Of a stretch of DNA of 64,000 nt, positions 1-64,000 are shown in pieces. The stretch is taken from assembly GCA_016788785.1 (NCBI GenBank), contig JAEUSM010000009.1:124001-188000 (forward strand). Direction: 5' to 3'. The first letter of the stretch is position 1. Each line of letters begins with the position of its first letter. Source of the stretch: Candidatus Kapaibacterium sp. Lineage in GTDB: Bacteria > Bacteroidota > Ignavibacteria > Kapaibacteriales > JAEUSM01. The notes below the pieces were generated by a model. It had not been told where the DNA came from, did not search any database, and saw only the letters and a list, made by a program, of their open reading frames with translations. The translations under genes were made by a program, and so were the position numbers.

Positions 1-47
1 GCTGTTTTTGGAACACCCAATATTGCATAATAGTCTTTATATTTCAT
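1..47 (-). CDS. J-domain protein (DnaJ/CbpA family), 5' fragment
   Basis: Reading the minus strand from an ATG at 47 gives MKYKDYYAILGVPKT before the window ends. This is the classic opening of a J-domain (K-D-Y-Y-x-x-L-G-V), the Hsp70 co-chaperone module found in DnaJ and CbpA. The gene lies 38 bases downstream of the FtsL/DivIC-like gene on the same strand and is probably the next member of that operon. Only about 15 codons are visible, so DnaJ cannot be told from CbpA or another J-protein. The J-domain itself is fairly safe because the motif is so conserved. Confidence 0.72.
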   Translation of the reverse strand, partial: MKYKDYYAILGVPKT

Positions 48-85
48 AGGTCAATTCAATTGTACATTCATTCATAATCAGAGTA

Positions 86-382
86 TTATGGAATCGTCAA
101 AGGAGATTTTGTTTGGTGCATCATTCCAAGTTTTTGGGTTGCAATACTTTCAATTCTCGGTGCTGATTGTAATTTGCTAATTTCCGTTCGTAAAGCTTCA
201 GAAGTAGAATTAATTGACGAAATTTTACGTTCATTCAATTCAATTTCTGATAGAAGTTTGTTGATTATGATAACTTGAGAAACAAAAAACGACGCAATGA
301 TGGCTATACTACTAACAAGTAGTAACATACCCCAACGTCCAAACGTACTATTTTTTTTTGCTGGTTCGTTCTCGATTTCCAT
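86..382 (-). CDS. FtsL/DivIC-like septum-formation protein
   Basis: This 98-residue protein has a short cytoplasmic N-terminus, one membrane helix at about residues 19-41, and then a coiled-coil stretch. It ends in R-I-E-S-I-A-T-Q-K-L-G-M, the motif typical of FtsL and DivIC, which join FtsB/FtsQ in activating septal peptidoglycan synthesis. Its ATG overlaps the metG stop by one base (TAATG), so translation is probably coupled. It sits outside a dcw cluster, and mraY is also found elsewhere in the window. Assignment rests on architecture and the C-terminal motif; FtsL, FtsB and DivIC cannot be separated by eye. Confidence 0.66.
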   Translation of the reverse strand: MEIENEPAKKNSTFGRWGMLLLVSSIAIIASFFVSQVIIINKLLSEIELNERKISSINSTSEALRTEISKLQSAPRIESIATQKLGMMHQTKSPLTIP

Positions 383-2547
383 TATCGTACCTCTGCGTTT
401 AATAACGCACCATTCTTCATGTCTATTGTTACTATTGATAACGTTCCTTCAGCAGAATTTGCTGCTAAAAGCATTCCGTTAGAAGTTTCACTCATTAATG
501 TTGCCGGTGCTAAATTATACACGACAACTATGACTTTTCCTATCAGTTCTTCTGGTGTATACATTTGGGCAATTCCAGCCAAAATCTGACGTTGTTCCTC
601 ACCAAACGACACCTGCAATTTTAGTAATTTCTTTGATTTTGGCACTGCCTCAGCAGAAATTATTTGAGCTGTTCTCAATTGCACTTTTTTGAAGTCATCA
701 ATTGTTATAACACCTTCAATTTTCTGAGATTCTTTCTGTTTTTTGTCAACGCTTATTGGTTGTTGTTTTACTGGTTCAATGATTGATTTTTGCTCTAATT
801 GTTTTTTTAATTCTTCAATTAGGGCATCTTCAATTTTGGTAAACAGAATGCCAGAGTTTATAATAGTTGTATCTTTTGCGAGAGTAAACTGCAGTGCGTT
901 GTTCCAATTGTTGTCGGTATTGTCACTAAAAGAATTTTGAATTCTTTTGCAGGTAAATGGCAAAATTGGTTCGAATACAATTCCTAATATCTTAACAATT
1001 TGCAAACAATTGAGTATCGTCTTCCCAGCAATATTTTTGTCAGTTTTGATGGTTTTCCACGGTTCTGCATCGTTAAAATACTTATTTGCAGCTCGAGCCA
1101 TTGACATTAGTTCAACGATAGCATCTCGGAACTTACATTGTTCAAAATACTCAGTTGCTTTTTTGTGATGTTCGAACAATGAAGAAAGGACTGCTAAATC
1201 TACTTCATCAAAATTTACACGAATCGAATCAGTAAGTTCAATGTTATTTTGAAGAGATTGAATGACAGAATTCCATGAAGTTGCTATGGTTTCGAAGTTT
1301 TCTAATGTGGGAACTGCTGAATCAAATGATTTATCAGTAAATGTTAACGTACGATTGATAAAATTACCTAAAATTGCTGATAGTTCATTATTGACTCTTG
1401 CTTGAAAATTCGTCCAAGTAAAGTCAGAATCTCTTGTTTCAGGAAAGTTCATTGCAATGGTATATCGCAGAGAATCTCTATATTCTTCTTGTGGGAATTG
1501 TTGTAAAAATTCACGTAAGTCAATACCCCAATTTGCTGATTTAGAAAACTTGCGACCTTCCAAATTCATAAATTCATTTGCAGGTACATTTGTCGGAAGT
1601 ATGTAACCATCTTGCAGTGCAGAAAGCATCGCAGGAAACATCAATGTATGAAAAACTATATTATCTTTTCCTATGAATGCATAGTATTCAGTTGCAGGAT
1701 TCTTCCACCATTGTTCCCATGATGAATTATGGGTTTCAGCCCATTGTTTTGTAGCAGAAATATACCCAAAAACAGCTTCAAACCACACATACATCGCTTT
1801 TCCATCGGTATCGTTTAATGGAAGTGGTATACCCCAATCTAAATCTCGAGTAATAGCTCGTTCGCTCAATCCGCTTTGTAGCCATGAACGCGTTTGTTGG
1901 AGTACATTCTCCTTCCATTGAGAGGATTTATCTTGGATATATTCTTCTAAAAACTTCTGAAACAAATCATAGCGAAAATACCAATGTTTTGTCGTTTTTG
2001 GCACTGGTGTTGTTCCAGAAATCAAACTTTTAGGTTCTTTGAGATCTGTTTGGTTATAATAGGCTCCACAACGTTCGCATTGATCACCACGAGCTTTGTC
2101 GTAGGCACAATTTGGACAAATTCCTTCAACATATCTATCAGGTAAAAACATCGATGCAGATGCATCGTAAAATTGTTCCTCTTCTTTAACTGACAAAAAT
2201 CCTTTAGAATAAAAAGACAAGAAAAATTCTTGAGCAGTTTTTGTGTGAATAGGGTTTGTTGTTCTGTCGTAAATATCGAAGGACATTCCGAAAGTTAGTA
2301 GTGCATCTTTATTCTCATTATGATATAAATTGACAATCTCATTTGGTGTTGTTTGTTGTTTTTCAGCAGCCATAGTGATTGCAGCTCCATATTCATCAGA
2401 TCCTGAAACAAAAAGCACAGAATTTCCTTTCATTCTGTGAAAACGTGCAAACAAATCTGCGGGTAAAAACGCACCTGCAATGTGCCCTAAGTGGCAATAG
2501 CCATTTGCGTAAAGTAATGCAGAAGTTATAAGTATATTTCTATTCAA
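382..2547 (-). CDS. metG: methionyl-tRNA synthetase
   Basis: This cytoplasmic class I synthetase charges tRNA-Met. The 721-residue protein has the HIGH-type motif H-L-G-H at residues 19-22. A zinc-binding insert near residues 144-160 has two Cys-x2-Cys pairs (CPNC and CERC). The KMSKS-type loop reads K-F-S-K-S near residue 332. From about residue 615 there is a C-terminal OB-fold tRNA-binding domain (EMAPII/Trbp111 type), which in this family mediates dimerisation. It lies in the middle of the minus-strand operon, 23 bases after the YciO-type gene and overlapping the FtsL-like gene by one base. Confidence 0.97.
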   Translation of the reverse strand: MNRNILITSALLYANGYCHLGHIAGAFLPADLFARFHRMKGNSVLFVSGSDEYGAAITMAAEKQQTTPNEIVNLYHNENKDALLTFGMSFDIYDRTTNPIHTKTAQEFFLSFYSKGFLSVKEEEQFYDASASMFLPDRYVEGICPNCAYDKARGDQCERCGAYYNQTDLKEPKSLISGTTPVPKTTKHWYFRYDLFQKFLEEYIQDKSSQWKENVLQQTRSWLQSGLSERAITRDLDWGIPLPLNDTDGKAMYVWFEAVFGYISATKQWAETHNSSWEQWWKNPATEYYAFIGKDNIVFHTLMFPAMLSALQDGYILPTNVPANEFMNLEGRKFSKSANWGIDLREFLQQFPQEEYRDSLRYTIAMNFPETRDSDFTWTNFQARVNNELSAILGNFINRTLTFTDKSFDSAVPTLENFETIATSWNSVIQSLQNNIELTDSIRVNFDEVDLAVLSSLFEHHKKATEYFEQCKFRDAIVELMSMARAANKYFNDAEPWKTIKTDKNIAGKTILNCLQIVKILGIVFEPILPFTCKRIQNSFSDNTDNNWNNALQFTLAKDTTIINSGILFTKIEDALIEELKKQLEQKSIIEPVKQQPISVDKKQKESQKIEGVITIDDFKKVQLRTAQIISAEAVPKSKKLLKLQVSFGEEQRQILAGIAQMYTPEELIGKVIVVVYNLAPATLMSETSNGMLLAANSAEGTLSIVTIDMKNGALLNAEVR

Positions 2548-2570
2548 GGGGACGTTCTTTTTTCAAATTA

Positions 2571-3200
2571 TTAGTGTAAATACAATTCAACATCGGTATG
2601 CATAGCACCGGTGCGAATTATTTCAAATGTATCTGTGGTCATATCAATTACAGTCGATTCACCAACAAAGTCTTCCCTGTCAGGTTCTACTATGATATCA
2701 ACAAAACTTGCTAAAAGGTCTAACAATTCGTGTGGATAGTCATGTTGTTTTGTTGGGTGTTTTGCTGTAATTGAAAGTAAAGGATTACCTAATTCTTGTA
2801 ATAATGTCAATGACAATGTATGGTCTGGAACCCTAATACCAGACGTTTTTTTCTTAGGATCCAAAACTAATTTAGGAATCGTTTTTGTTGCAGGCAAAAT
2901 AAACGTAAATGGACCTGGAATTAGTTTTTTAATTGTTTTGTAAGCTTTATCAGAAACCACTGCATAATCTGCAATATTTGATAAGGAATGACACATAAAA
3001 GTGAGTCCTTTATTTGGTTCTAATTTGCGAATTTGTCGAATACGTTCCAATGCACTTTTTTGTTCAATACTACAACCCAAGGAATATCCAGTATCCGTCG
3101 GATAGAGCATAACAGCACCATCATGAAGCATGCGAACGATTTCAGCAACCTTACGCTCTTCTGGAGTTGTAGTATGTACAGAAAAAAATGTTGTCGCCAT
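2571..3200 (-). CDS. YciO/YrdC/Sua5-family protein (threonylcarbamoyl-AMP synthase-like)
   Basis: The protein has the YrdC fold signature: G-A-V-M-L-Y-P-T-D-T-G-Y near the N-terminus, K-x6-L-T-F-M, a P-G-P-F-T-F-I-L segment, and G-I-R-V-P-D. YrdC/TsaC/Sua5 make threonylcarbamoyl-AMP for the t6A37 tRNA modification. The close YciO branch is less well defined biochemically, and this sequence looks more like YciO. I chose the ATG at 3200 (209 residues) because it starts four bases past the upstream gene's stop. The in-frame ATG at 3251 would overlap that gene by 47 bases and add an unrelated N-terminus. Confidence 0.85.
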   Translation of the reverse strand: MATTFFSVHTTTPEERKVAEIVRMLHDGAVMLYPTDTGYSLGCSIEQKSALERIRQIRKLEPNKGLTFMCHSLSNIADYAVVSDKAYKTIKKLIPGPFTFILPATKTIPKLVLDPKKKTSGIRVPDHTLSLTLLQELGNPLLSITAKHPTKQHDYPHELLDLLASFVDIIVEPDREDFVGESTVIDMTTDTFEIIRTGAMHTDVELYLH

Positions 3201-3204
3201 AATA

Positions 3205-4167
3205 TTATGTAGAAAACTCAGATTGTTGAGATGGACGTAAAAACACTGCAAATAATCCTAATGCTCTGTATTCTTCGCAGATTATTTCTGCATATTCTTC
3301 CGAAAAGTATTCACCAACCCAAAATACCTTCACACCTTGCAGTAACTTTTGTTTGTAGTTAAACAACACCGTCATTGCCTTGGCTTCTTGTTCTTCAGAA
3401 CGAGGAATGATAAAAACATCATATTTTTCAAATTCTACATCTTCTGACAAATAGGATTGTAACATAGAATTAACTTCTCCAACGATCATACGTTCTTCTT
3501 CAGAAACTGAGTCATCAATATGAATTAATTCTTTGATAGTATCAATCATTTCCGCAACCTGTTTTTCAGGCGGTAAAATTGATAAATACTCTTTAACTGT
3601 TGAAATAAGAGACTTGAAATTTCCTGTATTAATGGAATTCTCTTGAGAAATTACTTCATCAATTGAAAGTTGAATATTCCACTTTCTGAGAAAATTTTCT
3701 ATGTATTCTCGTTCCTTTTGATGAAATTCATTATCAATATAGGCGATTTGAATAAGTAATGAGACCATGCTATCAGGCCCAACCGGTCTCCGTAAAATTG
3801 CCATAGCCAAATTTCCAATTTCTTTAAACTCTAAAGAAATTGCACTTTTCAACAATTGAAAAAATCCTGCTCTTTTATCAGCACGATAAAGCCAAAAACC
3901 ACAACTAACAAAGACAATAAATATACTAACAATGATGGCAAGTATCTCTCCGATTAATGACTCCCAATCATCTAATCGAAAGTAATGGAATAGAAAAGGA
4001 GTACTTGTAACTATCGATACAATACCTGCTAACGATGATTGAGACTCTGCAACCTTACGTTCATGTTTTCTTTTCCATAATTTATTAACAATAAGATATA
4101 ACTCAACAATTGTCAAAATTAAGGAAAGCCAAATACCTATGAGTAACAGTAGTCGGAAAGATTCCAT
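3205..4167 (-). CDS. membrane-anchored TerB-like protein, copy A
   Basis: This 320-residue protein is not a named gene I recognise. There are membrane helices at about residues 5-27 and 71-94, with a weaker hydrophobic stretch at about 46-62. A helical domain at about 120-245 has two TerB-type acidic motifs, A-Y-I-D-N-E-F-H-Q-K-E and H-I-D-D-S-V-S-E-E-E, which resemble the metal-binding motifs of tellurite-resistance protein TerB and DjlA. A compact C-terminal alpha/beta module (about 250-315) recalls L7/L12-CTD or ClpS topology. It is a close paralogue of the next upstream gene, 30 bases away. Operon position puts it between an amino-acid permease and translation genes; its function is unknown. 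Confidence 0.8.
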   Translation of the reverse strand: MESFRLLLLIGIWLSLILTIVELYLIVNKLWKRKHERKVAESQSSLAGIVSIVTSTPFLFHYFRLDDWESLIGEILAIIVSIFIVFVSCGFWLYRADKRAGFFQLLKSAISLEFKEIGNLAMAILRRPVGPDSMVSLLIQIAYIDNEFHQKEREYIENFLRKWNIQLSIDEVISQENSINTGNFKSLISTVKEYLSILPPEKQVAEMIDTIKELIHIDDSVSEEERMIVGEVNSMLQSYLSEDVEFEKYDVFIIPRSEEQEAKAMTVLFNYKQKLLQGVKVFWVGEYFSEEYAEIICEEYRALGLFAVFLRPSQQSEFST

Positions 4168-4197
4168 TTTGTATGTACACTATTTCTTTATACTATT

Positions 4198-5157
4198 TTA
4201 CGCTGGTTCGAGTTCTTCGGGTATTCTAATAGAAATGGCAAATAGTCCCAATTTTCGGTATTCCTCACACACCATTTCTGCATATTCTTCGGAAAAATAC
4301 TCTGCAACAGAAAAAACATATCCCCCTGGTAAATCCTTACGTTTATAGTCAAAAAGTACTGCTAAAGCTCGTTCTTCTTGTTCTTTATTCCGTGGTACTA
4401 TACACACTTCAAATTTTTTGATATCCTTATCCTGATTGATATAATCACGCAACATAGAAGTTACTTCCGAAACTGTCATTTTTTCTTCTTCAGAGACAGA
4501 TTCATCAACATGAATAAGTTCTTTTATGGTATCAATCAACTGTGCGACTTGTTTTTCTGGAGGCAAAATTTCTAAATATTCTTGAACTGCTTTCAACAAT
4601 GTTGAGTAATTGACATTTTCGTTTTTGTCGTGATACAGTAAAAAATCATCTAAAGATATATTTATGCTCCACTTTTCTATGAACAATTCAATAAATTCAC
4701 GTTCTTTTTTGTGAAATTCATTATCAATATGGGCAATTTGAACTAATATTTCCACCATATTCTTCGCACCAACAGGATGACGAATTAACGCTTTCGCCAA
4801 ATTACCAACCTCAGTTCCTTCTAATTTAAGAGCGTCTTTGATTAAGCGAAAAAAATTGAGCTTTTTTTCATCTCGTTGGAGCCAAATACCACTACCAACA
4901 AAAATAATAAATACGCTGACGCTCAACCAAACAAATGAGCCAATTGCTGACTCAAAATCAGAGCGAGTTATATACCGAAAGAAAAATGGCAATCCTGCCA
5001 ACAATGCAACACAGGAACCCATGATGGATTGTGCTTCTGCTACTTTACGTTCATGCTTCCGTTTCCAAAGTTTATTTACTTTTAAATACGCCTCAACAAA
5101 TGTAAATCCTAATGAAGCCCACAACCAAACCTGAAGTATTTGAAAAAACAGTTCCAT
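4198..5157 (-). CDS. membrane-anchored TerB-like protein, copy B
   Basis: This 319-residue protein is the paralogue of copy A and is collinear over its whole length. Shared segments include K-L-W-K-R-K-H-E-R-K-V-A-E after the first membrane helix, A-H-I-D-N-E-F-H-K-K-E and H-V-D-E-S-V-S-E-E-E in the TerB-like part, L-P-P-E-K-Q-V-A between them, and E-Y-F-S-E-E-Y-A-E in the C-terminal module. Its ATG overlaps the permease stop by one base (TAATG), so the two are probably translated together. Membrane topology suggests the TerB-like and C-terminal domains are cytoplasmic. No role can be assigned from sequence; a scaffold or sensor at the inner membrane is only a guess. Confidence 0.8.
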   Translation of the reverse strand: MELFFQILQVWLWASLGFTFVEAYLKVNKLWKRKHERKVAEAQSIMGSCVALLAGLPFFFRYITRSDFESAIGSFVWLSVSVFIIFVGSGIWLQRDEKKLNFFRLIKDALKLEGTEVGNLAKALIRHPVGAKNMVEILVQIAHIDNEFHKKEREFIELFIEKWSINISLDDFLLYHDKNENVNYSTLLKAVQEYLEILPPEKQVAQLIDTIKELIHVDESVSEEEKMTVSEVTSMLRDYINQDKDIKKFEVCIVPRNKEQEERALAVLFDYKRKDLPGGYVFSVAEYFSEEYAEMVCEEYRKLGLFAISIRIPEELEPA

Positions 5158-6593
5158 TATGTAAATAATTTTTTTCGAAAGTAAAAATAAAAAGGAATTC
5201 CTGTTGCCACTAAAAATAAGCCATAAAGCGAATGTATTATCTCTACCTTGCCATTCACGTACATTTGTATATCAGTGTATAGCGTTAAGAAAACAAACGC
5301 AGTTGCAAAAATAACAAAAATTATAGGAAGATAAGGATAGAAAATAACTTTGTAGGGTCTTTTAGCATTTGGTAATTTCTTTCTCAGTATAAAAAGTCCA
5401 ATTACTCCCAAAGCATAATAAATCCACGTTACAAAAATTAACATACTCGTTAGAGCACGAAATGTTCCTGAAAACACCAACAATGAAGTCCAAACAGCTT
5501 GAAGTATCAATGCTTTATGAGGAGTGTGAAAACTATGATGAATATCCTTCATACTTCGGAAGAAATAACCATCTTCAGCCATTGCTTGATAGACTCTTGC
5601 GGAAGCTAAAATAGTTCCATTCGTAGTGCCAAAAGTAGAAATCATTACAGCAGATGCGACAAGATAACCACCAACTCCACCGAAAATAACTGTAGCAACA
5701 TCTTTGGCTAAAAGCGAAGAACTTGCTATAGATGAAAGTGGAAGCACATACAAAAATGCTGCATTTGTCAAAACATAGAAAACAATAACGGAAATTGTCC
5801 CAATGATTAAAGCATTTGGAATTGTCTTTTGAGGTTTATTTACTTCTCCGGCTACATAGGTGATATTATTCCAACCATCATAAGACCAAAATGCTGCTTG
5901 AATTGCAACAATGAATCCCATTAAAAAAGACAAATTATTATGACTCACAATCGACTGTGAGAAATGAAAATGAGCCGTACCGTTTTGTGCAAAAATTAAC
6001 GAACAAATAATCAACAAACCAATCGCTAAAAATTTAGCGACTGTAAATACATTTTGCACTAAACTTCCTGAACGAACTCCTAAAATATTGACAAATGTTA
6101 AAAAAAGAATTATTCCAACAGTAATGAGTTTGAGTCCAATTTCTTTCAGTGGATAAAATGTACCGACAAACGGCAAATACAAATGAACACTTTGTTCTAT
6201 AGATACGGAAAATCGTGGAAATTGAATAAAAGTTTGTGCATATTCAGAAAAAACATAGGCAATGGAGGCAATTGAACCTGTTTGAATTACTGCAAATATT
6301 GACCAACCATAGAAAAATGCAACTACATCACCATACATTTCTTTGAAAAAAATGTATTGACCTCCAGTTTTTGGAAACATAGAAGCAACTTCCGCATTTG
6401 ATAAGGCACCAATGAGCGTGAGAATCCCAGCTATAACCCAAATCAGTAAATACCAAATTGGTATTCCTAATGCAACGGCAATATCTGTCGGATCTTTAAA
6501 TATACCTGACCCCACCATTGAGCCAGTTACTATCATAATTGTAGAAAACAAACCAATCTTTTGCATTTGAGAAGAATTAGGAGAATTGTTCAT
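5157..6593 (-). CDS. APC-superfamily amino-acid permease
   Basis: This inner-membrane protein has about 12 hydrophobic helices and the APC-family first-helix signature G-S-M-V-G-S-G-I-F. The pattern N-A-E-V-A-S-M-F-P-K-T-G-G follows in helix 2, and S-Y-D-G-W-N-N in helix 6 resembles LAT/CAT-type transporters. Such proteins move amino acids by exchange or proton symport; the substrate cannot be read. I prefer the ATG at 6593 (478 residues). An in-frame ATG at 6638 adds 15 residues, but it lies inside a divergent promoter. It is the first gene of the operon running to position 1. Confidence 0.88.
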   Translation of the reverse strand: MNNSPNSSQMQKIGLFSTIMIVTGSMVGSGIFKDPTDIAVALGIPIWYLLIWVIAGILTLIGALSNAEVASMFPKTGGQYIFFKEMYGDVVAFFYGWSIFAVIQTGSIASIAYVFSEYAQTFIQFPRFSVSIEQSVHLYLPFVGTFYPLKEIGLKLITVGIILFLTFVNILGVRSGSLVQNVFTVAKFLAIGLLIICSLIFAQNGTAHFHFSQSIVSHNNLSFLMGFIVAIQAAFWSYDGWNNITYVAGEVNKPQKTIPNALIIGTISVIVFYVLTNAAFLYVLPLSSIASSSLLAKDVATVIFGGVGGYLVASAVMISTFGTTNGTILASARVYQAMAEDGYFFRSMKDIHHSFHTPHKALILQAVWTSLLVFSGTFRALTSMLIFVTWIYYALGVIGLFILRKKLPNAKRPYKVIFYPYLPIIFVIFATAFVFLTLYTDIQMYVNGKVEIIHSLYGLFLVATGIPFYFYFRKKLFT

Positions 6594-6620
6594 ATGTATC
6601 AATTTAATAAAATGCTTTAC

Positions 6621-6651
6621 TTGAAAAACCATTTTCATTTCCGTATATTTG
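6621..6651 (+). promoter_or_regulatory. Bacteroidota-type promoter for the LysE-family gene
   Basis: TTG at 6621-6623, a 20-base spacer, and TATATTTG at 6644-6651 match the Bacteroidota -33/-7 consensus (TTTG, 19-21 bases, TAnnTTTG). It points toward the exporter gene starting at 6769 and overlaps the upstream region of the divergent permease, so the two units may influence each other. Confidence 0.6.
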
Positions 6652-6696
6652 TAAGTTACAAAAAAAAGTGTGAAAAATTGTAATGTTCAATTAGTT

Positions 6697-6729
6697 ACAC
6701 AGTAAGAATTTTTCTGTGTCAGTTTTTTT
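6697..6729 (+). terminator. possible leader hairpin/attenuator before the LysE-family gene
   Basis: ACACAG (6697-6702) pairs with CTGTGT (6714-6719) and is followed almost at once by seven T residues (6723-6729). This resembles a weak intrinsic terminator lying between the promoter and the coding start. The right half, TGTGT, can instead pair with ACACA at 6730-6734, which is again followed by a T run. The stems are short and the region is AT-rich, so this is tentative. Confidence 0.3.
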
Positions 6730-6768
6730 ACACACTTTTTTGTTTTTCTACCTACTTGGGAAATTTAT

Positions 6769-7491
6769 TTGTTAGCCGCAATTATTACTGGATTGGTCAT
6801 AGGTGTCATACTTGCAATGCCACCAGGTCCTTTCACAATAGCATCATTCAAGTATGTAGTACGAAATGATGTCAAAGGGGCTTATGCTCTATCTTATGCT
6901 GCCGGTCTTACAGACATCCTTTATAGTCTCATTGCAATATCAGCAAGTTCATTAGTCATTGGTACGTTCATGAGCTTTTTTGATGGAAACCCTATTGCAT
7001 TTTTGTTATTTCAAGTTGTTTGTGTGATTGGTTTATTGGTATATGGCGTTTATCAAATACGATATAATAGTGATGCTGAGATAGGAGAAACGGAAGAAAA
7101 ACCAACTATTTTACAACGATTTTTCAAAAAAATACAAGAAAAAGGACCTTTTTTTATCGGATTAGGTATTGCCTCTACAAACTTGGCAAATCCAACATTT
7201 TTACCATTTTTGACTTCATTTTTCACCGCAATTCAAAAATTGGGACTCTTTCCAATAACAGTTCTGAACAATTTTATTTTTTCTGTAGCATTTGGAGCGG
7301 GTAATTTTATATGGCTCTATACATTGATTCGAATTGTAAATCATTACAAAGAACGTATGTCATTAAGACTGATAGAACGCTTGCATAAATTTGCAGGATT
7401 TACACTTTTAGTGTTTTCAACCCTACTTGGTTACAGGGTAATTGTGTACACCAAATGGACAGAATTGATACCAGGCACAGTTGCTTTCTAA
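6769..7491 (+). CDS. LysE-family amino-acid exporter
   Basis: This 240-residue inner-membrane protein has about six hydrophobic helices. It carries the LysE/RhtB opening G-x-x-x-G-V-I-L-A-M-P-P-G-P, then F-K-Y-V-V-R-N-D-V-K-G-A-Y-A-L-S-Y-A-A-G. Members export lysine, threonine, homoserine or related metabolites; the substrate is not readable. It has a central charged loop (around residues 105-125) and a helix with A-N-P-T-F-L-P-F, a conserved N-P type motif of the family. The start is TTG at 6769. No ATG lies in a suitable place, so the exact start is less certain than the gene. Confidence 0.85.
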   Translation: MLAAIITGLVIGVILAMPPGPFTIASFKYVVRNDVKGAYALSYAAGLTDILYSLIAISASSLVIGTFMSFFDGNPIAFLLFQVVCVIGLLVYGVYQIRYNSDAEIGETEEKPTILQRFFKKIQEKGPFFIGLGIASTNLANPTFLPFLTSFFTAIQKLGLFPITVLNNFIFSVAFGAGNFIWLYTLIRIVNHYKERMSLRLIERLHKFAGFTLLVFSTLLGYRVIVYTKWTELIPGTVAF

Positions 7492-7697
7492 AAATAATTT
7501 TCAGAAATTGAAAAAAAACTACCCAAAAAATAGGTAAATACAGTAAGGTTTTGTATTTTTGTGAATTGCGAAGTGGAATTTTTCCTTCAAAAACAGATGG
7601 CACCATTTTTGTATGGTGTCTATAGTTGTATCTATTTACATCCGAAATAACTATAAATAATATAAATTTTTTGTTGATTTTCAGGAGTTAATCTCTC

Positions 7698-10600
7698 ATG
7701 ATGAATGTTCAAAACTTGTTGCTACAATGGTACAAGCGTACATCGGCACCGCTGATTGTTACGTTACTATTGTTTGTGCTTGTCGGTTTTGGTACTTCCG
7801 CGTATTCACAAAGTGCCCGTTGGGTAGCTGGTGCAGATACTGCGGCGACTGCTTCGGCATTAGTACCGTTTAACTCGACTATTACTGGTGCAGTTACTAC
7901 TGGTAATGGTGATGTTATCGTTTGCGGTCAGTATACTGGTCGTATTGACTTTACCCTATTAAGTGGTACAATTGTATCTTTACCAACTAACGTTACTACT
8001 GTTTCTGGTAGAGCGTCTTTTGTTGCTCGCTATGATTCATTAGGCCGTGCTATTTGGGTTCGCGGTATCGATGCTGGTATTGCTAATCAAGCTTTAGCTG
8101 TTGGTATCGTATTTGACGGAACTGTTTCTCCTGCGAGAGTAATGGTTGCTGTTAATGCGAACGCAGCTATTGTTAACCCTATTGCAGGTGCTGCACCATT
8201 AGGTGGATTTGATGGTTTCCTTTTAGGTCTTGATACTGCTGGTGTTGGCCCTGGTGATTTAGCACCAGTGAATATTGCTACTGCTGGTGTTGGAAATGAA
8301 TTGATTACTGCAATTACTTCTAATAATGCTACTACTTCTGCTAATTATAGAATTGGTGTTGTAGGTACATATACTACAGCCACTACAATTAACGGTTTAG
8401 CGTTACCAGCTCCTGCAGTTGATCCAAATACGAGATCAACTTTTGCAATGACTAGAACAAACGTTGGTGCAGCAGTTGCTTCTGCTATCGCTGCAGTAAA
8501 TGCTGGTACAGCAGGTGAATACGCAGTGTTCACTGGTGTCGCATTTGATGCTCCAACTGGTGTTGCAACTGACTCGTTGGTTGCTGTTGGTTACTACAGA
8601 TCAGCTCCAGTTTCTACTATAAATGTTGGTACTGCAAACGGTACTTACCCAGTTAGAAATGCTGGTGCGTTGATTGCTGGTGCTTCAACTGCAAATACAG
8701 TACTTCCTGTTTCTACTTTAGATGATTACATGTTAATCAAAGTTGGGGCAGTTGGTGCTGTTGGTAGAATTTCTCACATTGCTACTGGTGGTTCTTCGCA
8801 AAATGATCGTGCAACAGGTGTTGCAGTAGATGCAACTACTGGAAATACTTTTGTTGCTGGTATTATGGGTGAAGGTCATACTACAGGTGCAGTGCCTATT
8901 ACAAACTTTACAACTCGTACAGGTTCTTTACCTACAACTGTTGAATTAACTGATACAGCTGGTGGTGGACGTTCTGATATGTTCTTGTTGCAATATTCTT
9001 CTCTTCGTGTACCTCCGTCTGCTTCTACTGATTTAACAAATGAAGGTACTGCAGCATCGATCACACCTATTCTTACTTCTGTAAATACTGGTCGTGGTCG
9101 TGGTGATGATGGTGCTACTGCAATTACATTGCGTCGTCGTCCTTTAGCACCTTCAATCTCAGAACCAATCGTAACTGGTTATTTCTCTAATACAACTACA
9201 TTCTCAAATGGTCCTGTGAAAAAGTCATTGACTTCTTCTACAGGTAGAGATATATTCGTTTTAGGTTTCAACGATGTTTATCTTTGGGTAAATTCTGTTG
9301 CTGGATCTGGAGTTGGATTAACTTCTGCAGATTCTGCTCATGATGGTGGAAATGTAATCGCATTCGGTTCAACAACTGGTGCTACTAATCTTCTTGGTGG
9401 AATCCAATCAGAAGGTAGAATTTATGTTGGTGGTACATTTAATCAACGAATTCTTGTTGATAGATTTGGAAGATCAATCGGTAATGCTGCTACTCCTCCA
9501 ATCGAATTACGTAAAGTTACTGCTGGTCAAGGACATTTCGTAAGTATGTTCAATGCACCATCAGATACTGCTAATGCTGGTGTTGCTGAAATCAGAGTAA
9601 ACAATTCTGTGAATGCTTTGTTTGCTGCTGGTTCTCGCCCACTTTCATTGCTTATCAAAAACTATGGTGGAACTCGTCTGGATTCTGTTAGAGTGTTTGT
9701 TGAAATCAATGGTTCGGTCCGTGATACCTTCTTACAAACATTTACAACTCCTGTTGACCCAAGTGGTGAAGCTGTTGTAAATTTACCAAACTTTACTTTC
9801 CCTGAATTCCAAAATGTGAATATCAAAGCTTGGACTAGTTTTCCTAATGGATCAAACTTTAGAGACAAACAAACTTCTAACGATACTGCATACTTCTCAA
9901 GAGGTGCATCATTGAATGGAATTGTTACTGTTGGACCGGCTCGTAACTTCAACACAATTGGGAGTGCGATAAATTATGTAACTCGAAATGGTGTTTTAGG
10001 ACCAGTTCAATTCTTGATTGCTGATGGTTTATACCAAGATAGAATCTTTATTAACAACAAAATCCCTGGATCTTCTGCTGTTAATAACATTAGATTTGAA
10101 TCTCTTTCAGGTTCAAGACTTTCTGCAACATTACAATCTCCAACACAAACAGTTCCTGAATTAGCCTTTACTGTTCGTATTGACTCTTGTGATCATGTTT
10201 CGTTTGCAAGAATGTCAATCAATGCAACTGGTAATGCCGCTGATTTAACAGTAACTAATCCTGGCGGTGCTGCAGTAGTTTTAAATGCAAATACTGATTC
10301 AATTTCATTTAATGATGTTTTGGTAAGTGGTGTACTTCAAACTGAAGCACAAAACAACACACATACTACTAATAATATTAACTTTGATAATATTAGAATC
10401 AATACAGATAACAATTCAAATGGATTTATGTTAATGAATTCTTCAATTGAAAATGGTTCAATTGGAGTTAATAAAACAGGTCATATATCTAGTTTGTTTG
10501 CACGTAATTTTGTTGTTAATAACAACCAATTTACAACTCAACAAAGTGCAGCTGTTGCATTAAGAAATACAAATTCTGCAAGAGTATTTGAAAATAATAT

Positions 10601-13025
10601 TCAATTCCCTCCTGCAAGAGATAACAGAATTGCATTTAATTTTAATGATAACATTGATTCTTTAAGAATCTTTAAAAACACAATTAGAACACCTCGTGCA
10701 AATGCAATAAGCATCGCAACTCACAATTCATCGTTAACTACAAGAGCAGCAGTATACAACAATATGGTATCTGTTGGTGATGGTTTGAATGCTGATGATA
10801 TTGCTGCCCTTGTTGTATTGTCTTCTTCAAATGTAGTTGTTGCACATAATACATTACATTCTTCTTCAACGTTGAATACATTACTAAATTCAACATCAGA
10901 GTTGTTAACAAGTACAAATACAGTATTTGTGAACAATATTGTATATTCACAAGGGAATGGAACTATTTCAGGACCTGCAGTTCGCATTGATAATTTAAAC
11001 ACAAACTTAAGAAGTGATTACAATTCTTACTTCTCTCGTTTTGCTGGTAACTTATTTAATAATAATGGTGTTGGTGTTGCAACTATTCCTGCATGGAGAA
11101 CTGCAACAAGTCAAGATTTACAATCTACTCGTAACTTGATTACTACGTTCATTAATCCTACTGTAGGTAACTTACGTTTATCTTTAGTTGATACAACAAA
11201 AGATAACTTTACTCAACAATTCACTCGTGAATTGCGTGGTACTCGTGATACTATTAATACAGTTAATGGTCCTGTAAATGTTCGTAACTTAGTTAGTCTT
11301 GATATTGATAAACTTACTCGTCGTTACCCTTATAAAGGTGCTGATGAAGTATTTACAACAATCAATATTGGTACAAACCCAGTTGATGTTACTGTATGTC
11401 GTTTGAAAGATACTGCATTATCAGTAGTTGCTACAATTAATTTTGGATCTACTGTTGGATTCCAATGGTACAAAGATGGTGTTCCGGTCAATAGTCCAAG
11501 TGCAACATTGCCACAATTGTTAATTAATCAACCTACTTTTGATTCTACTGGTGTTTACAGAGTAAGATTAGTAGACTTTATTACCGGTGTTGCTGATACT
11601 GTTTGGTCTGATTCAGTGTTGTTCTATGTATTAGGTCGTCCAAATATTACTCCAACTGTAACAAGTGTGAATGTTCCTGATGGAAACACTCCTGCTGCGT
11701 TGTCGGTTGTTCTTGATGGATTAACTGCTGCATTCAACTCTCAACCTACGTTCAGATGGTTCAAAAATGGTGTTTTGGTAAGCAATGATGCAAATATCAC
11801 TGGTGCTACTACGAATGTTATTCAATTTGCGACTGTTCGTCCAGCGGATGTTGGTACTTATAGTGTCATTGTAGATGGACTTTGCGGTTCTGACACTGTT
11901 GCTGGTATTGTGTTAGCAAGACCTACAGTTACTGCTGCTGCAGCTGATTCTGGAACATTCTGTGTTGGTGAATTAGTTACTTTGACTGGTACTAAAACTG
12001 TTTCAGGAGCTGCTCCTGGATCTGTTCTAACTGGTCAATGGTACAAAGATGGTATGCCTGTTATGGGTTGGACTTCTGATGTAGTAACAATTGATTCTGT
12101 ATTACTTTCTCAAGGTGGTGCTTACCAATTCAAAGCTACTTTGAATCCAGGAAACATTGAAGTTGTTTCAACACCAATTAACATTAAAGTTGTTGCTCCT
12201 GTTGAAATACTTTCAATCACAGGACCAACGGCAATCTGTTCTGACGATGAAGCTGAACTAATGGTTATGGCTAATTCATCAGCGACAACTTATCAGTGGT
12301 GGTCAGATGTAAATGGTACATTGACACCAATTAATGGCGAAACAAATCAAACGTTCAAAACAAAAAATGCAGGTACTTATGCTGTATCTGTTGTTGGACA
12401 ATGTGGTGATACAGCTGTATCAAATACATGGACAATTACTGTTGGTCAATTACCTTCATTTGTTGAAGTTTCTGATGATACTATTTTATCACCTAATTCA
12501 AGTGTTTTGATGCTTCGTGCTCAAGCAACTGGTACTGAAGTTTTGTTGTATCAATGGTGGAAAGTAGTTGATTCAGCGGGTGTTGCAGTTTTAAGACCAA
12601 TTGCTGGTGAAATTAACCCTATGCTTGTTCGTTCTCCATTCAAATTAGCTGACACTGGTACATATAGAGTATCTGTTACTAATGCTTGTGGAACAGTAGT
12701 GTATGGTCAAGAAATCAAAGTTGGTATTCCAACTTCAGTTCAAGCTGGTGATGAATTTGCGTTCCAATTAGGAGATGCAAATCCAAATCCATTCTTCAAT
12801 GAAACAGTATTGAACTTTACTATCCCTCATCAAATGAATGTTACTCTTGATGTTACTGATATCTTCGGTAAACGAGTTGCAACATTGTTAGAAACAGTTC
12901 TTCCTGCGGGTAAACATTCAGCTGTCTTCAATGCTGAAAAATACGGTGTAGGTGCTGGAACATACTTCTACAATATCAATGGTGACGGTATGAAGTTAAC
13001 AAGAAAAATGATGTACGTTAAATAA
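7698..13025 (+). CDS. giant T9SS-secreted surface protein with beta-helix and Ig-like domains
   Basis: This 1775-residue protein starts at ATG 7698 behind a good ribosome site (AGGAG at 7683-7687). A signal peptide of about 38 residues ends in S-A-Y-S-Q. Residues about 40-620 contain repeats resembling SBBP-type beta-propeller strands. Residues 621-738 look CARDB-like, and 738-1214 show Asn-rich turns typical of a right-handed beta-helix. Five Ig-like domains follow (about 1217-1680), each with a W-Y-K-D-G or W-W type core and a T-G-x-Y motif. Residues 1686-1775 form a T9SS sorting domain (N-P-N-P-F, then G-T-Y-F-Y). Strong use of GGT, GCT, ACT and CGT codons, as in ribosomal genes, suggests very high expression. 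Ligand and exact role are unknown; a surface-layer or adhesin role is inference. Confidence 0.85.
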   Translation: MMNVQNLLLQWYKRTSAPLIVTLLLFVLVGFGTSAYSQSARWVAGADTAATASALVPFNSTITGAVTTGNGDVIVCGQYTGRIDFTLLSGTIVSLPTNVTTVSGRASFVARYDSLGRAIWVRGIDAGIANQALAVGIVFDGTVSPARVMVAVNANAAIVNPIAGAAPLGGFDGFLLGLDTAGVGPGDLAPVNIATAGVGNELITAITSNNATTSANYRIGVVGTYTTATTINGLALPAPAVDPNTRSTFAMTRTNVGAAVASAIAAVNAGTAGEYAVFTGVAFDAPTGVATDSLVAVGYYRSAPVSTINVGTANGTYPVRNAGALIAGASTANTVLPVSTLDDYMLIKVGAVGAVGRISHIATGGSSQNDRATGVAVDATTGNTFVAGIMGEGHTTGAVPITNFTTRTGSLPTTVELTDTAGGGRSDMFLLQYSSLRVPPSASTDLTNEGTAASITPILTSVNTGRGRGDDGATAITLRRRPLAPSISEPIVTGYFSNTTTFSNGPVKKSLTSSTGRDIFVLGFNDVYLWVNSVAGSGVGLTSADSAHDGGNVIAFGSTTGATNLLGGIQSEGRIYVGGTFNQRILVDRFGRSIGNAATPPIELRKVTAGQGHFVSMFNAPSDTANAGVAEIRVNNSVNALFAAGSRPLSLLIKNYGGTRLDSVRVFVEINGSVRDTFLQTFTTPVDPSGEAVVNLPNFTFPEFQNVNIKAWTSFPNGSNFRDKQTSNDTAYFSRGASLNGIVTVGPARNFNTIGSAINYVTRNGVLGPVQFLIADGLYQDRIFINNKIPGSSAVNNIRFESLSGSRLSATLQSPTQTVPELAFTVRIDSCDHVSFARMSINATGNAADLTVTNPGGAAVVLNANTDSISFNDVLVSGVLQTEAQNNTHTTNNINFDNIRINTDNNSNGFMLMNSSIENGSIGVNKTGHISSLFARNFVVNNNQFTTQQSAAVALRNTNSARVFENNIQFPPARDNRIAFNFNDNIDSLRIFKNTIRTPRANAISIATHNSSLTTRAAVYNNMVSVGDGLNADDIAALVVLSSSNVVVAHNTLHSSSTLNTLLNSTSELLTSTNTVFVNNIVYSQGNGTISGPAVRIDNLNTNLRSDYNSYFSRFAGNLFNNNGVGVATIPAWRTATSQDLQSTRNLITTFINPTVGNLRLSLVDTTKDNFTQQFTRELRGTRDTINTVNGPVNVRNLVSLDIDKLTRRYPYKGADEVFTTINIGTNPVDVTVCRLKDTALSVVATINFGSTVGFQWYKDGVPVNSPSATLPQLLINQPTFDSTGVYRVRLVDFITGVADTVWSDSVLFYVLGRPNITPTVTSVNVPDGNTPAALSVVLDGLTAAFNSQPTFRWFKNGVLVSNDANITGATTNVIQFATVRPADVGTYSVIVDGLCGSDTVAGIVLARPTVTAAAADSGTFCVGELVTLTGTKTVSGAAPGSVLTGQWYKDGMPVMGWTSDVVTIDSVLLSQGGAYQFKATLNPGNIEVVSTPINIKVVAPVEILSITGPTAICSDDEAELMVMANSSATTYQWWSDVNGTLTPINGETNQTFKTKNAGTYAVSVVGQCGDTAVSNTWTITVGQLPSFVEVSDDTILSPNSSVLMLRAQATGTEVLLYQWWKVVDSAGVAVLRPIAGEINPMLVRSPFKLADTGTYRVSVTNACGTVVYGQEIKVGIPTSVQAGDEFAFQLGDANPNPFFNETVLNFTIPHQMNVTLDVTDIFGKRVATLLETVLPAGKHSAVFNAEKYGVGAGTYFYNINGDGMKLTRKMMYVK

Positions 13026-13043
13026 TTGAACGTATATCAATAC

Positions 13044-13080
13044 AAAAAAAGCCTGTCTGGTATCCAGACAGGCTTTTTTA
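13044..13080. terminator. bidirectional intrinsic terminator
   Basis: A run of A, the stem GCCTGTCTGG (13051-13060), loop TATC, the stem CCAGACAGGC (13064-13073), and a run of T. The A and T runs on both sides let it end transcription of the giant surface-protein gene from the left and the anmK operon from the right. Confidence 0.92.
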
Positions 13081-13094
13081 TTGAAGAGGTAAAA

Positions 13095-14267
13095 TTAAAA
13101 AGGAAAAGAAATCGAACCAGAAATAGTTTCTTTTTTTGCACCAGTAATTGAAGGAAGAGAAATTGGTAATCCTGCCATTGATCTCCAAGCAAGATAGGCA
13201 AAACACAAAGCTTCTTTTGCGTCAGATGCAATTCCAACTGTTTCAGTAGTTGTAAATGTAGCTTTTGGTAGATATGATTGTATATATGATTGAATCACAT
13301 CATTATGCAATCCTCCTCCACTAACATATACTTTGCATTCTGAGTTAGAATGAAAGAGGATCTCTTTTGCAATACAATATGCAGTAAATTTAGCTAAAGT
13401 GTGGAGAATGTCTTCAGATGAAATAGTAATATCATCAAGAATAGACACAAGTAGTTGTACTGAAAACTCTTCTCTACCTGTACTTTTGGGATATGGTTTT
13501 TCTATAAAATCAATAGTTAGAAGTTGTTCCCACAGTTCATCCGAGAATTTACCAGTTTTTGCAATCTTTCCACCTTCGTCAAATGCCAAACCATAGAACT
13601 TTTTAGTTATGTAGTCTATCCAAACATTACCAGGACCAACATCATATGCTATTGGTTTATGAGAATTAGGAAAAAGAACAGATATATTTGCTATTCCACC
13701 AATATTAACTAATACAACAATGTTTGTAGTATCTGCAAAGATATCTCTATCAAAAATTGGCACTAACGGTGCTCCTTGACCTCCAAACACCATATCTGCA
13801 GATCGAAAATCACTAACAACGGGAATATTGGTTTTTTGAGCAAGTACAGACCCAGAGCCTAATTGGAATGTTGAGGTCATAGTATAGTTTCCAATTGAAA
13901 TAGATGTGGGTTGATGCCATATTGTTTGGCCATGATAGCCAATGAGTTCTATTTGTGGAATTTCCTCTGAACGAATAAACGAATTGATTGCCTCAGCAAC
14001 ACAATGTGGATGAAGAAAATTAAACGAAGAAATATCTGAAACAGATGTATGATTTTGTGAAGTTATTTGAGAAAAATATTTTTGTAACTCTTTGGGGTAT
14101 TCCACAATTGAATGGGCAAGTGTTTTGAACAATAGAGTATTATTTGTCTTGGATATAGATGCAACAGCAAGGTCTATACCATCGAATGAAGTACCTGTCA
14201 TTATTCCCAAAACTATTCGAGGTTTTTCAAGCCAACGTTTTCTAAATTCTTGGAGAATATCCTTCAT
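13095..14267 (-). CDS. anmK: anhydro-N-acetylmuramic acid kinase
   Basis: AnmK phosphorylates and opens 1,6-anhydro-MurNAc during peptidoglycan recycling in the cytoplasm, giving MurNAc-6-phosphate. The 390-residue sequence has the family's phosphate loop M-T-G-T-S-F-D-G-I-D at residues 23-32. Y-H-G-Q-T-I-W-H follows, then Y-D-V-G-P-G-N-V-W-I-D and V-S-G-G-G-L-H-N, all typical of the ASKHA-fold family. Its start overlaps the end of the upstream dehydrogenase gene by 26 bases. It closes an operon that also carries mraY, so both synthesis and recycling of cell-wall precursors are represented. Confidence 0.93.
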   Translation of the reverse strand: MKDILQEFRKRWLEKPRIVLGIMTGTSFDGIDLAVASISKTNNTLLFKTLAHSIVEYPKELQKYFSQITSQNHTSVSDISSFNFLHPHCVAEAINSFIRSEEIPQIELIGYHGQTIWHQPTSISIGNYTMTSTFQLGSGSVLAQKTNIPVVSDFRSADMVFGGQGAPLVPIFDRDIFADTTNIVVLVNIGGIANISVLFPNSHKPIAYDVGPGNVWIDYITKKFYGLAFDEGGKIAKTGKFSDELWEQLLTIDFIEKPYPKSTGREEFSVQLLVSILDDITISSEDILHTLAKFTAYCIAKEILFHSNSECKVYVSGGGLHNDVIQSYIQSYLPKATFTTTETVGIASDAKEALCFAYLAWRSMAGLPISLPSITGAKKETISGSISFPF

Positions 14268-15372
14268 AGAATTCCTTATAGATTGCTAAACCATGTTGAG
14301 AAAGATGCTCAAAATACCCTGTATACCATTGATATAACGAAGGACTGTTTTCAGTCTGGTTCATATCATTAATTGAATCAATTCCACCAGTACGAATAAT
14401 ATGAAATTCTTTTCGGTCTGTAATAGTTTTTAAATGGTTTACCGCAATTGTGGATAATTCTTGTGATGACTGTTTTAATATTTCTCCGCTCAATCCACCA
14501 CCAAATGTTTGTGTAAAATAGTCATATCGATATTGTTCAGAAAAATGAATTTTTTCACGATATTTTGCATATTGAGTACTTGTATTACCAAAATTTACTC
14601 CGTCAAAACCAAATTGTATGAGAGTGTCAATTAATTCTGGTATTTGCGTTGGTGAAGTATCATTGGAGAATTTTACGATGACAGGTAAGTTTCTATTGCG
14701 AAGTGATAGGAAATTAGTAGCAATTTCTGTTAGTCGTTCTATCAAATGCTCATCTAAGACAGAATCAGATTTGGTATGTCCAGCTACATTTGGACAACTT
14801 TCATTGAGTTCAATAAAATCTACTTGAGAATCTTGAAACATATATAATCCTTCAAGTAATTCCTTTAATGCAATTATGGATTCAATTTCAGGTGCTGAAC
14901 TCACAGAAATTCCTATCGGGCAGCCTTCAACTTTTTGTATTTTGGAGATATTATTATGAATTTCTTTATGTCCATAATTGGGCAATCCTAACCAATTTGA
15001 AGCAGTTTTTGATTTTGGATAGGTAGTGAAAGGATGATGTATACCATTTTTGTGATTGCCGTTTCTTGGTCGAGAGGTTGATGTTCCAGCCAAATACGCA
15101 CCTGCACCTTGTGAAGCAACAAATTCATATCCTTCACCATTTTTGAACATTCCTGCAGCATTAAAAAGAGGTTGTTGAAAATGTATACCCCAAAGAGTTT
15201 TTGAAAGTGAGGGGGAAGGTGTATAATATGGATTGTTCTGTAAAGAATACAGTAACCGTAAAAAAGCTGATCTATTATTTGAATAGAGTTTTGTGTACAA
15301 TGAAGGTGAGACAAAAGAAAGCCGAGGACGTAGAACGTGCTCGGCTTTCATAAATAATTCAACAAATGACAT
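14242..15372 (-). CDS. dihydroorotate dehydrogenase (PyrD-like)
   Basis: This 376-residue FMN-binding TIM-barrel protein shows the PyrD pattern. F-N-A-A-G-M-F-K-N-G-E-G occurs near the N-terminus, then L-N-E-S-C-P-N-V near residues 187-194. P-V-I-V-K-F-S-N-D follows, and near the C-terminus come G-G-G-L-S-G and I-I-R-T-G-G-I-D-S. The barrel oxidises dihydroorotate to orotate in pyrimidine synthesis. The catalytic-loop region (S-C-P-N) is more class-1-like, whereas the N-terminal extension resembles membrane class-2 enzymes, so the subclass is unclear. It is five bases downstream of prfB. Confidence 0.83.
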   Translation of the reverse strand: MSFVELFMKAEHVLRPRLSFVSPSLYTKLYSNNRSAFLRLLYSLQNNPYYTPSPSLSKTLWGIHFQQPLFNAAGMFKNGEGYEFVASQGAGAYLAGTSTSRPRNGNHKNGIHHPFTTYPKSKTASNWLGLPNYGHKEIHNNISKIQKVEGCPIGISVSSAPEIESIIALKELLEGLYMFQDSQVDFIELNESCPNVAGHTKSDSVLDEHLIERLTEIATNFLSLRNRNLPVIVKFSNDTSPTQIPELIDTLIQFGFDGVNFGNTSTQYAKYREKIHFSEQYRYDYFTQTFGGGLSGEILKQSSQELSTIAVNHLKTITDRKEFHIIRTGGIDSINDMNQTENSPSLYQWYTGYFEHLSQHGLAIYKEFYEGYSPRI

Positions 15373-15377
15373 TGTGG

Positions 15378-16470
15378 TTATTTTAAGAGTAAAAATGCTT
15401 TGATAAATTGGTCGATATCACCATCCATTACAGAATGAATATCTGAACTTTTTAATTCGCTTCTATGATCATTCACCATAGTATAGGGTTGAAAAACATA
15501 CGAACGAATTTGAGAACCCCACTCAATTTTTGATTTCGAACCCTCAATAATTGCACGAGCAGCCTCTTCTTCCTCACGACGTTTTTGATACAGTCGAGAT
15601 TTTAACATTTTCATTGCACGTTCCCTGTTTTGGTGTTGACTTCGTTCTTGTTGACAAGCAACAACAATTCCACTTGGCAAATGTCGTAATCTAACGGCAG
15701 TTTCAACTTTGTTGACGTTCTGCCCTCCCTTACCACCAGCACGGAATGTATCCATTTCTACATCTGCAGGATTGATTTCAATTTCAACATCATCATCGAC
15801 TTCTGGGTAAACGTATACTGAAACGAAGGATGTATGTCGACGTGCATTAGAGTCAAATGGTGAAATACGAACTAAACGATGTACACCATTTTCTGCCTTC
15901 AAATATCCATATGCAAACTTACCGGTTACTTCTAAGGTCGCAGATTTAATTCCAGCACCATCACCTTCTTGTTCATCGGCGAGAATAAGACCAAATCCAT
16001 GACGCTCACCCCACCTTGAATACATACGAAGTAGCATTTCAGCCCAATCTTGAGCTTCTGTTCCACCAGCACCAGAGTGAATTGTAAGCAAGGCATTCCG
16101 TTCGTCATCAGGACCGGAAAGTATGTTTCGCAATTCCAAATCGCTAACAACTGTTTGTGCTTTTTCTAACTCTGCATTAATATCTTTTTCCATTGATTCA
16201 TCTTGCATTTCATCTGCAAGTTGAATGAGTGCTTCCGCATCATCAATAGTCGTTTCAATGGAAGAGAAGGTTGTAGTCCATTCTTTGAGTGAATTTTGTT
16301 CTTGAAAAAGCTTTTGAGCTTCTTCGGTATTATCCCAAATACTCGGGTCTTGAGAACGGATTTCTATTTCTTGAAGGCGTGTTTTCTTTTGATCAATGTC
16401 AAAGAAACCTCCGCAAATTATCCGCTTGTTCTCGTAATTCTATGATTGATTGTTTTTGTGATTCGAACAT
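15378..16470 (-). CDS. prfB: peptide chain release factor 2, with programmed +1 frameshift
   Basis: RF2 ends translation at UGA and UAA. The gene is split between two frames. An ATG at 16470 gives 23 codons ending R-R-F-L, then an in-frame TGA (16401-16399). Shifting +1 at CTT-TGA-C reads on from GAC (16400) for 340 more residues, giving 363 in all, the usual length. The stop-recognition tripeptide S-P-F lies near residue 203 and the catalytic loop G-G-K-G-G-Q near 245. Without the frameshift, only a 276-residue fragment from an internal ATG at 16208 would be annotated. It sits between mraY and the PyrD-like gene. Confidence 0.97.
16398..16414 (-). promoter_or_regulatory. prfB programmed +1 frameshift site
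   Basis: The minus strand reads GCGGAGG-TTT-CTT-TGA-C. The internal Shine-Dalgarno-like GCGGAGG (16414-16408) lies three bases before CTT (16404-16402), and the UGA stop is followed by C, which is a poor termination context. These are the parts of the classic RF2 autoregulatory frameshift: low RF2 lets the ribosome slip +1 and make more RF2. Confidence 0.96.
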
Positions 16471-16503
16471 TTTGGTATATAACTGTAAAAAGAATGTTCC
16501 GAA

Positions 16504-17634
16504 TTAACGAACTTTGAACGTTGTCATTGTAATTATCGCAAGGATAATCGCCACAATATAAAATCGAAGAACTATTTTTGACTCGTGCAAGCCTGATTTT
16601 TCAAAGTGATGATGGATAGGAGACATTTTAAAAAGTCGACGCCCTTCACCGTACTTTTTCTTGGTATATTTGAAATAACCAACTTGAATGATGACGGACA
16701 ATGTTTCAGCAAAAAAGACTCCCCCAAGAATGGGAAGTAAGAATTCTTTACGAACCAAAATACATAAGCCTCCTATTGCTCCACCCAAGGCTAAAGAACC
16801 TGTGTCACCCATAAATACTTGAGCTGGGTAGGAATTGAACCATAAAAATCCTAACGATGCTCCAACCAATGCCGCACAAAAGATTGTTAGCTCATCGGCA
16901 CCACGTAAATGAATAATATTAAGGTAGGAAGCAAATACAGAATTACCACTCACATAACAAATTACTGCAATGGTAAGAGCAACTATCCCAACAGTACCAA
17001 TTGACAATCCATCAAGCCCATCGGTGAGATTCACGGCGTTACTGGTTGCAGTAAGAATGAAAATGACGACAGGAATATAGAATATACCCCAATCAAAGTT
17101 AAAGTTTTTTGAAAAAGGGACAGTAGTTACAGTTTTAATTGCCTCAATGTTATCAGGAAAAAGGTATGGAAGAAAATAAATAGTGCAAGACAACACTAAT
17201 CCAATAAAGATTTGTCCAACTACTTTATATCTACCGATTAATCCCTTTGGCAATTTTTTAATAACCTTCAAGTAATCGTCTAAAAAACCAACACCACCCA
17301 AAAATGCCGTAACAACAACAATGAGTATTATATACATATTCTCAATATTTGCCCACAATATTGTTGGAATGAGTAATGCAGTAAGAACAATTAGCCCACC
17401 CATCGTTGGAGTTCCAGCCTTAAGATTATGCTGTCCTACATTGGAAAGTTCTTTTTTAGCTTGTTCCCCAATTTGTTTTGTTTTAAGAAGAGCAATAATC
17501 TTTGGACCAAATAAAAAGCTCATTCCTAAGGCAAAAATTGCTGCTAAAGCAGCTCGAAATGAAACATAACTAAATAGCCCAAATCCTGGAAATGCGTATT
17601 GTTTGTTTATCCACTGAAGTAAAAAATAGAGCAT
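16504..17634 (-). CDS. mraY: phospho-N-acetylmuramoyl-pentapeptide-transferase
   Basis: MraY is an integral membrane enzyme that moves phospho-MurNAc-pentapeptide from UDP to undecaprenyl phosphate, making lipid I. The 376-residue protein has about ten helices. Family motifs are present: K-A-G-T-P-T-M-G-G, F-L-D-D-Y-L-K, the N-L-T-D-G-L-D-G-L loop with its catalytic aspartates, M-G-D-T-G-S, and the histidine-rich P-I-H-H-H-F-E. It stands next to prfB and SemiSWEET, not in a mur/fts cluster, so the dcw genes are scattered in this genome. Confidence 0.97.
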   Translation of the reverse strand: MLYFLLQWINKQYAFPGFGLFSYVSFRAALAAIFALGMSFLFGPKIIALLKTKQIGEQAKKELSNVGQHNLKAGTPTMGGLIVLTALLIPTILWANIENMYIILIVVVTAFLGGVGFLDDYLKVIKKLPKGLIGRYKVVGQIFIGLVLSCTIYFLPYLFPDNIEAIKTVTTVPFSKNFNFDWGIFYIPVVIFILTATSNAVNLTDGLDGLSIGTVGIVALTIAVICYVSGNSVFASYLNIIHLRGADELTIFCAALVGASLGFLWFNSYPAQVFMGDTGSLALGGAIGGLCILVRKEFLLPILGGVFFAETLSVIIQVGYFKYTKKKYGEGRRLFKMSPIHHHFEKSGLHESKIVLRFYIVAIILAIITMTTFKVR

Positions 17635-17649
17635 AGTTTTTTTTGGTTA

Positions 17650-17937
17650 TTAAAGTAGCTTTGGTTTCTTTGAAGTGTTAAAATGCGATTGTATTTTTTT
17701 TATCCAAATGTATCCATTGACAAACACCCCAATAGCATTTGCCCAAATGATAATAGTATCTAAAATCAATAACCCATAAATCAACCACAAAAAGGTACCA
17801 ACTGTAGCCATTGTAAAGGTTCGGAGCGATAGTTGAGACACTTCATTGGTCTTAAATATCTTCCATGCTTGTGGCATCATAGCTGAGGTCGTCAAGATTG
17901 CAGCAATAGTACCAATGATTGAAATTGCGAGCGTCAT
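17650..17937 (-). CDS. SemiSWEET-type sugar transporter
   Basis: This 95-residue inner-membrane protein has three hydrophobic helices, the triple-helix bundle of SemiSWEETs, which work as dimers to let sugars equilibrate. The P-Q of the PQ-loop family is in helix 1 (M-M-P-Q-A-W-K-I), followed by T-N-E-V-S-Q-L-S and G-T-F-L-W-L-I-Y-G in helix 2, and a helix 3 with N-A-I-G-V. It is the first gene of the operon, 15 bases before mraY. Sugar specificity cannot be read. Confidence 0.88.
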   Translation of the reverse strand: MTLAISIIGTIAAILTTSAMMPQAWKIFKTNEVSQLSLRTFTMATVGTFLWLIYGLLILDTIIIWANAIGVFVNGYIWIKKIQSHFNTSKKPKLL

Positions 17938-18052
17938 ATTAGGTTTACAAATAATTGGAATACAAACTTTACAACTGTTTTGTTTCGATAATTCCTACTG
18001 TTTCAACAAAAATACGTAAATTCACATATTATTTCTAAGAAATCGCTGTAAT

Positions 18053-18640
18053 ATGGTATACTTTTTCGGTTTAATAGTATTTTTTTGTGTACAAAGTGGT
18101 GTTTTTTCCCAGTCTTTGATTATAGATTGTCACTACTCAGAACAAGAAGCAATTTATAAATCCTCGTTTCCAAAAGAAGTAGTGGATAAACAAACATTAG
18201 TAACTGTTCAGTATTATTCTTTTGATAAAAAACTTCATCAAGGTCAAGTAGTTGTTCATAAAGATTTGGCTAACGATATCATTGAAATATTTCAAATTAT
18301 TAAAGAATCACAATTTCCAATTCAATCAGTTATACCGATTGTTCGTTACAAATGGTCGGATGCAGCTTCTATCAAAGTGAATAACACTTCTGCCTTTAAT
18401 TATAGAACAATTTCAGGTACCAAAAAAATGTCTGACCATGCTTATGGTCGAGCAATAGATGTAAACCCATTTCTCAATCCTTGGGTTGGAAAAGGAAAAT
18501 CCACTCGAAGTTATAATCCTCAGGTCGAAGGTACGTTGACTGCAAATTGTATTGTCGTAAAAGAATTTAAAAAACGTGGCTGGAAATGGGGCGGAGATTG
18601 GAAATCCAGCAAAGATTATCAACATTTCTCGAAAAAGTAA
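18053..18640 (+). CDS. secreted M15-family peptidase (VanY/D,D-carboxypeptidase-like)
   Basis: This 195-residue protein has a signal peptide ending near residue 20 (G-V-F-S-Q-S). The zinc-peptidase motif is S-D-H-A-Y-G-R-A-I-D-V-N-P, in which His and Asp are zinc ligands, with the third ligand in Y-Q-H-F near the C-terminus. M15 enzymes trim peptidoglycan stem peptides or cross-links in the periplasm. The sequence is close to the M15 proteins often seen as single-domain periplasmic enzymes in Bacteroidota. Its stop is followed by a 22-base tandem duplication leading into the next gene. Confidence 0.85.
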   Translation: MVYFFGLIVFFCVQSGVFSQSLIIDCHYSEQEAIYKSSFPKEVVDKQTLVTVQYYSFDKKLHQGQVVVHKDLANDIIEIFQIIKESQFPIQSVIPIVRYKWSDAASIKVNNTSAFNYRTISGTKKMSDHAYGRAIDVNPFLNPWVGKGKSTRSYNPQVEGTLTANCIVVKEFKKRGWKWGGDWKSSKDYQHFSKK

Positions 18641-18677
18641 CCAAATTGTATGTATAAAGTAACCAAATTGTATGTAT
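18634..18677 (+). repeat. 22-base tandem duplication across a start codon
   Basis: AAAGTAACCAAATTGTATGTAT occurs twice head to tail (18634-18655 and 18656-18677). The first copy includes the stop codon of the M15 gene, and the second holds the ATG of the permease at 18672. The first copy also has an ATG (18650) that opens a nine-codon frame ending at TAA 18674-18676, which overlaps the true start. Confidence 0.95.
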
Positions 18678-19961
18678 AAAGTTACCTTATTAGGTGCAAT
18701 TGCTCTTGTAGTTGCTAATATGGTCGGAACCGGAGTGTTTACCACACTTGGTTTTCAAGTAGGAAGTATTGAAAATAATTGGGCTATCATATTCTTATGG
18801 GTATTGGGAGGTATTCTTGCATTGTGTGGAGCGATTTCTTACAATGAATTAGTAAGAAATTACCCAAATAGTGTTGGAGAAATGACATTTCTCACCAAAT
18901 TGTATCATCCCTCACTTGGTTTTGGTGCTGGATTACTAACGTCCTTGTTTGGGTTCTCAGCCCCGATTGCATTGTCTTCATTAGCTTTCGGAAAATATTT
19001 ACTTCCTGCATTAATGTCTCAAGAATATATACTATGGTACTATGTGCCATTGCTTGCAACAGTGTTGGTGGTTACAAATGGAATTGTTCATTCCATTTCA
19101 TTGCGATTCGGTTCTGGTGTTCTCTCTGCCGCAACTATTCTCAAAATGATTTTGATTTTGGGAGTTTGTGTTGGATTAATTATGAACTTTCAACCTTCGT
19201 TTATGCTATCATCTGTTTCTTTTTGGACTTCAACATTTGCTTCATCATTCGGAGTTGGGTTGATTTACGTAAAATATGCATATTCTGGTTGGAATGCAGC
19301 TGTCTACATTTCTGAAGAAACAAATCAACCATCGAAAACAGTACCGAAAGCACTACTTATTGGAACTTCGATTGTAACAGTATTTTATGTTCTCTTCAAT
19401 GCTGCAATGCTTTGGAGTGTTCCGAGAGAGTTACTCATAAACAAGGTCAATGTTGCCTCAGTAGCTGTCGAATATGTATTTGGTGCAACAGGAAGTATCT
19501 TTGTGGCTTGTTTGATTAGTTTTGGGCTGATTTCATCGGTTAGTTCAATGATAATGGTATCCCCAAGGATATTACGAAAAACATCAGGAATTATCCCATT
19601 ATTCTCTTTTTTACAATCACCAGATGGATTAACTCCCAAAAAAGAGATTTGGTTCACAGTCGGAATTGCAATTGCTCTCATTTGGAGTGGTTCCTTTGAA
19701 TCTATTTTGCTTTATATGGGAATTATAATTCAGTTTTTTTCCATTCTCTGCATTATCGGTGTATTTATTTTGTATATTCGTAATAATCGAAAAGGTGAAA
19801 TTCCTTTCTTCCCAATTCCTCCAATTTTATATATGGCAATTGCTTTGTTTACTCTTTATTCTCTTGCAGTGTCCAAAACGCAAGAGTTTTTTGTGAGTTT
19901 TGCAATTACTGTATGTAGTTTTGGGTTGTATTTTTTTGTAAAAAAATCAAAAATAGTATGA
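18672..19961 (+). CDS. APC-superfamily amino-acid permease
   Basis: This 429-residue protein has about 12 hydrophobic helices and the APC helix-1 signature N-M-V-G-T-G-V-F. It also has S-Y-N-E-L in helix 2 and Y-A-Y-S-G-W-N-A in helix 6. It is related to the permease at 5157-6593 but clearly divergent, so it is not a recent duplicate. Its stop overlaps the following lipoprotein start (ATGA at 19958), which implies coupled translation. The start ATG sits in the second copy of a 22-base tandem repeat. Substrate unknown. Confidence 0.87.
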   Translation: MYKVTLLGAIALVVANMVGTGVFTTLGFQVGSIENNWAIIFLWVLGGILALCGAISYNELVRNYPNSVGEMTFLTKLYHPSLGFGAGLLTSLFGFSAPIALSSLAFGKYLLPALMSQEYILWYYVPLLATVLVVTNGIVHSISLRFGSGVLSAATILKMILILGVCVGLIMNFQPSFMLSSVSFWTSTFASSFGVGLIYVKYAYSGWNAAVYISEETNQPSKTVPKALLIGTSIVTVFYVLFNAAMLWSVPRELLINKVNVASVAVEYVFGATGSIFVACLISFGLISSVSSMIMVSPRILRKTSGIIPLFSFLQSPDGLTPKKEIWFTVGIAIALIWSGSFESILLYMGIIIQFFSILCIIGVFILYIRNNRKGEIPFFPIPPILYMAIALFTLYSLAVSKTQEFFVSFAITVCSFGLYFFVKKSKIV

Positions 19962-21178
19962 TTATTATTCTACGATACACTTCTCATATTTGTTGTTTGT
20001 TAGTACTCTTTTCCTTGTTTTCTTGCACTCAAAATGAAGAAGAAGTTGATACAAAGCGTTCTGAAATTGAAGTAATAGACACAACGAAAATTGCAATCCC
20101 TCAACATAACAAACAACTAACCACCATTGCAAATGTATTGGCTGGTATGTCTGTAGATAACGACGCTCGGTATACGAAAATTACTTCGAAAAAAACGTGG
20201 TTTTTGTATAAAACTCTTTTCGGAAATATATGGGAAGATTTTGTAGAAAGCAGATCTCAACTAATGAACGAATGGGCAGATAAAAATATCAATGACATTC
20301 AAAATAGTGCAAAAACCTTGTTCTATCCTTTTGGTGGACCAGATTTTACTATGGCATATTCTATGTTCCCAACTGCTGATAGATATATTTTGATGGGATT
20401 AGAACCTGTAGGGATTATACCAAACTTTGCGCTACTTTCAGATACTACGTTCAAAACATTCAGCACTAATATGATAAATAGTATGAAAACCTATTGTTCA
20501 TTTGGGTTTTTCATTACAAAAGAAATGCAGCAAGACTTGAGTATTCGTGGTGTTAATGGTGTCTTGCCAATTATTATGATTATGATGGCTCGGGATAAAA
20601 TGCTTCTTCATTCTATCAATCATATTTATCTTGATTCCAATGCAACAATTGTAAAAAGAACAACCAATATGAATGGAGTACCTGACAAAGAGTTTAAAGG
20701 GATAGAAGGAGTTGAAATTCTTTTTTCTAAACCTGGTAAGAAAAAAATAGATGTCTGCTATTATTTCAAAACTGATTTGTCCAACGGTTCACCCAAAAGT
20801 ACAGAAACAATGGAAAAATTCTTACAGAAAAACGATGATACTGTCGCAACATTCTTAAAAGCTGCATCGTATCTTATGCATAATGGAGTGTTTTCTCTCA
20901 TCCGCACAATGATAATTAACAATAGCTCTTACATTTTGCAAGATGATAGTGGTATGCCAATAGTCGCTTTGGATTCAAATCAATGGAATATCTCATTGTA
21001 TGGTGAATATACAAAGCCAATAGCAGTTTTTAAAGGTTTGTATCAACCGATTTTAACAAAAAAGTATTCTACTGAATCAAAAGGACGATTTATGTTTGGA
21101 TATGGATACAAACATACTCCTGGAAGCTCCAATATTCAAGTGTTTCGAAAAAACACTAAACAAATTGATCTTCTTTAA
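19958..21178 (+). CDS. lipoprotein of unknown function
   Basis: This 406-residue protein has a lipoprotein signal ending L-F-S-C (Cys 23), so it should be membrane-anchored after export. I do not recognise a characterised family. It contains a conserved-looking stretch F-Y-P-F-G-G-P-D-F, followed by Y-I-L-M-G-L-E-P-V-G, and a central region without transmembrane helices. Its start overlaps the permease stop by four bases, so the two are made together; a link to transport is inference only. It ends convergently with the HNH gene, sharing four bases. Confidence 0.75.
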   Translation: MIIILRYTSHICCLLVLFSLFSCTQNEEEVDTKRSEIEVIDTTKIAIPQHNKQLTTIANVLAGMSVDNDARYTKITSKKTWFLYKTLFGNIWEDFVESRSQLMNEWADKNINDIQNSAKTLFYPFGGPDFTMAYSMFPTADRYILMGLEPVGIIPNFALLSDTTFKTFSTNMINSMKTYCSFGFFITKEMQQDLSIRGVNGVLPIIMIMMARDKMLLHSINHIYLDSNATIVKRTTNMNGVPDKEFKGIEGVEILFSKPGKKKIDVCYYFKTDLSNGSPKSTETMEKFLQKNDDTVATFLKAASYLMHNGVFSLIRTMIINNSSYILQDDSGMPIVALDSNQWNISLYGEYTKPIAVFKGLYQPILTKKYSTESKGRFMFGYGYKHTPGSSNIQVFRKNTKQIDLL

Positions 21179-21663
21179 TCCATAAATAAATACGGTCGCC
21201 AAAGAGTTTCAACCACTGAATGAAGTGATTTTAGATACACAATGTAATGTGGTTTTTTCGGTATGGTTAGTAGATTCATTCCAGCTTCTTTGGGAGTCCG
21301 GTTTCCTTTTTTGTTATTGCACTTAACGCAAGCACATACCAAATTATCCCAAGTATCCAATCCTCCACGAGATTTTGGAATTACATGGTCGATAGTCAAA
21401 GGAGGTGCAGAGTTAGAACAATATTGACATTTATTTCCATCGCGACGAAGTAGGTTTTTGCGAGAAAGTTCTATAGAAGTGTGACGCAAAGAAATATACC
21501 TGTGAAGTTTTATCACACTTGGAAACGGAAGTGAAGTCGAAATAGTTCGAAGAACTGCATGAGAATGGTGTTCAACAATGTCAGCTTTTTGCATTAAAAG
21601 CAGTAAAATTGCTTTTTTGACATTGCAAACACTCAATGGTTCATAACTTTGATTGAGAACCAA
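21175..21663 (-). CDS. HNH endonuclease family protein
   Basis: The sequence contains the zinc-HNH core: C-Q-Y-C, then I-D-H-V-I-P-K-S-R-G-G, W-D-N-L-V, C-V-K-C and N-x2-K-G-N-R-T. The N-terminal L-N-Q-S-Y-E-P-L motif marks a widespread stand-alone HNH family whose biological role is not settled. The start is problematic. TTG at 21663 is the only standard start near the expected position, giving 162 residues. The frame stays open back to a TGA at 21795-21793 without an ATG or GTG. An ATT at 21690 would give a natural-looking N-terminus, R-N-S-L-N-A-P-V before the motif. Confidence 0.82.
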   Translation of the reverse strand: MVLNQSYEPLSVCNVKKAILLLLMQKADIVEHHSHAVLRTISTSLPFPSVIKLHRYISLRHTSIELSRKNLLRRDGNKCQYCSNSAPPLTIDHVIPKSRGGLDTWDNLVCACVKCNNKKGNRTPKEAGMNLLTIPKKPHYIVYLKSLHSVVETLWRPYLFMD

Positions 21664-21872
21664 AACTGGGGCGTTTAACGAATTACGAATTTGTTTTCGC
21701 AGTACTTTTGGTGATAATTCATGATTAGCACCAATTGTTTGAATGCTGAAAGTACACCTCTCTTTCGAAAAATATCGTACATTGTCAAGAAATCATGCAT
21801 ACAACAACGAGAGACCTTTATCGTTAGTGTGGAAGTTGAAATTACGATTTCGAAATAAGTATACTTAGAACT

Positions 21873-22985
21873 ATGATACCTTCAATACCTGCTGTCCTTG
21901 TTTTAGAAAATGGAGAAACATATCACGGATTTGCCTTTGGTGATACTACTGTTGAAACTACTGGTGAAGTTGTTTTTAATACTGCAATGTCAGGCTATGA
22001 AGAGGTATTAACAGATCCAAGTTATAAAGGTCAAATGGTAGTTTTTACCTATCCTATGATAGGGAATTATGGAATTACAGGCAAGGACGGGGAATCCGAC
22101 AAAATTCATTTAGAGGGCATTGTTGTCAAAGAATATTCAAAAAGTTATTCCAATTGGAGAGCAGTCAAATCTTTAGATGAATATTTAAAAGAACATAAGA
22201 AAATAGGAATTGAAGGAATTGATACGCGAAAATTGGTTCGTTCAGTTCGTTCTGCAGGAACCTTACGAGGAATCATTACTACATCTCCAAAAGAAATTGA
22301 AACCCTCTCATCAATTGTGAAAAATCTTCCATCAATGGAGGGGCAAAATCTTAGTACAGATGTTGCAAGAACAGAAATTGAAAAACATTCTCCAAAAGAG
22401 AAAGCTCGCTTTACCGTTGCATTGTTAGATTTTGGCTTAAAAAATGCTATTTTGGAAAATCTCTTGCAAAGAAAATGTGAAGTAATTGTTGTTCCGGGAT
22501 CAATTACCCTTTCCGAACTTCAACAACTACCATTGGATGGAATTTTCATCTCAAATGGACCAGGTGACCCAGCGTCAATGACGAACGAAATTCAGCTCAT
22601 TCGTGAAATCATTGAGACATTGCACATTCCAATTTATGGAATTTGTTTAGGGCATCAATTGTTAGGCTTAGCATTTGGAGCTTCAACCTACAAACTGAAA
22701 TATGGACATCATGGTGTTAATCACCCAATAAAAAATATCATAAAGCAAACTATAGAAATAACTTCACAAAATCATGGTTTTGCAGTCACAACGGAAACAT
22801 TGCCTGATGAAATTGAACAAACCCATGTAAATTTGAATGATGGAACCTTAGCGGGACTGCAGCATCGTTCAAAGCCAATTGCCTCTGTGCAATATCACCC
22901 AGAATCCTCGCCCGGACCCCATGATTCTTGGTATTTTTTCGACCAATTTGTCGAAGAATTAGAAAAGAATCAAGAAAAAAAGTAA
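21873..22985 (+). CDS. carA: carbamoyl-phosphate synthase small (glutaminase) subunit
   Basis: CarA hydrolyses glutamine and passes ammonia to CarB for carbamoyl phosphate, feeding arginine and pyrimidine synthesis. The 370-residue protein has the CPSase small-chain N-terminal domain (F-N-T-A-M-S-G-Y-E-E-V-L-T-D-P-S-Y). The class I amidotransferase domain follows, with S-N-G-P-G-D-P, the nucleophile loop G-I-C-L-G-H-Q, G-H-H-G-V-N-H-P, and the catalytic His in Q-Y-H-P-E. The partner carB is not adjacent. The next genes are tRNAs with their own promoter. Confidence 0.96.
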   Translation: MIPSIPAVLVLENGETYHGFAFGDTTVETTGEVVFNTAMSGYEEVLTDPSYKGQMVVFTYPMIGNYGITGKDGESDKIHLEGIVVKEYSKSYSNWRAVKSLDEYLKEHKKIGIEGIDTRKLVRSVRSAGTLRGIITTSPKEIETLSSIVKNLPSMEGQNLSTDVARTEIEKHSPKEKARFTVALLDFGLKNAILENLLQRKCEVIVVPGSITLSELQQLPLDGIFISNGPGDPASMTNEIQLIREIIETLHIPIYGICLGHQLLGLAFGASTYKLKYGHHGVNHPIKNIIKQTIEITSQNHGFAVTTETLPDEIEQTHVNLNDGTLAGLQHRSKPIASVQYHPESSPGPHDSWYFFDQFVEELEKNQEKK

Positions 22986-23002
22986 AAAATAGACAAAAAG
23001 TA

Positions 23003-23032
23003 TTGCAGAATCAAAAAAAAGCCGTATATTTG
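23003..23032 (+). promoter_or_regulatory. promoter of the tRNA-secE cluster
   Basis: TTG at 23003-23005, a 19-base spacer, and TATATTTG at 23025-23032 match the Bacteroidota -33/-7 pattern. The predicted start is about 20 bases before tRNA-Tyr, as expected for a tRNA operon. Confidence 0.72.
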
Positions 23033-23059
23033 TAATCCCTTCAGAAAATGAAGGACGTT

Positions 23060-23142
<83 letters not shown>

Positions 23143-23152
23143 CAAAAATTTA

Positions 23153-23224
23153 GCGGGAGTAACTCAATGGTAGAGTCACAGCCTTCCAAGCTGTTGGTTG
23201 CGAGTTCGAGTCTCGTCTCCCGCT
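23153..23224 (+). tRNA. tRNA-Gly (anticodon TCC)
   Basis: The acceptor stem GCGGGAG pairs with CTCCCGC and the discriminator is T. The anticodon loop CTTCCAA, between ACAGC and GCTGT, gives TCC. The T-loop sequence is GAGTTCGAGTCTC. It lies ten bases after tRNA-Tyr. Confidence 0.97.
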
Positions 23225-23236
23225 CAATCAGTGTTC

Positions 23237-23309
<73 letters not shown>

Positions 23310-23325
23310 CTTGAGTTGTATGAAT

Positions 23326-23398
23326 ACGGACATAGTTCAATTGGTAGAATAGCGGTCTCCAAAACCGTTGGTTGTGGGTTCGAGTCCTACTGTCCGTG
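23326..23398 (+). tRNA. tRNA-Trp (anticodon CCA)
   Basis: The acceptor stem ACGGACA pairs with TGTCCGT and the discriminator is G. The anticodon loop CTCCAAA, between GCGGT and ACCGT, gives CCA. It directly precedes secE, a linkage conserved in many bacteria. Confidence 0.97.
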
Positions 23399-23415
23399 CC
23401 AAGATATGCTTTTGT

Positions 23416-23437
23416 AGCTTCGTTTGAAGCTCTTTTT
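23416..23437 (+). terminator. hairpin terminator/attenuator between tRNA-Trp and secE
   Basis: AGCTTC (23416-23421), loop GTTT, GAAGCT (23426-23431), then C and TTTTT. The short stem suggests partial termination, giving more tRNA than secE-nusG transcript. Confidence 0.62.
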
Positions 23438-23453
23438 ATTTACAAAGGTTACT

Positions 23454-23636
23454 ATGATTACGAGTATAAAAGAGTTCAGTAATGATGTTGTCAAGGAAAT
23501 GAAAAAAGTTTCTTGGCCAAACAAAGAGCAACTGAAAGAATCAACTGTTGTTGTTTTGACAACATGCGTTGTTATTTCCGTTTTTGTTTGGTTTATTGAT
23601 ACAGGGATGACCTTTATCATTAAAACTATTTTCTAA
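23454..23636 (+). CDS. secE: preprotein translocase subunit SecE
   Basis: This 60-residue protein is the small essential SecYEG subunit. It has an amphipathic cytoplasmic helix, the conserved E-M-K-K-V-S-W-P hinge, and one transmembrane helix (about residues 32-52). I use the ATG at 23454, preceded by AAAGG. A TTG at 23424 would add ten residues that lie within the upstream terminator hairpin. It stands before nusG as in most bacteria. Confidence 0.95.
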   Translation: MITSIKEFSNDVVKEMKKVSWPNKEQLKESTVVVLTTCVVISVFVWFIDTGMTFIIKTIF

Positions 23637-23684
23637 TTCCTTCTGAACGTAATTCTCCTTTAGCCACAGTCTATTGACAAAACA

Positions 23685-24254
23685 ATGCAAAATGTTATAA
23701 CAACTATACCCGAGCATAAAGAATTCAAATGGTATGCCATTAGAACCTATACCTCACACGAGAACCGGGTGAAAATTGCGATTGAATTTGAAAAAAAACG
23801 TTTAGGCTACGAAGATCAAATTGGTGAAGTGATTGTTCCTGAAGAAACAGTATTTGTGGTGAAAAACGGTCAACGTAAAACCAAAATCAAAAATTTTCTT
23901 CCCGGATACATTATGGTGTTCATGGCTTTAAACAAAAAAATCTATGAAATCATCACTAATATCCCATCGGTAGTCAATTTTGTTGGAACCAAAAGCGGTC
24001 CGGTAAGTTTGCAACAAGATGAAGTTGATAGAATTCGTGGTCGTGCTGAAGAACGTAAAGATGTCGTTACCATTGAAAATGCTTACTCCGTAGGCGACCC
24101 TGTAAAAGTTATTGATGGTCCATTTGCAACATTCTCTGGAGTTGTAAAAGAAGTCAACAACGAAAAGCAAAAATTAAAAGTTGAAGTTGGAATCCTTGGA
24201 CGTAAAACTCCTGTGGAACTCGATTTTACTCAAGTTGAAATAGAAAATCACTAA
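23685..24254 (+). CDS. nusG: transcription termination/antitermination factor NusG
   Basis: NusG binds the RNA polymerase clamp through its N-terminal domain and links to Rho or the ribosome through its KOW domain. The 189-residue protein has the N-terminal [15 protein letters not shown] region, the F-L-P-G-Y-I-M-V core, and a C-terminal KOW motif with [10 protein letters not shown]. It lies 48 bases after secE and 42 before rplK. Confidence 0.97.
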
Positions 24255-24296
24255 GCCAATTTGGCATTGTACTCAAATATTGACTAAATAATAGTT

Positions 24297-24728
24297 ATGG
24301 CAAAAAAAGTAATGGGTGCATTTAAAGTTCAACTACAAGGCGGTGCTGCAACAATGGCTCCCCCTGTAGGACCTGCATTTGGTCAAAGAGCTTTGAATGG
24401 TATGGAATTCGTAAAACAATTCAATGCAAGAACTGCAAAACAAGCTGGAACAGTTCTTCCAGTTGTTGTTACCTTTTATTCTGACAAATCGTTTACCTTC
24501 GTTGTAAAATCACCACCTGCAGCAGTTTTACTTGCGAAAGCAGCTGGTTTGTCAAAAGGTTCTGCTGCACCAAACAAGGTGAAAGTAGGCAAGGTAACTC
24601 GCACACAACTTCTTGAGATTGTTAAAATAAAAATGGAAGATTTGAATGCAGACACTGAAGAAAGTGCTGTTTCAATGATTGCTGGTACAGCACGCTCAAT
24701 GGGCTTGACTGTAGATATGAACGCTTAA
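24297..24728 (+). CDS. rplK: 50S ribosomal protein L11
   Basis: This 143-residue protein, the usual length, has the proline-rich [11 protein letters not shown] linker of the N-terminal domain and the rRNA-binding C-terminal domain ending G-T-A-R-S-M-G. L11 forms the GTPase-associated centre with L10 and L12 and is needed for release factor and RelA activity. First of the rplKAJL set. Confidence 0.97.
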
Positions 24729-24794
24729 TCGAACAAATTTTTTATTAAAGTGCGAGATAGTATTTCTATTATCGTTTGAAGCACAGGAGACACT

Positions 24795-25499
24795 ATGGCT
24801 AAAGCACCAAAAAGACTCGCATCGATTCGTAAAAAATATGACTTTACGGTCGAAAGAGCACTAAAAGACGCTGTAACAATTATCAAAGATTGTGCAACTG
24901 CGAAATTTGACGAATCGTTTGACATTGCTGTCAAATTAGGAGTTGACCCTCGTAAAACAGACCAAATTGTCCGTGGTTCTGTATCTCTTCCTCACGGAAC
25001 TGGTAAATCAGTTCGCGTATTAGTTCTTGCTAAAACACCAAAAGACACTGAAGCATTGAATGCAGGTGCCGATTATGCTGGTTTAGAAGAATATACGGAA
25101 AAAATTAAAAATGGTTGGTTAGATTTTGATGTAGTTGTCGCTACGCCTGATGTAATGGGCGAAGTAGGTAAACTTGCAAGAATTCTTGGACCACGTGGTC
25201 TCATGCCAAACCCAAAAAGTGGAACTGTTACCTTGGATATCGCTAAAGCAGTACAAGAGGTAAAAGCAGGTAAAATTGAATATCGTGTTGATAAATCTGG
25301 GATTGTTCATGGTTCAATTGGAAAATGTTCATTCCCTAACGACAAAATTATAGAAAATGCAGCTGCTTTTTTCTCTTCAGTTTTACGTGCGAAACCATCT
25401 GGAGCTAAAGGTAAATATGTGAAAACTATTTATGTTAGTTCAACAATGGGACCTGGTGTACCAGTTATCGAACAATCGTTCCAATCATCTGACAAATAA
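24795..25499 (+). CDS. rplA: 50S ribosomal protein L1
   Basis: This 234-residue protein matches the family length. It contains [14 protein letters not shown] and the C-terminal [15 protein letters not shown]1 builds the L1 stalk that helps remove E-site tRNA and often represses its own mRNA. A clear ribosome site (GGAG at 24786-24789) precedes the ATG. The gap to rplJ is 114 bases, a possible place for an L10-type leader, which I cannot confirm. Confidence 0.97.
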
Positions 25500-25613
25500 T
25501 TAACGCTATTACGCTATTTGGTATAGTTAATGTCTATGCGGCTTCTAACGATATTGGCAACAAGTTCGTTCGCAAAACAATAACCAATGCTAAAAACACA
25601 ATATAAAACAAAT

Positions 25614-26144
25614 ATGACAACGAAAGAACAAAAACAGCAAGTCGTTGCCGAATTGGTTGAAAAAATCAAACGTTCATCGGGCATTTATTTCATAGATTTC
25701 ACTGGAATGAATGCTGCATATACTCTCTCTACCAGACGTGAGTTGAAAAGCAAAGGTATAGAATTCCGTGTTGCTAAAAACACAGTAATTCTTCGTGCAT
25801 TGGCTGAAGTTGGTGGATACGAACATATTACTCGTGAAGTTCTTTTTGGACAAACGATGTTATGGTTTGGAGTAAATGATGGAGTAGGTCCTGCGAAAGT
25901 ATTGAAAGAATTAACAGATAAAAGTGAAATTCCTAAATTAAAAGCAGCCTATGTTGAAGGTGAATACTTTGATGCAACTCAATTGAAGGCATTAGCATCA
26001 TTGCCAACGCGTGAGGATCTCATTGCTGGAATATTGGGTAGCTTAAATGCACCTATCTCTGGTATCGTTGGTTCTGTCAATGCGGTATTACGTGATGTCG
26101 CGTATTTAGTGGAAGAAGTTGCGAAAAAACAAAACGCAGCGTAA
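25614..26144 (+). CDS. rplJ: 50S ribosomal protein L10
   Basis: L10 is the base of the L7/L12 stalk. The 176-residue protein has the N-terminal rRNA-binding domain (F-T-G-M-N-A, then F-R-V-A-K-N-T) and a C-terminal helix that binds L12 dimers. I chose ATG 25614, since M-T-T-K-E-Q-K matches the usual family start. The in-frame ATG at 25587 adds nine residues and has no better ribosome site. Confidence 0.94.
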   Translation: MTTKEQKQQVVAELVEKIKRSSGIYFIDFTGMNAAYTLSTRRELKSKGIEFRVAKNTVILRALAEVGGYEHITREVLFGQTMLWFGVNDGVGPAKVLKELTDKSEIPKLKAAYVEGEYFDATQLKALASLPTREDLIAGILGSLNAPISGIVGSVNAVLRDVAYLVEEVAKKQNAA

Positions 26145-26193
26145 CCATATATAACAATTTTTAAAAAAATTTAATTTTAATAGGAGAATATCC

Positions 26194-26586
26194 ATGTCTG
26201 CAATCGTAGAAGAATTAGTTGAAAAGATTAGTGCCCTGACACTTTTAGAAGCTTCTGAGTTGAAAAAAGCTTTGGAAGATAAATTTGGTGTAACTGCTGC
26301 TGCTCCTGTGGCTGCATTTGCTGCGGCTCCTGCTGCAGGTGGTGGAGCTGCTGCCGCTGCTGAAGAGAAAACTGAATTTGATGTAGAATTGACTTCAGTT
26401 GAAGATGCTGGTAAGAAAATTGCAGTTATCAAAGCTATCCGTGAAGTAACTGGTTTAGGTTTGAAAGAAGCAAAAGATCTTGTTGAAGCTGCTCCAAAAG
26501 TAGTTAAAGAAGGTGCTACTAAAGAAGATGCTGATAACATCAAAAAGAAATTAGAAGAAGCTGGTGCAAAAATTACATTGAAGTAA
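26194..26586 (+). CDS. rplL: 50S ribosomal protein L7/L12
   Basis: This 130-residue protein has the N-terminal dimerisation helices, an Ala/Pro/Gly-rich hinge, and a C-terminal domain with [10 protein letters not shown] and the closing E-E-A-G-A-K-I-T-L. It recruits translational GTPases. A ribosome site (AGGAGA at 26181-26186) precedes the ATG. A strong hairpin follows within 30 bases of the stop. Confidence 0.97.
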
Positions 26587-26611
26587 TTTTTTCTCTAGTC
26601 TTTATTAATGC

Positions 26612-26648
26612 ACTCCCGACTTACTATAAAATAAGTCGGGAGTATTTT
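26612..26648 (+). terminator. hairpin between rplL and rpoB (attenuator-like)
   Basis: ACTCCCGACTTA (26612-26623) pairs perfectly over 12 bases with TAAGTCGGGAGT (26632-26643), followed by ATTTTAC. The stem is strong but the T tract is short. That suits a partial terminator or processing site that lowers polymerase-subunit expression relative to ribosomal proteins. Confidence 0.75.
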
Positions 26649-26916
26649 ACTTTCCATTCTACAATAGAATGAAAAGTTGATCGTAACGATATATTCGTTT
26701 AAAAACTGTCTAAGCAGTTTAAAACTACTAATTACACTGAAGTGTTTTTGAAAAATCCGATACCATACTTATGATAAATAATCATTTGCAAAGAAATCTA
26801 GCCCAGTATAGCAATGTTTCTTTGTATGGTTATTTATTTTGTTTTAATGCGATTCTTCATTCAAAACCCAGTAAACTTCATCAAACATTGCTTTGAAAAG
26901 TAAGGAGTTGCTTCAA
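26649..26916 (+). other. rpoB leader region, no gene seen
   Basis: With the preceding hairpin this makes a 330-base gap between rplL and rpoB. Near its left end CATTCTA and TAGAATG form a small inverted repeat (26655-26671). I see no coding frame with support and no exact TAnnTTTG promoter. A good ribosome site, AAGGAG (26902-26907), lies nine bases before the rpoB ATG. Confidence 0.6.
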
Positions 26917-29900
26917 ATGAAATCCAACAAAATCCAAAATTCTATCAACGAAAATGAATTGATTCGTATTCGTGAAAGAATCTTTTTTGGTCAAAATGAA
27001 AATGAAAATATCTATCCGGATTTATTGAATGTTCAATTAGATTCGTACGTAGATTTTTTACAAGAAAATGTACCCGCTTCAGAGCGTAAAAAAATAGGTC
27101 TCCAATCTGCATTCCTCCAAAATTTTCCTATCGAAGATCAAAGTGGAAAAATGCAATTGGAATTTATTGAATATCATCTGGAACAACCAAAATATACAGA
27201 ACGCGAATGTCGTGAGCGTGAATTAACGTTTGCGAAACCTCTCAAAGCAAAACTTCGTTTGATTAGCAAACAAGACTCTGCTGCTGGTAATTTTGGTGAT
27301 GTGACAGAACAAGATGTGTACCTTGGTAATCTTCCATGTATGACAAATCGTGGAACCTTTATTATCAATGGTGCCGAACGTGTTGTCGTTTCGCAACTTC
27401 ACCGTTCTCCAGGAGTGTTCTTCGATGATGCTATTCATCCGAATGGAACGCGTATTTTCTCTGCACGTATCATTCCATTTAGAGGATCATGGGTAGAATT
27501 CACTACGGATATAAACGATGTTATGTTCGCTTACATCGACCGTAAGAAAAAATTCCCTGTGACAACCTTATTGCGTGCATTAGGGTACTCTTCAAATGAA
27601 GATATCTTAGATTTATTCAAATTAGCTACTTTTGTTCCTAAAACGGAATTATCAGAAAAACTTTACGGTCGTCGTATTGCTTCTGATGTTGTAGATCTTG
27701 AAACTGGTGAAATCATCGTTTCTCGAGAAACTCGTTTCGAAGAAGAAGTTTGGGAAGTATTAAAAGAAGCCACTCTTAATGGCATTAAACTTTATAATTA
27801 TATTGCTGATACAGAAGAACCAGTCATTGTTAAAACATTAGCAAAAGACACTTCTACTTCTGCAGAGGCTGCTCTTGAGGCAATTTATCGCCAATTACGT
27901 TCATCAGATCCTCCAGATATTGAAGCTGCACGTAGTTTGATTGACAAATTGTTCTTCAATGCAAAACGCTACGATTTGGGAACTGTTGGTCGCTTTAGAA
28001 TCAACGACAAATTAGGCTTGGATGTTTCTTTAGATGAAACGACACTTCGAGTTGATGATATCATTTCTATTATCAATTATTTGATAGAACTACATGCTGG
28101 AAAAGCAACAGTTGATGATATCGATCACTTGGGTAATAGACGCGTTCGTACTGTTGGTGAACAACTTACAGCACAATTCAATGTTGGTTTAGCCCGTATG
28201 GGAAGAACTATCAAAGAACGTTTATCAATTCCTGATAGTGAAAGCTTAAACCCAGTTGAACTTGTAAATGCAAGAACGATAACTTCTGTTATCAATCAGT
28301 TTTTTGGGACGAACCAATTGTCTCAATTTATGGATCAAACAAATCCATTGGCTGAATTAACAAATAAACGAAGAACTTCAGCTCTTGGACCTGGTGGTCT
28401 TTCTCGTGAACGTGCCGGATTTGAGGTTCGTGACGTTCACTACACTCACTATGGTCGCTTATGCCCAATTGAGACTCCCGAAGGTCCAAACATTGGTTTG
28501 ATTTCTTCTTTAGCAATTCATTCGAAAATCAATGAATTTGGGTTCATTGAAACTCCTTATAAAAAAGTTGTCAAAGGAATTGTTCAATCTGAAGTGGAAT
28601 ACATCCCTGCAGAAAGAGAAGAAGGAAAAATTATCGCACCTGCATCAACCAAGGTTGATGAAAAAGGAAAAATCCTCGGTGATAGAGTGAAAGCTCGTCA
28701 ATCAGGTGATTATGTAGTAGTTTCTCCTCAAGAAGTTGAATATATTGATATATCTACCGATCAGATTACCAGTGCAGCTGCTGCATTGATTCCATTCTTG
28801 GAACATGACGATGCGAATCGTGCATTGATGGGCTCGAACATGCAACGTCAAGCTGTACCATTACTTCGTCCAGATGCTCCTCGTGTTGGAACTGGTATGG
28901 AAGCACGTGTTGCTCGTGATTCGAGAGCTGTGCTTTTAGCTGAAGGTGATGGAATTGTTGAGTATGTATCTGCTGACAAAATCATAATCCGTTACTTTGG
29001 TTCCGAAAGTGATGATGAGCAGTTAACTACTTTCGATAGTGATTTGATTAAAACATACGATTTGCTCAAATTCTTCCGAACAAACCAAGATACTTCTATC
29101 AACCAACGTCCAATTGTTCGCAATGGTCAGGTTGTAAAAAAGAATATGCCTATAGCTGATAATTCATCAACAGATAAAGGTGAACTCGCTTTAGGAAGAA
29201 ATGTATTGGTCGCATTCATGCCTTGGAGAGGATACAACTTTGAGGATGCGATTATTATTTCTGAAAAATTAATTGCGGAGGATATCTTTACTTCTATTCA
29301 CATCGAAGAATTTACACTTCAAGTACGTGATACAAAACGTGGTGAAGAAGAATTTACTCGTGAAATTCCAAATGTAAGTGAAGAAGCAACTAAAGAATTA
29401 GATGAATCCGGTATTGTTCGCATTGGTGCAAAAGTCCGCGAAGGTGATATTCTTATTGGAAAAATTACACCGAAAGGTGAAACTGATCCTACCCCTGAAG
29501 AAAAACTTCTTCGTGCTATCTTTGGCGATAAAGCTGGAGATGTAAAGGATGTTTCGTTGAAAGCTACTCCTGGATTAAAAGGTGTTGTTATCAATACAAA
29601 GCTCTTCACACGTAGAGTCTCACTTCAAGAGTCAGACAACAAACGTGAAGAAAAGAAACGTCAAGATGCTCTTACAAAAGCTGAGCAATTAGAAAAAATT
29701 GCTTTAGAAAAAGAATGTCTTGGAAAATTATCTGTCATCCTCGGTGAACAAGTATCTATGGGTATTCGTTTGCAGGGTGTAAAAACACCAGTCATTCGTT
29801 CTGGAGTAGTTATAACAGTAGATTCTATTCAAGAATACTTTAATTCTGAGGAACTAAAATTAGATAAATTAGATTTGTCTACTCCTTTAGTAAAAGATTC

Positions 29901-30744
29901 GAAATCGAACGAGTTGGCAATGAAATTGTTAGAAAATTTCAATGCAAAATACAAACAAATTACTGACGATTATAAAATCAAGTCAAAAATGCCTCCTGGC
30001 GATGAATTACAACCGGGAATCTTGCAAATGGCGAAAGTTTACATTGCGAAAAAACGTAAATTGCAAGTTGGTGATAAAATGGCTGGTCGTCACGGTAACA
30101 AAGGTATCGTTTCGAAAATCGTACCGATTGAAGATATGCCGTTTTTACCTGATGGAACTCCAATGGATATTATTTTGAATCCATTAGGTGTACCTTCTCG
30201 TATGAACTTGGGACAATTGTATGAAACCGCATTGGGTTGGGCTGCTAAAAAAATCGACAAATTCTTTGCTTCTCCAATTTTTAAAGGTGCATCTTGGGAT
30301 ACTGTTGGTGATTACTTAGAAGAAGCTGGTCTACCTCGAACTGGTCGTGTTCGTCTTCGTGATGGACGATCTGGAGAATTGTTTGACAACGAAGTAACCG
30401 TTGGTGTTATCTACATGTTAAAACTCTCCCACTTAGTAGAAGATAAGATTCACGCACGTTCAATTGGGCCATACTCACTCATTACGCAACAACCGCTTGG
30501 TGGTAAAGCACAATTTGGTGGTCAACGTCTTGGTGAGATGGAGGTTTGGGCATTGGAAGCATACGGTGCGGCTCATACATTACAAGAGATGATTACAGTC
30601 AAATCTGATGATGTTCAAGGTCGTGCAAGAATGTATGAAGCAATTGTCAAAGGTGATAATATGCCAAATCCAAATATTCCTGAATCATTCAATGTATTAG
30701 TGCGAGAGCTACAAGGTCTCTGTTTAGATGTACGAATTGATTAA
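26917..30744 (+). CDS. rpoB: DNA-directed RNA polymerase subunit beta
   Basis: The catalytic beta subunit, 1275 residues from ATG 26917, which is preceded by AAGGAG. An upstream in-frame TTG at 26893 would add eight residues but lies before the ribosome site. Visible landmarks are the rifampicin-region segment N-Q-L-S-Q-F-M-D-Q, the fork G-P-G-G-L-S-R-E-R-A-G-F, and P-E-G-P-N-I-G-L. Near the C-terminus is G-D-K-M-A-G-R-H-G-N-K-G. The length is normal for Bacteroidota. Confidence 0.98.
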   Translation: MKSNKIQNSINENELIRIRERIFFGQNENENIYPDLLNVQLDSYVDFLQENVPASERKKIGLQSAFLQNFPIEDQSGKMQLEFIEYHLEQPKYTERECRERELTFAKPLKAKLRLISKQDSAAGNFGDVTEQDVYLGNLPCMTNRGTFIINGAERVVVSQLHRSPGVFFDDAIHPNGTRIFSARIIPFRGSWVEFTTDINDVMFAYIDRKKKFPVTTLLRALGYSSNEDILDLFKLATFVPKTELSEKLYGRRIASDVVDLETGEIIVSRETRFEEEVWEVLKEATLNGIKLYNYIADTEEPVIVKTLAKDTSTSAEAALEAIYRQLRSSDPPDIEAARSLIDKLFFNAKRYDLGTVGRFRINDKLGLDVSLDETTLRVDDIISIINYLIELHAGKATVDDIDHLGNRRVRTVGEQLTAQFNVGLARMGRTIKERLSIPDSESLNPVELVNARTITSVINQFFGTNQLSQFMDQTNPLAELTNKRRTSALGPGGLSRERAGFEVRDVHYTHYGRLCPIETPEGPNIGLISSLAIHSKINEFGFIETPYKKVVKGIVQSEVEYIPAEREEGKIIAPASTKVDEKGKILGDRVKARQSGDYVVVSPQEVEYIDISTDQITSAAAALIPFLEHDDANRALMGSNMQRQAVPLLRPDAPRVGTGMEARVARDSRAVLLAEGDGIVEYVSADKIIIRYFGSESDDEQLTTFDSDLIKTYDLLKFFRTNQDTSINQRPIVRNGQVVKKNMPIADNSSTDKGELALGRNVLVAFMPWRGYNFEDAIIISEKLIAEDIFTSIHIEEFTLQVRDTKRGEEEFTREIPNVSEEATKELDESGIVRIGAKVREGDILIGKITPKGETDPTPEEKLLRAIFGDKAGDVKDVSLKATPGLKGVVINTKLFTRRVSLQESDNKREEKKRQDALTKAEQLEKIALEKECLGKLSVILGEQVSMGIRLQGVKTPVIRSGVVITVDSIQEYFNSEELKLDKLDLSTPLVKDSKSNELAMKLLENFNAKYKQITDDYKIKSKMPPGDELQPGILQMAKVYIAKKRKLQVGDKMAGRHGNKGIVSKIVPIEDMPFLPDGTPMDIILNPLGVPSRMNLGQLYETALGWAAKKIDKFFASPIFKGASWDTVGDYLEEAGLPRTGRVRLRDGRSGELFDNEVTVGVIYMLKLSHLVEDKIHARSIGPYSLITQQPLGGKAQFGGQRLGEMEVWALEAYGAAHTLQEMITVKSDDVQGRARMYEAIVKGDNMPNPNIPESFNVLVRELQGLCLDVRID

Positions 30745-30748
30745 TCTA

Positions 30749-30782
30749 TTTGAGTACGGTAACGGTTGTTTCCGTACTCAAA
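30749..30782 (+). other. hairpin with flanking direct repeats between rpoB and rpoC
   Basis: TTTGAGTACGG (30749-30759) pairs over 11 bases with CCGTACTCAAA (30772-30782) around a 12-base loop. The ten-base word AACGGTTGTT occurs inside the loop side (30761-30770) and again straight after the stem (30781-30790). It lacks a T tract, so it is unlikely to be a plain terminator; an RNA processing or stability element is possible. Confidence 0.7.
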
Positions 30783-30858
30783 CGGTTGTTCAATTATATA
30801 AAAATTTCGATAAAATAAGTATAAAAATTTCCATTACTCTTGATACTCCGGAGGCAAA

Positions 30859-33800
30859 ATGCAGTCACTTTTGATTCCCAGAAGCGGGTTTTCAAAAATA
30901 ACAATTAAACTGGCTTCACCTGATGATATTCTAAATAGATCACATGGTGAAGTTACGAAGCCGGAAACTATAAATTATCGCTCATTTAGACCGGAAAAAG
31001 ATGGTCTATTTTGCGAAAAAATCTTCGGTCCAATCCGTGATTGGGAATGTGCTTGTGGAAAATACAAGCGTATTCGCTACAAAGGGATAGTCTGTGACCG
31101 TTGCGGTGTAGAAGTAACTCAAAAATCAGTTAGAAGAGAGCGTATGGGGCATGTTATGCTCGCGGTACCTGTCGTTCATATTTGGTTTTTACGTTCATTA
31201 CCAAGTAAAATCAGCAATATTTTGGGTATTCCAACTAAAGATGCTGAAAAAATTGTGTATTACGAATCGTATGTAGTTATCCAGCCTGGTCCTACAAAAA
31301 CAAATAAATTTGATCTCATCTCTGAAGATGAATATATACAAATTGAAAACAATCTTCCATCTGATCATTATCAATTAGAAGATGAAGACCCAAGAAAATT
31401 CATTGCTCTAATCGGTGCCGAAGCTATAAAAGAAATGCTTCGTCGAATTGATCCAGATGAAGAATATCACCGAATTAAAGAACAATATCGTATTGAAACT
31501 TCTCAGCAGAAAAAACAAGATGCTTTGAAGCGTTTACGTGTTTTGGACGCATTCCGCAATATGGATAGCGAACGTAAGAACTACCCTGAATGGATGGTTT
31601 TAGATGTTGTGCCTGTCATTCCACCGGATTTACGTCCATTAGTTCCATTAGAAGGTGGACGTTTTGCAACCTCAGATTTGAACGATTTGTACCGTCGTGT
31701 TATTATTCGTAATAATCGTTTGAAACGACTTATCGACATCAAAGCTCCTGAGGTGATATTACGTAATGAAAAAAGAATGCTTCAAGAATCTGTTGACGCA
31801 CTTTTTGATAATTCAAGAAGAGCTGTTCGTTCAGAATCACAAAGAGCATTAAAATCACTTGCAGATACTTTAAAAGGTAAAACTGGACGTTTCCGTCAAA
31901 ACTTATTGGGGAAACGTGTGGATTATTCTGGTCGTTCGGTTATTGTCGTTGGACCTGAATTGAAAATCCATGAGTGTGGTTTGCCAAAAAATATGGCTGT
32001 TGAGCTTTTCAAACCGTTCATCATTAGAAAATTGATTGAACGTGGTCATGTGAAAACGGTAAAAAGTGCGAAAAAAATGGTTGAACGAAAAACCGATGAA
32101 GTTTGGGATATTCTCGAACGAGTTATTGATGGTCACCCAGTTCTTCTCAATCGTGCTCCTACACTCCACAGACTTGGTATCCAAGCGTTCCAGCCAAAAC
32201 TTGTGGAAGGGAAAGCAATTCAACTCCACCCTTTAGTATGTACTGCCTTTAACGCCGATTTTGACGGTGACCAAATGGCTGTTCACGTTCCATTGAGCCA
32301 CGAAGCTCAATTGGAAGCATTGCTATTGATGTTGGCGTCGCATAACATTATGCATACTCAAAACGGTGAACCTATTACGGTACCGTCACAGGACATGGTC
32401 TTGGGTGCATATTATATGACCAAATCAAAACCAGGTGCTAAAGGAGAAGGCAAAAAGTTTGCTAATGCTGAAGAAGTAATTATTGCACATAATTCTGGAG
32501 TAGTTGAAATTCATACGAAAGTAGAATTCCGCTTCCAAGGAAAAATGATTGAAACAACCGTTGGTAGAGTACTCTTTAATGAGATTGTACCAGAAGAATT
32601 AGGGTTCTTGAATGAGTTACTAGCAAAAAAACGTCTTCGTCAAATCATTGGTACGTGTTTCCGCAAAGCAGGGCTTGCAAAAACTGTTGTCTTTTTAGAT
32701 GAACTGAAAAAAGCAGGATTTATGTATGCAACTCGTGGTGGTCTTTCTGTATCTATTGCTGATGTGGTAGTGCCGAAAGTAAAAGAAGAATACATTAACT
32801 CTGCTCAAGAAAAAGTTGATAAAATTGAATCTCAATATAATCAAGGTATAATCTCACAAGGTGAGCGTTACAACAAAATTATTGACATTTGGACAAATGC
32901 AACGAACAAAGTTGCTGATAAATTATACAATGAACTTCAAACATCTCAATTAGGATTTAATACTTTTTGGATGATGTTAGATTCTCAAGCCCGTGGTTCG
33001 AAAGAACAAATTCGTCAGTTGGCGGGTATGCGTGGTTTGATGGCAAAACCACAAAAATCTATGAAGGGAACTTCCGGAGAATTGATTGAAAATCCAATTC
33101 TTTCAAACTTCAAAGAAGGTCTTACCATACTTGAGTATTTCATTTCAACCCACGGTGCCAGAAAAGGTCTTGCGGACACGGCGTTAAAAACAGCAGATGC
33201 TGGTTATTTAACTCGTCGATTACATGATGTGGCTCAAGATGTTATTATCTCCGAAGATGACTGTAATACTATTCGTGGTATTAATATGTCTGCTCTTAAA
33301 GATGGTGAAGATATCAAAGAACCATTATATGAGAGAATTTTAGGAAGAGTAGCGCTACGAGATGTTGTTGATCCTAATACCGAAAAACCAATCGTAAAAG
33401 CAGGCGAAATTATCACCGAAGATTATGCAACGTTGATTCAAAATACTTCTATTGAAAGTGTTTGGATTCGTTCAGTATTGACTTGTGAGTCTCGTCGTGG
33501 AGTTTGTGCGAAATGTTATGGTAGAAACATGGCGACTGGTCAATTAGTTGATACAGGTGAAGCCGTTGGTACTATTGCATCTCAATCCATTGGTGAGCCA
33601 GGTACGCAATTGACACTTCGAACATTCCACACTGGTGGTACTGCATCGTTGATTTCTGCTCAATCGACAGTAACAACGAAATTTGATGGTCTAATCCAAT
33701 TCGAAAATGTTCGAACTGTTGCGACAATGGGCGGTGAAGAAGATGACATGGGTATGACTGCAGCTTCTGAAACAGTTGTTGTTTCTCGTAGTGGTATTAT

Positions 33801-35160
33801 CAATATCGTTGAGCCAGATAGTAATAGGGTTTTAACCAAATATGATGTTTCTTACGGTTCTGTATTGAAGGTTTCTGATAAACAAACTGTGAAAAAAGGT
33901 GAAATTATCTACGATTGGGATCCATATAATCAGGTGATTATCACGGAAAAAGAAGGTATTATTCGTTATAAAGATCTTATTCCAAACGTAACCTATCGTG
34001 AAGAAAATGATGAACAAACTGGTCACGTTACCAAGGTTGTTATTGAATCCCGTGATAGAACCAAATCACCTACAATTGAGATTGTTGACGATAAAGGTGC
34101 TCATATTCAATCATATCCAATTCCTACAAGAGCTCAAATCATTGTTGATAAAGATGAAAAAGTATTTGTAGGTAGCAAATTAGTAAAAATTCCTCGCGAA
34201 TCAGGAAGAATGAGAGACATTACGGGTGGTCTTCCACGTGTAACAGAGTTGTTTGAAGCTCGTGCTCCTCAAAATCCTGCTATTGTTGCAGAAATTGATG
34301 GTATCGTTTCCTTTGAAAAACCAAAACGTGGTCAACGAGTAATCAAAATTACTTCATTAGATGGTCAAACTACAAAAGAAGCTTCTATACCCGTTGGTAA
34401 GCACGTATTAGTTTATGAAGGCGATATGGTCTATGCTGGTACAAAATTGACTGAAGGTTCTATCAATCCTCACGATATTCTTCGAATCAAAGGTGCTAAT
34501 GCTGTACAAGAGTATTTAGTAAACGAGATTCAAGAGGTTTATCGTATGCAAGGTGTGAAAATCAATGACAAACACATCGAAGCAATTGTAAGACAGATGT
34601 TACAAAAACTACGAATTTTGGATTCTGGTGATTCATCATTCTTAGAAAATGATTTGATTGATCGTATTCGATTCAATGATGAGAATACAATGTTGAAAAA
34701 TCATGTTGTTGTAACTGATAAAGGAGATACTAAACTCAAAATTGGTCAATTGACTTTAAAACGTAAGTTTAAAGAGTTGGCGAAAGAATGTGAGAAAAAA
34801 GGAAAGGTTCCTCCTCAAGCAAGAGATGCTGAACCTGCAATTAGTGAACCATCATTATTGGGTATTACAACTGCATCACTTTCTACTGAATCGTGGCTTT
34901 CTGCTGCTTCGTTCCAAGAAACTACAAAAGTATTGGCTGATGCATCTATTGCAACGAAAACTGACACCTTATCAGGATTGAAAGAGAATATTATTCTTGG
35001 TCAATTAATTCCTGCAGGTACTGGTTTGAGAGAATATCAAGAGCTTTTGGTCTCAAGCAAACAAGAGCAAATCTTTGATGATTTGTTTGATGAGTATGAT
35101 GAACAATATGATGAAGAATATGAAATTTCTCCATCGTACGAAGAAGAAACCGTTTCGTAA
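30859..35160 (+). CDS. rpoC: DNA-directed RNA polymerase subunit beta'
   Basis: This 1433-residue subunit starts at ATG 30859 behind a strong ribosome site (GGAGG, 30850-30854). The N-terminal zinc site has C-A-C-G-K and C-D-R-C-G-V-E. The catalytic loop [12 protein letters not shown] holds the magnesium-binding aspartates. The second zinc site has [12 protein letters not shown]. The C-terminus ends in a very acidic tail rich in Asp, Glu and Tyr ([11 protein letters not shown]). Confidence 0.98.
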
Positions 35161-35184
35161 TTAGAATAAACGGTTTAACGAAAT

Positions 35185-35230
35185 AACAGTATTTTCTTTA
35201 TCTAATAAAGAAAATACTGTTTTTCTTTTT
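35185..35230 (+). terminator. intrinsic terminator after rpoC
   Basis: AACAGTATTTTCTTTA (35185-35200) pairs with TAAAGAAAATACTGTT (35206-35221) over 16 bases with a five-base loop. It is followed by TTT-C-TTTTT. It closes the rplKAJL-rpoBC unit. Confidence 0.9.
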
Positions 35231-35247
35231 ATCTTGTAACTAATAGA

Positions 35248-35853
35248 ATGAGCATGTTAGAAGCTGAATTTCTTTATGGAGCTACTGCTTGGGACCAAAT
35301 TCCAGCAAACTCAAAACCTGAGATCGCATTCATTGGCAGATCAAATGTGGGAAAATCGTCTTTGATTAATTCCTTAGTAGCAAGAAAAAAGTTGGCATTT
35401 GTCAGTAGGACTCCCGGAAAAACTCGTGAGATAAATTTCTTTTCTGTCAATGGCTATGGTATATTTGTGGATTTGCCTGGGTTTGGTTTTGCATCTGTAA
35501 GCAAATCCTTACGGGAACAATTTGTTTCGTTAAACTACCAATATCTGGAACAACGAAAGGAATTATCCTTGGTATGTGTGTTAGTAGATTCACGACATGA
35601 CCCACAAAAATTGGATATGGAAGTGATGGAACGTTTAGAAAATGCACAAAAGAAATTTTGCGTTGTCTTAACTAAAACAGACAAGATTTCGCAAAAAGCT
35701 GCTGAAGAACGTAAACATCAGATTAAAGAATTAATGAAATATTGTCAGTACTTTATCGATGTTGTGTTGTATTCCGTCGAAAAACCGGTTGGTAAGTACG
35801 AATTATTGGGTTTGATAAAAAAGTATTCAAAAGAAAGAAGTATAGAAAAATGA
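35248..35853 (+). CDS. engB: ribosome biogenesis GTPase EngB (YsxC/YihA)
   Basis: EngB is a small essential-type GTPase that acts in late 50S assembly. The 201-residue protein has G1 G-R-S-N-V-G-K-S-S, the R-T-P-G-K-T-R switch I, G3 D-L-P-G-F-G, and G4 T-K-T-D. The stop overlaps the purE start (ATGA at 35850), so they form a two-gene unit downstream of the rpoC terminator. Confidence 0.96.
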
Positions 35854-36350
35854 GTGCAAAAGTTGGAATTGTAATGGGTTCGGATAGTGATTTGCATGTT
35901 ATGAGTGAGGCAGCAATAATTTGTAAAGAATTTTCTATTCCGTATGAATTGCGTATTGTTTCTGCTCATAGAACTCCAGAGGATATGGCTACTTATGGTA
36001 AAAGTGCTTTTGAACGAGGTATTCAAGTTATAATTGCGGGTGCAGGTGGAGCAGCTCATCTTCCTGGTATGCTCGCTTCATTTACAATTGTACCAGTCAT
36101 AGGTGTACCTGTAAAAAGTAGTTCGTTATTAGGATTAGATTCTCTTTTGTCGATTGTTCAAATGCCTCCAGGTGTTCCAGTAGCAACTGTAGCAGTTAAT
36201 GCGGGGAAGAATGCTGGAATTTTAGCGGTGCAAATTCTTGCTCTGAAAGATACATCATTGCAAGAAAAATTGCTTTCTTACAAAATAGAAATGGCACAAC
36301 AATCCCGAGATAAAAATCTTGATAATGAATGGGTAACACCGTTACTATAA
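35850..36350 (+). CDS. purE: N5-carboxyaminoimidazole ribonucleotide mutase
   Basis: PurE class I converts N5-CAIR to CAIR in purine synthesis. The 166-residue protein has the signature [23 protein letters not shown] and G-V-P-V-K-S, with the catalytic His in A-H-R-T-P. purK, its usual partner, is not next to it. The gene ends six bases before the convergent rsmB end. Confidence 0.96.
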
Positions 36351-36356
36351 TTCTAA

Positions 36357-37706
36357 CTACCCTATTCGTTTCAATCTTGCACCAAATGCACTATCGCATC
36401 CGTGGATATGAGTAAAAGTACGAAGATAACCTTTTTTGCAAACGGCAGATGGAAGATATTCTTCTGCCGGTTCTAAAATGAAATTGCTATTTTTTTGTAA
36501 AAACCACTCAACAACTTCTTCGTTTTCACTTATATCGTAGGTACAAGTGCTGTAAACGAATGTCCCTCCAATTTTCACCAAGCCAGCACAATGTTCAATC
36601 GCTTTCATTTGAAACTGTTGCAATTCTCGAAGAGATTCAGTAGTTCTTCTCCATTTTATGTCTGGTTTTTTCCGTATTACCCCCAAACCAGAACATGGTA
36701 CATCTAATAAAACTGCATCAAAAAACACTCCAGTAAGCGAAAACAAATCAGCAGTATTTGTTTGAATTGATGTATACCCCATTTGAAGAGCACTTTTATG
36801 TAACAACGATGTTTTTACCTCAAATTGGTCATTTGAAAGGACTTTACCTGTGTTTTTTTGCAGGTCAGCTATAGAAAATGACTTACCACCAGGTGCTGCA
36901 CAAACATCTAAAACTGATGCTCCAATTTTTGGTGAAAGAAGCTCCACTACCAATGATGCACTTTCATCTTGAACAAAGCAACGTTGATTTTCCATAAATT
37001 CCTTCAAAAGGTCCATTGGAATGTTTGAGACAACAATAGTGTTCTTAGAAAATTGAGCTTTTTGAAAAGATAACTTTTTTTCTTCAAGAAATTGTTGAAA
37101 TTCATCTATTGATTGTCTTTGGGTATTTACTCTCAAATTCAATGGTGATGGTTGGTTCAAGGAGCTAAAGAAAGAATTCGCATCATTGTCAGGAAACTGG
37201 GTTTTGAACCGTTGAATCATCCAAATAGGAAATGATAAACTTTTTGAAAAAGTTTCGATTGTTGAAGTATCTTTTAGTGACAATTTAACCGAATCAAGAT
37301 TTGTAACAATAGAGCGAAGTACTGCATTGGTCAATTTCGAAAGAAATATCCCTTTCTTTCGTTTAACTATCTGTACGGATTCATTCACCGCAGCATTTGC
37401 AGGAATTTTGGATAAAAACACCAATTGATATACTGCAATTCTTAGTGAATTATTGACAGTAGCATGTAAAGAAATTTCTTTGTTCTTCAAATGTTCCTTG
37501 ATGATTGTATCAAGTGTCAACCTAAAACGAACACAACCCCGGACAAGTTCTGAAAATAAATTTTTATCCCGCAAAGAAAAAGTAGCATTTTCTAAATACG
37601 CTTGTATTGTCCTATCAACATAAGCATCAGATTGCTCTAATTTCGTAAGAATTTCCACCGCTGTTAATCTCGGATTTGATGAAGAATAATCGTGAGTTTT
37701 CAGCAT
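36357..37706 (-). CDS. rsmB: 16S rRNA (cytosine-967-C5)-methyltransferase
   Basis: This 449-residue protein has an N-terminal NusB-like helical domain (about residues 10-140) and a C-terminal Rossmann methyltransferase domain. SAM motif I is V-L-D-V-C-A-A-P-G-G-K. The two m5C-enzyme cysteines are in V-P-C-S-G-L-G and Y-S-T-C-T-Y. The NusB-plus-methyltransferase fusion is characteristic of RsmB. It appears to be a single-gene minus-strand unit. Confidence 0.94.
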   Translation of the reverse strand: MLKTHDYSSSNPRLTAVEILTKLEQSDAYVDRTIQAYLENATFSLRDKNLFSELVRGCVRFRLTLDTIIKEHLKNKEISLHATVNNSLRIAVYQLVFLSKIPANAAVNESVQIVKRKKGIFLSKLTNAVLRSIVTNLDSVKLSLKDTSTIETFSKSLSFPIWMIQRFKTQFPDNDANSFFSSLNQPSPLNLRVNTQRQSIDEFQQFLEEKKLSFQKAQFSKNTIVVSNIPMDLLKEFMENQRCFVQDESASLVVELLSPKIGASVLDVCAAPGGKSFSIADLQKNTGKVLSNDQFEVKTSLLHKSALQMGYTSIQTNTADLFSLTGVFFDAVLLDVPCSGLGVIRKKPDIKWRRTTESLRELQQFQMKAIEHCAGLVKIGGTFVYSTCTYDISENEEVVEWFLQKNSNFILEPAEEYLPSAVCKKGYLRTFTHIHGCDSAFGARLKRIG

Positions 37707-37812
37707 TTAATGAGAAAAAAGTAAAAAAACTATGAAAAAAATAAAAATGAATTGTAAAAGTCAAAAAATCGGTGTAATTTGCGAAAAATACGAATCAAAA
37801 AACATGATATAC

Positions 37813-38613
37813 ATGAAAATTCGACAAACATTCTTCTTCTTACTTGGGATACTACTTTGTAATTCTATAGTATACACGCAAAATTTAGATTCACCAATAT
37901 TTGTTCAACCAAGAAAACTCCCAAATTGGGGTGGAGTATTTTTAGGGTTTTCCGGCAACTTTCAAACAGGTACGTTAGTAACGAACGAATGTAACTGTTC
38001 ATTTGAAAATGGAGCTGGTTCAGGACTTATTCTGGGAGGGTTGTATGAAAAGTATATTGGAAATTCACTCAATATTGGAGGAGCTATTGGTTATGAAAAT
38101 CGATCACTTACTGCACTCTTTCGGGAGCGTGAAATAGTAGATTTGCAATCTGCTACAGGTGAAAGTTTTAAAACACCTATTCTTTTTCGCCACACTTCTA
38201 ATGTTAGTTTACAACAACTGTTCGTGAATGGATATGCTAAATGGTATCCTTTTTCAAAGGTGTTGTTTTTTAAAGGCGGGTTAACAGCTGGATATTTGTT
38301 CCAATCATCAATTGTTCATACTAAAGAAATTTTAGAAAGAAATCCATTTCGATTACCTGATGGATCGGATGCTACAATACAGTTTGAAAACAAAACTCAA
38401 AGTACAATAATTGAAGACGGGAAATTACCAAATACATCTGCATTACAATTTTTAGTAGATGTAGGAATGGGTATAGATATTCCTTTTGGGGAATACACGT
38501 ATTTAACACCAGTGTTTAGATACGCAATCCCATTAAACACAGTTACAACCTCAAATCCGAGCTTTTCAGTGAATAGCTTACAGTTTTTAATGGAGCTTCG
38601 ATTTCCAATGTAA
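37813..38613 (+). CDS. predicted outer-membrane beta-barrel protein
   Basis: From ATG 37813 the protein has 266 residues, with a signal peptide M-K-I-R-Q-T-F-F-F-L-L-G-I ending near Y-T-Q. It then shows alternating aromatic/glycine strands (G-G-V-F-L-G-F-S-G, G-G-A-I-G-Y-E-N-R) and a C-terminal strand ending in Phe-Pro-Met. This fits a porin-like or surface-antigen barrel; I do not recognise a specific family. The frame extends upstream to an ATG at 37732, but the extra residues do not look like a signal peptide. A weak promoter-like pair, TTG 37752-37754 and TAATTTG 37775-37781, also lies inside that extension. Confidence 0.72.
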   Translation: MKIRQTFFFLLGILLCNSIVYTQNLDSPIFVQPRKLPNWGGVFLGFSGNFQTGTLVTNECNCSFENGAGSGLILGGLYEKYIGNSLNIGGAIGYENRSLTALFREREIVDLQSATGESFKTPILFRHTSNVSLQQLFVNGYAKWYPFSKVLFFKGGLTAGYLFQSSIVHTKEILERNPFRLPDGSDATIQFENKTQSTIIEDGKLPNTSALQFLVDVGMGIDIPFGEYTYLTPVFRYAIPLNTVTTSNPSFSVNSLQFLMELRFPM

Positions 38614-38655
38614 TATTCTCTTTTGAAAAAAAAAGGTGATTTTTTACAATAAAAT

Positions 38656-38686
38656 TTTGATAATTCAACAAATAGCCGTAACTTTT
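38656..38686 (+). promoter_or_regulatory. candidate promoter of the PD40/OmpA gene
   Basis: TTTG (38656-38659), 19 bases, then TAACTTTT (38679-38686). It matches the Bacteroidota -33/-7 pattern except for the last base of the -7 element, and lies 75 bases before the start codon. Confidence 0.4.
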
Positions 38687-38761
38687 ACATTCAGAAGACA
38701 AAAATGTAACTGATTATATCAGAAGATATTTAAAACCATAACTTGGAGATTAAAGATACAT

Positions 38762-41428
38762 ATGCGAAAATTTACTACTATGCATATTGCATTAACGACA
38801 TTGATTCTGTTACTTTGTTCTACGTTTGTAACAGCTAAAAAAGCAAACAAACCTGTAGAACTTTACCGTTATGCAGTAATTTTAAACCCAGTAGGACCGT
38901 TAGTTCCTGCTCAAAATGACGACAAGAGGGAGTCTGTTTTTGATAATCCAGAACTTATTAGGATTATCAATTTAGGAAAAGTTGTCAACTGGGAAGATGT
39001 AGACTATGCACCAACGGTATCAGTTGATGGTAAAACTCTGTTTTTTGTCTCTGCAAGACCTGGTAGCAGAAAATCAGACAAAGGGGAAAATTCACACGAT
39101 TTTTGGAGAGTTGAAAAGAAAAACTCTTACGATACAGTTTTTTCTGCACCGACAAATTTGGATACTTCTACAAGATTTGGCGAACTTGGATTGAATACTT
39201 CTCGTAACGAGGGTGTTGCTTCTATGGCCAACAAAGGGTTGTATCTATACTTTACTGGTTGTAACCGTGATGACGGATTTGGTTCATGCGATTTGTATGT
39301 AGCAGAATCTGATGGTGAAAATTGGGGTAAACCTGTGAATTTAGGTAAAAACGTTAATTCACAATTTTGGGATTCCCAACCTTCGATTACTGCTCGTCGT
39401 GACCGGATTTATTTCGTTTCTAACCGTCCATCAAAATTTGGGAAAGACAATTTGAATCTTTGGTATTCTGATTATGATTTTGATATGGAAGAATGGAAAC
39501 CAGCGGTCGCATTAGAGGAATTAAATACTGGTGGTAAAGAAGTTTCTCCATTCATTGACCCATCTGGAACAACATTATTCTTTGCATCCGATGGGTATAA
39601 AGGATTTGGTGGTACTGACTTCTACGTATCCAATTTTGATGAAGATACCAAAAAATGGTCAACACCTAAAAACTTAGGAAGACCAATCAATACGGAAAAA
39701 GATGAGCAATTCATTTCAATTCCTGGTTCGGGAGATATTATCTATTTTGCCTCTGAAAGAACCGATTTGAAAGGTCATCAAGGGAAATTAGATTTGTTTA
39801 TGGCATTTGTACCGTCATTGTTCAAAACAATTACTGTCGTAGCAAATGTTATTGATGAATGTGCGAATACTGCAATTCCTGCATTAGTAACATTACGTAA
39901 TCCTTTAACTAAAACAACCGACTCATTATTACTAAATACCTCTTCTATTACGGAATTCCAACGAGTTATCACCAGTGGTGACTTTATTGACCCGAATGAT
40001 GCAGAAGGTAAATTAGTAGATTTTGTTGAATTTGAAATTTCTGCTTCATCTGCTACTTACGGAAAAACTACACAAAAAATCAAAGTAAATAAACCGGAAA
40101 AAACAAAAGATCGTAATGCGGCAAAAGAATCTTCCATTATCAATGTTCCATTGAAATTAGGAAAAAAACCAATTTTGGGTTCTGAGGTTGCTGCATCTGA
40201 ATATACGAAAAAGAATCAAGGGAAACCTGAAGGAAACTTCAAAGGTTTAGTGATGAAAGAAGTTGTTACGATAGATTTAGCTCCTATTTTGAATTACATT
40301 TTCTTTGATTTAGGTTCTTCAGAAATTCCTAAACGTTACATTAAAATTAATCAAAATCAAACTGCTAATTTTAACGATGAACGCCTTCAAGGTGGTACAT
40401 TAGAAAAATATTACCATGTTTTGAACATTTATGGTTATCGTCTGAATAAATTCCCTAATGTCAAAATTGAAGTGGTTGGTTGTATTGATGATGTTTCTCC
40501 AGAAGAAAAAGATGTTGCAATTTCTAAACAACGTGCTGAAAATGTGTACAACTATTTACGTGATGTTTGGAAAATCTCTCCAGACAGAATGAAATTGACA
40601 GCAAGAAAAGCTCCAGAAAAAGCTTCCAAAACTGGTGATCCAGATCCAGATTCAAAAGCTAATTCCATTGTGGAAAATAGAAGAGTAGAATTGCTTTGTA
40701 CTGGTGATGCTGAAGAAGTTTGGCAAGTTATCAAACCATTGTTAGACAAAGATCCTAAAACATTCCCAATGCCTGAGCAAATGAACTTTACAATTGCAAA
40801 TGGTATTGATAATGAAATTTTCGAATCTCGTAGAATCGTTGTAAAACGTGGAAACAATGTTTGGAAAGAAATCAAAAATCCTGGCACAACAGAACCAAAA
40901 TTCCAGTGGGATTGGACAAATGAAGATGCGGAATATCCAAAAGATGAAGTTCCGTATACTGCACAACTTTTTGTGAAAAGTACTAGTGGTGCTGAGTGTT
41001 CTTCTGAACCTATTGTTATCCCTGTAAAACAATGGAAGGTTGAAGATATGTTGATCCAAAAAGATGATGCAAAAACTTTGGAACGTTACAAACTTATTCT
41101 TTTCCCATTTGACTCGTATGCTGCTGGACCTTTGAATGATAGAATTATGCGTGAATATGTTTTACCACGTTGTGCTCCAAATTCGGAAATCAAAGTGGAA
41201 GGTCATACAGACATCATTGGTATGGATGAATACAACAGAAAACTTTCTGTCAACCGTGCTGGTACAGTTGAAACTACAGTAAAAAAATCAACGGGTAACA
41301 AGTACAAAACTTTAGAATCATCTGGATTGGGTGAACTCGATCCTTTGTATCCAAATAACGTTCCTGAGGGTCGTTTCTATAATAGAACAGTGTTGATTCA
41401 AATTCAAACTCCTATTGAAGCAAAATAA
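38762..41428 (+). CDS. envelope protein with PD40 repeats and two OmpA-like domains
   Basis: This 888-residue protein has a signal peptide (about 25 residues). A PD40/WD40-like propeller at about 60-350 shows repeated Y-F-x-S-x-R/D-G type strands such as I-Y-F-V-S-N-R-P and L-F-F-A-S-D-G-Y-K-G. OmpA-like segments lie near residues 500-640 (Y-I-F-F-D-L-G-S-S-E-I, then S-K-Q-R-A-E-N-V) and near 770-888 (F-P-F-D-S-Y, E-G-H-T-D-I-I-G, and a late R in F-Y-N-R-T-V). OmpA-like domains bind peptidoglycan, so the protein probably tethers outer membrane to wall. It ends at a strong terminator and is probably single. Confidence 0.85.
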   Translation: MRKFTTMHIALTTLILLLCSTFVTAKKANKPVELYRYAVILNPVGPLVPAQNDDKRESVFDNPELIRIINLGKVVNWEDVDYAPTVSVDGKTLFFVSARPGSRKSDKGENSHDFWRVEKKNSYDTVFSAPTNLDTSTRFGELGLNTSRNEGVASMANKGLYLYFTGCNRDDGFGSCDLYVAESDGENWGKPVNLGKNVNSQFWDSQPSITARRDRIYFVSNRPSKFGKDNLNLWYSDYDFDMEEWKPAVALEELNTGGKEVSPFIDPSGTTLFFASDGYKGFGGTDFYVSNFDEDTKKWSTPKNLGRPINTEKDEQFISIPGSGDIIYFASERTDLKGHQGKLDLFMAFVPSLFKTITVVANVIDECANTAIPALVTLRNPLTKTTDSLLLNTSSITEFQRVITSGDFIDPNDAEGKLVDFVEFEISASSATYGKTTQKIKVNKPEKTKDRNAAKESSIINVPLKLGKKPILGSEVAASEYTKKNQGKPEGNFKGLVMKEVVTIDLAPILNYIFFDLGSSEIPKRYIKINQNQTANFNDERLQGGTLEKYYHVLNIYGYRLNKFPNVKIEVVGCIDDVSPEEKDVAISKQRAENVYNYLRDVWKISPDRMKLTARKAPEKASKTGDPDPDSKANSIVENRRVELLCTGDAEEVWQVIKPLLDKDPKTFPMPEQMNFTIANGIDNEIFESRRIVVKRGNNVWKEIKNPGTTEPKFQWDWTNEDAEYPKDEVPYTAQLFVKSTSGAECSSEPIVIPVKQWKVEDMLIQKDDAKTLERYKLILFPFDSYAAGPLNDRIMREYVLPRCAPNSEIKVEGHTDIIGMDEYNRKLSVNRAGTVETTVKKSTGNKYKTLESSGLGELDPLYPNNVPEGRFYNRTVLIQIQTPIEAK

Positions 41429-41446
41429 TCTTTCTCAAATTTATTC

Positions 41447-41481
41447 AAAAGGGTGTACGAGCAATCGTATACCCTTTTTTT
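41447..41481 (+). terminator. intrinsic terminator after the PD40/OmpA gene
   Basis: GGGTGTACGA (41451-41460), loop GCAA, TCGTATACCC (41465-41474) with one G-T pair, then seven T. Straight after it, TATATTTG (41484-41491) resembles a -7 promoter element for the next gene, though no clear -33 element is present. Confidence 0.9.
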
Positions 41482-41517
41482 AGTATATTTGCATCTTTTT
41501 GAACAATACCGCAATTT

Positions 41518-42036
41518 ATGAAATATTCTTTTCTTTCGAAAACAGCTTGGTTGTTGTTTGCTTTTGGACTTATTATTGCCTTAGGAGGTCAGTTTATACG
41601 ACTTTCAGTTATTTATGATTTATATATTCCCGGTACACTTACATTAAAGTCTTGGTATACGTGGCAAATTCAACACCAAACTATCAAGTTATATGCAAAT
41701 GCCTTTGTTTATTGTGGTATTGGGTATATCATTGCGACAGTAGGCTCTCTATTGGCTGCTATGATGTCTTTTTCATATTTGCGACAAAAAGGATGGATGT
41801 TTATGGGGATTGTTCTATGGCTCTTAGCAGTTGCATTTTCAGCTAAGTCTATTTATTCAGATTATCTGCTTTCAACATATTTACTTTCACCATCGGCTAA
41901 TACTTCTCAAGCATTAACAATGGTAACAACTTCTCTTCAAAAGGAAAGTGTTTATTTTTTAGTGTCATTACTTTGTCAAATCTCGGTTGTAGTTGTGATA
42001 GTTTTTAAACCATTAGACAAAAAGAGTTCAAACTAA
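41518..42036 (+). CDS. four-helix membrane protein, unknown function
   Basis: This 172-residue protein has four hydrophobic helices (about 8-31, 59-83, 92-113 and 144-163). There is a basic C-terminus and an extracytoplasmic loop between helices 3 and 4 rich in Tyr, Leu and Ser. I recognise no family. Its stop overlaps the next start by one base (TAATG), so it forms a pair with the small soluble protein that follows. Confidence 0.7.
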   Translation: MKYSFLSKTAWLLFAFGLIIALGGQFIRLSVIYDLYIPGTLTLKSWYTWQIQHQTIKLYANAFVYCGIGYIIATVGSLLAAMMSFSYLRQKGWMFMGIVLWLLAVAFSAKSIYSDYLLSTYLLSPSANTSQALTMVTTSLQKESVYFLVSLLCQISVVVVIVFKPLDKKSSN

Positions 42037-42359
42037 TGAAACCAGCGGTATTATATAATGAATTGGTAGAAATTACAAAGAGTTTAGGTATCACTTTACG
42101 TAAGGAAAAAGGCAGATTTCGAGGAGGACATTGTATTGTACACAGTGAAAAACTTTTGATTATAAACAAACTATCTCCTCAAGAATCAATTAATGCAGTT
42201 ATTTTGCGTTATTTGGCTGGTTTATCTTCTATTGGTACCGTATTTATCAAACCAGCTATACAAGAGCTAATCGACAAAGAAAAAGAGTATTTAGAAAAAG
42301 AAGCTCAATACGACCCAATACTTATTGATGCACCAAAAGAGTCTACTACTGAGCAGTAA
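42036..42359 (+). CDS. small conserved-looking protein, unknown function
   Basis: This 107-residue soluble protein has no signal or membrane segment. Near residues 27-45 it has R-F-R-G-G-H-C-I-V-H-S-E-K-L-L-I-I-N, an alternating pattern that looks like a beta hairpin, followed by helices and a charged C-terminus. No family recognised. It is translationally coupled to the preceding membrane protein and overlaps the convergent glycosyltransferase gene by 14 bases. Confidence 0.68.
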   Translation: MKPAVLYNELVEITKSLGITLRKEKGRFRGGHCIVHSEKLLIINKLSPQESINAVILRYLAGLSSIGTVFIKPAIQELIDKEKEYLEKEAQYDPILIDAPKESTTEQ

Positions 42360-43467
42360 CGGCATTGACAACCGATAATGTGAAATAATTCCATGTGTGA
42401 GTTTCTTTGTATCGACCAATTCCTTCACAATGATGAGAATAATTCTCAAAAAGTGTAGTTATACCTTTTGCTACATCACTTGGAGTTGGTAAAGGAACGA
42501 CTACACCAGTTTCAAACGGTACTATCATTTCTGATAAACCACCCACATTCGTTGCAACCACAGGAACATTAAAATGATATGCTATAGATATAATTCCACT
42601 TTGAGTGCCTGTTTTGTACGGTAAGATAACAGCATTTGCTGCAGAAAAAAACAAGGGTACTTCTTTATCATCGATATATCGAACTTCAACAGTACAACGA
42701 GCTTGTAACGAATGTTCATGTATCAAGCGTTCATAACTTTCAAAGGAGCCATAGACTTCACCAGCAATAAGCAAATGATACTCATCAGATAGAAGATTCA
42801 TTGTCTCTAAGAGTATATCTAACCCTTTATAATCGCGAATAAATCCAAAAAATAACAACACCTTTTTGTCAGCAGGAATAGAAAAATGTTGCTTCGATTG
42901 CTCTTTATCCAATTCATCGCCAAATTGGTCATACAAAGGATGTTCGCAAAGAGTAATAGGTAAATTTGGACGTATACTTTTGACATCATCAAAAACTTTT
43001 TTAGAAAGCACGATTGCATGTTCGATAGAGTTAAAAAAGTATGTCGTCAATGCTTGGTCACCAAAACGTTTTTCGTGTGGAATAGCATTGTCTATTATAG
43101 CGACTGGCTTGACACCGCGATTTTTAATTAATCGTGAAATACTTCCCAACGATGGTGAAAAAAAAGGCATCCAATATTTCATCAATAGCATTGATGCACC
43201 ACTATCTACTATCGCATTAGCGGTTGGTATATACGTTAGTGGATTGATGGTTGAGAGGGTTCTTTTTGCTAAAAAGGCATTTATTGATAACTCTTCCTCT
43301 GATAAATACTGCGAACTTCCCGGAAAAAGAATATCTGGATATTGTGTTGTAAAGGTAAAAGGTGTTACTGTATGATGTTGTTTTCGGAGTTCTTCAGAAA
43401 ACAATACATTAAATTGTGAAATACCACCTCGAAATGGAGGAAATGTGGACAAATAGGCAATATTCAT
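42346..43467 (-). CDS. glycosyltransferase, GT4-type
   Basis: This 373-residue enzyme has the two-domain GT-B fold. The N-terminal half starts I-A-Y-L-S-T-F-P-P-F-R-G-G-I-S, a typical acceptor-binding opening. The C-terminal half has L-L-F-F-G-F-I-R-D-Y-K-G-L-D-I-L and the nucleotide-sugar site G-T-Q-S-G-I-I-S-I-A with V-V-A-T-N-V-G-G-L-S-E. It should add sugars to a cell-surface glycan or glycolipid; donor and acceptor are unknown. It lies eight bases after a GT9 enzyme, suggesting a shared envelope-glycan role. Confidence 0.86.
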   Translation of the reverse strand: MNIAYLSTFPPFRGGISQFNVLFSEELRKQHHTVTPFTFTTQYPDILFPGSSQYLSEEELSINAFLAKRTLSTINPLTYIPTANAIVDSGASMLLMKYWMPFFSPSLGSISRLIKNRGVKPVAIIDNAIPHEKRFGDQALTTYFFNSIEHAIVLSKKVFDDVKSIRPNLPITLCEHPLYDQFGDELDKEQSKQHFSIPADKKVLLFFGFIRDYKGLDILLETMNLLSDEYHLLIAGEVYGSFESYERLIHEHSLQARCTVEVRYIDDKEVPLFFSAANAVILPYKTGTQSGIISIAYHFNVPVVATNVGGLSEMIVPFETGVVVPLPTPSDVAKGITTLFENYSHHCEGIGRYKETHTWNYFTLSVVNAVTAQ

Positions 43468-43475
43468 TGGAGTAA

Positions 43476-44564
43476 TTACTTTATATGACGTAGAATTGCT
43501 TCAAACACCATTTCAACAGTTATATCTTTCATACAATGTCTATTTCTTGAGCAAGATACACCATAAAAACAATCACATCCACTTGTTGGGCTGACTATCT
43601 CACCTCTTCCATATAACTCAAATTCATGTTTGTTGAAGATATTATTGAAAAGAATCATAGGTGTTTTGAGTGCAGTCGCTATATGCATCATCATAGAGAC
43701 AGCAGTCACAACAGAGTCTAAATTAGCACACAGTCCTATAAATTCATCACGTGGAAAGAACCCAGGGTAATATACATTTGTCGTTTTATGGTAATATTCA
43801 TTTAATTCATGTTCGTCTGGACCACCAATAACAACAGGAAAATAACCGTTCTCTTGGAGTTTTTGGATGAGGGAGACCCAATTTTCCTTTTCCCACATAC
43901 GAGTAATCCAACGTTTCCCGCAACCAGTATTAAGTCCAACTATTTTTTTTCCATTTGCTAAGTCTCTCATTGATTTCCATTTATCGACGAATCGAGGTTG
44001 GACATTTAATAAATATTCTTCGAATTGAAAAGAGAATTCACAAATTTCAAATATTTCTTCTAAATAACTTTTAGTGTTTTTTTGAGATTCCGAATCAAAA
44101 AAGCCAGTAATTAACTTATGCTCAGCAGCAGGATTTGCAGGAACAATATGTTTACCATTCCAGCCAAACCCATATTTTATCGGTGCGGAAATTTTTTCTA
44201 ATAGCAAACATGCTTCAGGTTCTTTGTCTAAATTAATTGCAATATCAAATTGAGAATTTTCGATTATAAATACTGACTTGAAGTCCAATGTATAGATTTG
44301 ATCTATTTCATTTGGGGGCAAAACATCTGGAGTTAACGTCACCCAAGTAATATGACAATTCGGATATTCTTTTTTGAATCGAACTATTAATGGAGTAGTT
44401 CGTATGACATCACCAATCGCTCCCAATTTGATAAGTAAAATTTTAGGAGATGCGATTTGATAGTGTTCGCATGTTGGACAAGTACTATTGAATTGCTTAT
44501 TAGGTTTGCAAGGAATATCACCACGAAAATATCTGCAATCGTATCGGATTTGATCTAAGGTCAT
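43476..44564 (-). CDS. glycosyltransferase family 9 (heptosyltransferase-like) with Cys clusters
   Basis: This 362-residue GT9 protein has K-I-L-L-I-K-L-G-A-I-G-D-V-I-R-T-T-P in its N-terminal domain, as in ADP-heptose:LPS heptosyltransferases. The C-terminal half has G-L-N-T-G-C-G-K-R and V-V-I-G-G-P-D-E. Before the GT domain it carries C10-x8-C19-x9-C29-x2-C32, and at the end C330, C332, C338 and C344. Such clusters suggest a bound metal, probably zinc. It sits 13 bases after nadK and before a GT4 enzyme. Confidence 0.87.
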   Translation of the reverse strand: MTLDQIRYDCRYFRGDIPCKPNKQFNSTCPTCEHYQIASPKILLIKLGAIGDVIRTTPLIVRFKKEYPNCHITWVTLTPDVLPPNEIDQIYTLDFKSVFIIENSQFDIAINLDKEPEACLLLEKISAPIKYGFGWNGKHIVPANPAAEHKLITGFFDSESQKNTKSYLEEIFEICEFSFQFEEYLLNVQPRFVDKWKSMRDLANGKKIVGLNTGCGKRWITRMWEKENWVSLIQKLQENGYFPVVIGGPDEHELNEYYHKTTNVYYPGFFPRDEFIGLCANLDSVVTAVSMMMHIATALKTPMILFNNIFNKHEFELYGRGEIVSPTSGCDCFYGVSCSRNRHCMKDITVEMVFEAILRHIK

Positions 44565-44577
44565 TGATTTAAAAATG

Positions 44578-45459
44578 TTATTTTTTTACGTGCATATCGG
44601 TCGCATCAAGTGACCAAAGTAACTTTGTTCGAAGGAGATCAAAGTATGTTTTATCTGATCGTTTAATGAGTTTAACAACAAATTCCGATTTTTTTATTTT
44701 TATCGAATCTAAATGTTGCAATTTGCCAATGACGGTTCCATCAGCAACTATATTTGCTTCTGCCACATTACTTAGCAAAGTGAAAGTAATTTCAGAACTA
44801 TCACCAATGATGAGCGGACGTACAGTGAGAGTATGAGGAGAAATTGGCGTAATTCCCAAAACTTGTGTTGATGGTGTTAAAATTGGACCTCCACAACTTA
44901 ACGAATATGCTGTAGAACCGGATGGTGTTGTTAGAATTACTCCATCTGAACGATAATCGGCTACATGATGTCTATTAATATGTGTTTGTAAGGTCAACAT
45001 TCTCGAAGAACTTGCTTTTTCTACAACAAATTCGTTGATTGCATAATATTTTTTACCATCAAAAGTGGTTTCTAAAACAGCTCTATCAACAATTCTATAC
45101 GAACCTTTGACAACATTGTCAATTGCCTCATCTAATTCAGATATAGAGAACTCTGCTAAAAAACCAAGATGTCCAACGTTAACACCCATGATAGGGATAG
45201 TATCTTCAACCAAATGTTTGGCTATTCGCAAAATAGTGCCATCACCACCAAAACAAATAATGATATCAGCATATTTGGGAAATTGCTCTACCGTCGTTGG
45301 TTTAACTAACGATTGAACTTCATTGTCAAAAAAGGGAACGACATCATAGGCTATGTAACATGTCGTAGATGCCATTGAATGCAATTTTCGGATAGTGTAG
45401 TCTGCCCATTGAATTGCAAGAGGTTTGGACGTATTTACATGTATGGCTATATGGTTCAT
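44578..45459 (-). CDS. nadK: NAD kinase
   Basis: NadK phosphorylates NAD to NADP. The 293-residue protein has the motif F-G-G-D-G-T-I-L, then G-V-N-V-G-H-L-G-F-L and the N-E-F-V-V-E-K segment. T-P-S-G-S-T-A-Y-S-L-S-C-G-G-P-I completes the ATP-NAD kinase family pattern. Its ATG overlaps the stop of the small DUF1844 gene (four bases). Confidence 0.96.
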   Translation of the reverse strand: MNHIAIHVNTSKPLAIQWADYTIRKLHSMASTTCYIAYDVVPFFDNEVQSLVKPTTVEQFPKYADIIICFGGDGTILRIAKHLVEDTIPIMGVNVGHLGFLAEFSISELDEAIDNVVKGSYRIVDRAVLETTFDGKKYYAINEFVVEKASSSRMLTLQTHINRHHVADYRSDGVILTTPSGSTAYSLSCGGPILTPSTQVLGITPISPHTLTVRPLIIGDSSEITFTLLSNVAEANIVADGTVIGKLQHLDSIKIKKSEFVVKLIKRSDKTYFDLLRTKLLWSLDATDMHVKK

Positions 45460-45707
45460 TCGGTCGTTGAATACAATGAATGAAATCGAGAATGCAATTG
45501 CTCAATAACAGAATCTAGTATCGAAGTTTCTGCTTCAGTCCTATTGCCTTCGGTTTTTTGTTTCAAAACATTTAGGTATTGAAGAATAAAACGAGCATGA
45601 TTTTTATCGGGCTGCCATTGTTGATTTGGAACTGAAGAAATACCCAAAGCAATACTCCCTTCGTATTCTAAGACTTTAATAATACCAGTAAAATCTAATG
45701 GTTGCAT
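45456..45707 (-). CDS. DUF1844-family small protein
   Basis: This 83-residue soluble helical protein has the DUF1844 pattern: S-I-A-L-G-I, then a P-D-K-N-x-A-R-F-I-L-Q-Y-L-N-V-L segment, and K-Q-K-T-E-G-N-R-T-E-A-E. The family is widespread in Bacteria with no settled function. It lies eight bases after pfkA and overlaps nadK by four bases, so it is made along with two central-metabolism enzymes. Confidence 0.78.
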   Translation of the reverse strand: MQPLDFTGIIKVLEYEGSIALGISSVPNQQWQPDKNHARFILQYLNVLKQKTEGNRTEAETSILDSVIEQLHSRFHSLYSTTE

Positions 45708-45715
45708 TGAAGGTA

Positions 45716-46675
45716 TTACATTAATAATTCACTAAGACTAACTAACCAATTAGGTAGTTGTTTTTTTCGTGAATATGCTTCATACATTGGAGTAAATTCT
45801 AAACTTCCAGCACGATCGCCAACTAAAACATCTTTACGTCCAGTTGTTAAAGAATCGATTGCAGCCTCACCGAATCGAGAAGCCAATACACGATCGAATG
45901 ACGTTGGAGAACCACCACGCTGTAAATGTCCTAATATCGCTACTTTTGATTCGATTTTGTAACATTCCATTAATAAATTAGATAATGCAACAGCACCACC
46001 AGATTCATCACCTTCGGAAACTACAACGATAGTTCTTCTACCTTTACCAACAGTAGCAATATGTCTGTAAATCAAGGCAACATCCGTCATTGTTTCTGGA
46101 ACGGCAACAAATTCAGCACCTGTGGCAATACCTACTTGCATAGCAATAAATCCTGTAGTACGACCCATTACTTCAATCATAAACACTTGTCCATGAGAAT
46201 CGGCAGTATCTCGAATTTTGTCGATTGAACTCACAGCAACATTTACAGCAGAATCAAATCCAATAGAGTTTTCAGTTCCGTATACATCATTATCAATAGT
46301 AACTGGAACTCCAATACAATTGATACCATGTTCTTTTGAAAGTAAATAAGCACCTTCCATTGTCCCTTCGCCACCACAAACGATGAGACCATCTAAGCCT
46401 AATTTTTTGATATTATCTGCTGCTTTCTGACGTGTTGATGAATTTTTAAAATCATCATATCTACTTGTATGAATTATAGTACCACCTAAGGAGATGATGT
46501 TTGCAGTGTCAGCACGCTCAAGAGTACGGTATTTATTTTCAACTAATCCTTTATAACCACTTTGAAAACCAACAATTTCTACCCTTTTATTCTCTGCGGC
46601 TCTCACAACAGAACGTATAAGTGCATTGACACCGGGAGCGGAACCACCACTAACTAATAACCCAAATTTTTTCAT
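45716..46675 (-). CDS. pfkA: 6-phosphofructokinase (PfkA family, variant active site)
   Basis: The 319-residue length fits bacterial PfkA, which makes fructose-1,6-bisphosphate. The fold motifs are clear: E-V-M-G-R, I-D-N-D with the catalytic Asp, T-S-R-Y, and G-G-S-P-T-S-F-D-R. Three usually invariant loop positions differ from E. coli. The first glycine loop reads S-G-G-S-A-P-G (normally G-G-D-A-P-G). The metal/phosphate loop is G-G-E-G-T (normally G-G-D-G-S). P-V-T-I-D-N-D replaces P-G-T-I-D-N-D. The phosphoryl donor (ATP or PPi) is therefore uncertain. Confidence 0.88.
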   Translation of the reverse strand: MKKFGLLVSGGSAPGVNALIRSVVRAAENKRVEIVGFQSGYKGLVENKYRTLERADTANIISLGGTIIHTSRYDDFKNSSTRQKAADNIKKLGLDGLIVCGGEGTMEGAYLLSKEHGINCIGVPVTIDNDVYGTENSIGFDSAVNVAVSSIDKIRDTADSHGQVFMIEVMGRTTGFIAMQVGIATGAEFVAVPETMTDVALIYRHIATVGKGRRTIVVVSEGDESGGAVALSNLLMECYKIESKVAILGHLQRGGSPTSFDRVLASRFGEAAIDSLTTGRKDVLVGDRAGSLEFTPMYEAYSRKKQLPNWLVSLSELLM

Positions 46676-46716
46676 TCTATACCTATTTTAAATTGATTAC
46701 ACTTTGTATACATTCA

Positions 46717-46745
46717 CAAAAATAATGAAACTAATGGATAAACAA
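46717..46745 (-). promoter_or_regulatory. candidate promoter of pfkA-DUF1844-nadK
   Basis: On the minus strand TTG (46745-46743), 18 bases, then TATTTTTG (46724-46717), ending 42 bases before the pfkA ATG. The spacer is one base short of the usual Bacteroidota range. Confidence 0.42.
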
Positions 46746-46750
46746 TAGCA

Positions 46751-47224
46751 TTATTTGTTTTTCTTTGTATAAATTCGAATTGTAGCTGTACCTTGACGAA
46801 CAAAATCTAACTCTTTTGCAGCTTGTAATGACACGTCTAAGATTCTATTTTTAGTAAAAGGACCTCTATCATTTATACGAACTGTAACACGCTTTTTATT
46901 GGATACATTCTCAACTACTATTTCTGTACCAAAAGGCAACTTTTTGTGTGCAGCAGTATATTTTGAATTATCAAATCGCTCTCCACTGGCTGTTTTCCTT
47001 CCATTAAATTTGTTTCCATAAAAGGAAGCTTTGCCTGTGCTGTGGAGTATTAATTCACCATCAATATCGATAGATTCGATGTCATTAGAATCCAAAGGTT
47101 CAGAAACTTGTTCCTCAATATGTTGTTTTCTTACAGTTTTATCTAACTTGGTAGAATTGTATCGAATTGAAGAACTACAAGATAAAACCAACATCGAAAC
47201 AACAAGCAGTATAACCATACTCAT
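46751..47224 (-). CDS. RlpA-like lipoprotein (double-psi beta-barrel)
   Basis: From ATG 47224 the protein has 157 residues, with a lipoprotein signal ending L-V-L-S-C (Cys 16). The RlpA core is G-K-A-S-F-Y-G, then G-R-K-T-A-S-G-E-R-F, A-A-H-K-K-L-P-F-G-T and V-R-I-N-D-R-G-P-F. RlpA proteins are outer-membrane lipoproteins; the Pseudomonas member is a lytic transglycosylase acting on denuded septal glycan. No SPOR domain follows. The longer start at 47278 would overlap the mannose-1-phosphate guanylyltransferase gene by 44 bases, so the internal start is better. Confidence 0.86.
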   Translation of the reverse strand: MSMVILLVVSMLVLSCSSSIRYNSTKLDKTVRKQHIEEQVSEPLDSNDIESIDIDGELILHSTGKASFYGNKFNGRKTASGERFDNSKYTAAHKKLPFGTEIVVENVSNKKRVTVRINDRGPFTKNRILDVSLQAAKELDFVRQGTATIRIYTKKNK

Positions 47225-47234
47225 TACAAACGAT

Positions 47235-48323
47235 TTATAAAAACTGCTGGATATTTTTTCTATGAAGAAAATCAACAACGTCTTTTACCGATGATGAATC
47301 TCCTCGTTGACATATTAGTACAGCATCATTTGTATCAATAACTATCAGATCATTAACACCAACCATAGAAACCAATCTCCCATTGGTGCTAACTAAACAA
47401 TTTGAAACGTTTATTGCTACAACATCACCTTCTAAAACATTATTCTTTACATCCTTTTTGGAAAGTCTGTGTACTTCATCCCATGTACCAACATCACTCC
47501 AACCAAATGTAGATGGAATTACAAGAACATTCTTAGATTTTTCTAAAATACCATAGTCTATGGAAATTCCTCGTGTCACTTGATATGCATATTGAACACC
47601 AGCAGTAAATTCTTCTTGATTCTTAACATCTAACAATGGAGAAAACGTTGCAAAAACATCTGGTAAATGTTGTTCCAATTCCTTCCAGAATACAGACTTT
47701 TTCCAGACAAAAATTCCACTGTTCCAAAGGAAATCTCCGGCATCAACAAATCGTTGAGCAGTAGCAATATCCGGTTTTTCTGCAAAATTGGAAATGTATC
47801 GAACTCCTTTTTCATAAAATTGCTCTAAATCATATCTTTTTTCTGTGATTTGAATATAGCCAAAACTGGATTCTGCTCGAGTAGGTTCTATACCTAATGT
47901 TACTAACATATTTTTTTCTGTAGCAACATTGATCGCAAGTTCTAAAAAGTTTTGAAATTCACCAATATTGTTAATCAAATGATCAGATGGTAACGATACT
48001 AAAATGAGCTCATCTTTATATTTTTTGGATAGAACGATTGAAGAATATGTTAAAGCAGTTGCAGTATTTTTAGCTTGAGGTTCAACTATGAAATTACCTT
48101 TGGGAACCATAGGTAATTGCTCCTGCAAAGAATGTATGAGTGGTAGCGTTGTAATGACATGAATATCGTGAAGTTCAAACATTGGTAAAAGGCGAACTAT
48201 TGAATTTTGTATCATAGTTCCCTCTCCAATCAAATGAATCGACTGTTTTGGTTTTTTTTCTCGTGACTTAGGCCATAATTGTACCCCTATGCCACCTGCT
48301 AATATGACTGGTATGACTTTCAA
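47235..48323 (-). CDS. mannose-1-phosphate guanylyltransferase-like nucleotidyltransferase
   Basis: This 362-residue protein has the single GMP domain without the isomerase half. Its N-terminal signature is G-G-I-G-V-Q-L-W-P-K-S-R, followed by P-K-Q. Then come E-P-x2-K-N-T-A, L-P-S-D-H, and F-A-E-K-P, with N-S-G-I-F and S-D-V-G-T-W-D. These match ManC/GMP enzymes that make GDP-mannose. One usually conserved Arg in G-x-G-x-R-L-W-P is Gln here. It stands upstream of the RlpA-like gene. Confidence 0.88.
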   Translation of the reverse strand: MKVIPVILAGGIGVQLWPKSREKKPKQSIHLIGEGTMIQNSIVRLLPMFELHDIHVITTLPLIHSLQEQLPMVPKGNFIVEPQAKNTATALTYSSIVLSKKYKDELILVSLPSDHLINNIGEFQNFLELAINVATEKNMLVTLGIEPTRAESSFGYIQITEKRYDLEQFYEKGVRYISNFAEKPDIATAQRFVDAGDFLWNSGIFVWKKSVFWKELEQHLPDVFATFSPLLDVKNQEEFTAGVQYAYQVTRGISIDYGILEKSKNVLVIPSTFGWSDVGTWDEVHRLSKKDVKNNVLEGDVVAINVSNCLVSTNGRLVSMVGVNDLIVIDTNDAVLICQRGDSSSVKDVVDFLHRKNIQQFL

Positions 48324-48460
48324 AAGAAGCTTATCTTGTTAAAGTGTTGGAACGTAGTTTCCTTTATAATTGTTGTATATCATTTACAACAATATATTAT
48401 TGTATAACGTGTTACTATATCTTTATTGTTACTTCCTTTCTTTACTTATTGGATAGTGTT

Positions 48461-51349
48461 ATGAAAACATACTTTTTACTCTTTTTCATTGTTTTGGTAG
48501 TATTTACTTCGTTAAAAGCATCAAACAAAGACAATTCACATTATGAAAAGCAAGCATTCTCGTATGAAGCTAATCGCGTTGTTTCACAAGATTTTTTTGT
48601 GATAGATTTAACGAATTCATCGTCATCTTTGAATGTTTTTGAACTTTCTTTTCAACAACCGATTGTCATCATCAACTATCTTGGAGCTGGATGCACTCAT
48701 TGCATAGCTCAATTGAATGAGTTCAAAAAACATACGGACAAATTCCAAAAACTTAATGCTCGTATTCTTGCTGTAAGTCCTGATTCCAAAGAAAAGTCGC
48801 AAAATTTCTTTACCAAAAAAGAATTCAATCAAGGAATATTCACTTATACTTCTGATCCAAATTGGCAATATGCTTCAAAATTAGGATTAGTTACAACATC
48901 AAAAAACGAACAATCTTTACTTCACGGAGTTCAAGTAATTTATAAAGGTAAACTAATATTTGGAGTGAAAGGTGAGACTCCATTTATGGGAGTTTCGACT
49001 GTGTTAGACCATATTTTGAATGTAGCAAATCTTAACCCAAATATAGCTGCAAAACCCTCAAATATCGCAAAATGGAATATAACAACAGTACTCACTGAAA
49101 ATGACGGACTCATTCGACCTGTTGATTTAGAGTTTAACTCATCGTTGTTTTTTGAAAATGATTTATGGATTGTCAATTCTGCGAATAATGGTCATCATAC
49201 CATTACAATTGCACATGATATTGAAAGCCCTACTCGTTCGATTGTTCAAAAAGCGGATTCTCGTCGAAGCCATTTTATGTGGCGTACACAAGCGTTAGCT
49301 TTTGGTGTTAATGGTACGTTTGCGACTGCTCAAAATGGAGAGCAAGGGACATTTATGGGAAATGATTTCAAAGAATATTTGTTTATGGGTCCAACTCTTT
49401 GGTCATCAGATACAGCGATATTTGCTTCTAGAAATCAATTTCAACCAGGGTATTTAGGTTCTCATTTGGATATGCTTCACCAAAACCCGTATAATCTTGG
49501 AATTGCTCATGAGACTGCAAGTAAGTATTGGGTAAGTGATGCTCGTTACAACAGCATTAGCTCGTACGATTTTCAAAATCCTCATGAAGTTGGCGGAACT
49601 GACCACAGGGATGGAATTATTTATCGATATGTAGATGTAACGCTAACACCAGGAGCTTATGGAATTCCAGCTCACTTGGTGAAAGATAAAACTACAAACT
49701 GGTTGTATTTCATTGATGGTGGTGCAAAGCTTGTTAAACGATTGGATATTACTTCTGGCACAGAAGGCGAAACATTAGAAATGCCTAATTTTTCTGGTGA
49801 ATGGGTACAATCGTTCAAAAGCAAAATTGGTGGAATTGTCGAAACTGTTGTTCCAACTTCAACAGCCACTCCTGTTGGTATAGATTGTAGAGATGGAATT
49901 TTGTACGTTTCCTATTACGAAACTGGAGATATCAAGCTTTTTGATATAAACAACAATTTTGCAGAAATTGAGACAATTACCACTAATTCTCCTGGTATTA
50001 TGGGTATAACAGTTAATAGATTAGGAGATATTTGGGCAGCAAACCACGATAGTAGTTCTGTTCTGAAAATCTCAAGAAAAGAGATGATTGGAATTGCGTC
50101 TACAATAGATGTTGTTAAAACAAGTAAGAAACAACCTACACTAATATCATATTTAGTTTTCAACAACAAATCAGTTCAAGATACTATCACGCTATCAGTA
50201 TCTGCAAATAAACCAAATAATGATTGGGAAGTACAAACTTCTGAGAAAGTTATTGTTCCCGCAAATAGTACGGTGAATAGTGACTTTACTATTATAGCCT
50301 CTGAATCACCAGATGTAATTACCTACACATTAACTGCTACCAGTGCAGACAAACAACAAAGTGCTCACAAATCTTTTCAAGTTGTTTCGTTGGATGCAGA
50401 ACGATATTACGTAAATGATGCAACAATGGAAACATTTGAAGTACAACAACAATTAAAAGAAATTGGCAAAGAAAATTACATAGAAATTTCTTCTTCACTG
50501 TTTGCTCAGAATTTCAAATCTTTTCAAAATCTTAAAACTGTCATTTGGAATAGTGCTACTTTTGGCGATATAAATACTGTTGAAAAAGCAGCTATCAACG
50601 ATTTGATTAATAAAAATGTTGAAGTAATGCTTATCGCCGATGACCCAATAAACACTATGCATTACGATGAAGGAAATAGCTCGTTTCTAGCAAGTTTTGG
50701 AGCTAAATTTGCTGATTTAGATACTACGACAGATAATGTAGGTAGTAGAATCTATACGATAGATACAGATTCTGAGGTAATTAAATTTGATGCAATTTCT
50801 GAATTTGATGTAAATCTATTTGGATTGTTTCATAATAAAGGAAAAGGATATATTCCGACACCTTTATTCACAGCTTTAACTCCATGGGCAAAACCGTTGA
50901 TGAAGGAAAAAACTACGTCATTGGCTACAGCTATTTATGGCGATAGAATAAATCTTCGTACAATCTTATTTGGTTCTAATTTTCACTCATTTGTTGATGA
51001 AACCCTTCGCAATGAGATTTTACGACAATGTATTGTGTGGTTAGAAGGTGGTGCACCTCCAACGTCGGTGCAAGAAATGAATACGCAACCAGCAATGGTT
51101 TCGTTACTGCAAAACCCAATGCCTGAAAACACCTTCATTCGCATTACACCACAAAAGGAATTAACTTCTGTTCGAGTTCGCCTTTTCAACAGCACTGGAG
51201 CATTGGTTGCAAATATTGGTGAATTTCAGCAAGTAAGTTCTGAACAATTGATTCCATTTTCATCTCGCAATTTATCAAACGGTGTTTACTACATCGTCAC
51301 GGAATGGAACGGTGGTTCAACATTGACGGTAGCAGTTAAACAACAGTAA
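48461..51349 (+). CDS. T9SS-secreted thioredoxin-like/beta-propeller protein
   Basis: This 962-residue protein starts at ATG 48461; the frame extends to 48344, but that leader is a poor signal peptide. A signal peptide (about 20 residues) is followed by an AhpC/thioredoxin-like domain (about 30-170) with C78-T-H-C81. An NHL/SMP-30-like propeller lies at about 200-560, and an Ig/FN3-like stretch near 560-640. A Rossmann-like segment at about 645-850 resembles type 1 glutamine-amidotransferase-fold modules. A T9SS sorting domain lies at about 885-962 (N-P-M-P, then N-G-V-Y-Y). I know of no named family with this exact order. Extracellular redox or thiol chemistry is inference from the C-x-x-C. 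Confidence 0.82.
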   Translation: MKTYFLLFFIVLVVFTSLKASNKDNSHYEKQAFSYEANRVVSQDFFVIDLTNSSSSLNVFELSFQQPIVIINYLGAGCTHCIAQLNEFKKHTDKFQKLNARILAVSPDSKEKSQNFFTKKEFNQGIFTYTSDPNWQYASKLGLVTTSKNEQSLLHGVQVIYKGKLIFGVKGETPFMGVSTVLDHILNVANLNPNIAAKPSNIAKWNITTVLTENDGLIRPVDLEFNSSLFFENDLWIVNSANNGHHTITIAHDIESPTRSIVQKADSRRSHFMWRTQALAFGVNGTFATAQNGEQGTFMGNDFKEYLFMGPTLWSSDTAIFASRNQFQPGYLGSHLDMLHQNPYNLGIAHETASKYWVSDARYNSISSYDFQNPHEVGGTDHRDGIIYRYVDVTLTPGAYGIPAHLVKDKTTNWLYFIDGGAKLVKRLDITSGTEGETLEMPNFSGEWVQSFKSKIGGIVETVVPTSTATPVGIDCRDGILYVSYYETGDIKLFDINNNFAEIETITTNSPGIMGITVNRLGDIWAANHDSSSVLKISRKEMIGIASTIDVVKTSKKQPTLISYLVFNNKSVQDTITLSVSANKPNNDWEVQTSEKVIVPANSTVNSDFTIIASESPDVITYTLTATSADKQQSAHKSFQVVSLDAERYYVNDATMETFEVQQQLKEIGKENYIEISSSLFAQNFKSFQNLKTVIWNSATFGDINTVEKAAINDLINKNVEVMLIADDPINTMHYDEGNSSFLASFGAKFADLDTTTDNVGSRIYTIDTDSEVIKFDAISEFDVNLFGLFHNKGKGYIPTPLFTALTPWAKPLMKEKTTSLATAIYGDRINLRTILFGSNFHSFVDETLRNEILRQCIVWLEGGAPPTSVQEMNTQPAMVSLLQNPMPENTFIRITPQKELTSVRVRLFNSTGALVANIGEFQQVSSEQLIPFSSRNLSNGVYYIVTEWNGGSTLTVAVKQQ

Positions 51350-51355
51350 CAATAT

Positions 51356-52729
51356 ATGGCAACCTATCATACTTCCTTAGTATGGTTTAGAAATGATGTT
51401 AGGTTAACTGACAACGAAGCCTATTACAAAGCAACGGTATCATCACAATTTGTGATACCGTTTTTTTGTTTCGATGAACATTTATTCGAAACTTCTTCCT
51501 TTGGTTTTCCAAGAATAGGAGAACATCGTGCTACATTTTTGTATGATACTGTGGCAAATGTTTACGAACAGTTAACGGGTGTAGGTTCTTCATTAATCAT
51601 ACGTAAAGGAAATCCGATTGAAGAAATCAAGAAGATTGCTCAACAACTTCACATTGACGCTATATTTTACGGTCAAGAGCCTGCGTGGGAAGAAAAACAA
51701 CGAGAGTCACAACTGCAAAAACTTCAGCAGATTTACCCAAAAGTAAAACTAATACCATGTGAAAATTTTTCTCTGTTGCGTTCAGAACAGTTGCCATTTT
51801 CTTTGCAAAATCTGCCAACAAACTTTACGGCATATTTCAATGAAGTAAAAAAAGTACTACCTACAACCCCAATAACGGTATTTCCCAAACCAGTTGCAAA
51901 AAAACTTCCACAAGAATGGTATGATGGTAATCCTGACGATACAATACCAACAAAACTATCAATATTCCCCAAAATTGATTTTACTAATGCCACACAAGAA
52001 ACATATTTTGTCGGTGGTGAGCACTTTGGCAAAGAACGTGTCAAAGAATATTTGTGGAAATCAAATGCAATTCAAGTATACAAAGAAACTCGCAATGGTC
52101 TTTTAGGGAAAAACTACTCGAGCAAATTCTCTCCTTGGTTAGCAGTAGGTGCAATTTCCGCACGATATATTTACGATGAAATTTTGCGTTACGAGGAAGA
52201 ACGAGTTGCCAATGATTCCACGTATTGGCTTGGGTATGAACTGTTTTGGCGAGATTATTTTCAATTAGTTGCCAAAAAATATGGCAAACAAATCTTCTTA
52301 CCGCGAGGAATCAAAAACAAACAACAACCGATTGAATGGTCACGAGAATTTGCCGAACATTGGAAAAATGGAACGACTGGATTTCCATTTATTGATGCAG
52401 CAATGAGAGAACTTCGTCAAACTGGTTTTATGTCCAACCGAATGCGTCAAAATGTGGCTAGTTTTCTCATTCATGATTTGCACATTCCTTGGTTGTATGG
52501 AGCAGAATATTTTGAATATCAATTACTCGATTATGATGCATCAAGCAATTATGGTAATTGGGGATATATTGCAGGAGTGGGGTGTGATCCACGCGAAGTA
52601 AGAAAATTTAATATCCATAAACAGGCTCAAACCTACGACCCATACGGAGAATTTGTGCATCATTGGATCCCTGAACTTAAAAAGTCTCCATCTTCCTATC
52701 CTTCACCAATAGTCAAATTACAATTTTGA
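51356..52729 (+). CDS. cryptochrome DASH / photolyase-family protein
   Basis: This 457-residue flavoprotein is of the photolyase/cryptochrome family. W-F-R-N-D-V-R-L-T-D-N begins the N-terminal antenna domain. The C-terminal FAD domain has T-R-N-G-L-L-G, S-S-K-F-S-P-W-L-A-V-G and E-L-F-W-R-D-Y-F. It also has M-S-N-R-M-R-Q-N-V-A-S-F and N-Y-G-N-W. The T-R-N-G and Y-S-S-K-F-S-P-W blocks are typical of CRY-DASH, which repairs UV dimers in single-stranded DNA. It overlaps the DUF429 gene by four bases. Confidence 0.91.
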   Translation: MATYHTSLVWFRNDVRLTDNEAYYKATVSSQFVIPFFCFDEHLFETSSFGFPRIGEHRATFLYDTVANVYEQLTGVGSSLIIRKGNPIEEIKKIAQQLHIDAIFYGQEPAWEEKQRESQLQKLQQIYPKVKLIPCENFSLLRSEQLPFSLQNLPTNFTAYFNEVKKVLPTTPITVFPKPVAKKLPQEWYDGNPDDTIPTKLSIFPKIDFTNATQETYFVGGEHFGKERVKEYLWKSNAIQVYKETRNGLLGKNYSSKFSPWLAVGAISARYIYDEILRYEEERVANDSTYWLGYELFWRDYFQLVAKKYGKQIFLPRGIKNKQQPIEWSREFAEHWKNGTTGFPFIDAAMRELRQTGFMSNRMRQNVASFLIHDLHIPWLYGAEYFEYQLLDYDASSNYGNWGYIAGVGCDPREVRKFNIHKQAQTYDPYGEFVHHWIPELKKSPSSYPSPIVKLQF

Positions 52730-53322
52730 GCAATAAAGATTGTATAATTGGAATTGACTTTGGTGCTCAACTTGCTGGGACTACCTGCTGTGCAGTGAAA
52801 CACATTGGCACCAATACAGTAACAATTTTAACAAGTATAAAAGGGAAATCTGCTGATTCGTTTATTTACGACTGTGTAAAAGAATTTACGCCAGTTCTCA
52901 TTGGAATTGATGCACCATTATCGCTACCAATGTTTTATACTAACCCACAACAATATACAGACAATAACTATCGTTTTTGTGACCGCGAACTTTCCGCAAT
53001 GTCGCCGATGTTTTTGGGTGGGTTAACTTCTCGTGCTATGAAGATACGGTATGAATTGGAGCAACAAAAAATCCAATGTATTGAAGTCTATCCAAAAGCG
53101 TTTGTAAAAAAGCATTTTTTAGATACATTAGGTTATAAAGAATCAAAAGAATACATTCCAAACTGTATCGAGGCATTAATGAAGATAGTTGATGTTTCAG
53201 TGAATGAACCGCTTTCAACTTGGCATGAGTTTGATTCCTTAGTCGCAGTAGCAATAACTGAACGATATTATGCAAAAAACGCTGACTCTGTCGGGAATGA
53301 AGAAGGATATATTTATTTTTAA
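52726..53322 (+). CDS. DUF429-family predicted nuclease
   Basis: This 198-residue protein starts at TTG 52726 within TTGA, overlapping the CRY-DASH stop. The N-terminal G-I-D-F-G-A-Q-L-A-G-T and later I-G-I-D-A-P-L-S-L-P fit the DUF429 family, predicted to have an RNase H-like fold with acidic catalytic residues. A second cluster, R-x-C-D-R-E-L, and E-V-Y-P-K-A also fit. Enzymatic activity is not proven for the family as far as I know. Coupling with CRY-DASH suggests, but does not show, a nucleic-acid role. Confidence 0.78.
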   Translation: MSNKDCIIGIDFGAQLAGTTCCAVKHIGTNTVTILTSIKGKSADSFIYDCVKEFTPVLIGIDAPLSLPMFYTNPQQYTDNNYRFCDRELSAMSPMFLGGLTSRAMKIRYELEQQKIQCIEVYPKAFVKKHFLDTLGYKESKEYIPNCIEALMKIVDVSVNEPLSTWHEFDSLVAVAITERYYAKNADSVGNEEGYIYF

Positions 53323-54287
53323 AAGAAAAGTGGGTTTTTGATACGAAACCCAATATTGGGTACAACACCAGAAGTAAAAGCACCGTAACTGAGGTCATCA
53401 GCAAATCGTTCCACAGCAACAAATAGCTCAAAATGATTCAAAACACCTTTCCCTATAAATCCAACTTCTACCCTTCCACTGTAGATGTTTTTAGCATCCT
53501 TGTCTGGTCCAATTTGACGAAAAGGATCTGACTCTATAAAACCTACAATTCCCCAGCCTTTAGTGTATAGAGAAATATTTTTAGAGAGGTTATATTGGAA
53601 TCGTATACCGGACTCTATTGTTCCTCGTAACCGATTTAACGAAGTACCTTCTAAACCCTTTGTATACCGATAATCTTCTCGAACAAAATTATAATGTGGT
53701 TTTATATAAAATTGTAAGTCTGAATTTTCAATTGGTTGTAACAAGTTAGATTGAAAATTTGCAGTCATTCCACCATGAATAGTGACTCTTTTTTGAATTG
53801 AATCAAGAGTAACTGGATTAGAAAATGGAGGATCGAAATTGTCTATTTCGTGTTTACAAAAGTGAGTATATCCAATAGTAACAGTACCGTGTTCAGTCCT
53901 TTTTGCAAATCCCAAAAACTCTTCCCATCGTGAAGTATTTGGATTGAATACAACAGATTCATTTCGTTCAGCTGTAATTTCTTTAGAAATAACTCCAATA
54001 ATATGATCATTTGGGGTGAAGGAATATAAAGTAAAACCTAATAAAAATCTACCATTCCAAGCTTGGGATCGCACTTCTTCTGGGTTTCCAACTGATGCTT
54101 CCACAAGTAATGAATTTGTAGTCAAAAAACCAATAGAACTGTCTTGAAGATTTGCTATAACATACGGAATTCCTCGTGATACATTAGTTTGAGAGCGAAG
54201 TGTTGTTTGTTCACTATATAGAAGTATTATACAGAATAAAATGTAGAACATTTTTTGGAAAGATATGAAAAGACATTTGTTGAACAT
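53319..54287 (-). CDS. predicted outer-membrane protein, unknown function
   Basis: This 322-residue protein has an N-terminal signal-like segment with a basic start and a long hydrophobic run (about residues 13-24), ending near L-R-S-Q. The rest is rich in alternating polar/aromatic strands, such as L-Q-F-Y-I-K-P-H-Y-N-F and I-S-L-Y-T-K-G-W-G-I-V-G, and ends in Phe-Phe. This is typical of a Bacteroidota beta-barrel or DUF-type outer-membrane protein; no specific family is recognised. An internal ATG at 54251 is an alternative start. It lies nine bases after the transporter gene and ends convergently with the DUF429 gene. Confidence 0.7.
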   Translation of the reverse strand: MFNKCLFISFQKMFYILFCIILLYSEQTTLRSQTNVSRGIPYVIANLQDSSIGFLTTNSLLVEASVGNPEEVRSQAWNGRFLLGFTLYSFTPNDHIIGVISKEITAERNESVVFNPNTSRWEEFLGFAKRTEHGTVTIGYTHFCKHEIDNFDPPFSNPVTLDSIQKRVTIHGGMTANFQSNLLQPIENSDLQFYIKPHYNFVREDYRYTKGLEGTSLNRLRGTIESGIRFQYNLSKNISLYTKGWGIVGFIESDPFRQIGPDKDAKNIYSGRVEVGFIGKGVLNHFELFVAVERFADDLSYGAFTSGVVPNIGFRIKNPLFF

Positions 54288-54296
54288 TGTTTCTTT

Positions 54297-55613
54297 TTAT
54301 TGATGAGTTGAAATCAACTTCTTATACGGGAAATACATATAAATACACGCCATAACTCTACCACAAATTGTGGAAAATGCAGCTGCATATATACCAGTTA
54401 TTGAATATGAATAAGTCAAAAATGCCATTAACAACACAGTCGTTGCTATTTCAACAACGACAGAAATGGTAACATGTTTATTTTGTTTCATATTGATTAT
54501 CACCGCACGCTGTACTGCATACACAACAGATAATGCTGGAAACAATACCATTATTTGCGTTGGTAAAATCGCAAATTGTGTCAATTGAGGTGATAGCCCA
54601 TAAACTGATTGATAGGCTATTGCCACCAATGGAGTGAATGCAACTGTACCCAAACCAACAACGGTAAACAACCCAATATAGACCGCAAAACGTTTGAGTG
54701 CTTTGTGGTGTTCATTTTCTTTGCCAAGAAGTGCTAATGCTGCATCTGTATAAGAAAAGCCAAAACTTCTGAATATAAAAACCATTGATTCTATAACAGG
54801 TAATACTGCCAAAGACTCTAATGCAAATGGAGACCTATTGATGAAGAATGTAATAAATGGCGTTGTGGACATCGTGATTAAAGACGTCAATGCCAAAGGA
54901 TAATAGTATTTTGATAAACCCAAAAAGTCCGTTTTGGTTGTTGCTTCTGATTTTTCTTTTTTATAGCGTCTAATAACTCCTCGAGCCATATATCGAGTTG
55001 CTAATGTCTCGCAAACAACGCCCATTGATAAACCAAACGCACCTACTACAATTCCATCAAAATTTGTAAATAGTGAAACCGAAAAACCTCCGAGAAGAAT
55101 TCCGATGATTCTCACCACAGTTCCATAGGTAACGCGTCGTGTTTCTCCCGCTTTGATGAGCAATCCTTGATAAAACCTTCGGAAACCAATTGCTGCAGGC
55201 CATGGTATGAGAATCCATAATCCTATGTAGGTTTTTTCTGCTACTTGTGGTGGCAAAAACAGCAACGAACCTGCCACAAAATCAAAAACTGGTGGTATGA
55301 CTACCAAAAACATTCCGACTGTAACCAATATATTCAGTGCATACGCAAAGGCTCGCATCCTGCGAAATGAGGGTCCATTATGCACCATAGCAATTGTTGC
55401 AGAAAGTAACATTATGATTGGTGATTCGATAATCATCGATACAGAGTGTGAGACTCCGTATGCAGCAAGGTTAAACTTTGGATCTATCATTCTGGCTATG
55501 ATTGAAGTAAGAATGGGGCTTTCTGCAGCCATCATCAACCAAGTCGCTGAAAGTGGGAACCAAAATTTAAAAATGTACAAAGAATCTAATTCTTTGTCTC
55601 TATATGAATGCAT
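54297..55613 (-). CDS. MATE/ANK-like membrane transporter
   Basis: This 438-residue protein has about 12 hydrophobic helices in two similar halves, as in the MATE/MOP superfamily. The first-helix region F-K-F-W-F-P-L-S-A-T-W, with A-A-Y-G-V-S-H-S, and the second-half Y-Y-Y-P-L-A-L-T-S-L-I resemble the ANK (progressive ankylosis) branch more than NorM-type drug exporters. The cargo is unknown; ANK in animals exports ATP or citrate and phosphate. It heads a minus-strand pair with the beta-barrel protein. Confidence 0.7.
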   Translation of the reverse strand: MHSYRDKELDSLYIFKFWFPLSATWLMMAAESPILTSIIARMIDPKFNLAAYGVSHSVSMIIESPIIMLLSATIAMVHNGPSFRRMRAFAYALNILVTVGMFLVVIPPVFDFVAGSLLFLPPQVAEKTYIGLWILIPWPAAIGFRRFYQGLLIKAGETRRVTYGTVVRIIGILLGGFSVSLFTNFDGIVVGAFGLSMGVVCETLATRYMARGVIRRYKKEKSEATTKTDFLGLSKYYYPLALTSLITMSTTPFITFFINRSPFALESLAVLPVIESMVFIFRSFGFSYTDAALALLGKENEHHKALKRFAVYIGLFTVVGLGTVAFTPLVAIAYQSVYGLSPQLTQFAILPTQIMVLFPALSVVYAVQRAVIINMKQNKHVTISVVVEIATTVLLMAFLTYSYSITGIYAAAFSTICGRVMACIYMYFPYKKLISTHQ

Positions 55614-55730
55614 GTTTCTGGGGGAATTCTAACGGCGAAAATAACGTTGACGTTTGAAAAACAAAATTAAGGTTTATCTTCTATCGTCTCTATATTCTTT
55701 TATACCCAAAAATCTATTTCAAAAGAATTT

Positions 55731-57089
55731 ATGTCAGTTCAATCTCGTTATAAATCATTTCATTATATACAAGACCTTTCCAAATTCATTGGTCAAGAAG
55801 TCGAACTTCGTGGCTGGGTTTACGATAGAACCAAAAAAGGAAAATTACAATTCATCCAATTGCGTGACGGAACAGGCATCGTTCAATGTGTACTTTTCAA
55901 AGGTGCCGTTACAGAAGAAATTTTCGAACGTGCTTCTGAAATTTCGCAAGAAACGTCCGTGAAAATCAAAGGTACTGTTCGTCAAGAAGAACGCTCTCCA
56001 TCTGGCGTAGAACTCGATGTTGTGGATATTACTATCATTGGTCATTCTCAAGATTATCCTATCACTCCAAAAGAGCATGGTGATGAATTTTTGATGGAAA
56101 ATAGACATTTGTGGTTACGATCAACACGCCAACATGCCATTATGCGAGTTCGAGCAAGAATCGTCAAAGCCATTCGCGATTTCTTCGATTCCAATGGATT
56201 TATTTTGCAAGATTCACCTATCTTTACTCCTGCTGCAGGTGAAGGAACATCAACTTTGTTTTCTACCAAATACTTTGAATTAGGCGAAGTGTATTTGGCT
56301 CAAACTGGTCAGTTATACGCAGAAGCAACTGCTATGGCTCATGGGAAAGTCTATACATTTGGACCAACGTTCCGTGCGGAAAAATCAAAAACTCGACGTC
56401 ACTTAACTGAATTTTGGATGGTTGAACCTGAAATGGCATTTTTCGATTTGGAAGATGATATGGATTTAGCCGAAGATTTGGTAGAATATATCGTTCAATC
56501 AGTTCTTGAAGATTGTCGCCCTGAATTGGTTCTTTTGGAACGTGATATTGAAAAATTAGAAAAAGTGAAACGTCCATTCCACCGTATGAGCTATACCGAA
56601 GCTGTGAAATGGCTCAATGAAAACGATGTGAAACTTATCAAAAAGAATGCTGACGGTACCGAATCGCACATTGATTTCCCTTGGGGTGAAGACTTCGGTG
56701 CTCCACAAGAAGAAGCGTTGATGCGTCAATTCGACAAACCGTGTATCGTTCATCGTTATCCAGCGGAAGTGAAAGCATTCTATATGAAACGTGACCCTGA
56801 AAATCCGTTATGTGCTTTGGCAATGGATATGTTGGCTCCAGATGATGCTGGTGAAATTATTGGTGGAAGCCAACGTGAGGACGATATGGAAGCCTTGGAA
56901 CATCGCATCAACGAAGAAGGTCTACCAATGGAAGCATTCGATTGGTATTTGGATATTCGTAAATATGGCTCTGTTCCTCATGCCGGATTTGGTATGGGAT
57001 TGGAACGAGTGGTCAAATGGATTACTGGTGCAAAACACATCCGTGAAGCAATTCCGTTTCCACGTACTCCGTACAGAGTTGTGCCGTAA
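55731..57089 (+). CDS. asnS: asparaginyl-tRNA synthetase
   Basis: This 452-residue class IIb synthetase charges tRNA-Asn. The N-terminal OB anticodon-binding domain (about 15-110) has V-E-L-R-G-W-V-Y-D-R. The catalytic core follows with F-T-P-A-A-G-E-G-T-S (motif 2 region), F-R-A-E-K-S-K-T-R-R-H-L-T-E-F and the C-terminal motif 3 G-F-G-M-G-L-E-R. The E-x-G-E-G-T and T-R-R-H-L-T-E-F-W-M-V-E patterns favour AsnRS over AspRS. tRNA-Asn lies about 3 kb downstream. Confidence 0.95.
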   Translation: MSVQSRYKSFHYIQDLSKFIGQEVELRGWVYDRTKKGKLQFIQLRDGTGIVQCVLFKGAVTEEIFERASEISQETSVKIKGTVRQEERSPSGVELDVVDITIIGHSQDYPITPKEHGDEFLMENRHLWLRSTRQHAIMRVRARIVKAIRDFFDSNGFILQDSPIFTPAAGEGTSTLFSTKYFELGEVYLAQTGQLYAEATAMAHGKVYTFGPTFRAEKSKTRRHLTEFWMVEPEMAFFDLEDDMDLAEDLVEYIVQSVLEDCRPELVLLERDIEKLEKVKRPFHRMSYTEAVKWLNENDVKLIKKNADGTESHIDFPWGEDFGAPQEEALMRQFDKPCIVHRYPAEVKAFYMKRDPENPLCALAMDMLAPDDAGEIIGGSQREDDMEALEHRINEEGLPMEAFDWYLDIRKYGSVPHAGFGMGLERVVKWITGAKHIREAIPFPRTPYRVVP

Positions 57090-57102
57090 CGAATACTTTT
57101 TT

Positions 57103-57130
57103 AAGCCCTGACAATCAGGGCTTTTTATTT
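57103..57130 (+). terminator. intrinsic terminator after asnS
   Basis: AAGCCCTGA (57103-57111), loop CAA, TCAGGGCTT (57115-57123), then TTTATTTTTT. A nine-base-pair stem with a T-rich tail. Confidence 0.88.
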
Positions 57131-57143
57131 TTTCTTTTACCCA

Positions 57144-58412
57144 ATGAGTGATATATCAAAACAGGACTATACAAAGATTATTTTGCAATCTCCCTATTTG
57201 CATACTCCTTGGGTTAATTCCGTTCAACATTTTTCGTTAGAACCTTTTCTCATTTCACGTACTGATTTTGAGCGGTTGCAACAAGCGGCTGAATCAATTG
57301 GCGAACTCTACGAAGAACTTCGCACCCACCTTATCGACAATCCAGAAGAGGCTGTGGAGTTTTTTCAACTCACCCCTTATCAACAATTTTTGTGGATGGC
57401 TTCGCTTGGTGAATGGCATGGAATTGCACGGTTGGATATGTTTTTTACCGAAGATGGTGGTATCCAAATTGCCGAGATGAATTCGGACACGCCCAGTAGT
57501 TTGGAAGAAGCTGTTTATTTGAATCGAACCTATTGTGAGTTATATCCTACTTTTGAAAATGTTGATATCAATATGTCATTGGAACATGATTTTTGTGAGA
57601 TGATAGCAACGAGTTTTTACTCTACCTATCGCAACACGAAAAACATTGAGGGTGCAGTTGTTGGAATAGTCTACCCAACGGAAATTCCTGAGGATATGGG
57701 GTTGATAGAGCTGTATGCAGATTTGATGCGGTCGATGGGTTGCACAGTTATTATCGGTTCTCCTTATAATTTGGGCTATACTGAAAACGGAAAAGTAACG
57801 ATATTTGGGCGTGAAATTGATCTTCTTTTTCGTCATTACAAAACCGATTGGTGGACAGAACGGCTTTCTGCTTGGACAGATGAAGAGGAAATTCCTGACC
57901 CAAAGCCTTTGGACAAACAATTGCGTTGGATTCTCAAAGCTACCATCGAGCAGAAGCTCTGCGTTGTAAACCCAATGGGAGCAATTGTTTCGCAAAACAA
58001 ACATTCTATGGCGTATTTTTGGGAGCGAATAGAACAATTTACCGAAAAAAGCCAACAAACTATCCGTTCCTTTATCCCCAAAACCTACCGCTTCACCTCT
58101 ATGGACAAAGACCAATTGCTAACCCAAAAAGAGCAATGGGTACTCAAAAGCATCTATGGTTGCGAAGGAGCAGAAGTCATCATCGGAGCCTTCACCAAAC
58201 CCGAAGAATGGGAACGCTCCATCAACGCACTTGAGCCAAACCAATGGATAGTACAACAATTTTTCTCCATCCATCCCCAACCCAACGGCTCCTTACCCAA
58301 TTTTGGAATGTACCTCATTGGCGGAACCGCCTCTGGCATCCTCTTACGCATCTCCAACTCCAACGCCTCCACCGACCTCTCCTCACTCACTGTCCCAATA
58401 TTTTTGGGGTAG
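57144..58412 (+). CDS. glutathionylspermidine synthase-like ATP-grasp protein
   Basis: This 422-residue protein belongs to the GSP_synth family (ATP-grasp). It has R-L-D-M-F-F-T-E-D-G-G near residue 95 and I-A-E-M-N-S-D-T-P. Later come W-V-L-K-S-I-Y-G-C-E-G-A-E, an ATP-binding-type block, and W-I-V-Q-Q-F-F. Only E. coli Gsp and trypanosome relatives are well characterised; they join spermidine to glutathione. The stand-alone bacterial members, lacking the amidase half, probably ligate a peptide or polyamine, but the substrate here is unknown. The gene ends just before a GC-rich repeat block. Confidence 0.84.
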   Translation: MSDISKQDYTKIILQSPYLHTPWVNSVQHFSLEPFLISRTDFERLQQAAESIGELYEELRTHLIDNPEEAVEFFQLTPYQQFLWMASLGEWHGIARLDMFFTEDGGIQIAEMNSDTPSSLEEAVYLNRTYCELYPTFENVDINMSLEHDFCEMIATSFYSTYRNTKNIEGAVVGIVYPTEIPEDMGLIELYADLMRSMGCTVIIGSPYNLGYTENGKVTIFGREIDLLFRHYKTDWWTERLSAWTDEEEIPDPKPLDKQLRWILKATIEQKLCVVNPMGAIVSQNKHSMAYFWERIEQFTEKSQQTIRSFIPKTYRFTSMDKDQLLTQKEQWVLKSIYGCEGAEVIIGAFTKPEEWERSINALEPNQWIVQQFFSIHPQPNGSLPNFGMYLIGGTASGILLRISNSNASTDLSSLTVPIFLG

Positions 58413-58465
58413 GGGGGGATGAATTTGTAAAGAAACCTTACAAGTTCAAATTGATTTGAATCTCA
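58413..58465 (+). other. start of the 363-base gene-free repeat region
   Basis: From the end of the ATP-grasp gene to the next gene at 58776 I see no supported coding frame. The stretch begins with a G-rich run and holds three GC-rich repeat units and a terminator, listed separately. Confidence 0.6.
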
Positions 58466-58505
58466 ATTCCCCTCCTTAAGAGGGGTGGCGTCTTCGACGG
58501 GGTGG
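58466..58505. repeat. GC-rich intergenic repeat, type A copy 1
   Basis: It begins ATTCCCCTCCTTAAGAGGGG and continues through GGCGTCTTCGACGGGGTGG. It holds two short hairpins, CCCCT/AGGGG and CGTC/GACG. The second copy starts at 58516 with the same opening and the same GGGGTGG ending. Confidence 0.7.
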
Positions 58506-58515
58506 CTTCTTTTCT

Positions 58516-58553
58516 ATTCCCCTCTTGAGGGGTGCCATGCAATGGTGGGGTGG
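58516..58553. repeat. GC-rich intergenic repeat, type A copy 2
   Basis: It begins ATTCCCCTCTTGAGGGG, then TGCCATGCAATGGTGGGGTGG. The frame matches copy 1 but the central hairpin sequence (CCAT/ATGG) differs, so the arms have changed while pairing is kept. Confidence 0.7.
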
Positions 58554-58567
58554 AATGTTCTTATGTT

Positions 58568-58676
58568 TACCCCTCTCCCCATCCCTCTCCCCAAAGGGGC
58601 GAGGGTGTTGTCTTTGAATGAGAACAAAAAAGATAATTCCCTCGCCCCATTGGGGAGAGGGTTAGGGAGAGGGGTG
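58568..58676. repeat. GC-rich inverted repeat, type B pair
   Basis: The left arm (58568-58605) and the reverse complement of the right arm (58639-58676) are both about 38 bases and agree except at about five positions. Both begin as TACCCCTCTCCC or CACCCCTCTCCC and end GGGGCGAGGG. A 33-base AT-rich spacer separates them. Each arm also has its own inner CCCC/GGGG hairpin. It resembles a bacterial REP/BIME-type element. Confidence 0.8.
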
Positions 58677-58743
58677 ACTATAAACTCGAACGGAGAATTA
58701 TATACGCCTCATGCACCAAATCGACGAAATTAGTTTGATGGAA

Positions 58744-58770
58744 TAAAAAAAGCCCCAAGAATGGGGCTTT
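58744..58770 (-). terminator. intrinsic terminator for the 58776-59051 gene
   Basis: On the minus strand AAGCCCCA (58769-58762), a four-base loop, TGGGGCTT (58757-58750), then a run of T. It closes the small minus-strand gene. Confidence 0.85.
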
Positions 58771-58775
58771 GAGGT

Positions 58776-59051
58776 TTATATCTTATCTAACTCCTTTAAT
58801 CTAAATGGGTTATGTATGTATTCAATACCTTTCATAGTTAGAGAATCGAAGACTAAAGAACTCTTTGTTCCATCTTCATATTTTCTTTGTTTATCAAAGG
58901 ATGCAAATCCATACATTCTGCAAATTTCATAATATTTTTGCAGCACTTCTAAGCTCATATTGTTCAATAGAGCCTTTTCCTCAAAAGAAATCGAATTTGG
59001 ATCGTGACTATTTTTTAGTACTGATACCAAGGTTTTTTGTTGAGTTGACAT
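58776..59051 (-). CDS. small protein, winged-helix-like, unknown function
   Basis: From ATG 59051 the protein has 91 residues (an ATG at 59066 adds five). It is helical, with a C-terminal L-V-F-D-S-L-T-M-K-G-I-E-Y-I. This looks like the wing-helix end of small DNA-binding folds (L-T-x-x-G-x-x-Y/F), but no family is clear. It is isolated in an accessory-looking stretch between repeats and tRNA-Asn, with its own terminator. Regulatory function is inference only. Confidence 0.62.
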   Translation of the reverse strand: MSTQQKTLVSVLKNSHDPNSISFEEKALLNNMSLEVLQKYYEICRMYGFASFDKQRKYEDGTKSSLVFDSLTMKGIEYIHNPFRLKELDKI

Positions 59052-59283
59052 TAGTCTACCTTTCAAAAAATGTTAAGTAAGTAACACTATTAATTATGAA
59101 TGTGTGTTACCCAATACAAAAATACTATTTTTTTCGTTGCTTCATAGTGTGGTTTCTACATTTGGTAAAATATTTTATACCTTTGATATTCGATACACAG
59201 TAAGGTCAAGGATTGATAATACATAGCCATGATAGAAGTGTATGTTCCTTCAATCTTCATAAACAACAACTTTAGTATAAGAC

Positions 59284-59865
59284 ATGTCAAAAAACGAAAC
59301 AAAATGGTATAAGAGTATCTGGACAGTTAGTTTAGTTACATCAACTATATTGCCAGCTTTGATTAGTATAATTTATGATAAAATAAAATCTAATCCATTT
59401 CTTACAACATTAAGCGAAATTTGGAATTGGCTTTGGAATTGTATAATGTATTTACTGAATTATGAAGTAAAGATTTGGTGGTTGTTTGGTTTATCTACTA
59501 TCATTTATTTTCTCAGGAAAATGATATTAAGAAGAAAAACAAATCAAGAATCCAAATATCCAACTTATATTGAAGGTATGTATAAGAAAATTTTGTGGAA
59601 ATGGAGATACTTTTATTATTATGGCGAGCTAGGAATTACTAGTTTAGAACCACATTGTCCTAAATGCAGGACACTACTACATAGCGATGATTTTAGTATG
59701 GGTTATTCGAATCTACAATGTTTAAGATGTAAGAATAAAATCAAATATCGAGTAGAGTCTAATGATAAAGAAAAAATAAAAAAACTCATTTTAGGTAATA
59801 TTGAGAATAAATTTTACCCTTCTTCTATTGATGCTAAGTCACCTTCAAATGGTTCAAATTCGTAG
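59284..59865 (+). CDS. membrane protein with cytoplasmic zinc-ribbon-like motif, unknown function
   Basis: This 193-residue protein has hydrophobic helices at about 13-31, 44-58 and 65-77. A basic stretch (L-R-K-M-I-L-R-R-K) follows, then a soluble part with C-P-K-C near residue 125 and C-L-R-C near 155, a Cys4 zinc-ribbon pattern. No family recognised. Codons are strongly AT-rich. The gene lies between GC-rich repeats next to tRNA-Asn. A TACCTTTG at 59178-59185 resembles a -7 element, but it is 98 bases away and lacks a good -33 partner. Confidence 0.65.
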   Translation: MSKNETKWYKSIWTVSLVTSTILPALISIIYDKIKSNPFLTTLSEIWNWLWNCIMYLLNYEVKIWWLFGLSTIIYFLRKMILRRKTNQESKYPTYIEGMYKKILWKWRYFYYYGELGITSLEPHCPKCRTLLHSDDFSMGYSNLQCLRCKNKIKYRVESNDKEKIKKLILGNIENKFYPSSIDAKSPSNGSNS

Positions 59866-59874
59866 CTATTCAGA

Positions 59875-59920
59875 ATTCCCCCTCACCCCAACCCTCTCCC
59901 TCGTAGGGGAGAGGGAGTTG
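59875..59920. repeat. GC-rich intergenic repeat, type B-like copy
   Basis: It begins ATTCCCCCTCACCCCAACCC and contains the hairpin CCCTCTCCC (59892-59900) / GGGGAGAGGG (59906-59915). The CACCCC...AACCCTCTCCC order matches the reverse complement of the right type B arm at 58639-58676, showing the same family on the other side of the two small genes. Confidence 0.72.
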
Positions 59921-59978
59921 TATCTTTGTTGAAGTGGTTTTTGGATTGTGTTTGTGAAGATTGGTGGGTGAAAACAAC

Positions 59979-60017
59979 AAAAAATGGGATACTCCGTTGT
60001 GGAAGTATCCCATTTTT
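59979..60017. terminator. intrinsic terminator of tRNA-Asn (possibly bidirectional)
   Basis: ATGGGATACT (59984-59993) pairs with AGTATCCCAT (60004-60013) around a ten-base loop. A runs lie on the left and T on the right. It starts nine bases past the tRNA-Asn 3' end. Confidence 0.88.
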
Positions 60018-60021
60018 CCTG

Positions 60022-60095
60022 CTCCGCAAATAAGACTTGAACTTATGACCCTCTGATTAACAGTCAGATGCTCTAACCAACTGAGCTATTGCGGA
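60022..60095 (-). tRNA. tRNA-Asn (anticodon GTT)
   Basis: On the minus strand the acceptor TCCGCAA (60095-60089) pairs with TTGCGGA (60029-60023) and the discriminator is G. The anticodon loop CTGTTAA between CTGA and TCAG gives GTT. The D-loop has AGTTGGTTA and the T-arm has AAGTTCAAGTCTT. No encoded CCA. It has its own promoter and terminator. Confidence 0.97.
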
Positions 60096-60108
60096 ATAGA
60101 TTTGAATA

Positions 60109-60139
60109 CAAAAATAAGGATATTTTTTGAATTTGCAAA
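60109..60139 (-). promoter_or_regulatory. promoter of tRNA-Asn
   Basis: On the minus strand TTTG (60139-60136), exactly 19 bases, then TATTTTTG (60116-60109), a full match to the Bacteroidota -33/-7 consensus. It ends 13 bases before the tRNA 5' end. Confidence 0.78.
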
Positions 60140-60156
60140 GAAAAAATTGAATTTTT

Positions 60157-60906
60157 ATGATAATTTCAGACGAAACGATTGTTTTGGGCTCGATGAAACA
60201 TAGTGAATCGAATAAGATTGTTACCCTTTTTTCCAAAAATCATGGGAAAATTCGGGTAATTGCGAAGGGTGCGAGAAAACAATCGTCGGCATTGGGTGCT
60301 TCGTTGGAAATTTTGACGATTTCTGAGAGTGTTATTTATTATAAAACACACGGTGCTTTGCATTTGTTGTCAAAATCTTCGATGTTGTATTCGATGTATT
60401 CCCTTCATACGGTATATGAAAAACTGCTGTTGGGTATGGTGTTTGTAGAAATTCTGTTGTTATGGTTGCCAGAAGAAGCTCCAAATGAAGAATTGTTCCT
60501 ACTTTCAAAGGAATATTTTTTGGCTTTGAATGATAGTGAAGTTGATAAGTCTTTTGTTGTCTATATCATTGCAATGATTAAGTTTTTTGATTGCATTGGT
60601 TTTGCAATTCATTTGAATGGTTTGTTGCTTGATGAAGTGAAGTTGTTCAAAGATTGTTCGTATTGTTATAATTCATTGAATGATTCAATTGAAGAAATTA
60701 CAGAAGAAACCCAAAATTGTTTTGCACTTTCTCATACTGCAGTACAGTTGTTGTCTATGTGTTCACAATTACAATTTGAAGGTATTTCAGGTGGAATTAC
60801 TGCTCCCAAAGAAAATATTTGTAAGGAACTTCATAATTTTTTTGTACATTACATTCGTTCGCACTTTCATAGACATGTGAAATTGCAAACAGAACTTTTT
60901 GTTTAA
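60157..60906 (+). CDS. recO: DNA repair protein RecO
   Basis: RecO anneals DNA strands and loads RecA in the RecFOR pathway. The 249-residue protein has the OB-fold N-terminus (E-T-I-V-L-G-S-M-K-H-S-E-S-N-K-I-V-T-L-F) and K-I-R-V-I-A-K-G-A-R-K. A helical C-terminal domain has one C-S-Y-C pair; the matching second zinc pair of some RecO proteins is not clear. The ATG at 60157 follows the tRNA-Asn promoter region on the opposite strand. Confidence 0.9.
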   Translation: MIISDETIVLGSMKHSESNKIVTLFSKNHGKIRVIAKGARKQSSALGASLEILTISESVIYYKTHGALHLLSKSSMLYSMYSLHTVYEKLLLGMVFVEILLLWLPEEAPNEELFLLSKEYFLALNDSEVDKSFVVYIIAMIKFFDCIGFAIHLNGLLLDEVKLFKDCSYCYNSLNDSIEEITEETQNCFALSHTAVQLLSMCSQLQFEGISGGITAPKENICKELHNFFVHYIRSHFHRHVKLQTELFV

Positions 60907-60927
60907 TACCATTTTTTATAAATTTCA

Positions 60928-62241
60928 ATGTTGTTTGCAATAGCAATCATCCTCTTTTTTGTTTTGCTCAACGGATTTTTTGTTGCAGCAGAATTTGCTA
61001 TAGTGAAGGTTCGAGCCTCACAAATAGAAATCCGTATTCGTTCTGGTTCTCGTTTAGCTGAATTGGCGAAACATATGCTGGAGCATTTAGATGCGTATTT
61101 GTCAGCAACACAATTGGGGATCACCCTTTCCTCATTGGGATTAGGGTTTTTAGGGGAAAGTATCCTAAAAACACAGTTAATCATCATAGCAGACACCTAT
61201 CTATCGTTCGATATTTCCCCTGCTGCATTGAGTAGCATTTCTTTTGCCATTGCATTTGGAATTACGACAGTGTTGCATATTATCTTAGGCGAACTTGCCC
61301 CCAAATCGTGGGCTATTCAACGCTCAGAGGATGTTACAATGGCAGTAGCAATACCAATGCGTGTGTTTTACATCATATTTAGACCCTTTATTTGGGTATT
61401 GAATGGTATTGCAAATAGTATGTTACGTGCAGTTGGAATAGAACCACTTCACGGCGAAAATGTCCATAGTGCAGAAGAAATATTGATGTTGGTCAATGAG
61501 TCAGGTAAAAGTGGTTTGTTGCTTTCCAATGAACAGGAATTGATTGAAAATGTATTCAATTTCACGGAGTTAACAGCCAAACAAGTGATGATCCCTCGTG
61601 GTTCGATATCAGCCTTGGAATTATCAATGACTTCTGATGAAATCATCGAAAAAGTTATTGAAGATGGATATTCACGTATGCCTGTATATAGCGAAACTAT
61701 TGATAATATCGTAGGAATTGCATTCGCAAAGGATTTGATTACCTTGATGTCAAATAAATATCTGATAGTTCTTCACGATATTTTACATCCAGTGCATTTT
61801 GTTCGTGAGGAAGATAATATCAGCGAACTTTTGAAAATTTTACAAGCAAAACGCATCCATATGGCAGTCGTTCTTGATGAGTTTGGTGGAACTGCTGGTA
61901 TACTTTCGTTAGAAGATATTCTCGAAGAAATAGTCGGTGATATACAAGATGAGTACGATGAAGAAGCAGCATTAATTGAAAAAGTTAGTGACAATGAATA
62001 CTTGGTGCTTGCATCTGCAAGTATATTAGATGTCAATGAACTTTTGCCTGTAGAATTGCCAATAAATGAAGATTATGAAACTATAGCCGGATTGGTGAAT
62101 AATATTGCCGGAGCAATTCCTGAAGTAGGTAAACAGTTAACAATAAGTGAATATTATTCGTGTACAATCGTCAAAGGCAATCCAAGAAGGGTTGAACAAA
62201 TCCGATTAGAATTACTCAATACACCGTTAGATACTGAATAG
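60928..62241 (+). CDS. CorC/HlyC-type protein (CNNM, CBS pair, CorC domain)
   Basis: This 437-residue membrane protein has an N-terminal CNNM/DUF21 domain (about 1-190, three to four helices). It starts F-V-L-L-N-G-F-F-V-A-A-E-F-A-I-V-K and later shows G-E-L-A-P-K-S. A CBS pair (about 200-335) has V-M-I-P-R-G and G-I-A-F-A-K-D-L. A CorC_HlyC domain (about 350-430) has D-E-Y-D-E-E. The family is tied to Mg/Co ion transport or resistance; the name hemolysin is historical. It lies 21 bases after recO and three before the subtilase gene. Confidence 0.9.
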   Translation: MLFAIAIILFFVLLNGFFVAAEFAIVKVRASQIEIRIRSGSRLAELAKHMLEHLDAYLSATQLGITLSSLGLGFLGESILKTQLIIIADTYLSFDISPAALSSISFAIAFGITTVLHIILGELAPKSWAIQRSEDVTMAVAIPMRVFYIIFRPFIWVLNGIANSMLRAVGIEPLHGENVHSAEEILMLVNESGKSGLLLSNEQELIENVFNFTELTAKQVMIPRGSISALELSMTSDEIIEKVIEDGYSRMPVYSETIDNIVGIAFAKDLITLMSNKYLIVLHDILHPVHFVREEDNISELLKILQAKRIHMAVVLDEFGGTAGILSLEDILEEIVGDIQDEYDEEAALIEKVSDNEYLVLASASILDVNELLPVELPINEDYETIAGLVNNIAGAIPEVGKQLTISEYYSCTIVKGNPRRVEQIRLELLNTPLDTE

Positions 62242-62244
62242 ATA

Positions 62245-63396
62245 ATGGAATTTTCTCTCCCTACCATTTTCCCTGCACTTTCCGTACAAAGTCGACTACG
62301 TTCAACTACAGAATACTCTGGCAAAGGAGTCACAATTGCCTTGATTGATTCTGGTTTTGTGCAACATCCAGACTTGATGATGCCAAACAACAGAATCAAA
62401 TTGTACTATGATGCAGTTGAAAACACAGAGCAGCCATTGCCTCCCAAAAAAGTAGAACACTATTCGTGGCATGGGACTATGACCGCATGTACGGCAGCTG
62501 GAAATGGGTATTTGTCGAGAAATAAATATTCGTCACTTGCTTTTGATGCTGAGGTGGTTCTCATTCGAACCATGCATGATACTGGTGATATTCCAACCGC
62601 AACGATAGTGAAAGCATTAGAATGGTGTTTGGAACATCACAAAAAATACTCAATCAATATAATTAATTTGTCTGTATATGCAGATGAATTAGACCATACA
62701 TTGGAACATCCAGTGACAGCAACTATTGAAAAATTAGTATCAAAAGGAGTTGTTGTTGTTGCCGCAGCTGGAAACGATTCCCGTATACCTATGGTTCCTC
62801 CTGCAGTATCACCTTCTGCAATAACGGTTGGTGGATTGGATGATAAAAATTCCATCAATATAAAAGACGATACTCTGTACAATTCTTCCTTTGGAACGAC
62901 AATTCACGGAAATATCAAACCAGAAGTGATTGCTCCAGCGATTTGGCTACCTGCTCCAATATTACTAAATACTCCAACCCAACGTGAGGCAGCAATATTG
63001 TGTGCTTTGGATGCACTACCTGACGATTTGTTGCCGGTGATTTTACCAGATGTTATTCACTCAACACACCTTCCGTCCAATATTTTTTTCGCAAAAGAAG
63101 TAAAGGAAATTAGAGTAATGATTTCGCAACGATTACAACAAGAAAAGGTAATATCACCATATTATAAACATGTTGACGGTACATCTTTTGCAGCACCAAT
63201 TGTTTGTTCGATAGTGGCTCAGATGTTAGAGGTAAATCCTTATTTGATGCCACAAGATATCAAAGAACAATTAGTTATGACCGCTCAACAGTTACCAGGT
63301 TTTCCTTTAGAACGTCAAGGGTATGGAGTTGTGCAACCAACCTTAGCAGTTGAAAAGGCAGTGAGGAGTCGAAAAGAAGTCCTGATTCGGCTGTAA
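62245..63396 (+). CDS. subtilase (S8 peptidase) without signal peptide
   Basis: This 383-residue S8-family protein has the full triad: Asp35 in I-A-L-I-D-S-G, His76 in W-H-G-T-M-T, and Ser314 in G-T-S-F-A-A-P. The oxyanion Asn is in A-A-A-G-N-D. No signal peptide, propeptide or membrane segment is visible, so it may act in the cytoplasm. Between the Asn and Ser motifs is a stretch of about 60 residues rich in Leu and Pro (D-A-L-P-D-D-L-L-P-V-I-L-P). Its ATG follows the CorC-type stop by three bases, so it probably shares that transcript. Confidence 0.88.
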   Translation: MEFSLPTIFPALSVQSRLRSTTEYSGKGVTIALIDSGFVQHPDLMMPNNRIKLYYDAVENTEQPLPPKKVEHYSWHGTMTACTAAGNGYLSRNKYSSLAFDAEVVLIRTMHDTGDIPTATIVKALEWCLEHHKKYSINIINLSVYADELDHTLEHPVTATIEKLVSKGVVVVAAAGNDSRIPMVPPAVSPSAITVGGLDDKNSINIKDDTLYNSSFGTTIHGNIKPEVIAPAIWLPAPILLNTPTQREAAILCALDALPDDLLPVILPDVIHSTHLPSNIFFAKEVKEIRVMISQRLQQEKVISPYYKHVDGTSFAAPIVCSIVAQMLEVNPYLMPQDIKEQLVMTAQQLPGFPLERQGYGVVQPTLAVEKAVRSRKEVLIRL

Positions 63397-63498
63397 AAAT
63401 CGGCTTTTAGCAATAAAAACACTCAGTAATCGTTTAGTAGTTTTTACCTGCAGAATGTAAAAAAATCTATCCTGCTATCTCTCAACAATCCTTACTCT

Positions 63499-64000
63499 AT
63501 GAATTCATTTGAACAGCTTGGGGTCCAACGACCTGAATTTCTCAAAGCGTTGGAATCGCTTGGCTTTACTACGGCAACTCCCATCCAAGAAAAAGTTATA
63601 CCAGTTTTATTAGAAAATAAAACAGATGTTATTGCATTAGCACAAACAGGAACTGGAAAAACTTTAGCATTTGGTTTGCCATTACTTCACACAATTGACC
63701 CAACTAAAAATCAAATTCAAGGCATTGTCTTAGCTCCAACGAGAGAATTGTGTGTACAGATTAAAGACGATTTGATTCGTTATGCACAAAATTTACCAGC
63801 ACTAAAAATACTACCAGTTTATGGTGGTGCAAGTATCGAAAAACAGATTTCTGAACTTCGTCGAGGTGTTCATTTGGTAGTTGCTACACCTGGTCGTTTA
63901 TTAGATTTACTTAGAAGAAATTCTTGTGATTTATCAAATATCAAAATTTTTGTTTTAGATGAAGCAGATGAAATGTTGAATATGGGCTTTCAAGAAGACA
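63499..64000 (+). CDS. DEAD-box RNA helicase, 5' part
   Basis: The first 167 codons are visible from ATG 63499 to the window edge. All early helicase motifs are present: Q motif T-P-I-Q, Walker A A-Q-T-G-T-G-K-T, motif Ia A-P-T-R-E-L, Ib T-P-G-R, and motif II V-L-D-E-A-D. This is the RecA-like domain 1 of an RNA helicase of the DeaD/RhlE/CsdA type; the C-terminal part needed to tell them apart is outside the window. Confidence 0.95.
   Translation, partial: MNSFEQLGVQRPEFLKALESLGFTTATPIQEKVIPVLLENKTDVIALAQTGTGKTLAFGLPLLHTIDPTKNQIQGIVLAPTRELCVQIKDDLIRYAQNLPALKILPVYGGASIEKQISELRRGVHLVVATPGRLLDLLRRNSCDLSNIKIFVLDEADEMLNMGFQED

Follow-up and report, generated by a model that had tools for sequence, protein, structure and literature searches.

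SemiSWEETs are PQ-loop proteins (MtN3_slv, PF03083) that fold as a triple-helix bundle with a basic cytoplasmic loop 1 and a conserved gate serine. In one report, their activity is strongly lowered by proline-to-alanine and by tryptophan- or asparagine-to-alanine exchanges (PMC5972207). The PQ-loop fold also serves as a receptor in the KDEL receptor, a eukaryotic trafficking protein of seven helices whose evolution another paper connects with the loss of a PQ motif (PMC7561476). A different layout is found in the membrane-anchored co-chaperone DjlA, a TM-TerB-J protein. In its published description, a periplasmic N-terminus is followed by a single membrane helix, a TerB domain just inside the membrane and, as the last part, the J-domain as effector, and TerB is given as a domain of unknown function (PMC11709261). 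TerB domains (PF05099) combine a helical fold with paired acidic sites. They probably bind metal.

The proteins described here share features with each of these systems. Like SemiSWEETs, they contain a triple-helix bundle with a basic loop 1 and the gate serine; unlike SemiSWEETs, they are devoid of PQ, have mostly lost the Trp/Asn pocket, are conserved at the cytoplasmic edge of the bundle and carry an appended TerB domain and a plait. Their order of parts follows that of DjlA, but a three-helix SemiSWEET bundle is found in place of its one helix and a plait in place of its J-domain, and some relatives possess outer sensor domains. The TerB domain has the helical fold and paired acidic sites of PF05099 but is tethered to the membrane inside a larger protein, outside any ter operon. 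The KDEL receptor, in which neither TerB nor a plait is present, offers an analogy in the loss of the PQ motif.

The window (the whole stretch of 64,000 nucleotides analyzed, positions 124,001 to 188,000 of contig JAEUSM010000009.1 of Candidatus Kapaibacterium sp.) encodes two of these proteins in tandem. The downstream paralogue, copy 1 (320 aa), lies at 3205-4167 (-) and the upstream paralogue, copy 2 (319 aa), at 4198-5157 (-); they are 54% identical. The first gene of the run encodes an amino-acid permease (AA_permease_2; 5157-6638 (-)), whose stop codon overlaps the start of copy 2 in the sequence TAATG at 5155-5159, such that copy 2 begins on the last base of the stop codon. Copy 2 and copy 1 are separated by 30 bases, and four bases lie between the end of copy 1 and the likely ATG (3198-3200) of a gene for a Sua5/YciO/YrdC protein (2571-3200 (-)). 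The open reading frame called for the latter (2571-3251 (-)) uses a TTG start overlapping copy 1; the ATG is the likelier start. Next come metG, a gene encoding a short membrane protein with a coiled coil, and a gene for a J-domain protein, the start of which straddles the window edge. A first-pass annotation had described collinear tandem paralogues within a gene run that includes a permease, metG and a J-domain gene, and this description holds. The same window also encodes, at 17650-17937 (-), an orthodox SemiSWEET that retains PQ, Trp and Asn; its gene adjoins an mraY-type gene (named by eye).

Of 99 further genomes from the order, 22 contained a relative (E ≤ 0.001; a sample without closer kin), but among 296 genomes sampled evenly across the phylum only four did, including the window's own genome, so the distribution is patchy. 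Scanning contigs yielded 90 relatives, of which 80 were kept as named loci; these fall into nine phylum-level groups, i.e. Bacteroidota, Ignavibacteriota, Fidelibacterota, Cyanobacteriota, Verrucomicrobiota, Pseudomonadota, Gemmatimonadota, Myxococcota and, with one row, Thermodesulfobacteriota; where such a label comes from a single MAG contig, it may be a binning error. The working set (n = 87) consisted of both window copies, L003 and 84 proteins from named loci. L109, a frameshifted member in two fragments, was left out of all counts. Alignment A1 was made without L018 (a near copy of L014/L016), and alignment A5 without nine near-copies (of 84) and L077:6661-7752, which is fused to another region. 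As references we used 28 SemiSWEETs encoded within the phylum, including the window's own (L153 and L167, which contain stops, were removed), and 25 independent TerB domains (five removed, four with stops and one partial). Since GtrA, considered as a control membrane family, was present in 0 of 41 genomes, the reversed query served as the control in profile-profile comparisons.

Pfam and NCBIfam scans of the two copies returned no model covering the whole protein. Searches of the PDB by sequence alone, run for copy 1, for the family as a whole and for its membrane, TerB and tip parts, gave no match at E < 0.03; the one informative hit was the SemiSWEET 4x5m (E 0.35-0.64). The predicted model of copy 1 (mean pLDDT 82, pTM 0.53) comprises three helices, the TerB bundle and the tip, in that order.

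The three-helix part spans residues 6-93 of copy 1 (3889-4152 (-)) and, by alignment to copy 1, residues 6-93 of copy 2 (4879-5142 (-)). In VIA comparisons of the copy 1 model, SemiSWEETs took places 2-6 among the matches listed (5uhs, Z 8.7; 4x5m, 8.3; 4x5n, 8.2; 4qnc, 7.8; 4rng, 7.5), with 4qnd at Z 7.0, although Z values below about 13 for helical bundles may reflect a common arrangement. All 81 of the 81 target residues of 5uhs superposed at 2.2 Å, and Foldseek matched 4rng with a probability of 0.98. The membrane profile aligned with that of the 28 SemiSWEETs at 94.5% over 75 columns (hhalign; E = 7.5 × 10−8, a single-pair value and not that of a database search), compared with 1.4% for the reversed query and at most 0.4% against TerB, SPOR, ClpS and L12. 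In single-sequence Pfam scans, MtN3_slv weakly matched three of 27 family members (best E 0.027) and neither window copy at E ≤ 1. From model and profiles, the membrane part is thus predicted to have the SemiSWEET/PQ-loop fold. The first-pass annotation had rightly seen N-terminal membrane helices here, but it undersold them, as the recognizable SemiSWEET bundle was missed.

The transport signature of this bundle is lost. Alignment to SemiSWEETs places the Pro-Gln motif at residues 25-26 (TM1), the pocket Trp at 58 (TM2) and the pocket Asn at 74 (TM3), and all of these residues are found in 28 of 28 references. In the family, Pro occurs in 0/87 and Gln in 9/87 members, Trp in 30/87, Asn in 20/87, and Trp and Asn together in 4/87; the window copies have F58 and E74 or S74, and neither carries the pair. 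As Trp is kept in 30/87 and Trp+Asn in 4/87, some members may have residual transport. Gate residue S44 is present in 87/87 members and D67 in 49/87. Among the positions compared, 24, 28, 29, 31, 32, 33, 40, 42 and 44 showed a conservation of 90% or more across the family (Y24, N28, K29, W31-R33, A40, S42 and S44). They lie in loop 1 and at the inner end of TM1, and only Ser44 is common to the references. The conservation of the bundle is therefore shifted to the cytoplasmic edge, and the highest constraint within the membrane part falls on the cytoplasmic loop NKLWKRKHERKVAESQSS (copy 1 residues 28-45; 4033-4086 (-)).

The middle domain (residues 100-240; 3448-3870 (-) in copy 1 and 4438-4860 (-) in copy 2) is a genuine TerB domain, as had been proposed from its DjlA-type acidic helices. 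PF05099 was matched by copy 1 with E 3.8 × 10−4 (21.2 bits) and by copy 2 with E 1.4 × 10−3 (19.4 bits), both below the Pfam cut-off of 24.4 bits, and by 27 of 27 family members at E ≤ 0.5 (best 8.9 × 10−6). The family's TerB profile aligned with the 25 independent TerB domains at 96.1%, and at 0.4% when reversed (hhalign), and the fold match to 2h5n extended over 108 residues (VIA; Z 9.2, 3.8 Å). Residues D145, E152, D218 and E225, as well as E116 and P199, are invariant (87/87). A Ter tellurite/stress operon was rejected for this locus: TerD had no match in the genome, and TerC is located on another contig (C12).

C-terminally, residues 246-313 (3229-3432 (-) in copy 1; 4219-4422 (-) in copy 2, by alignment) form a predicted plait. 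An isolated prediction from 77 sequences (pLDDT 88, pTM 0.75) gave the order strand-helix-strand-strand-helix-strand, i.e. one strand more than the strand-helix-strand-helix-strand block of the first-pass annotation, which had correctly recognized an alpha/beta tip. It had also likened this block to ClpS and L7/L12. The ClpS likeness is borne out at fold level: ClpS chains led the VIA matches of the isolated tip (Z 6.5, 65 residues, 2.8 Å). However, SPOR (Z 5.5, 5.3 and 5.1), UreE, PII-like, Lrp-type and designed ferredoxin folds all scored within about 1.5 of ClpS, and Foldseek ranked the SPOR domain of CwlC first (probability 0.99, TM 0.56, E 0.046), with FtsN at 0.92. In these model comparisons, ClpS and SPOR tie. 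No sequence relationship was detected by hhalign to ClpS (0.1%) or L12 (0.4%), and the alignment with SPOR (3.3%) was in the wrong register; Pfam SPOR matched none of 77 members. The NDD/NDE motif, seen in 28 of 30 ClpS references and which we take to be that of the N-degron pocket, was found at the corresponding place in 0/87 members. ClpS was thus rejected as a relative of the tip, its likeness being a tie of folds, and so was SPOR, which lacks profile and Pfam support in spite of the top Foldseek match. L7/L12 was likewise dismissed as a relative: the profile gave no signal, and the LKEAK motif (26 of 30 references) occurred in 0/87 members. The 50 VIA matches listed for the isolated tip included no L7/L12 structure, although one may lie further down.

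Within the tip, P255 (85/87), Q256 (83/87), G279 (84/87) and S289 (84/87) are conserved, and a G-x-[FYC]-x-S turn is present in 67/87 members. Position 256 is Arg in 3/87 members, including both window copies, and position 279 is Val in copy 1. P255-Q256 come after strand 1 and S289 after strand 3. Strands 1 and 3 lie side by side in this plait fold, so that these residues probably form one site in the predicted structure.

Lys and Arg are biased towards loop 1 (mean 4.7) and the region after TM3 (2.75) compared with loop 2 (0.46), which predicts an outer N-terminus and an inner C-terminus. Eight long members, all from Bacteroidales (L052, L053, L057, L058, L061, L038, L074 and L099), have about 300 additional N-terminal residues before the same SemiSWEET-TerB-plait chassis, and in 8/8 this part matched PF16868, a TAXI/NMT1-like binding protein, over the cut-off (E 10−18 to 4 × 10−25). 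As a binding-protein domain belongs outside, this supports the N-out topology. All ten members of a TIG type were scanned as well: TIG was matched at E ≤ 0.05 in 9/10, over the cut-off in four, and a lipobox pattern occurred in 8/10. Six more members with 88-120 additional N-terminal residues showed no convincing Pfam match in that part, and in 63/87, including both window copies, TM1 is preceded by 60 residues or fewer and an outer domain is lacking. These observations support a sensor-like part outside with TerB and plait inside. Since relatives occur in many phyla, some of them with an outer sensor domain, the family has the look of an undescribed membrane receptor or scaffold.

Besides the window, adjacent pairs occur in five of the 80 named loci, and in the tree tandem pairs arise at four separate places. 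The window pair has a support of 100. For the pairs of three Cytophagales/Bacteroidetes genomes, the downstream copies form one clade (95) and the upstream copies another (89). A Verrucomicrobia pair (90) has long branches, and a Myxococcota pair (90) was flagged as meeting long branches. The need of a three-helix half for a partner could explain these repeated tandem copies. In one Polyangiaceae locus (L077:5965-8073), a copy is continued by another region that matches DUF6892 (E 7.7 × 10−21) and shows a weak GAD-like match, which is either a fusion or an assembly artefact.

The operon neighbourhood of the window is not conserved. The permease-TerB-TerB-YciO-metG order, suggested earlier as worth searching for, did not recur: among 79 loci compared with the window's neighbours, homologues of the permease, metG and LysE-type genes were beside the family gene in none, and the sole common neighbour was Sua5/YciO in one (L048:4997-5638, immediately downstream of the family member and with 54.5% identity to the window's Sua5/YciO). 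A relative of 39% identity in the same order adjoins phenylacetate-type and glyA-type genes (labels by eye). Clustering of the genes up to 6 kb away from the named loci gave groups that mainly follow lineages (best 40 of 86 clusters by recurrence). In all six cyanobacterial loci (Okeania/Trichodesmium; L032-L036 and L109), the first or second gene downstream, on the same strand, is of dnaK type. In Marinimicrobia (e.g. L086, L090 and L094), an NYN-type gene is found directly upstream on the same strand in at least seven loci and a transhydrogenase-type membrane gene convergently downstream in at least 13 (all three gene names by eye).

Several other functions have to be weighed. The proteins might be real but unorthodox SemiSWEET-type transporters that are merely regulated by TerB and plait, in line with the fold, with the retained S44 and D67 and with the amino-acid permease gene immediately upstream in the window; we consider this unlikely in view of the missing PQ-hinge proline and the Trp+Asn pocket that is so rare here and universal in the references, the substitutions at 58 and 74 in the window copies themselves, and the separate orthodox SemiSWEET encoded in the same window. 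The two readings based on the tip fare worse. For a SPOR domain, and with it an envelope or division factor, speak the CwlC and FtsN matches, the shared babbab order (as in CwlC, FtsN and DamX), the G-x-[FYC]-x-S turn and an amidase-like gene (by eye) one to two genes downstream in at least eight loci. Profile and Pfam comparisons speak against it, as does the predicted cytoplasmic location of the domain, where no denuded glycans occur, and we regard it as very improbable. The adaptor suggested in the first-pass annotation, taken further as a membrane-bound ClpS-like protein delivering substrates to a Clp protease, has in its favour a plait of similar size, the best VIA score and the conserved P255-Q256, which would occupy the place of the ClpS pocket motif. 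Given the NDD and profile results, the close scores of other plaits and an ordinary ClpS encoded elsewhere in the genome, we attach the least credence of all to this reading.

The closest competitor of a sensing switch is a simple scaffold at the membrane. Here, the bundle would merely anchor and dimerize the protein, and the TerB-plait part would serve as the membrane platform on which stress proteins (Ter or Hsp70-type) assemble. DjlA provides a precedent as a membrane-anchored co-chaperone (PMC11709261), and the J-domain gene in the window's run and the dnaK-type gene in six of six cyanobacterial loci (one with the frameshifted member) make an Hsp70 link possible, in two lineages only. In the two copies themselves, DnaJ had no Pfam match at E ≤ 1; the J gene is a separate one in the same run. 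In other lineages no J or dnaK neighbour recurs (best 40 of 86 clusters), the Ter genes are absent from the genome (TerD) or on another contig (TerC), the near-invariant residues of loop 1 and TM1 go beyond the needs of an anchor, and the outer binding domains of eight members together with the TIG-type parts of about ten speak for signalling. We therefore hold the scaffold to be possible but doubtful.

We favour a transmembrane switch that senses a ligand or partner, with TerB and plait as its output, because of the DjlA layout and the precedent of the KDEL receptor. That both proteins act as receptors or adaptors in the membrane, with the DjlA-like succession of outside, membrane bundle, TerB and effector, seems to us an even bet; in the best reading, drawn by analogy, a retired SemiSWEET would stand for DjlA's single TM helix and the plait for its J-domain. 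Such proteins would in principle be the KDEL receptor's counterpart in bacteria. More tentatively, with chances we put somewhat below even, the family may be a receptor class in which a SemiSWEET half-transporter has lost its transport site and become a homo- or heterodimeric transmembrane switch, with a ligand or a fused or partner binding protein outside and TerB plus plait as the output inside. In the favoured reading, the bundle would form a parallel dimer, as in true SemiSWEETs, and copy 1 and copy 2 would probably also pair as a heterodimer. Instead of transporting, it would change shape upon ligand binding or in response to an outer domain, and this change would be relayed through the conserved NKxWKRK loop. 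The acidic sites of TerB may bind a metal ion or a partner close to the membrane, and the plait, whose two central strands end in conserved sites, may recruit or release a cytoplasmic partner. It speaks against a receptor that no conserved neighbour gene indicates a pathway and that most members, including both window copies, have no outer sensor.

In literature searches, mostly at the level of titles and abstract openings, no description of a SemiSWEET-TerB fusion was found, which agrees with the earlier suggestion of a membrane-bound sensor or adaptor without previous description; TerB and SemiSWEET are mentioned together in one paper, which concerns silicon uptake by coccolithophores. The parts are already known, while their combination and the reuse of the bundle appear to be new. 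If the favoured reading is true, bacteria would provide a further example of a receptor built on a transporter fold, and the more tentative receptor class would be an independent bacterial instance of the change from transporter to receptor that has been proposed for the KDEL receptor. The orthodox SemiSWEET of the same window offers a natural control for the degenerate bundle. TerB, which is widespread and unsettled in its role, would gain a defined place in signalling, and the family makes its function as a membrane-proximal relay directly testable.
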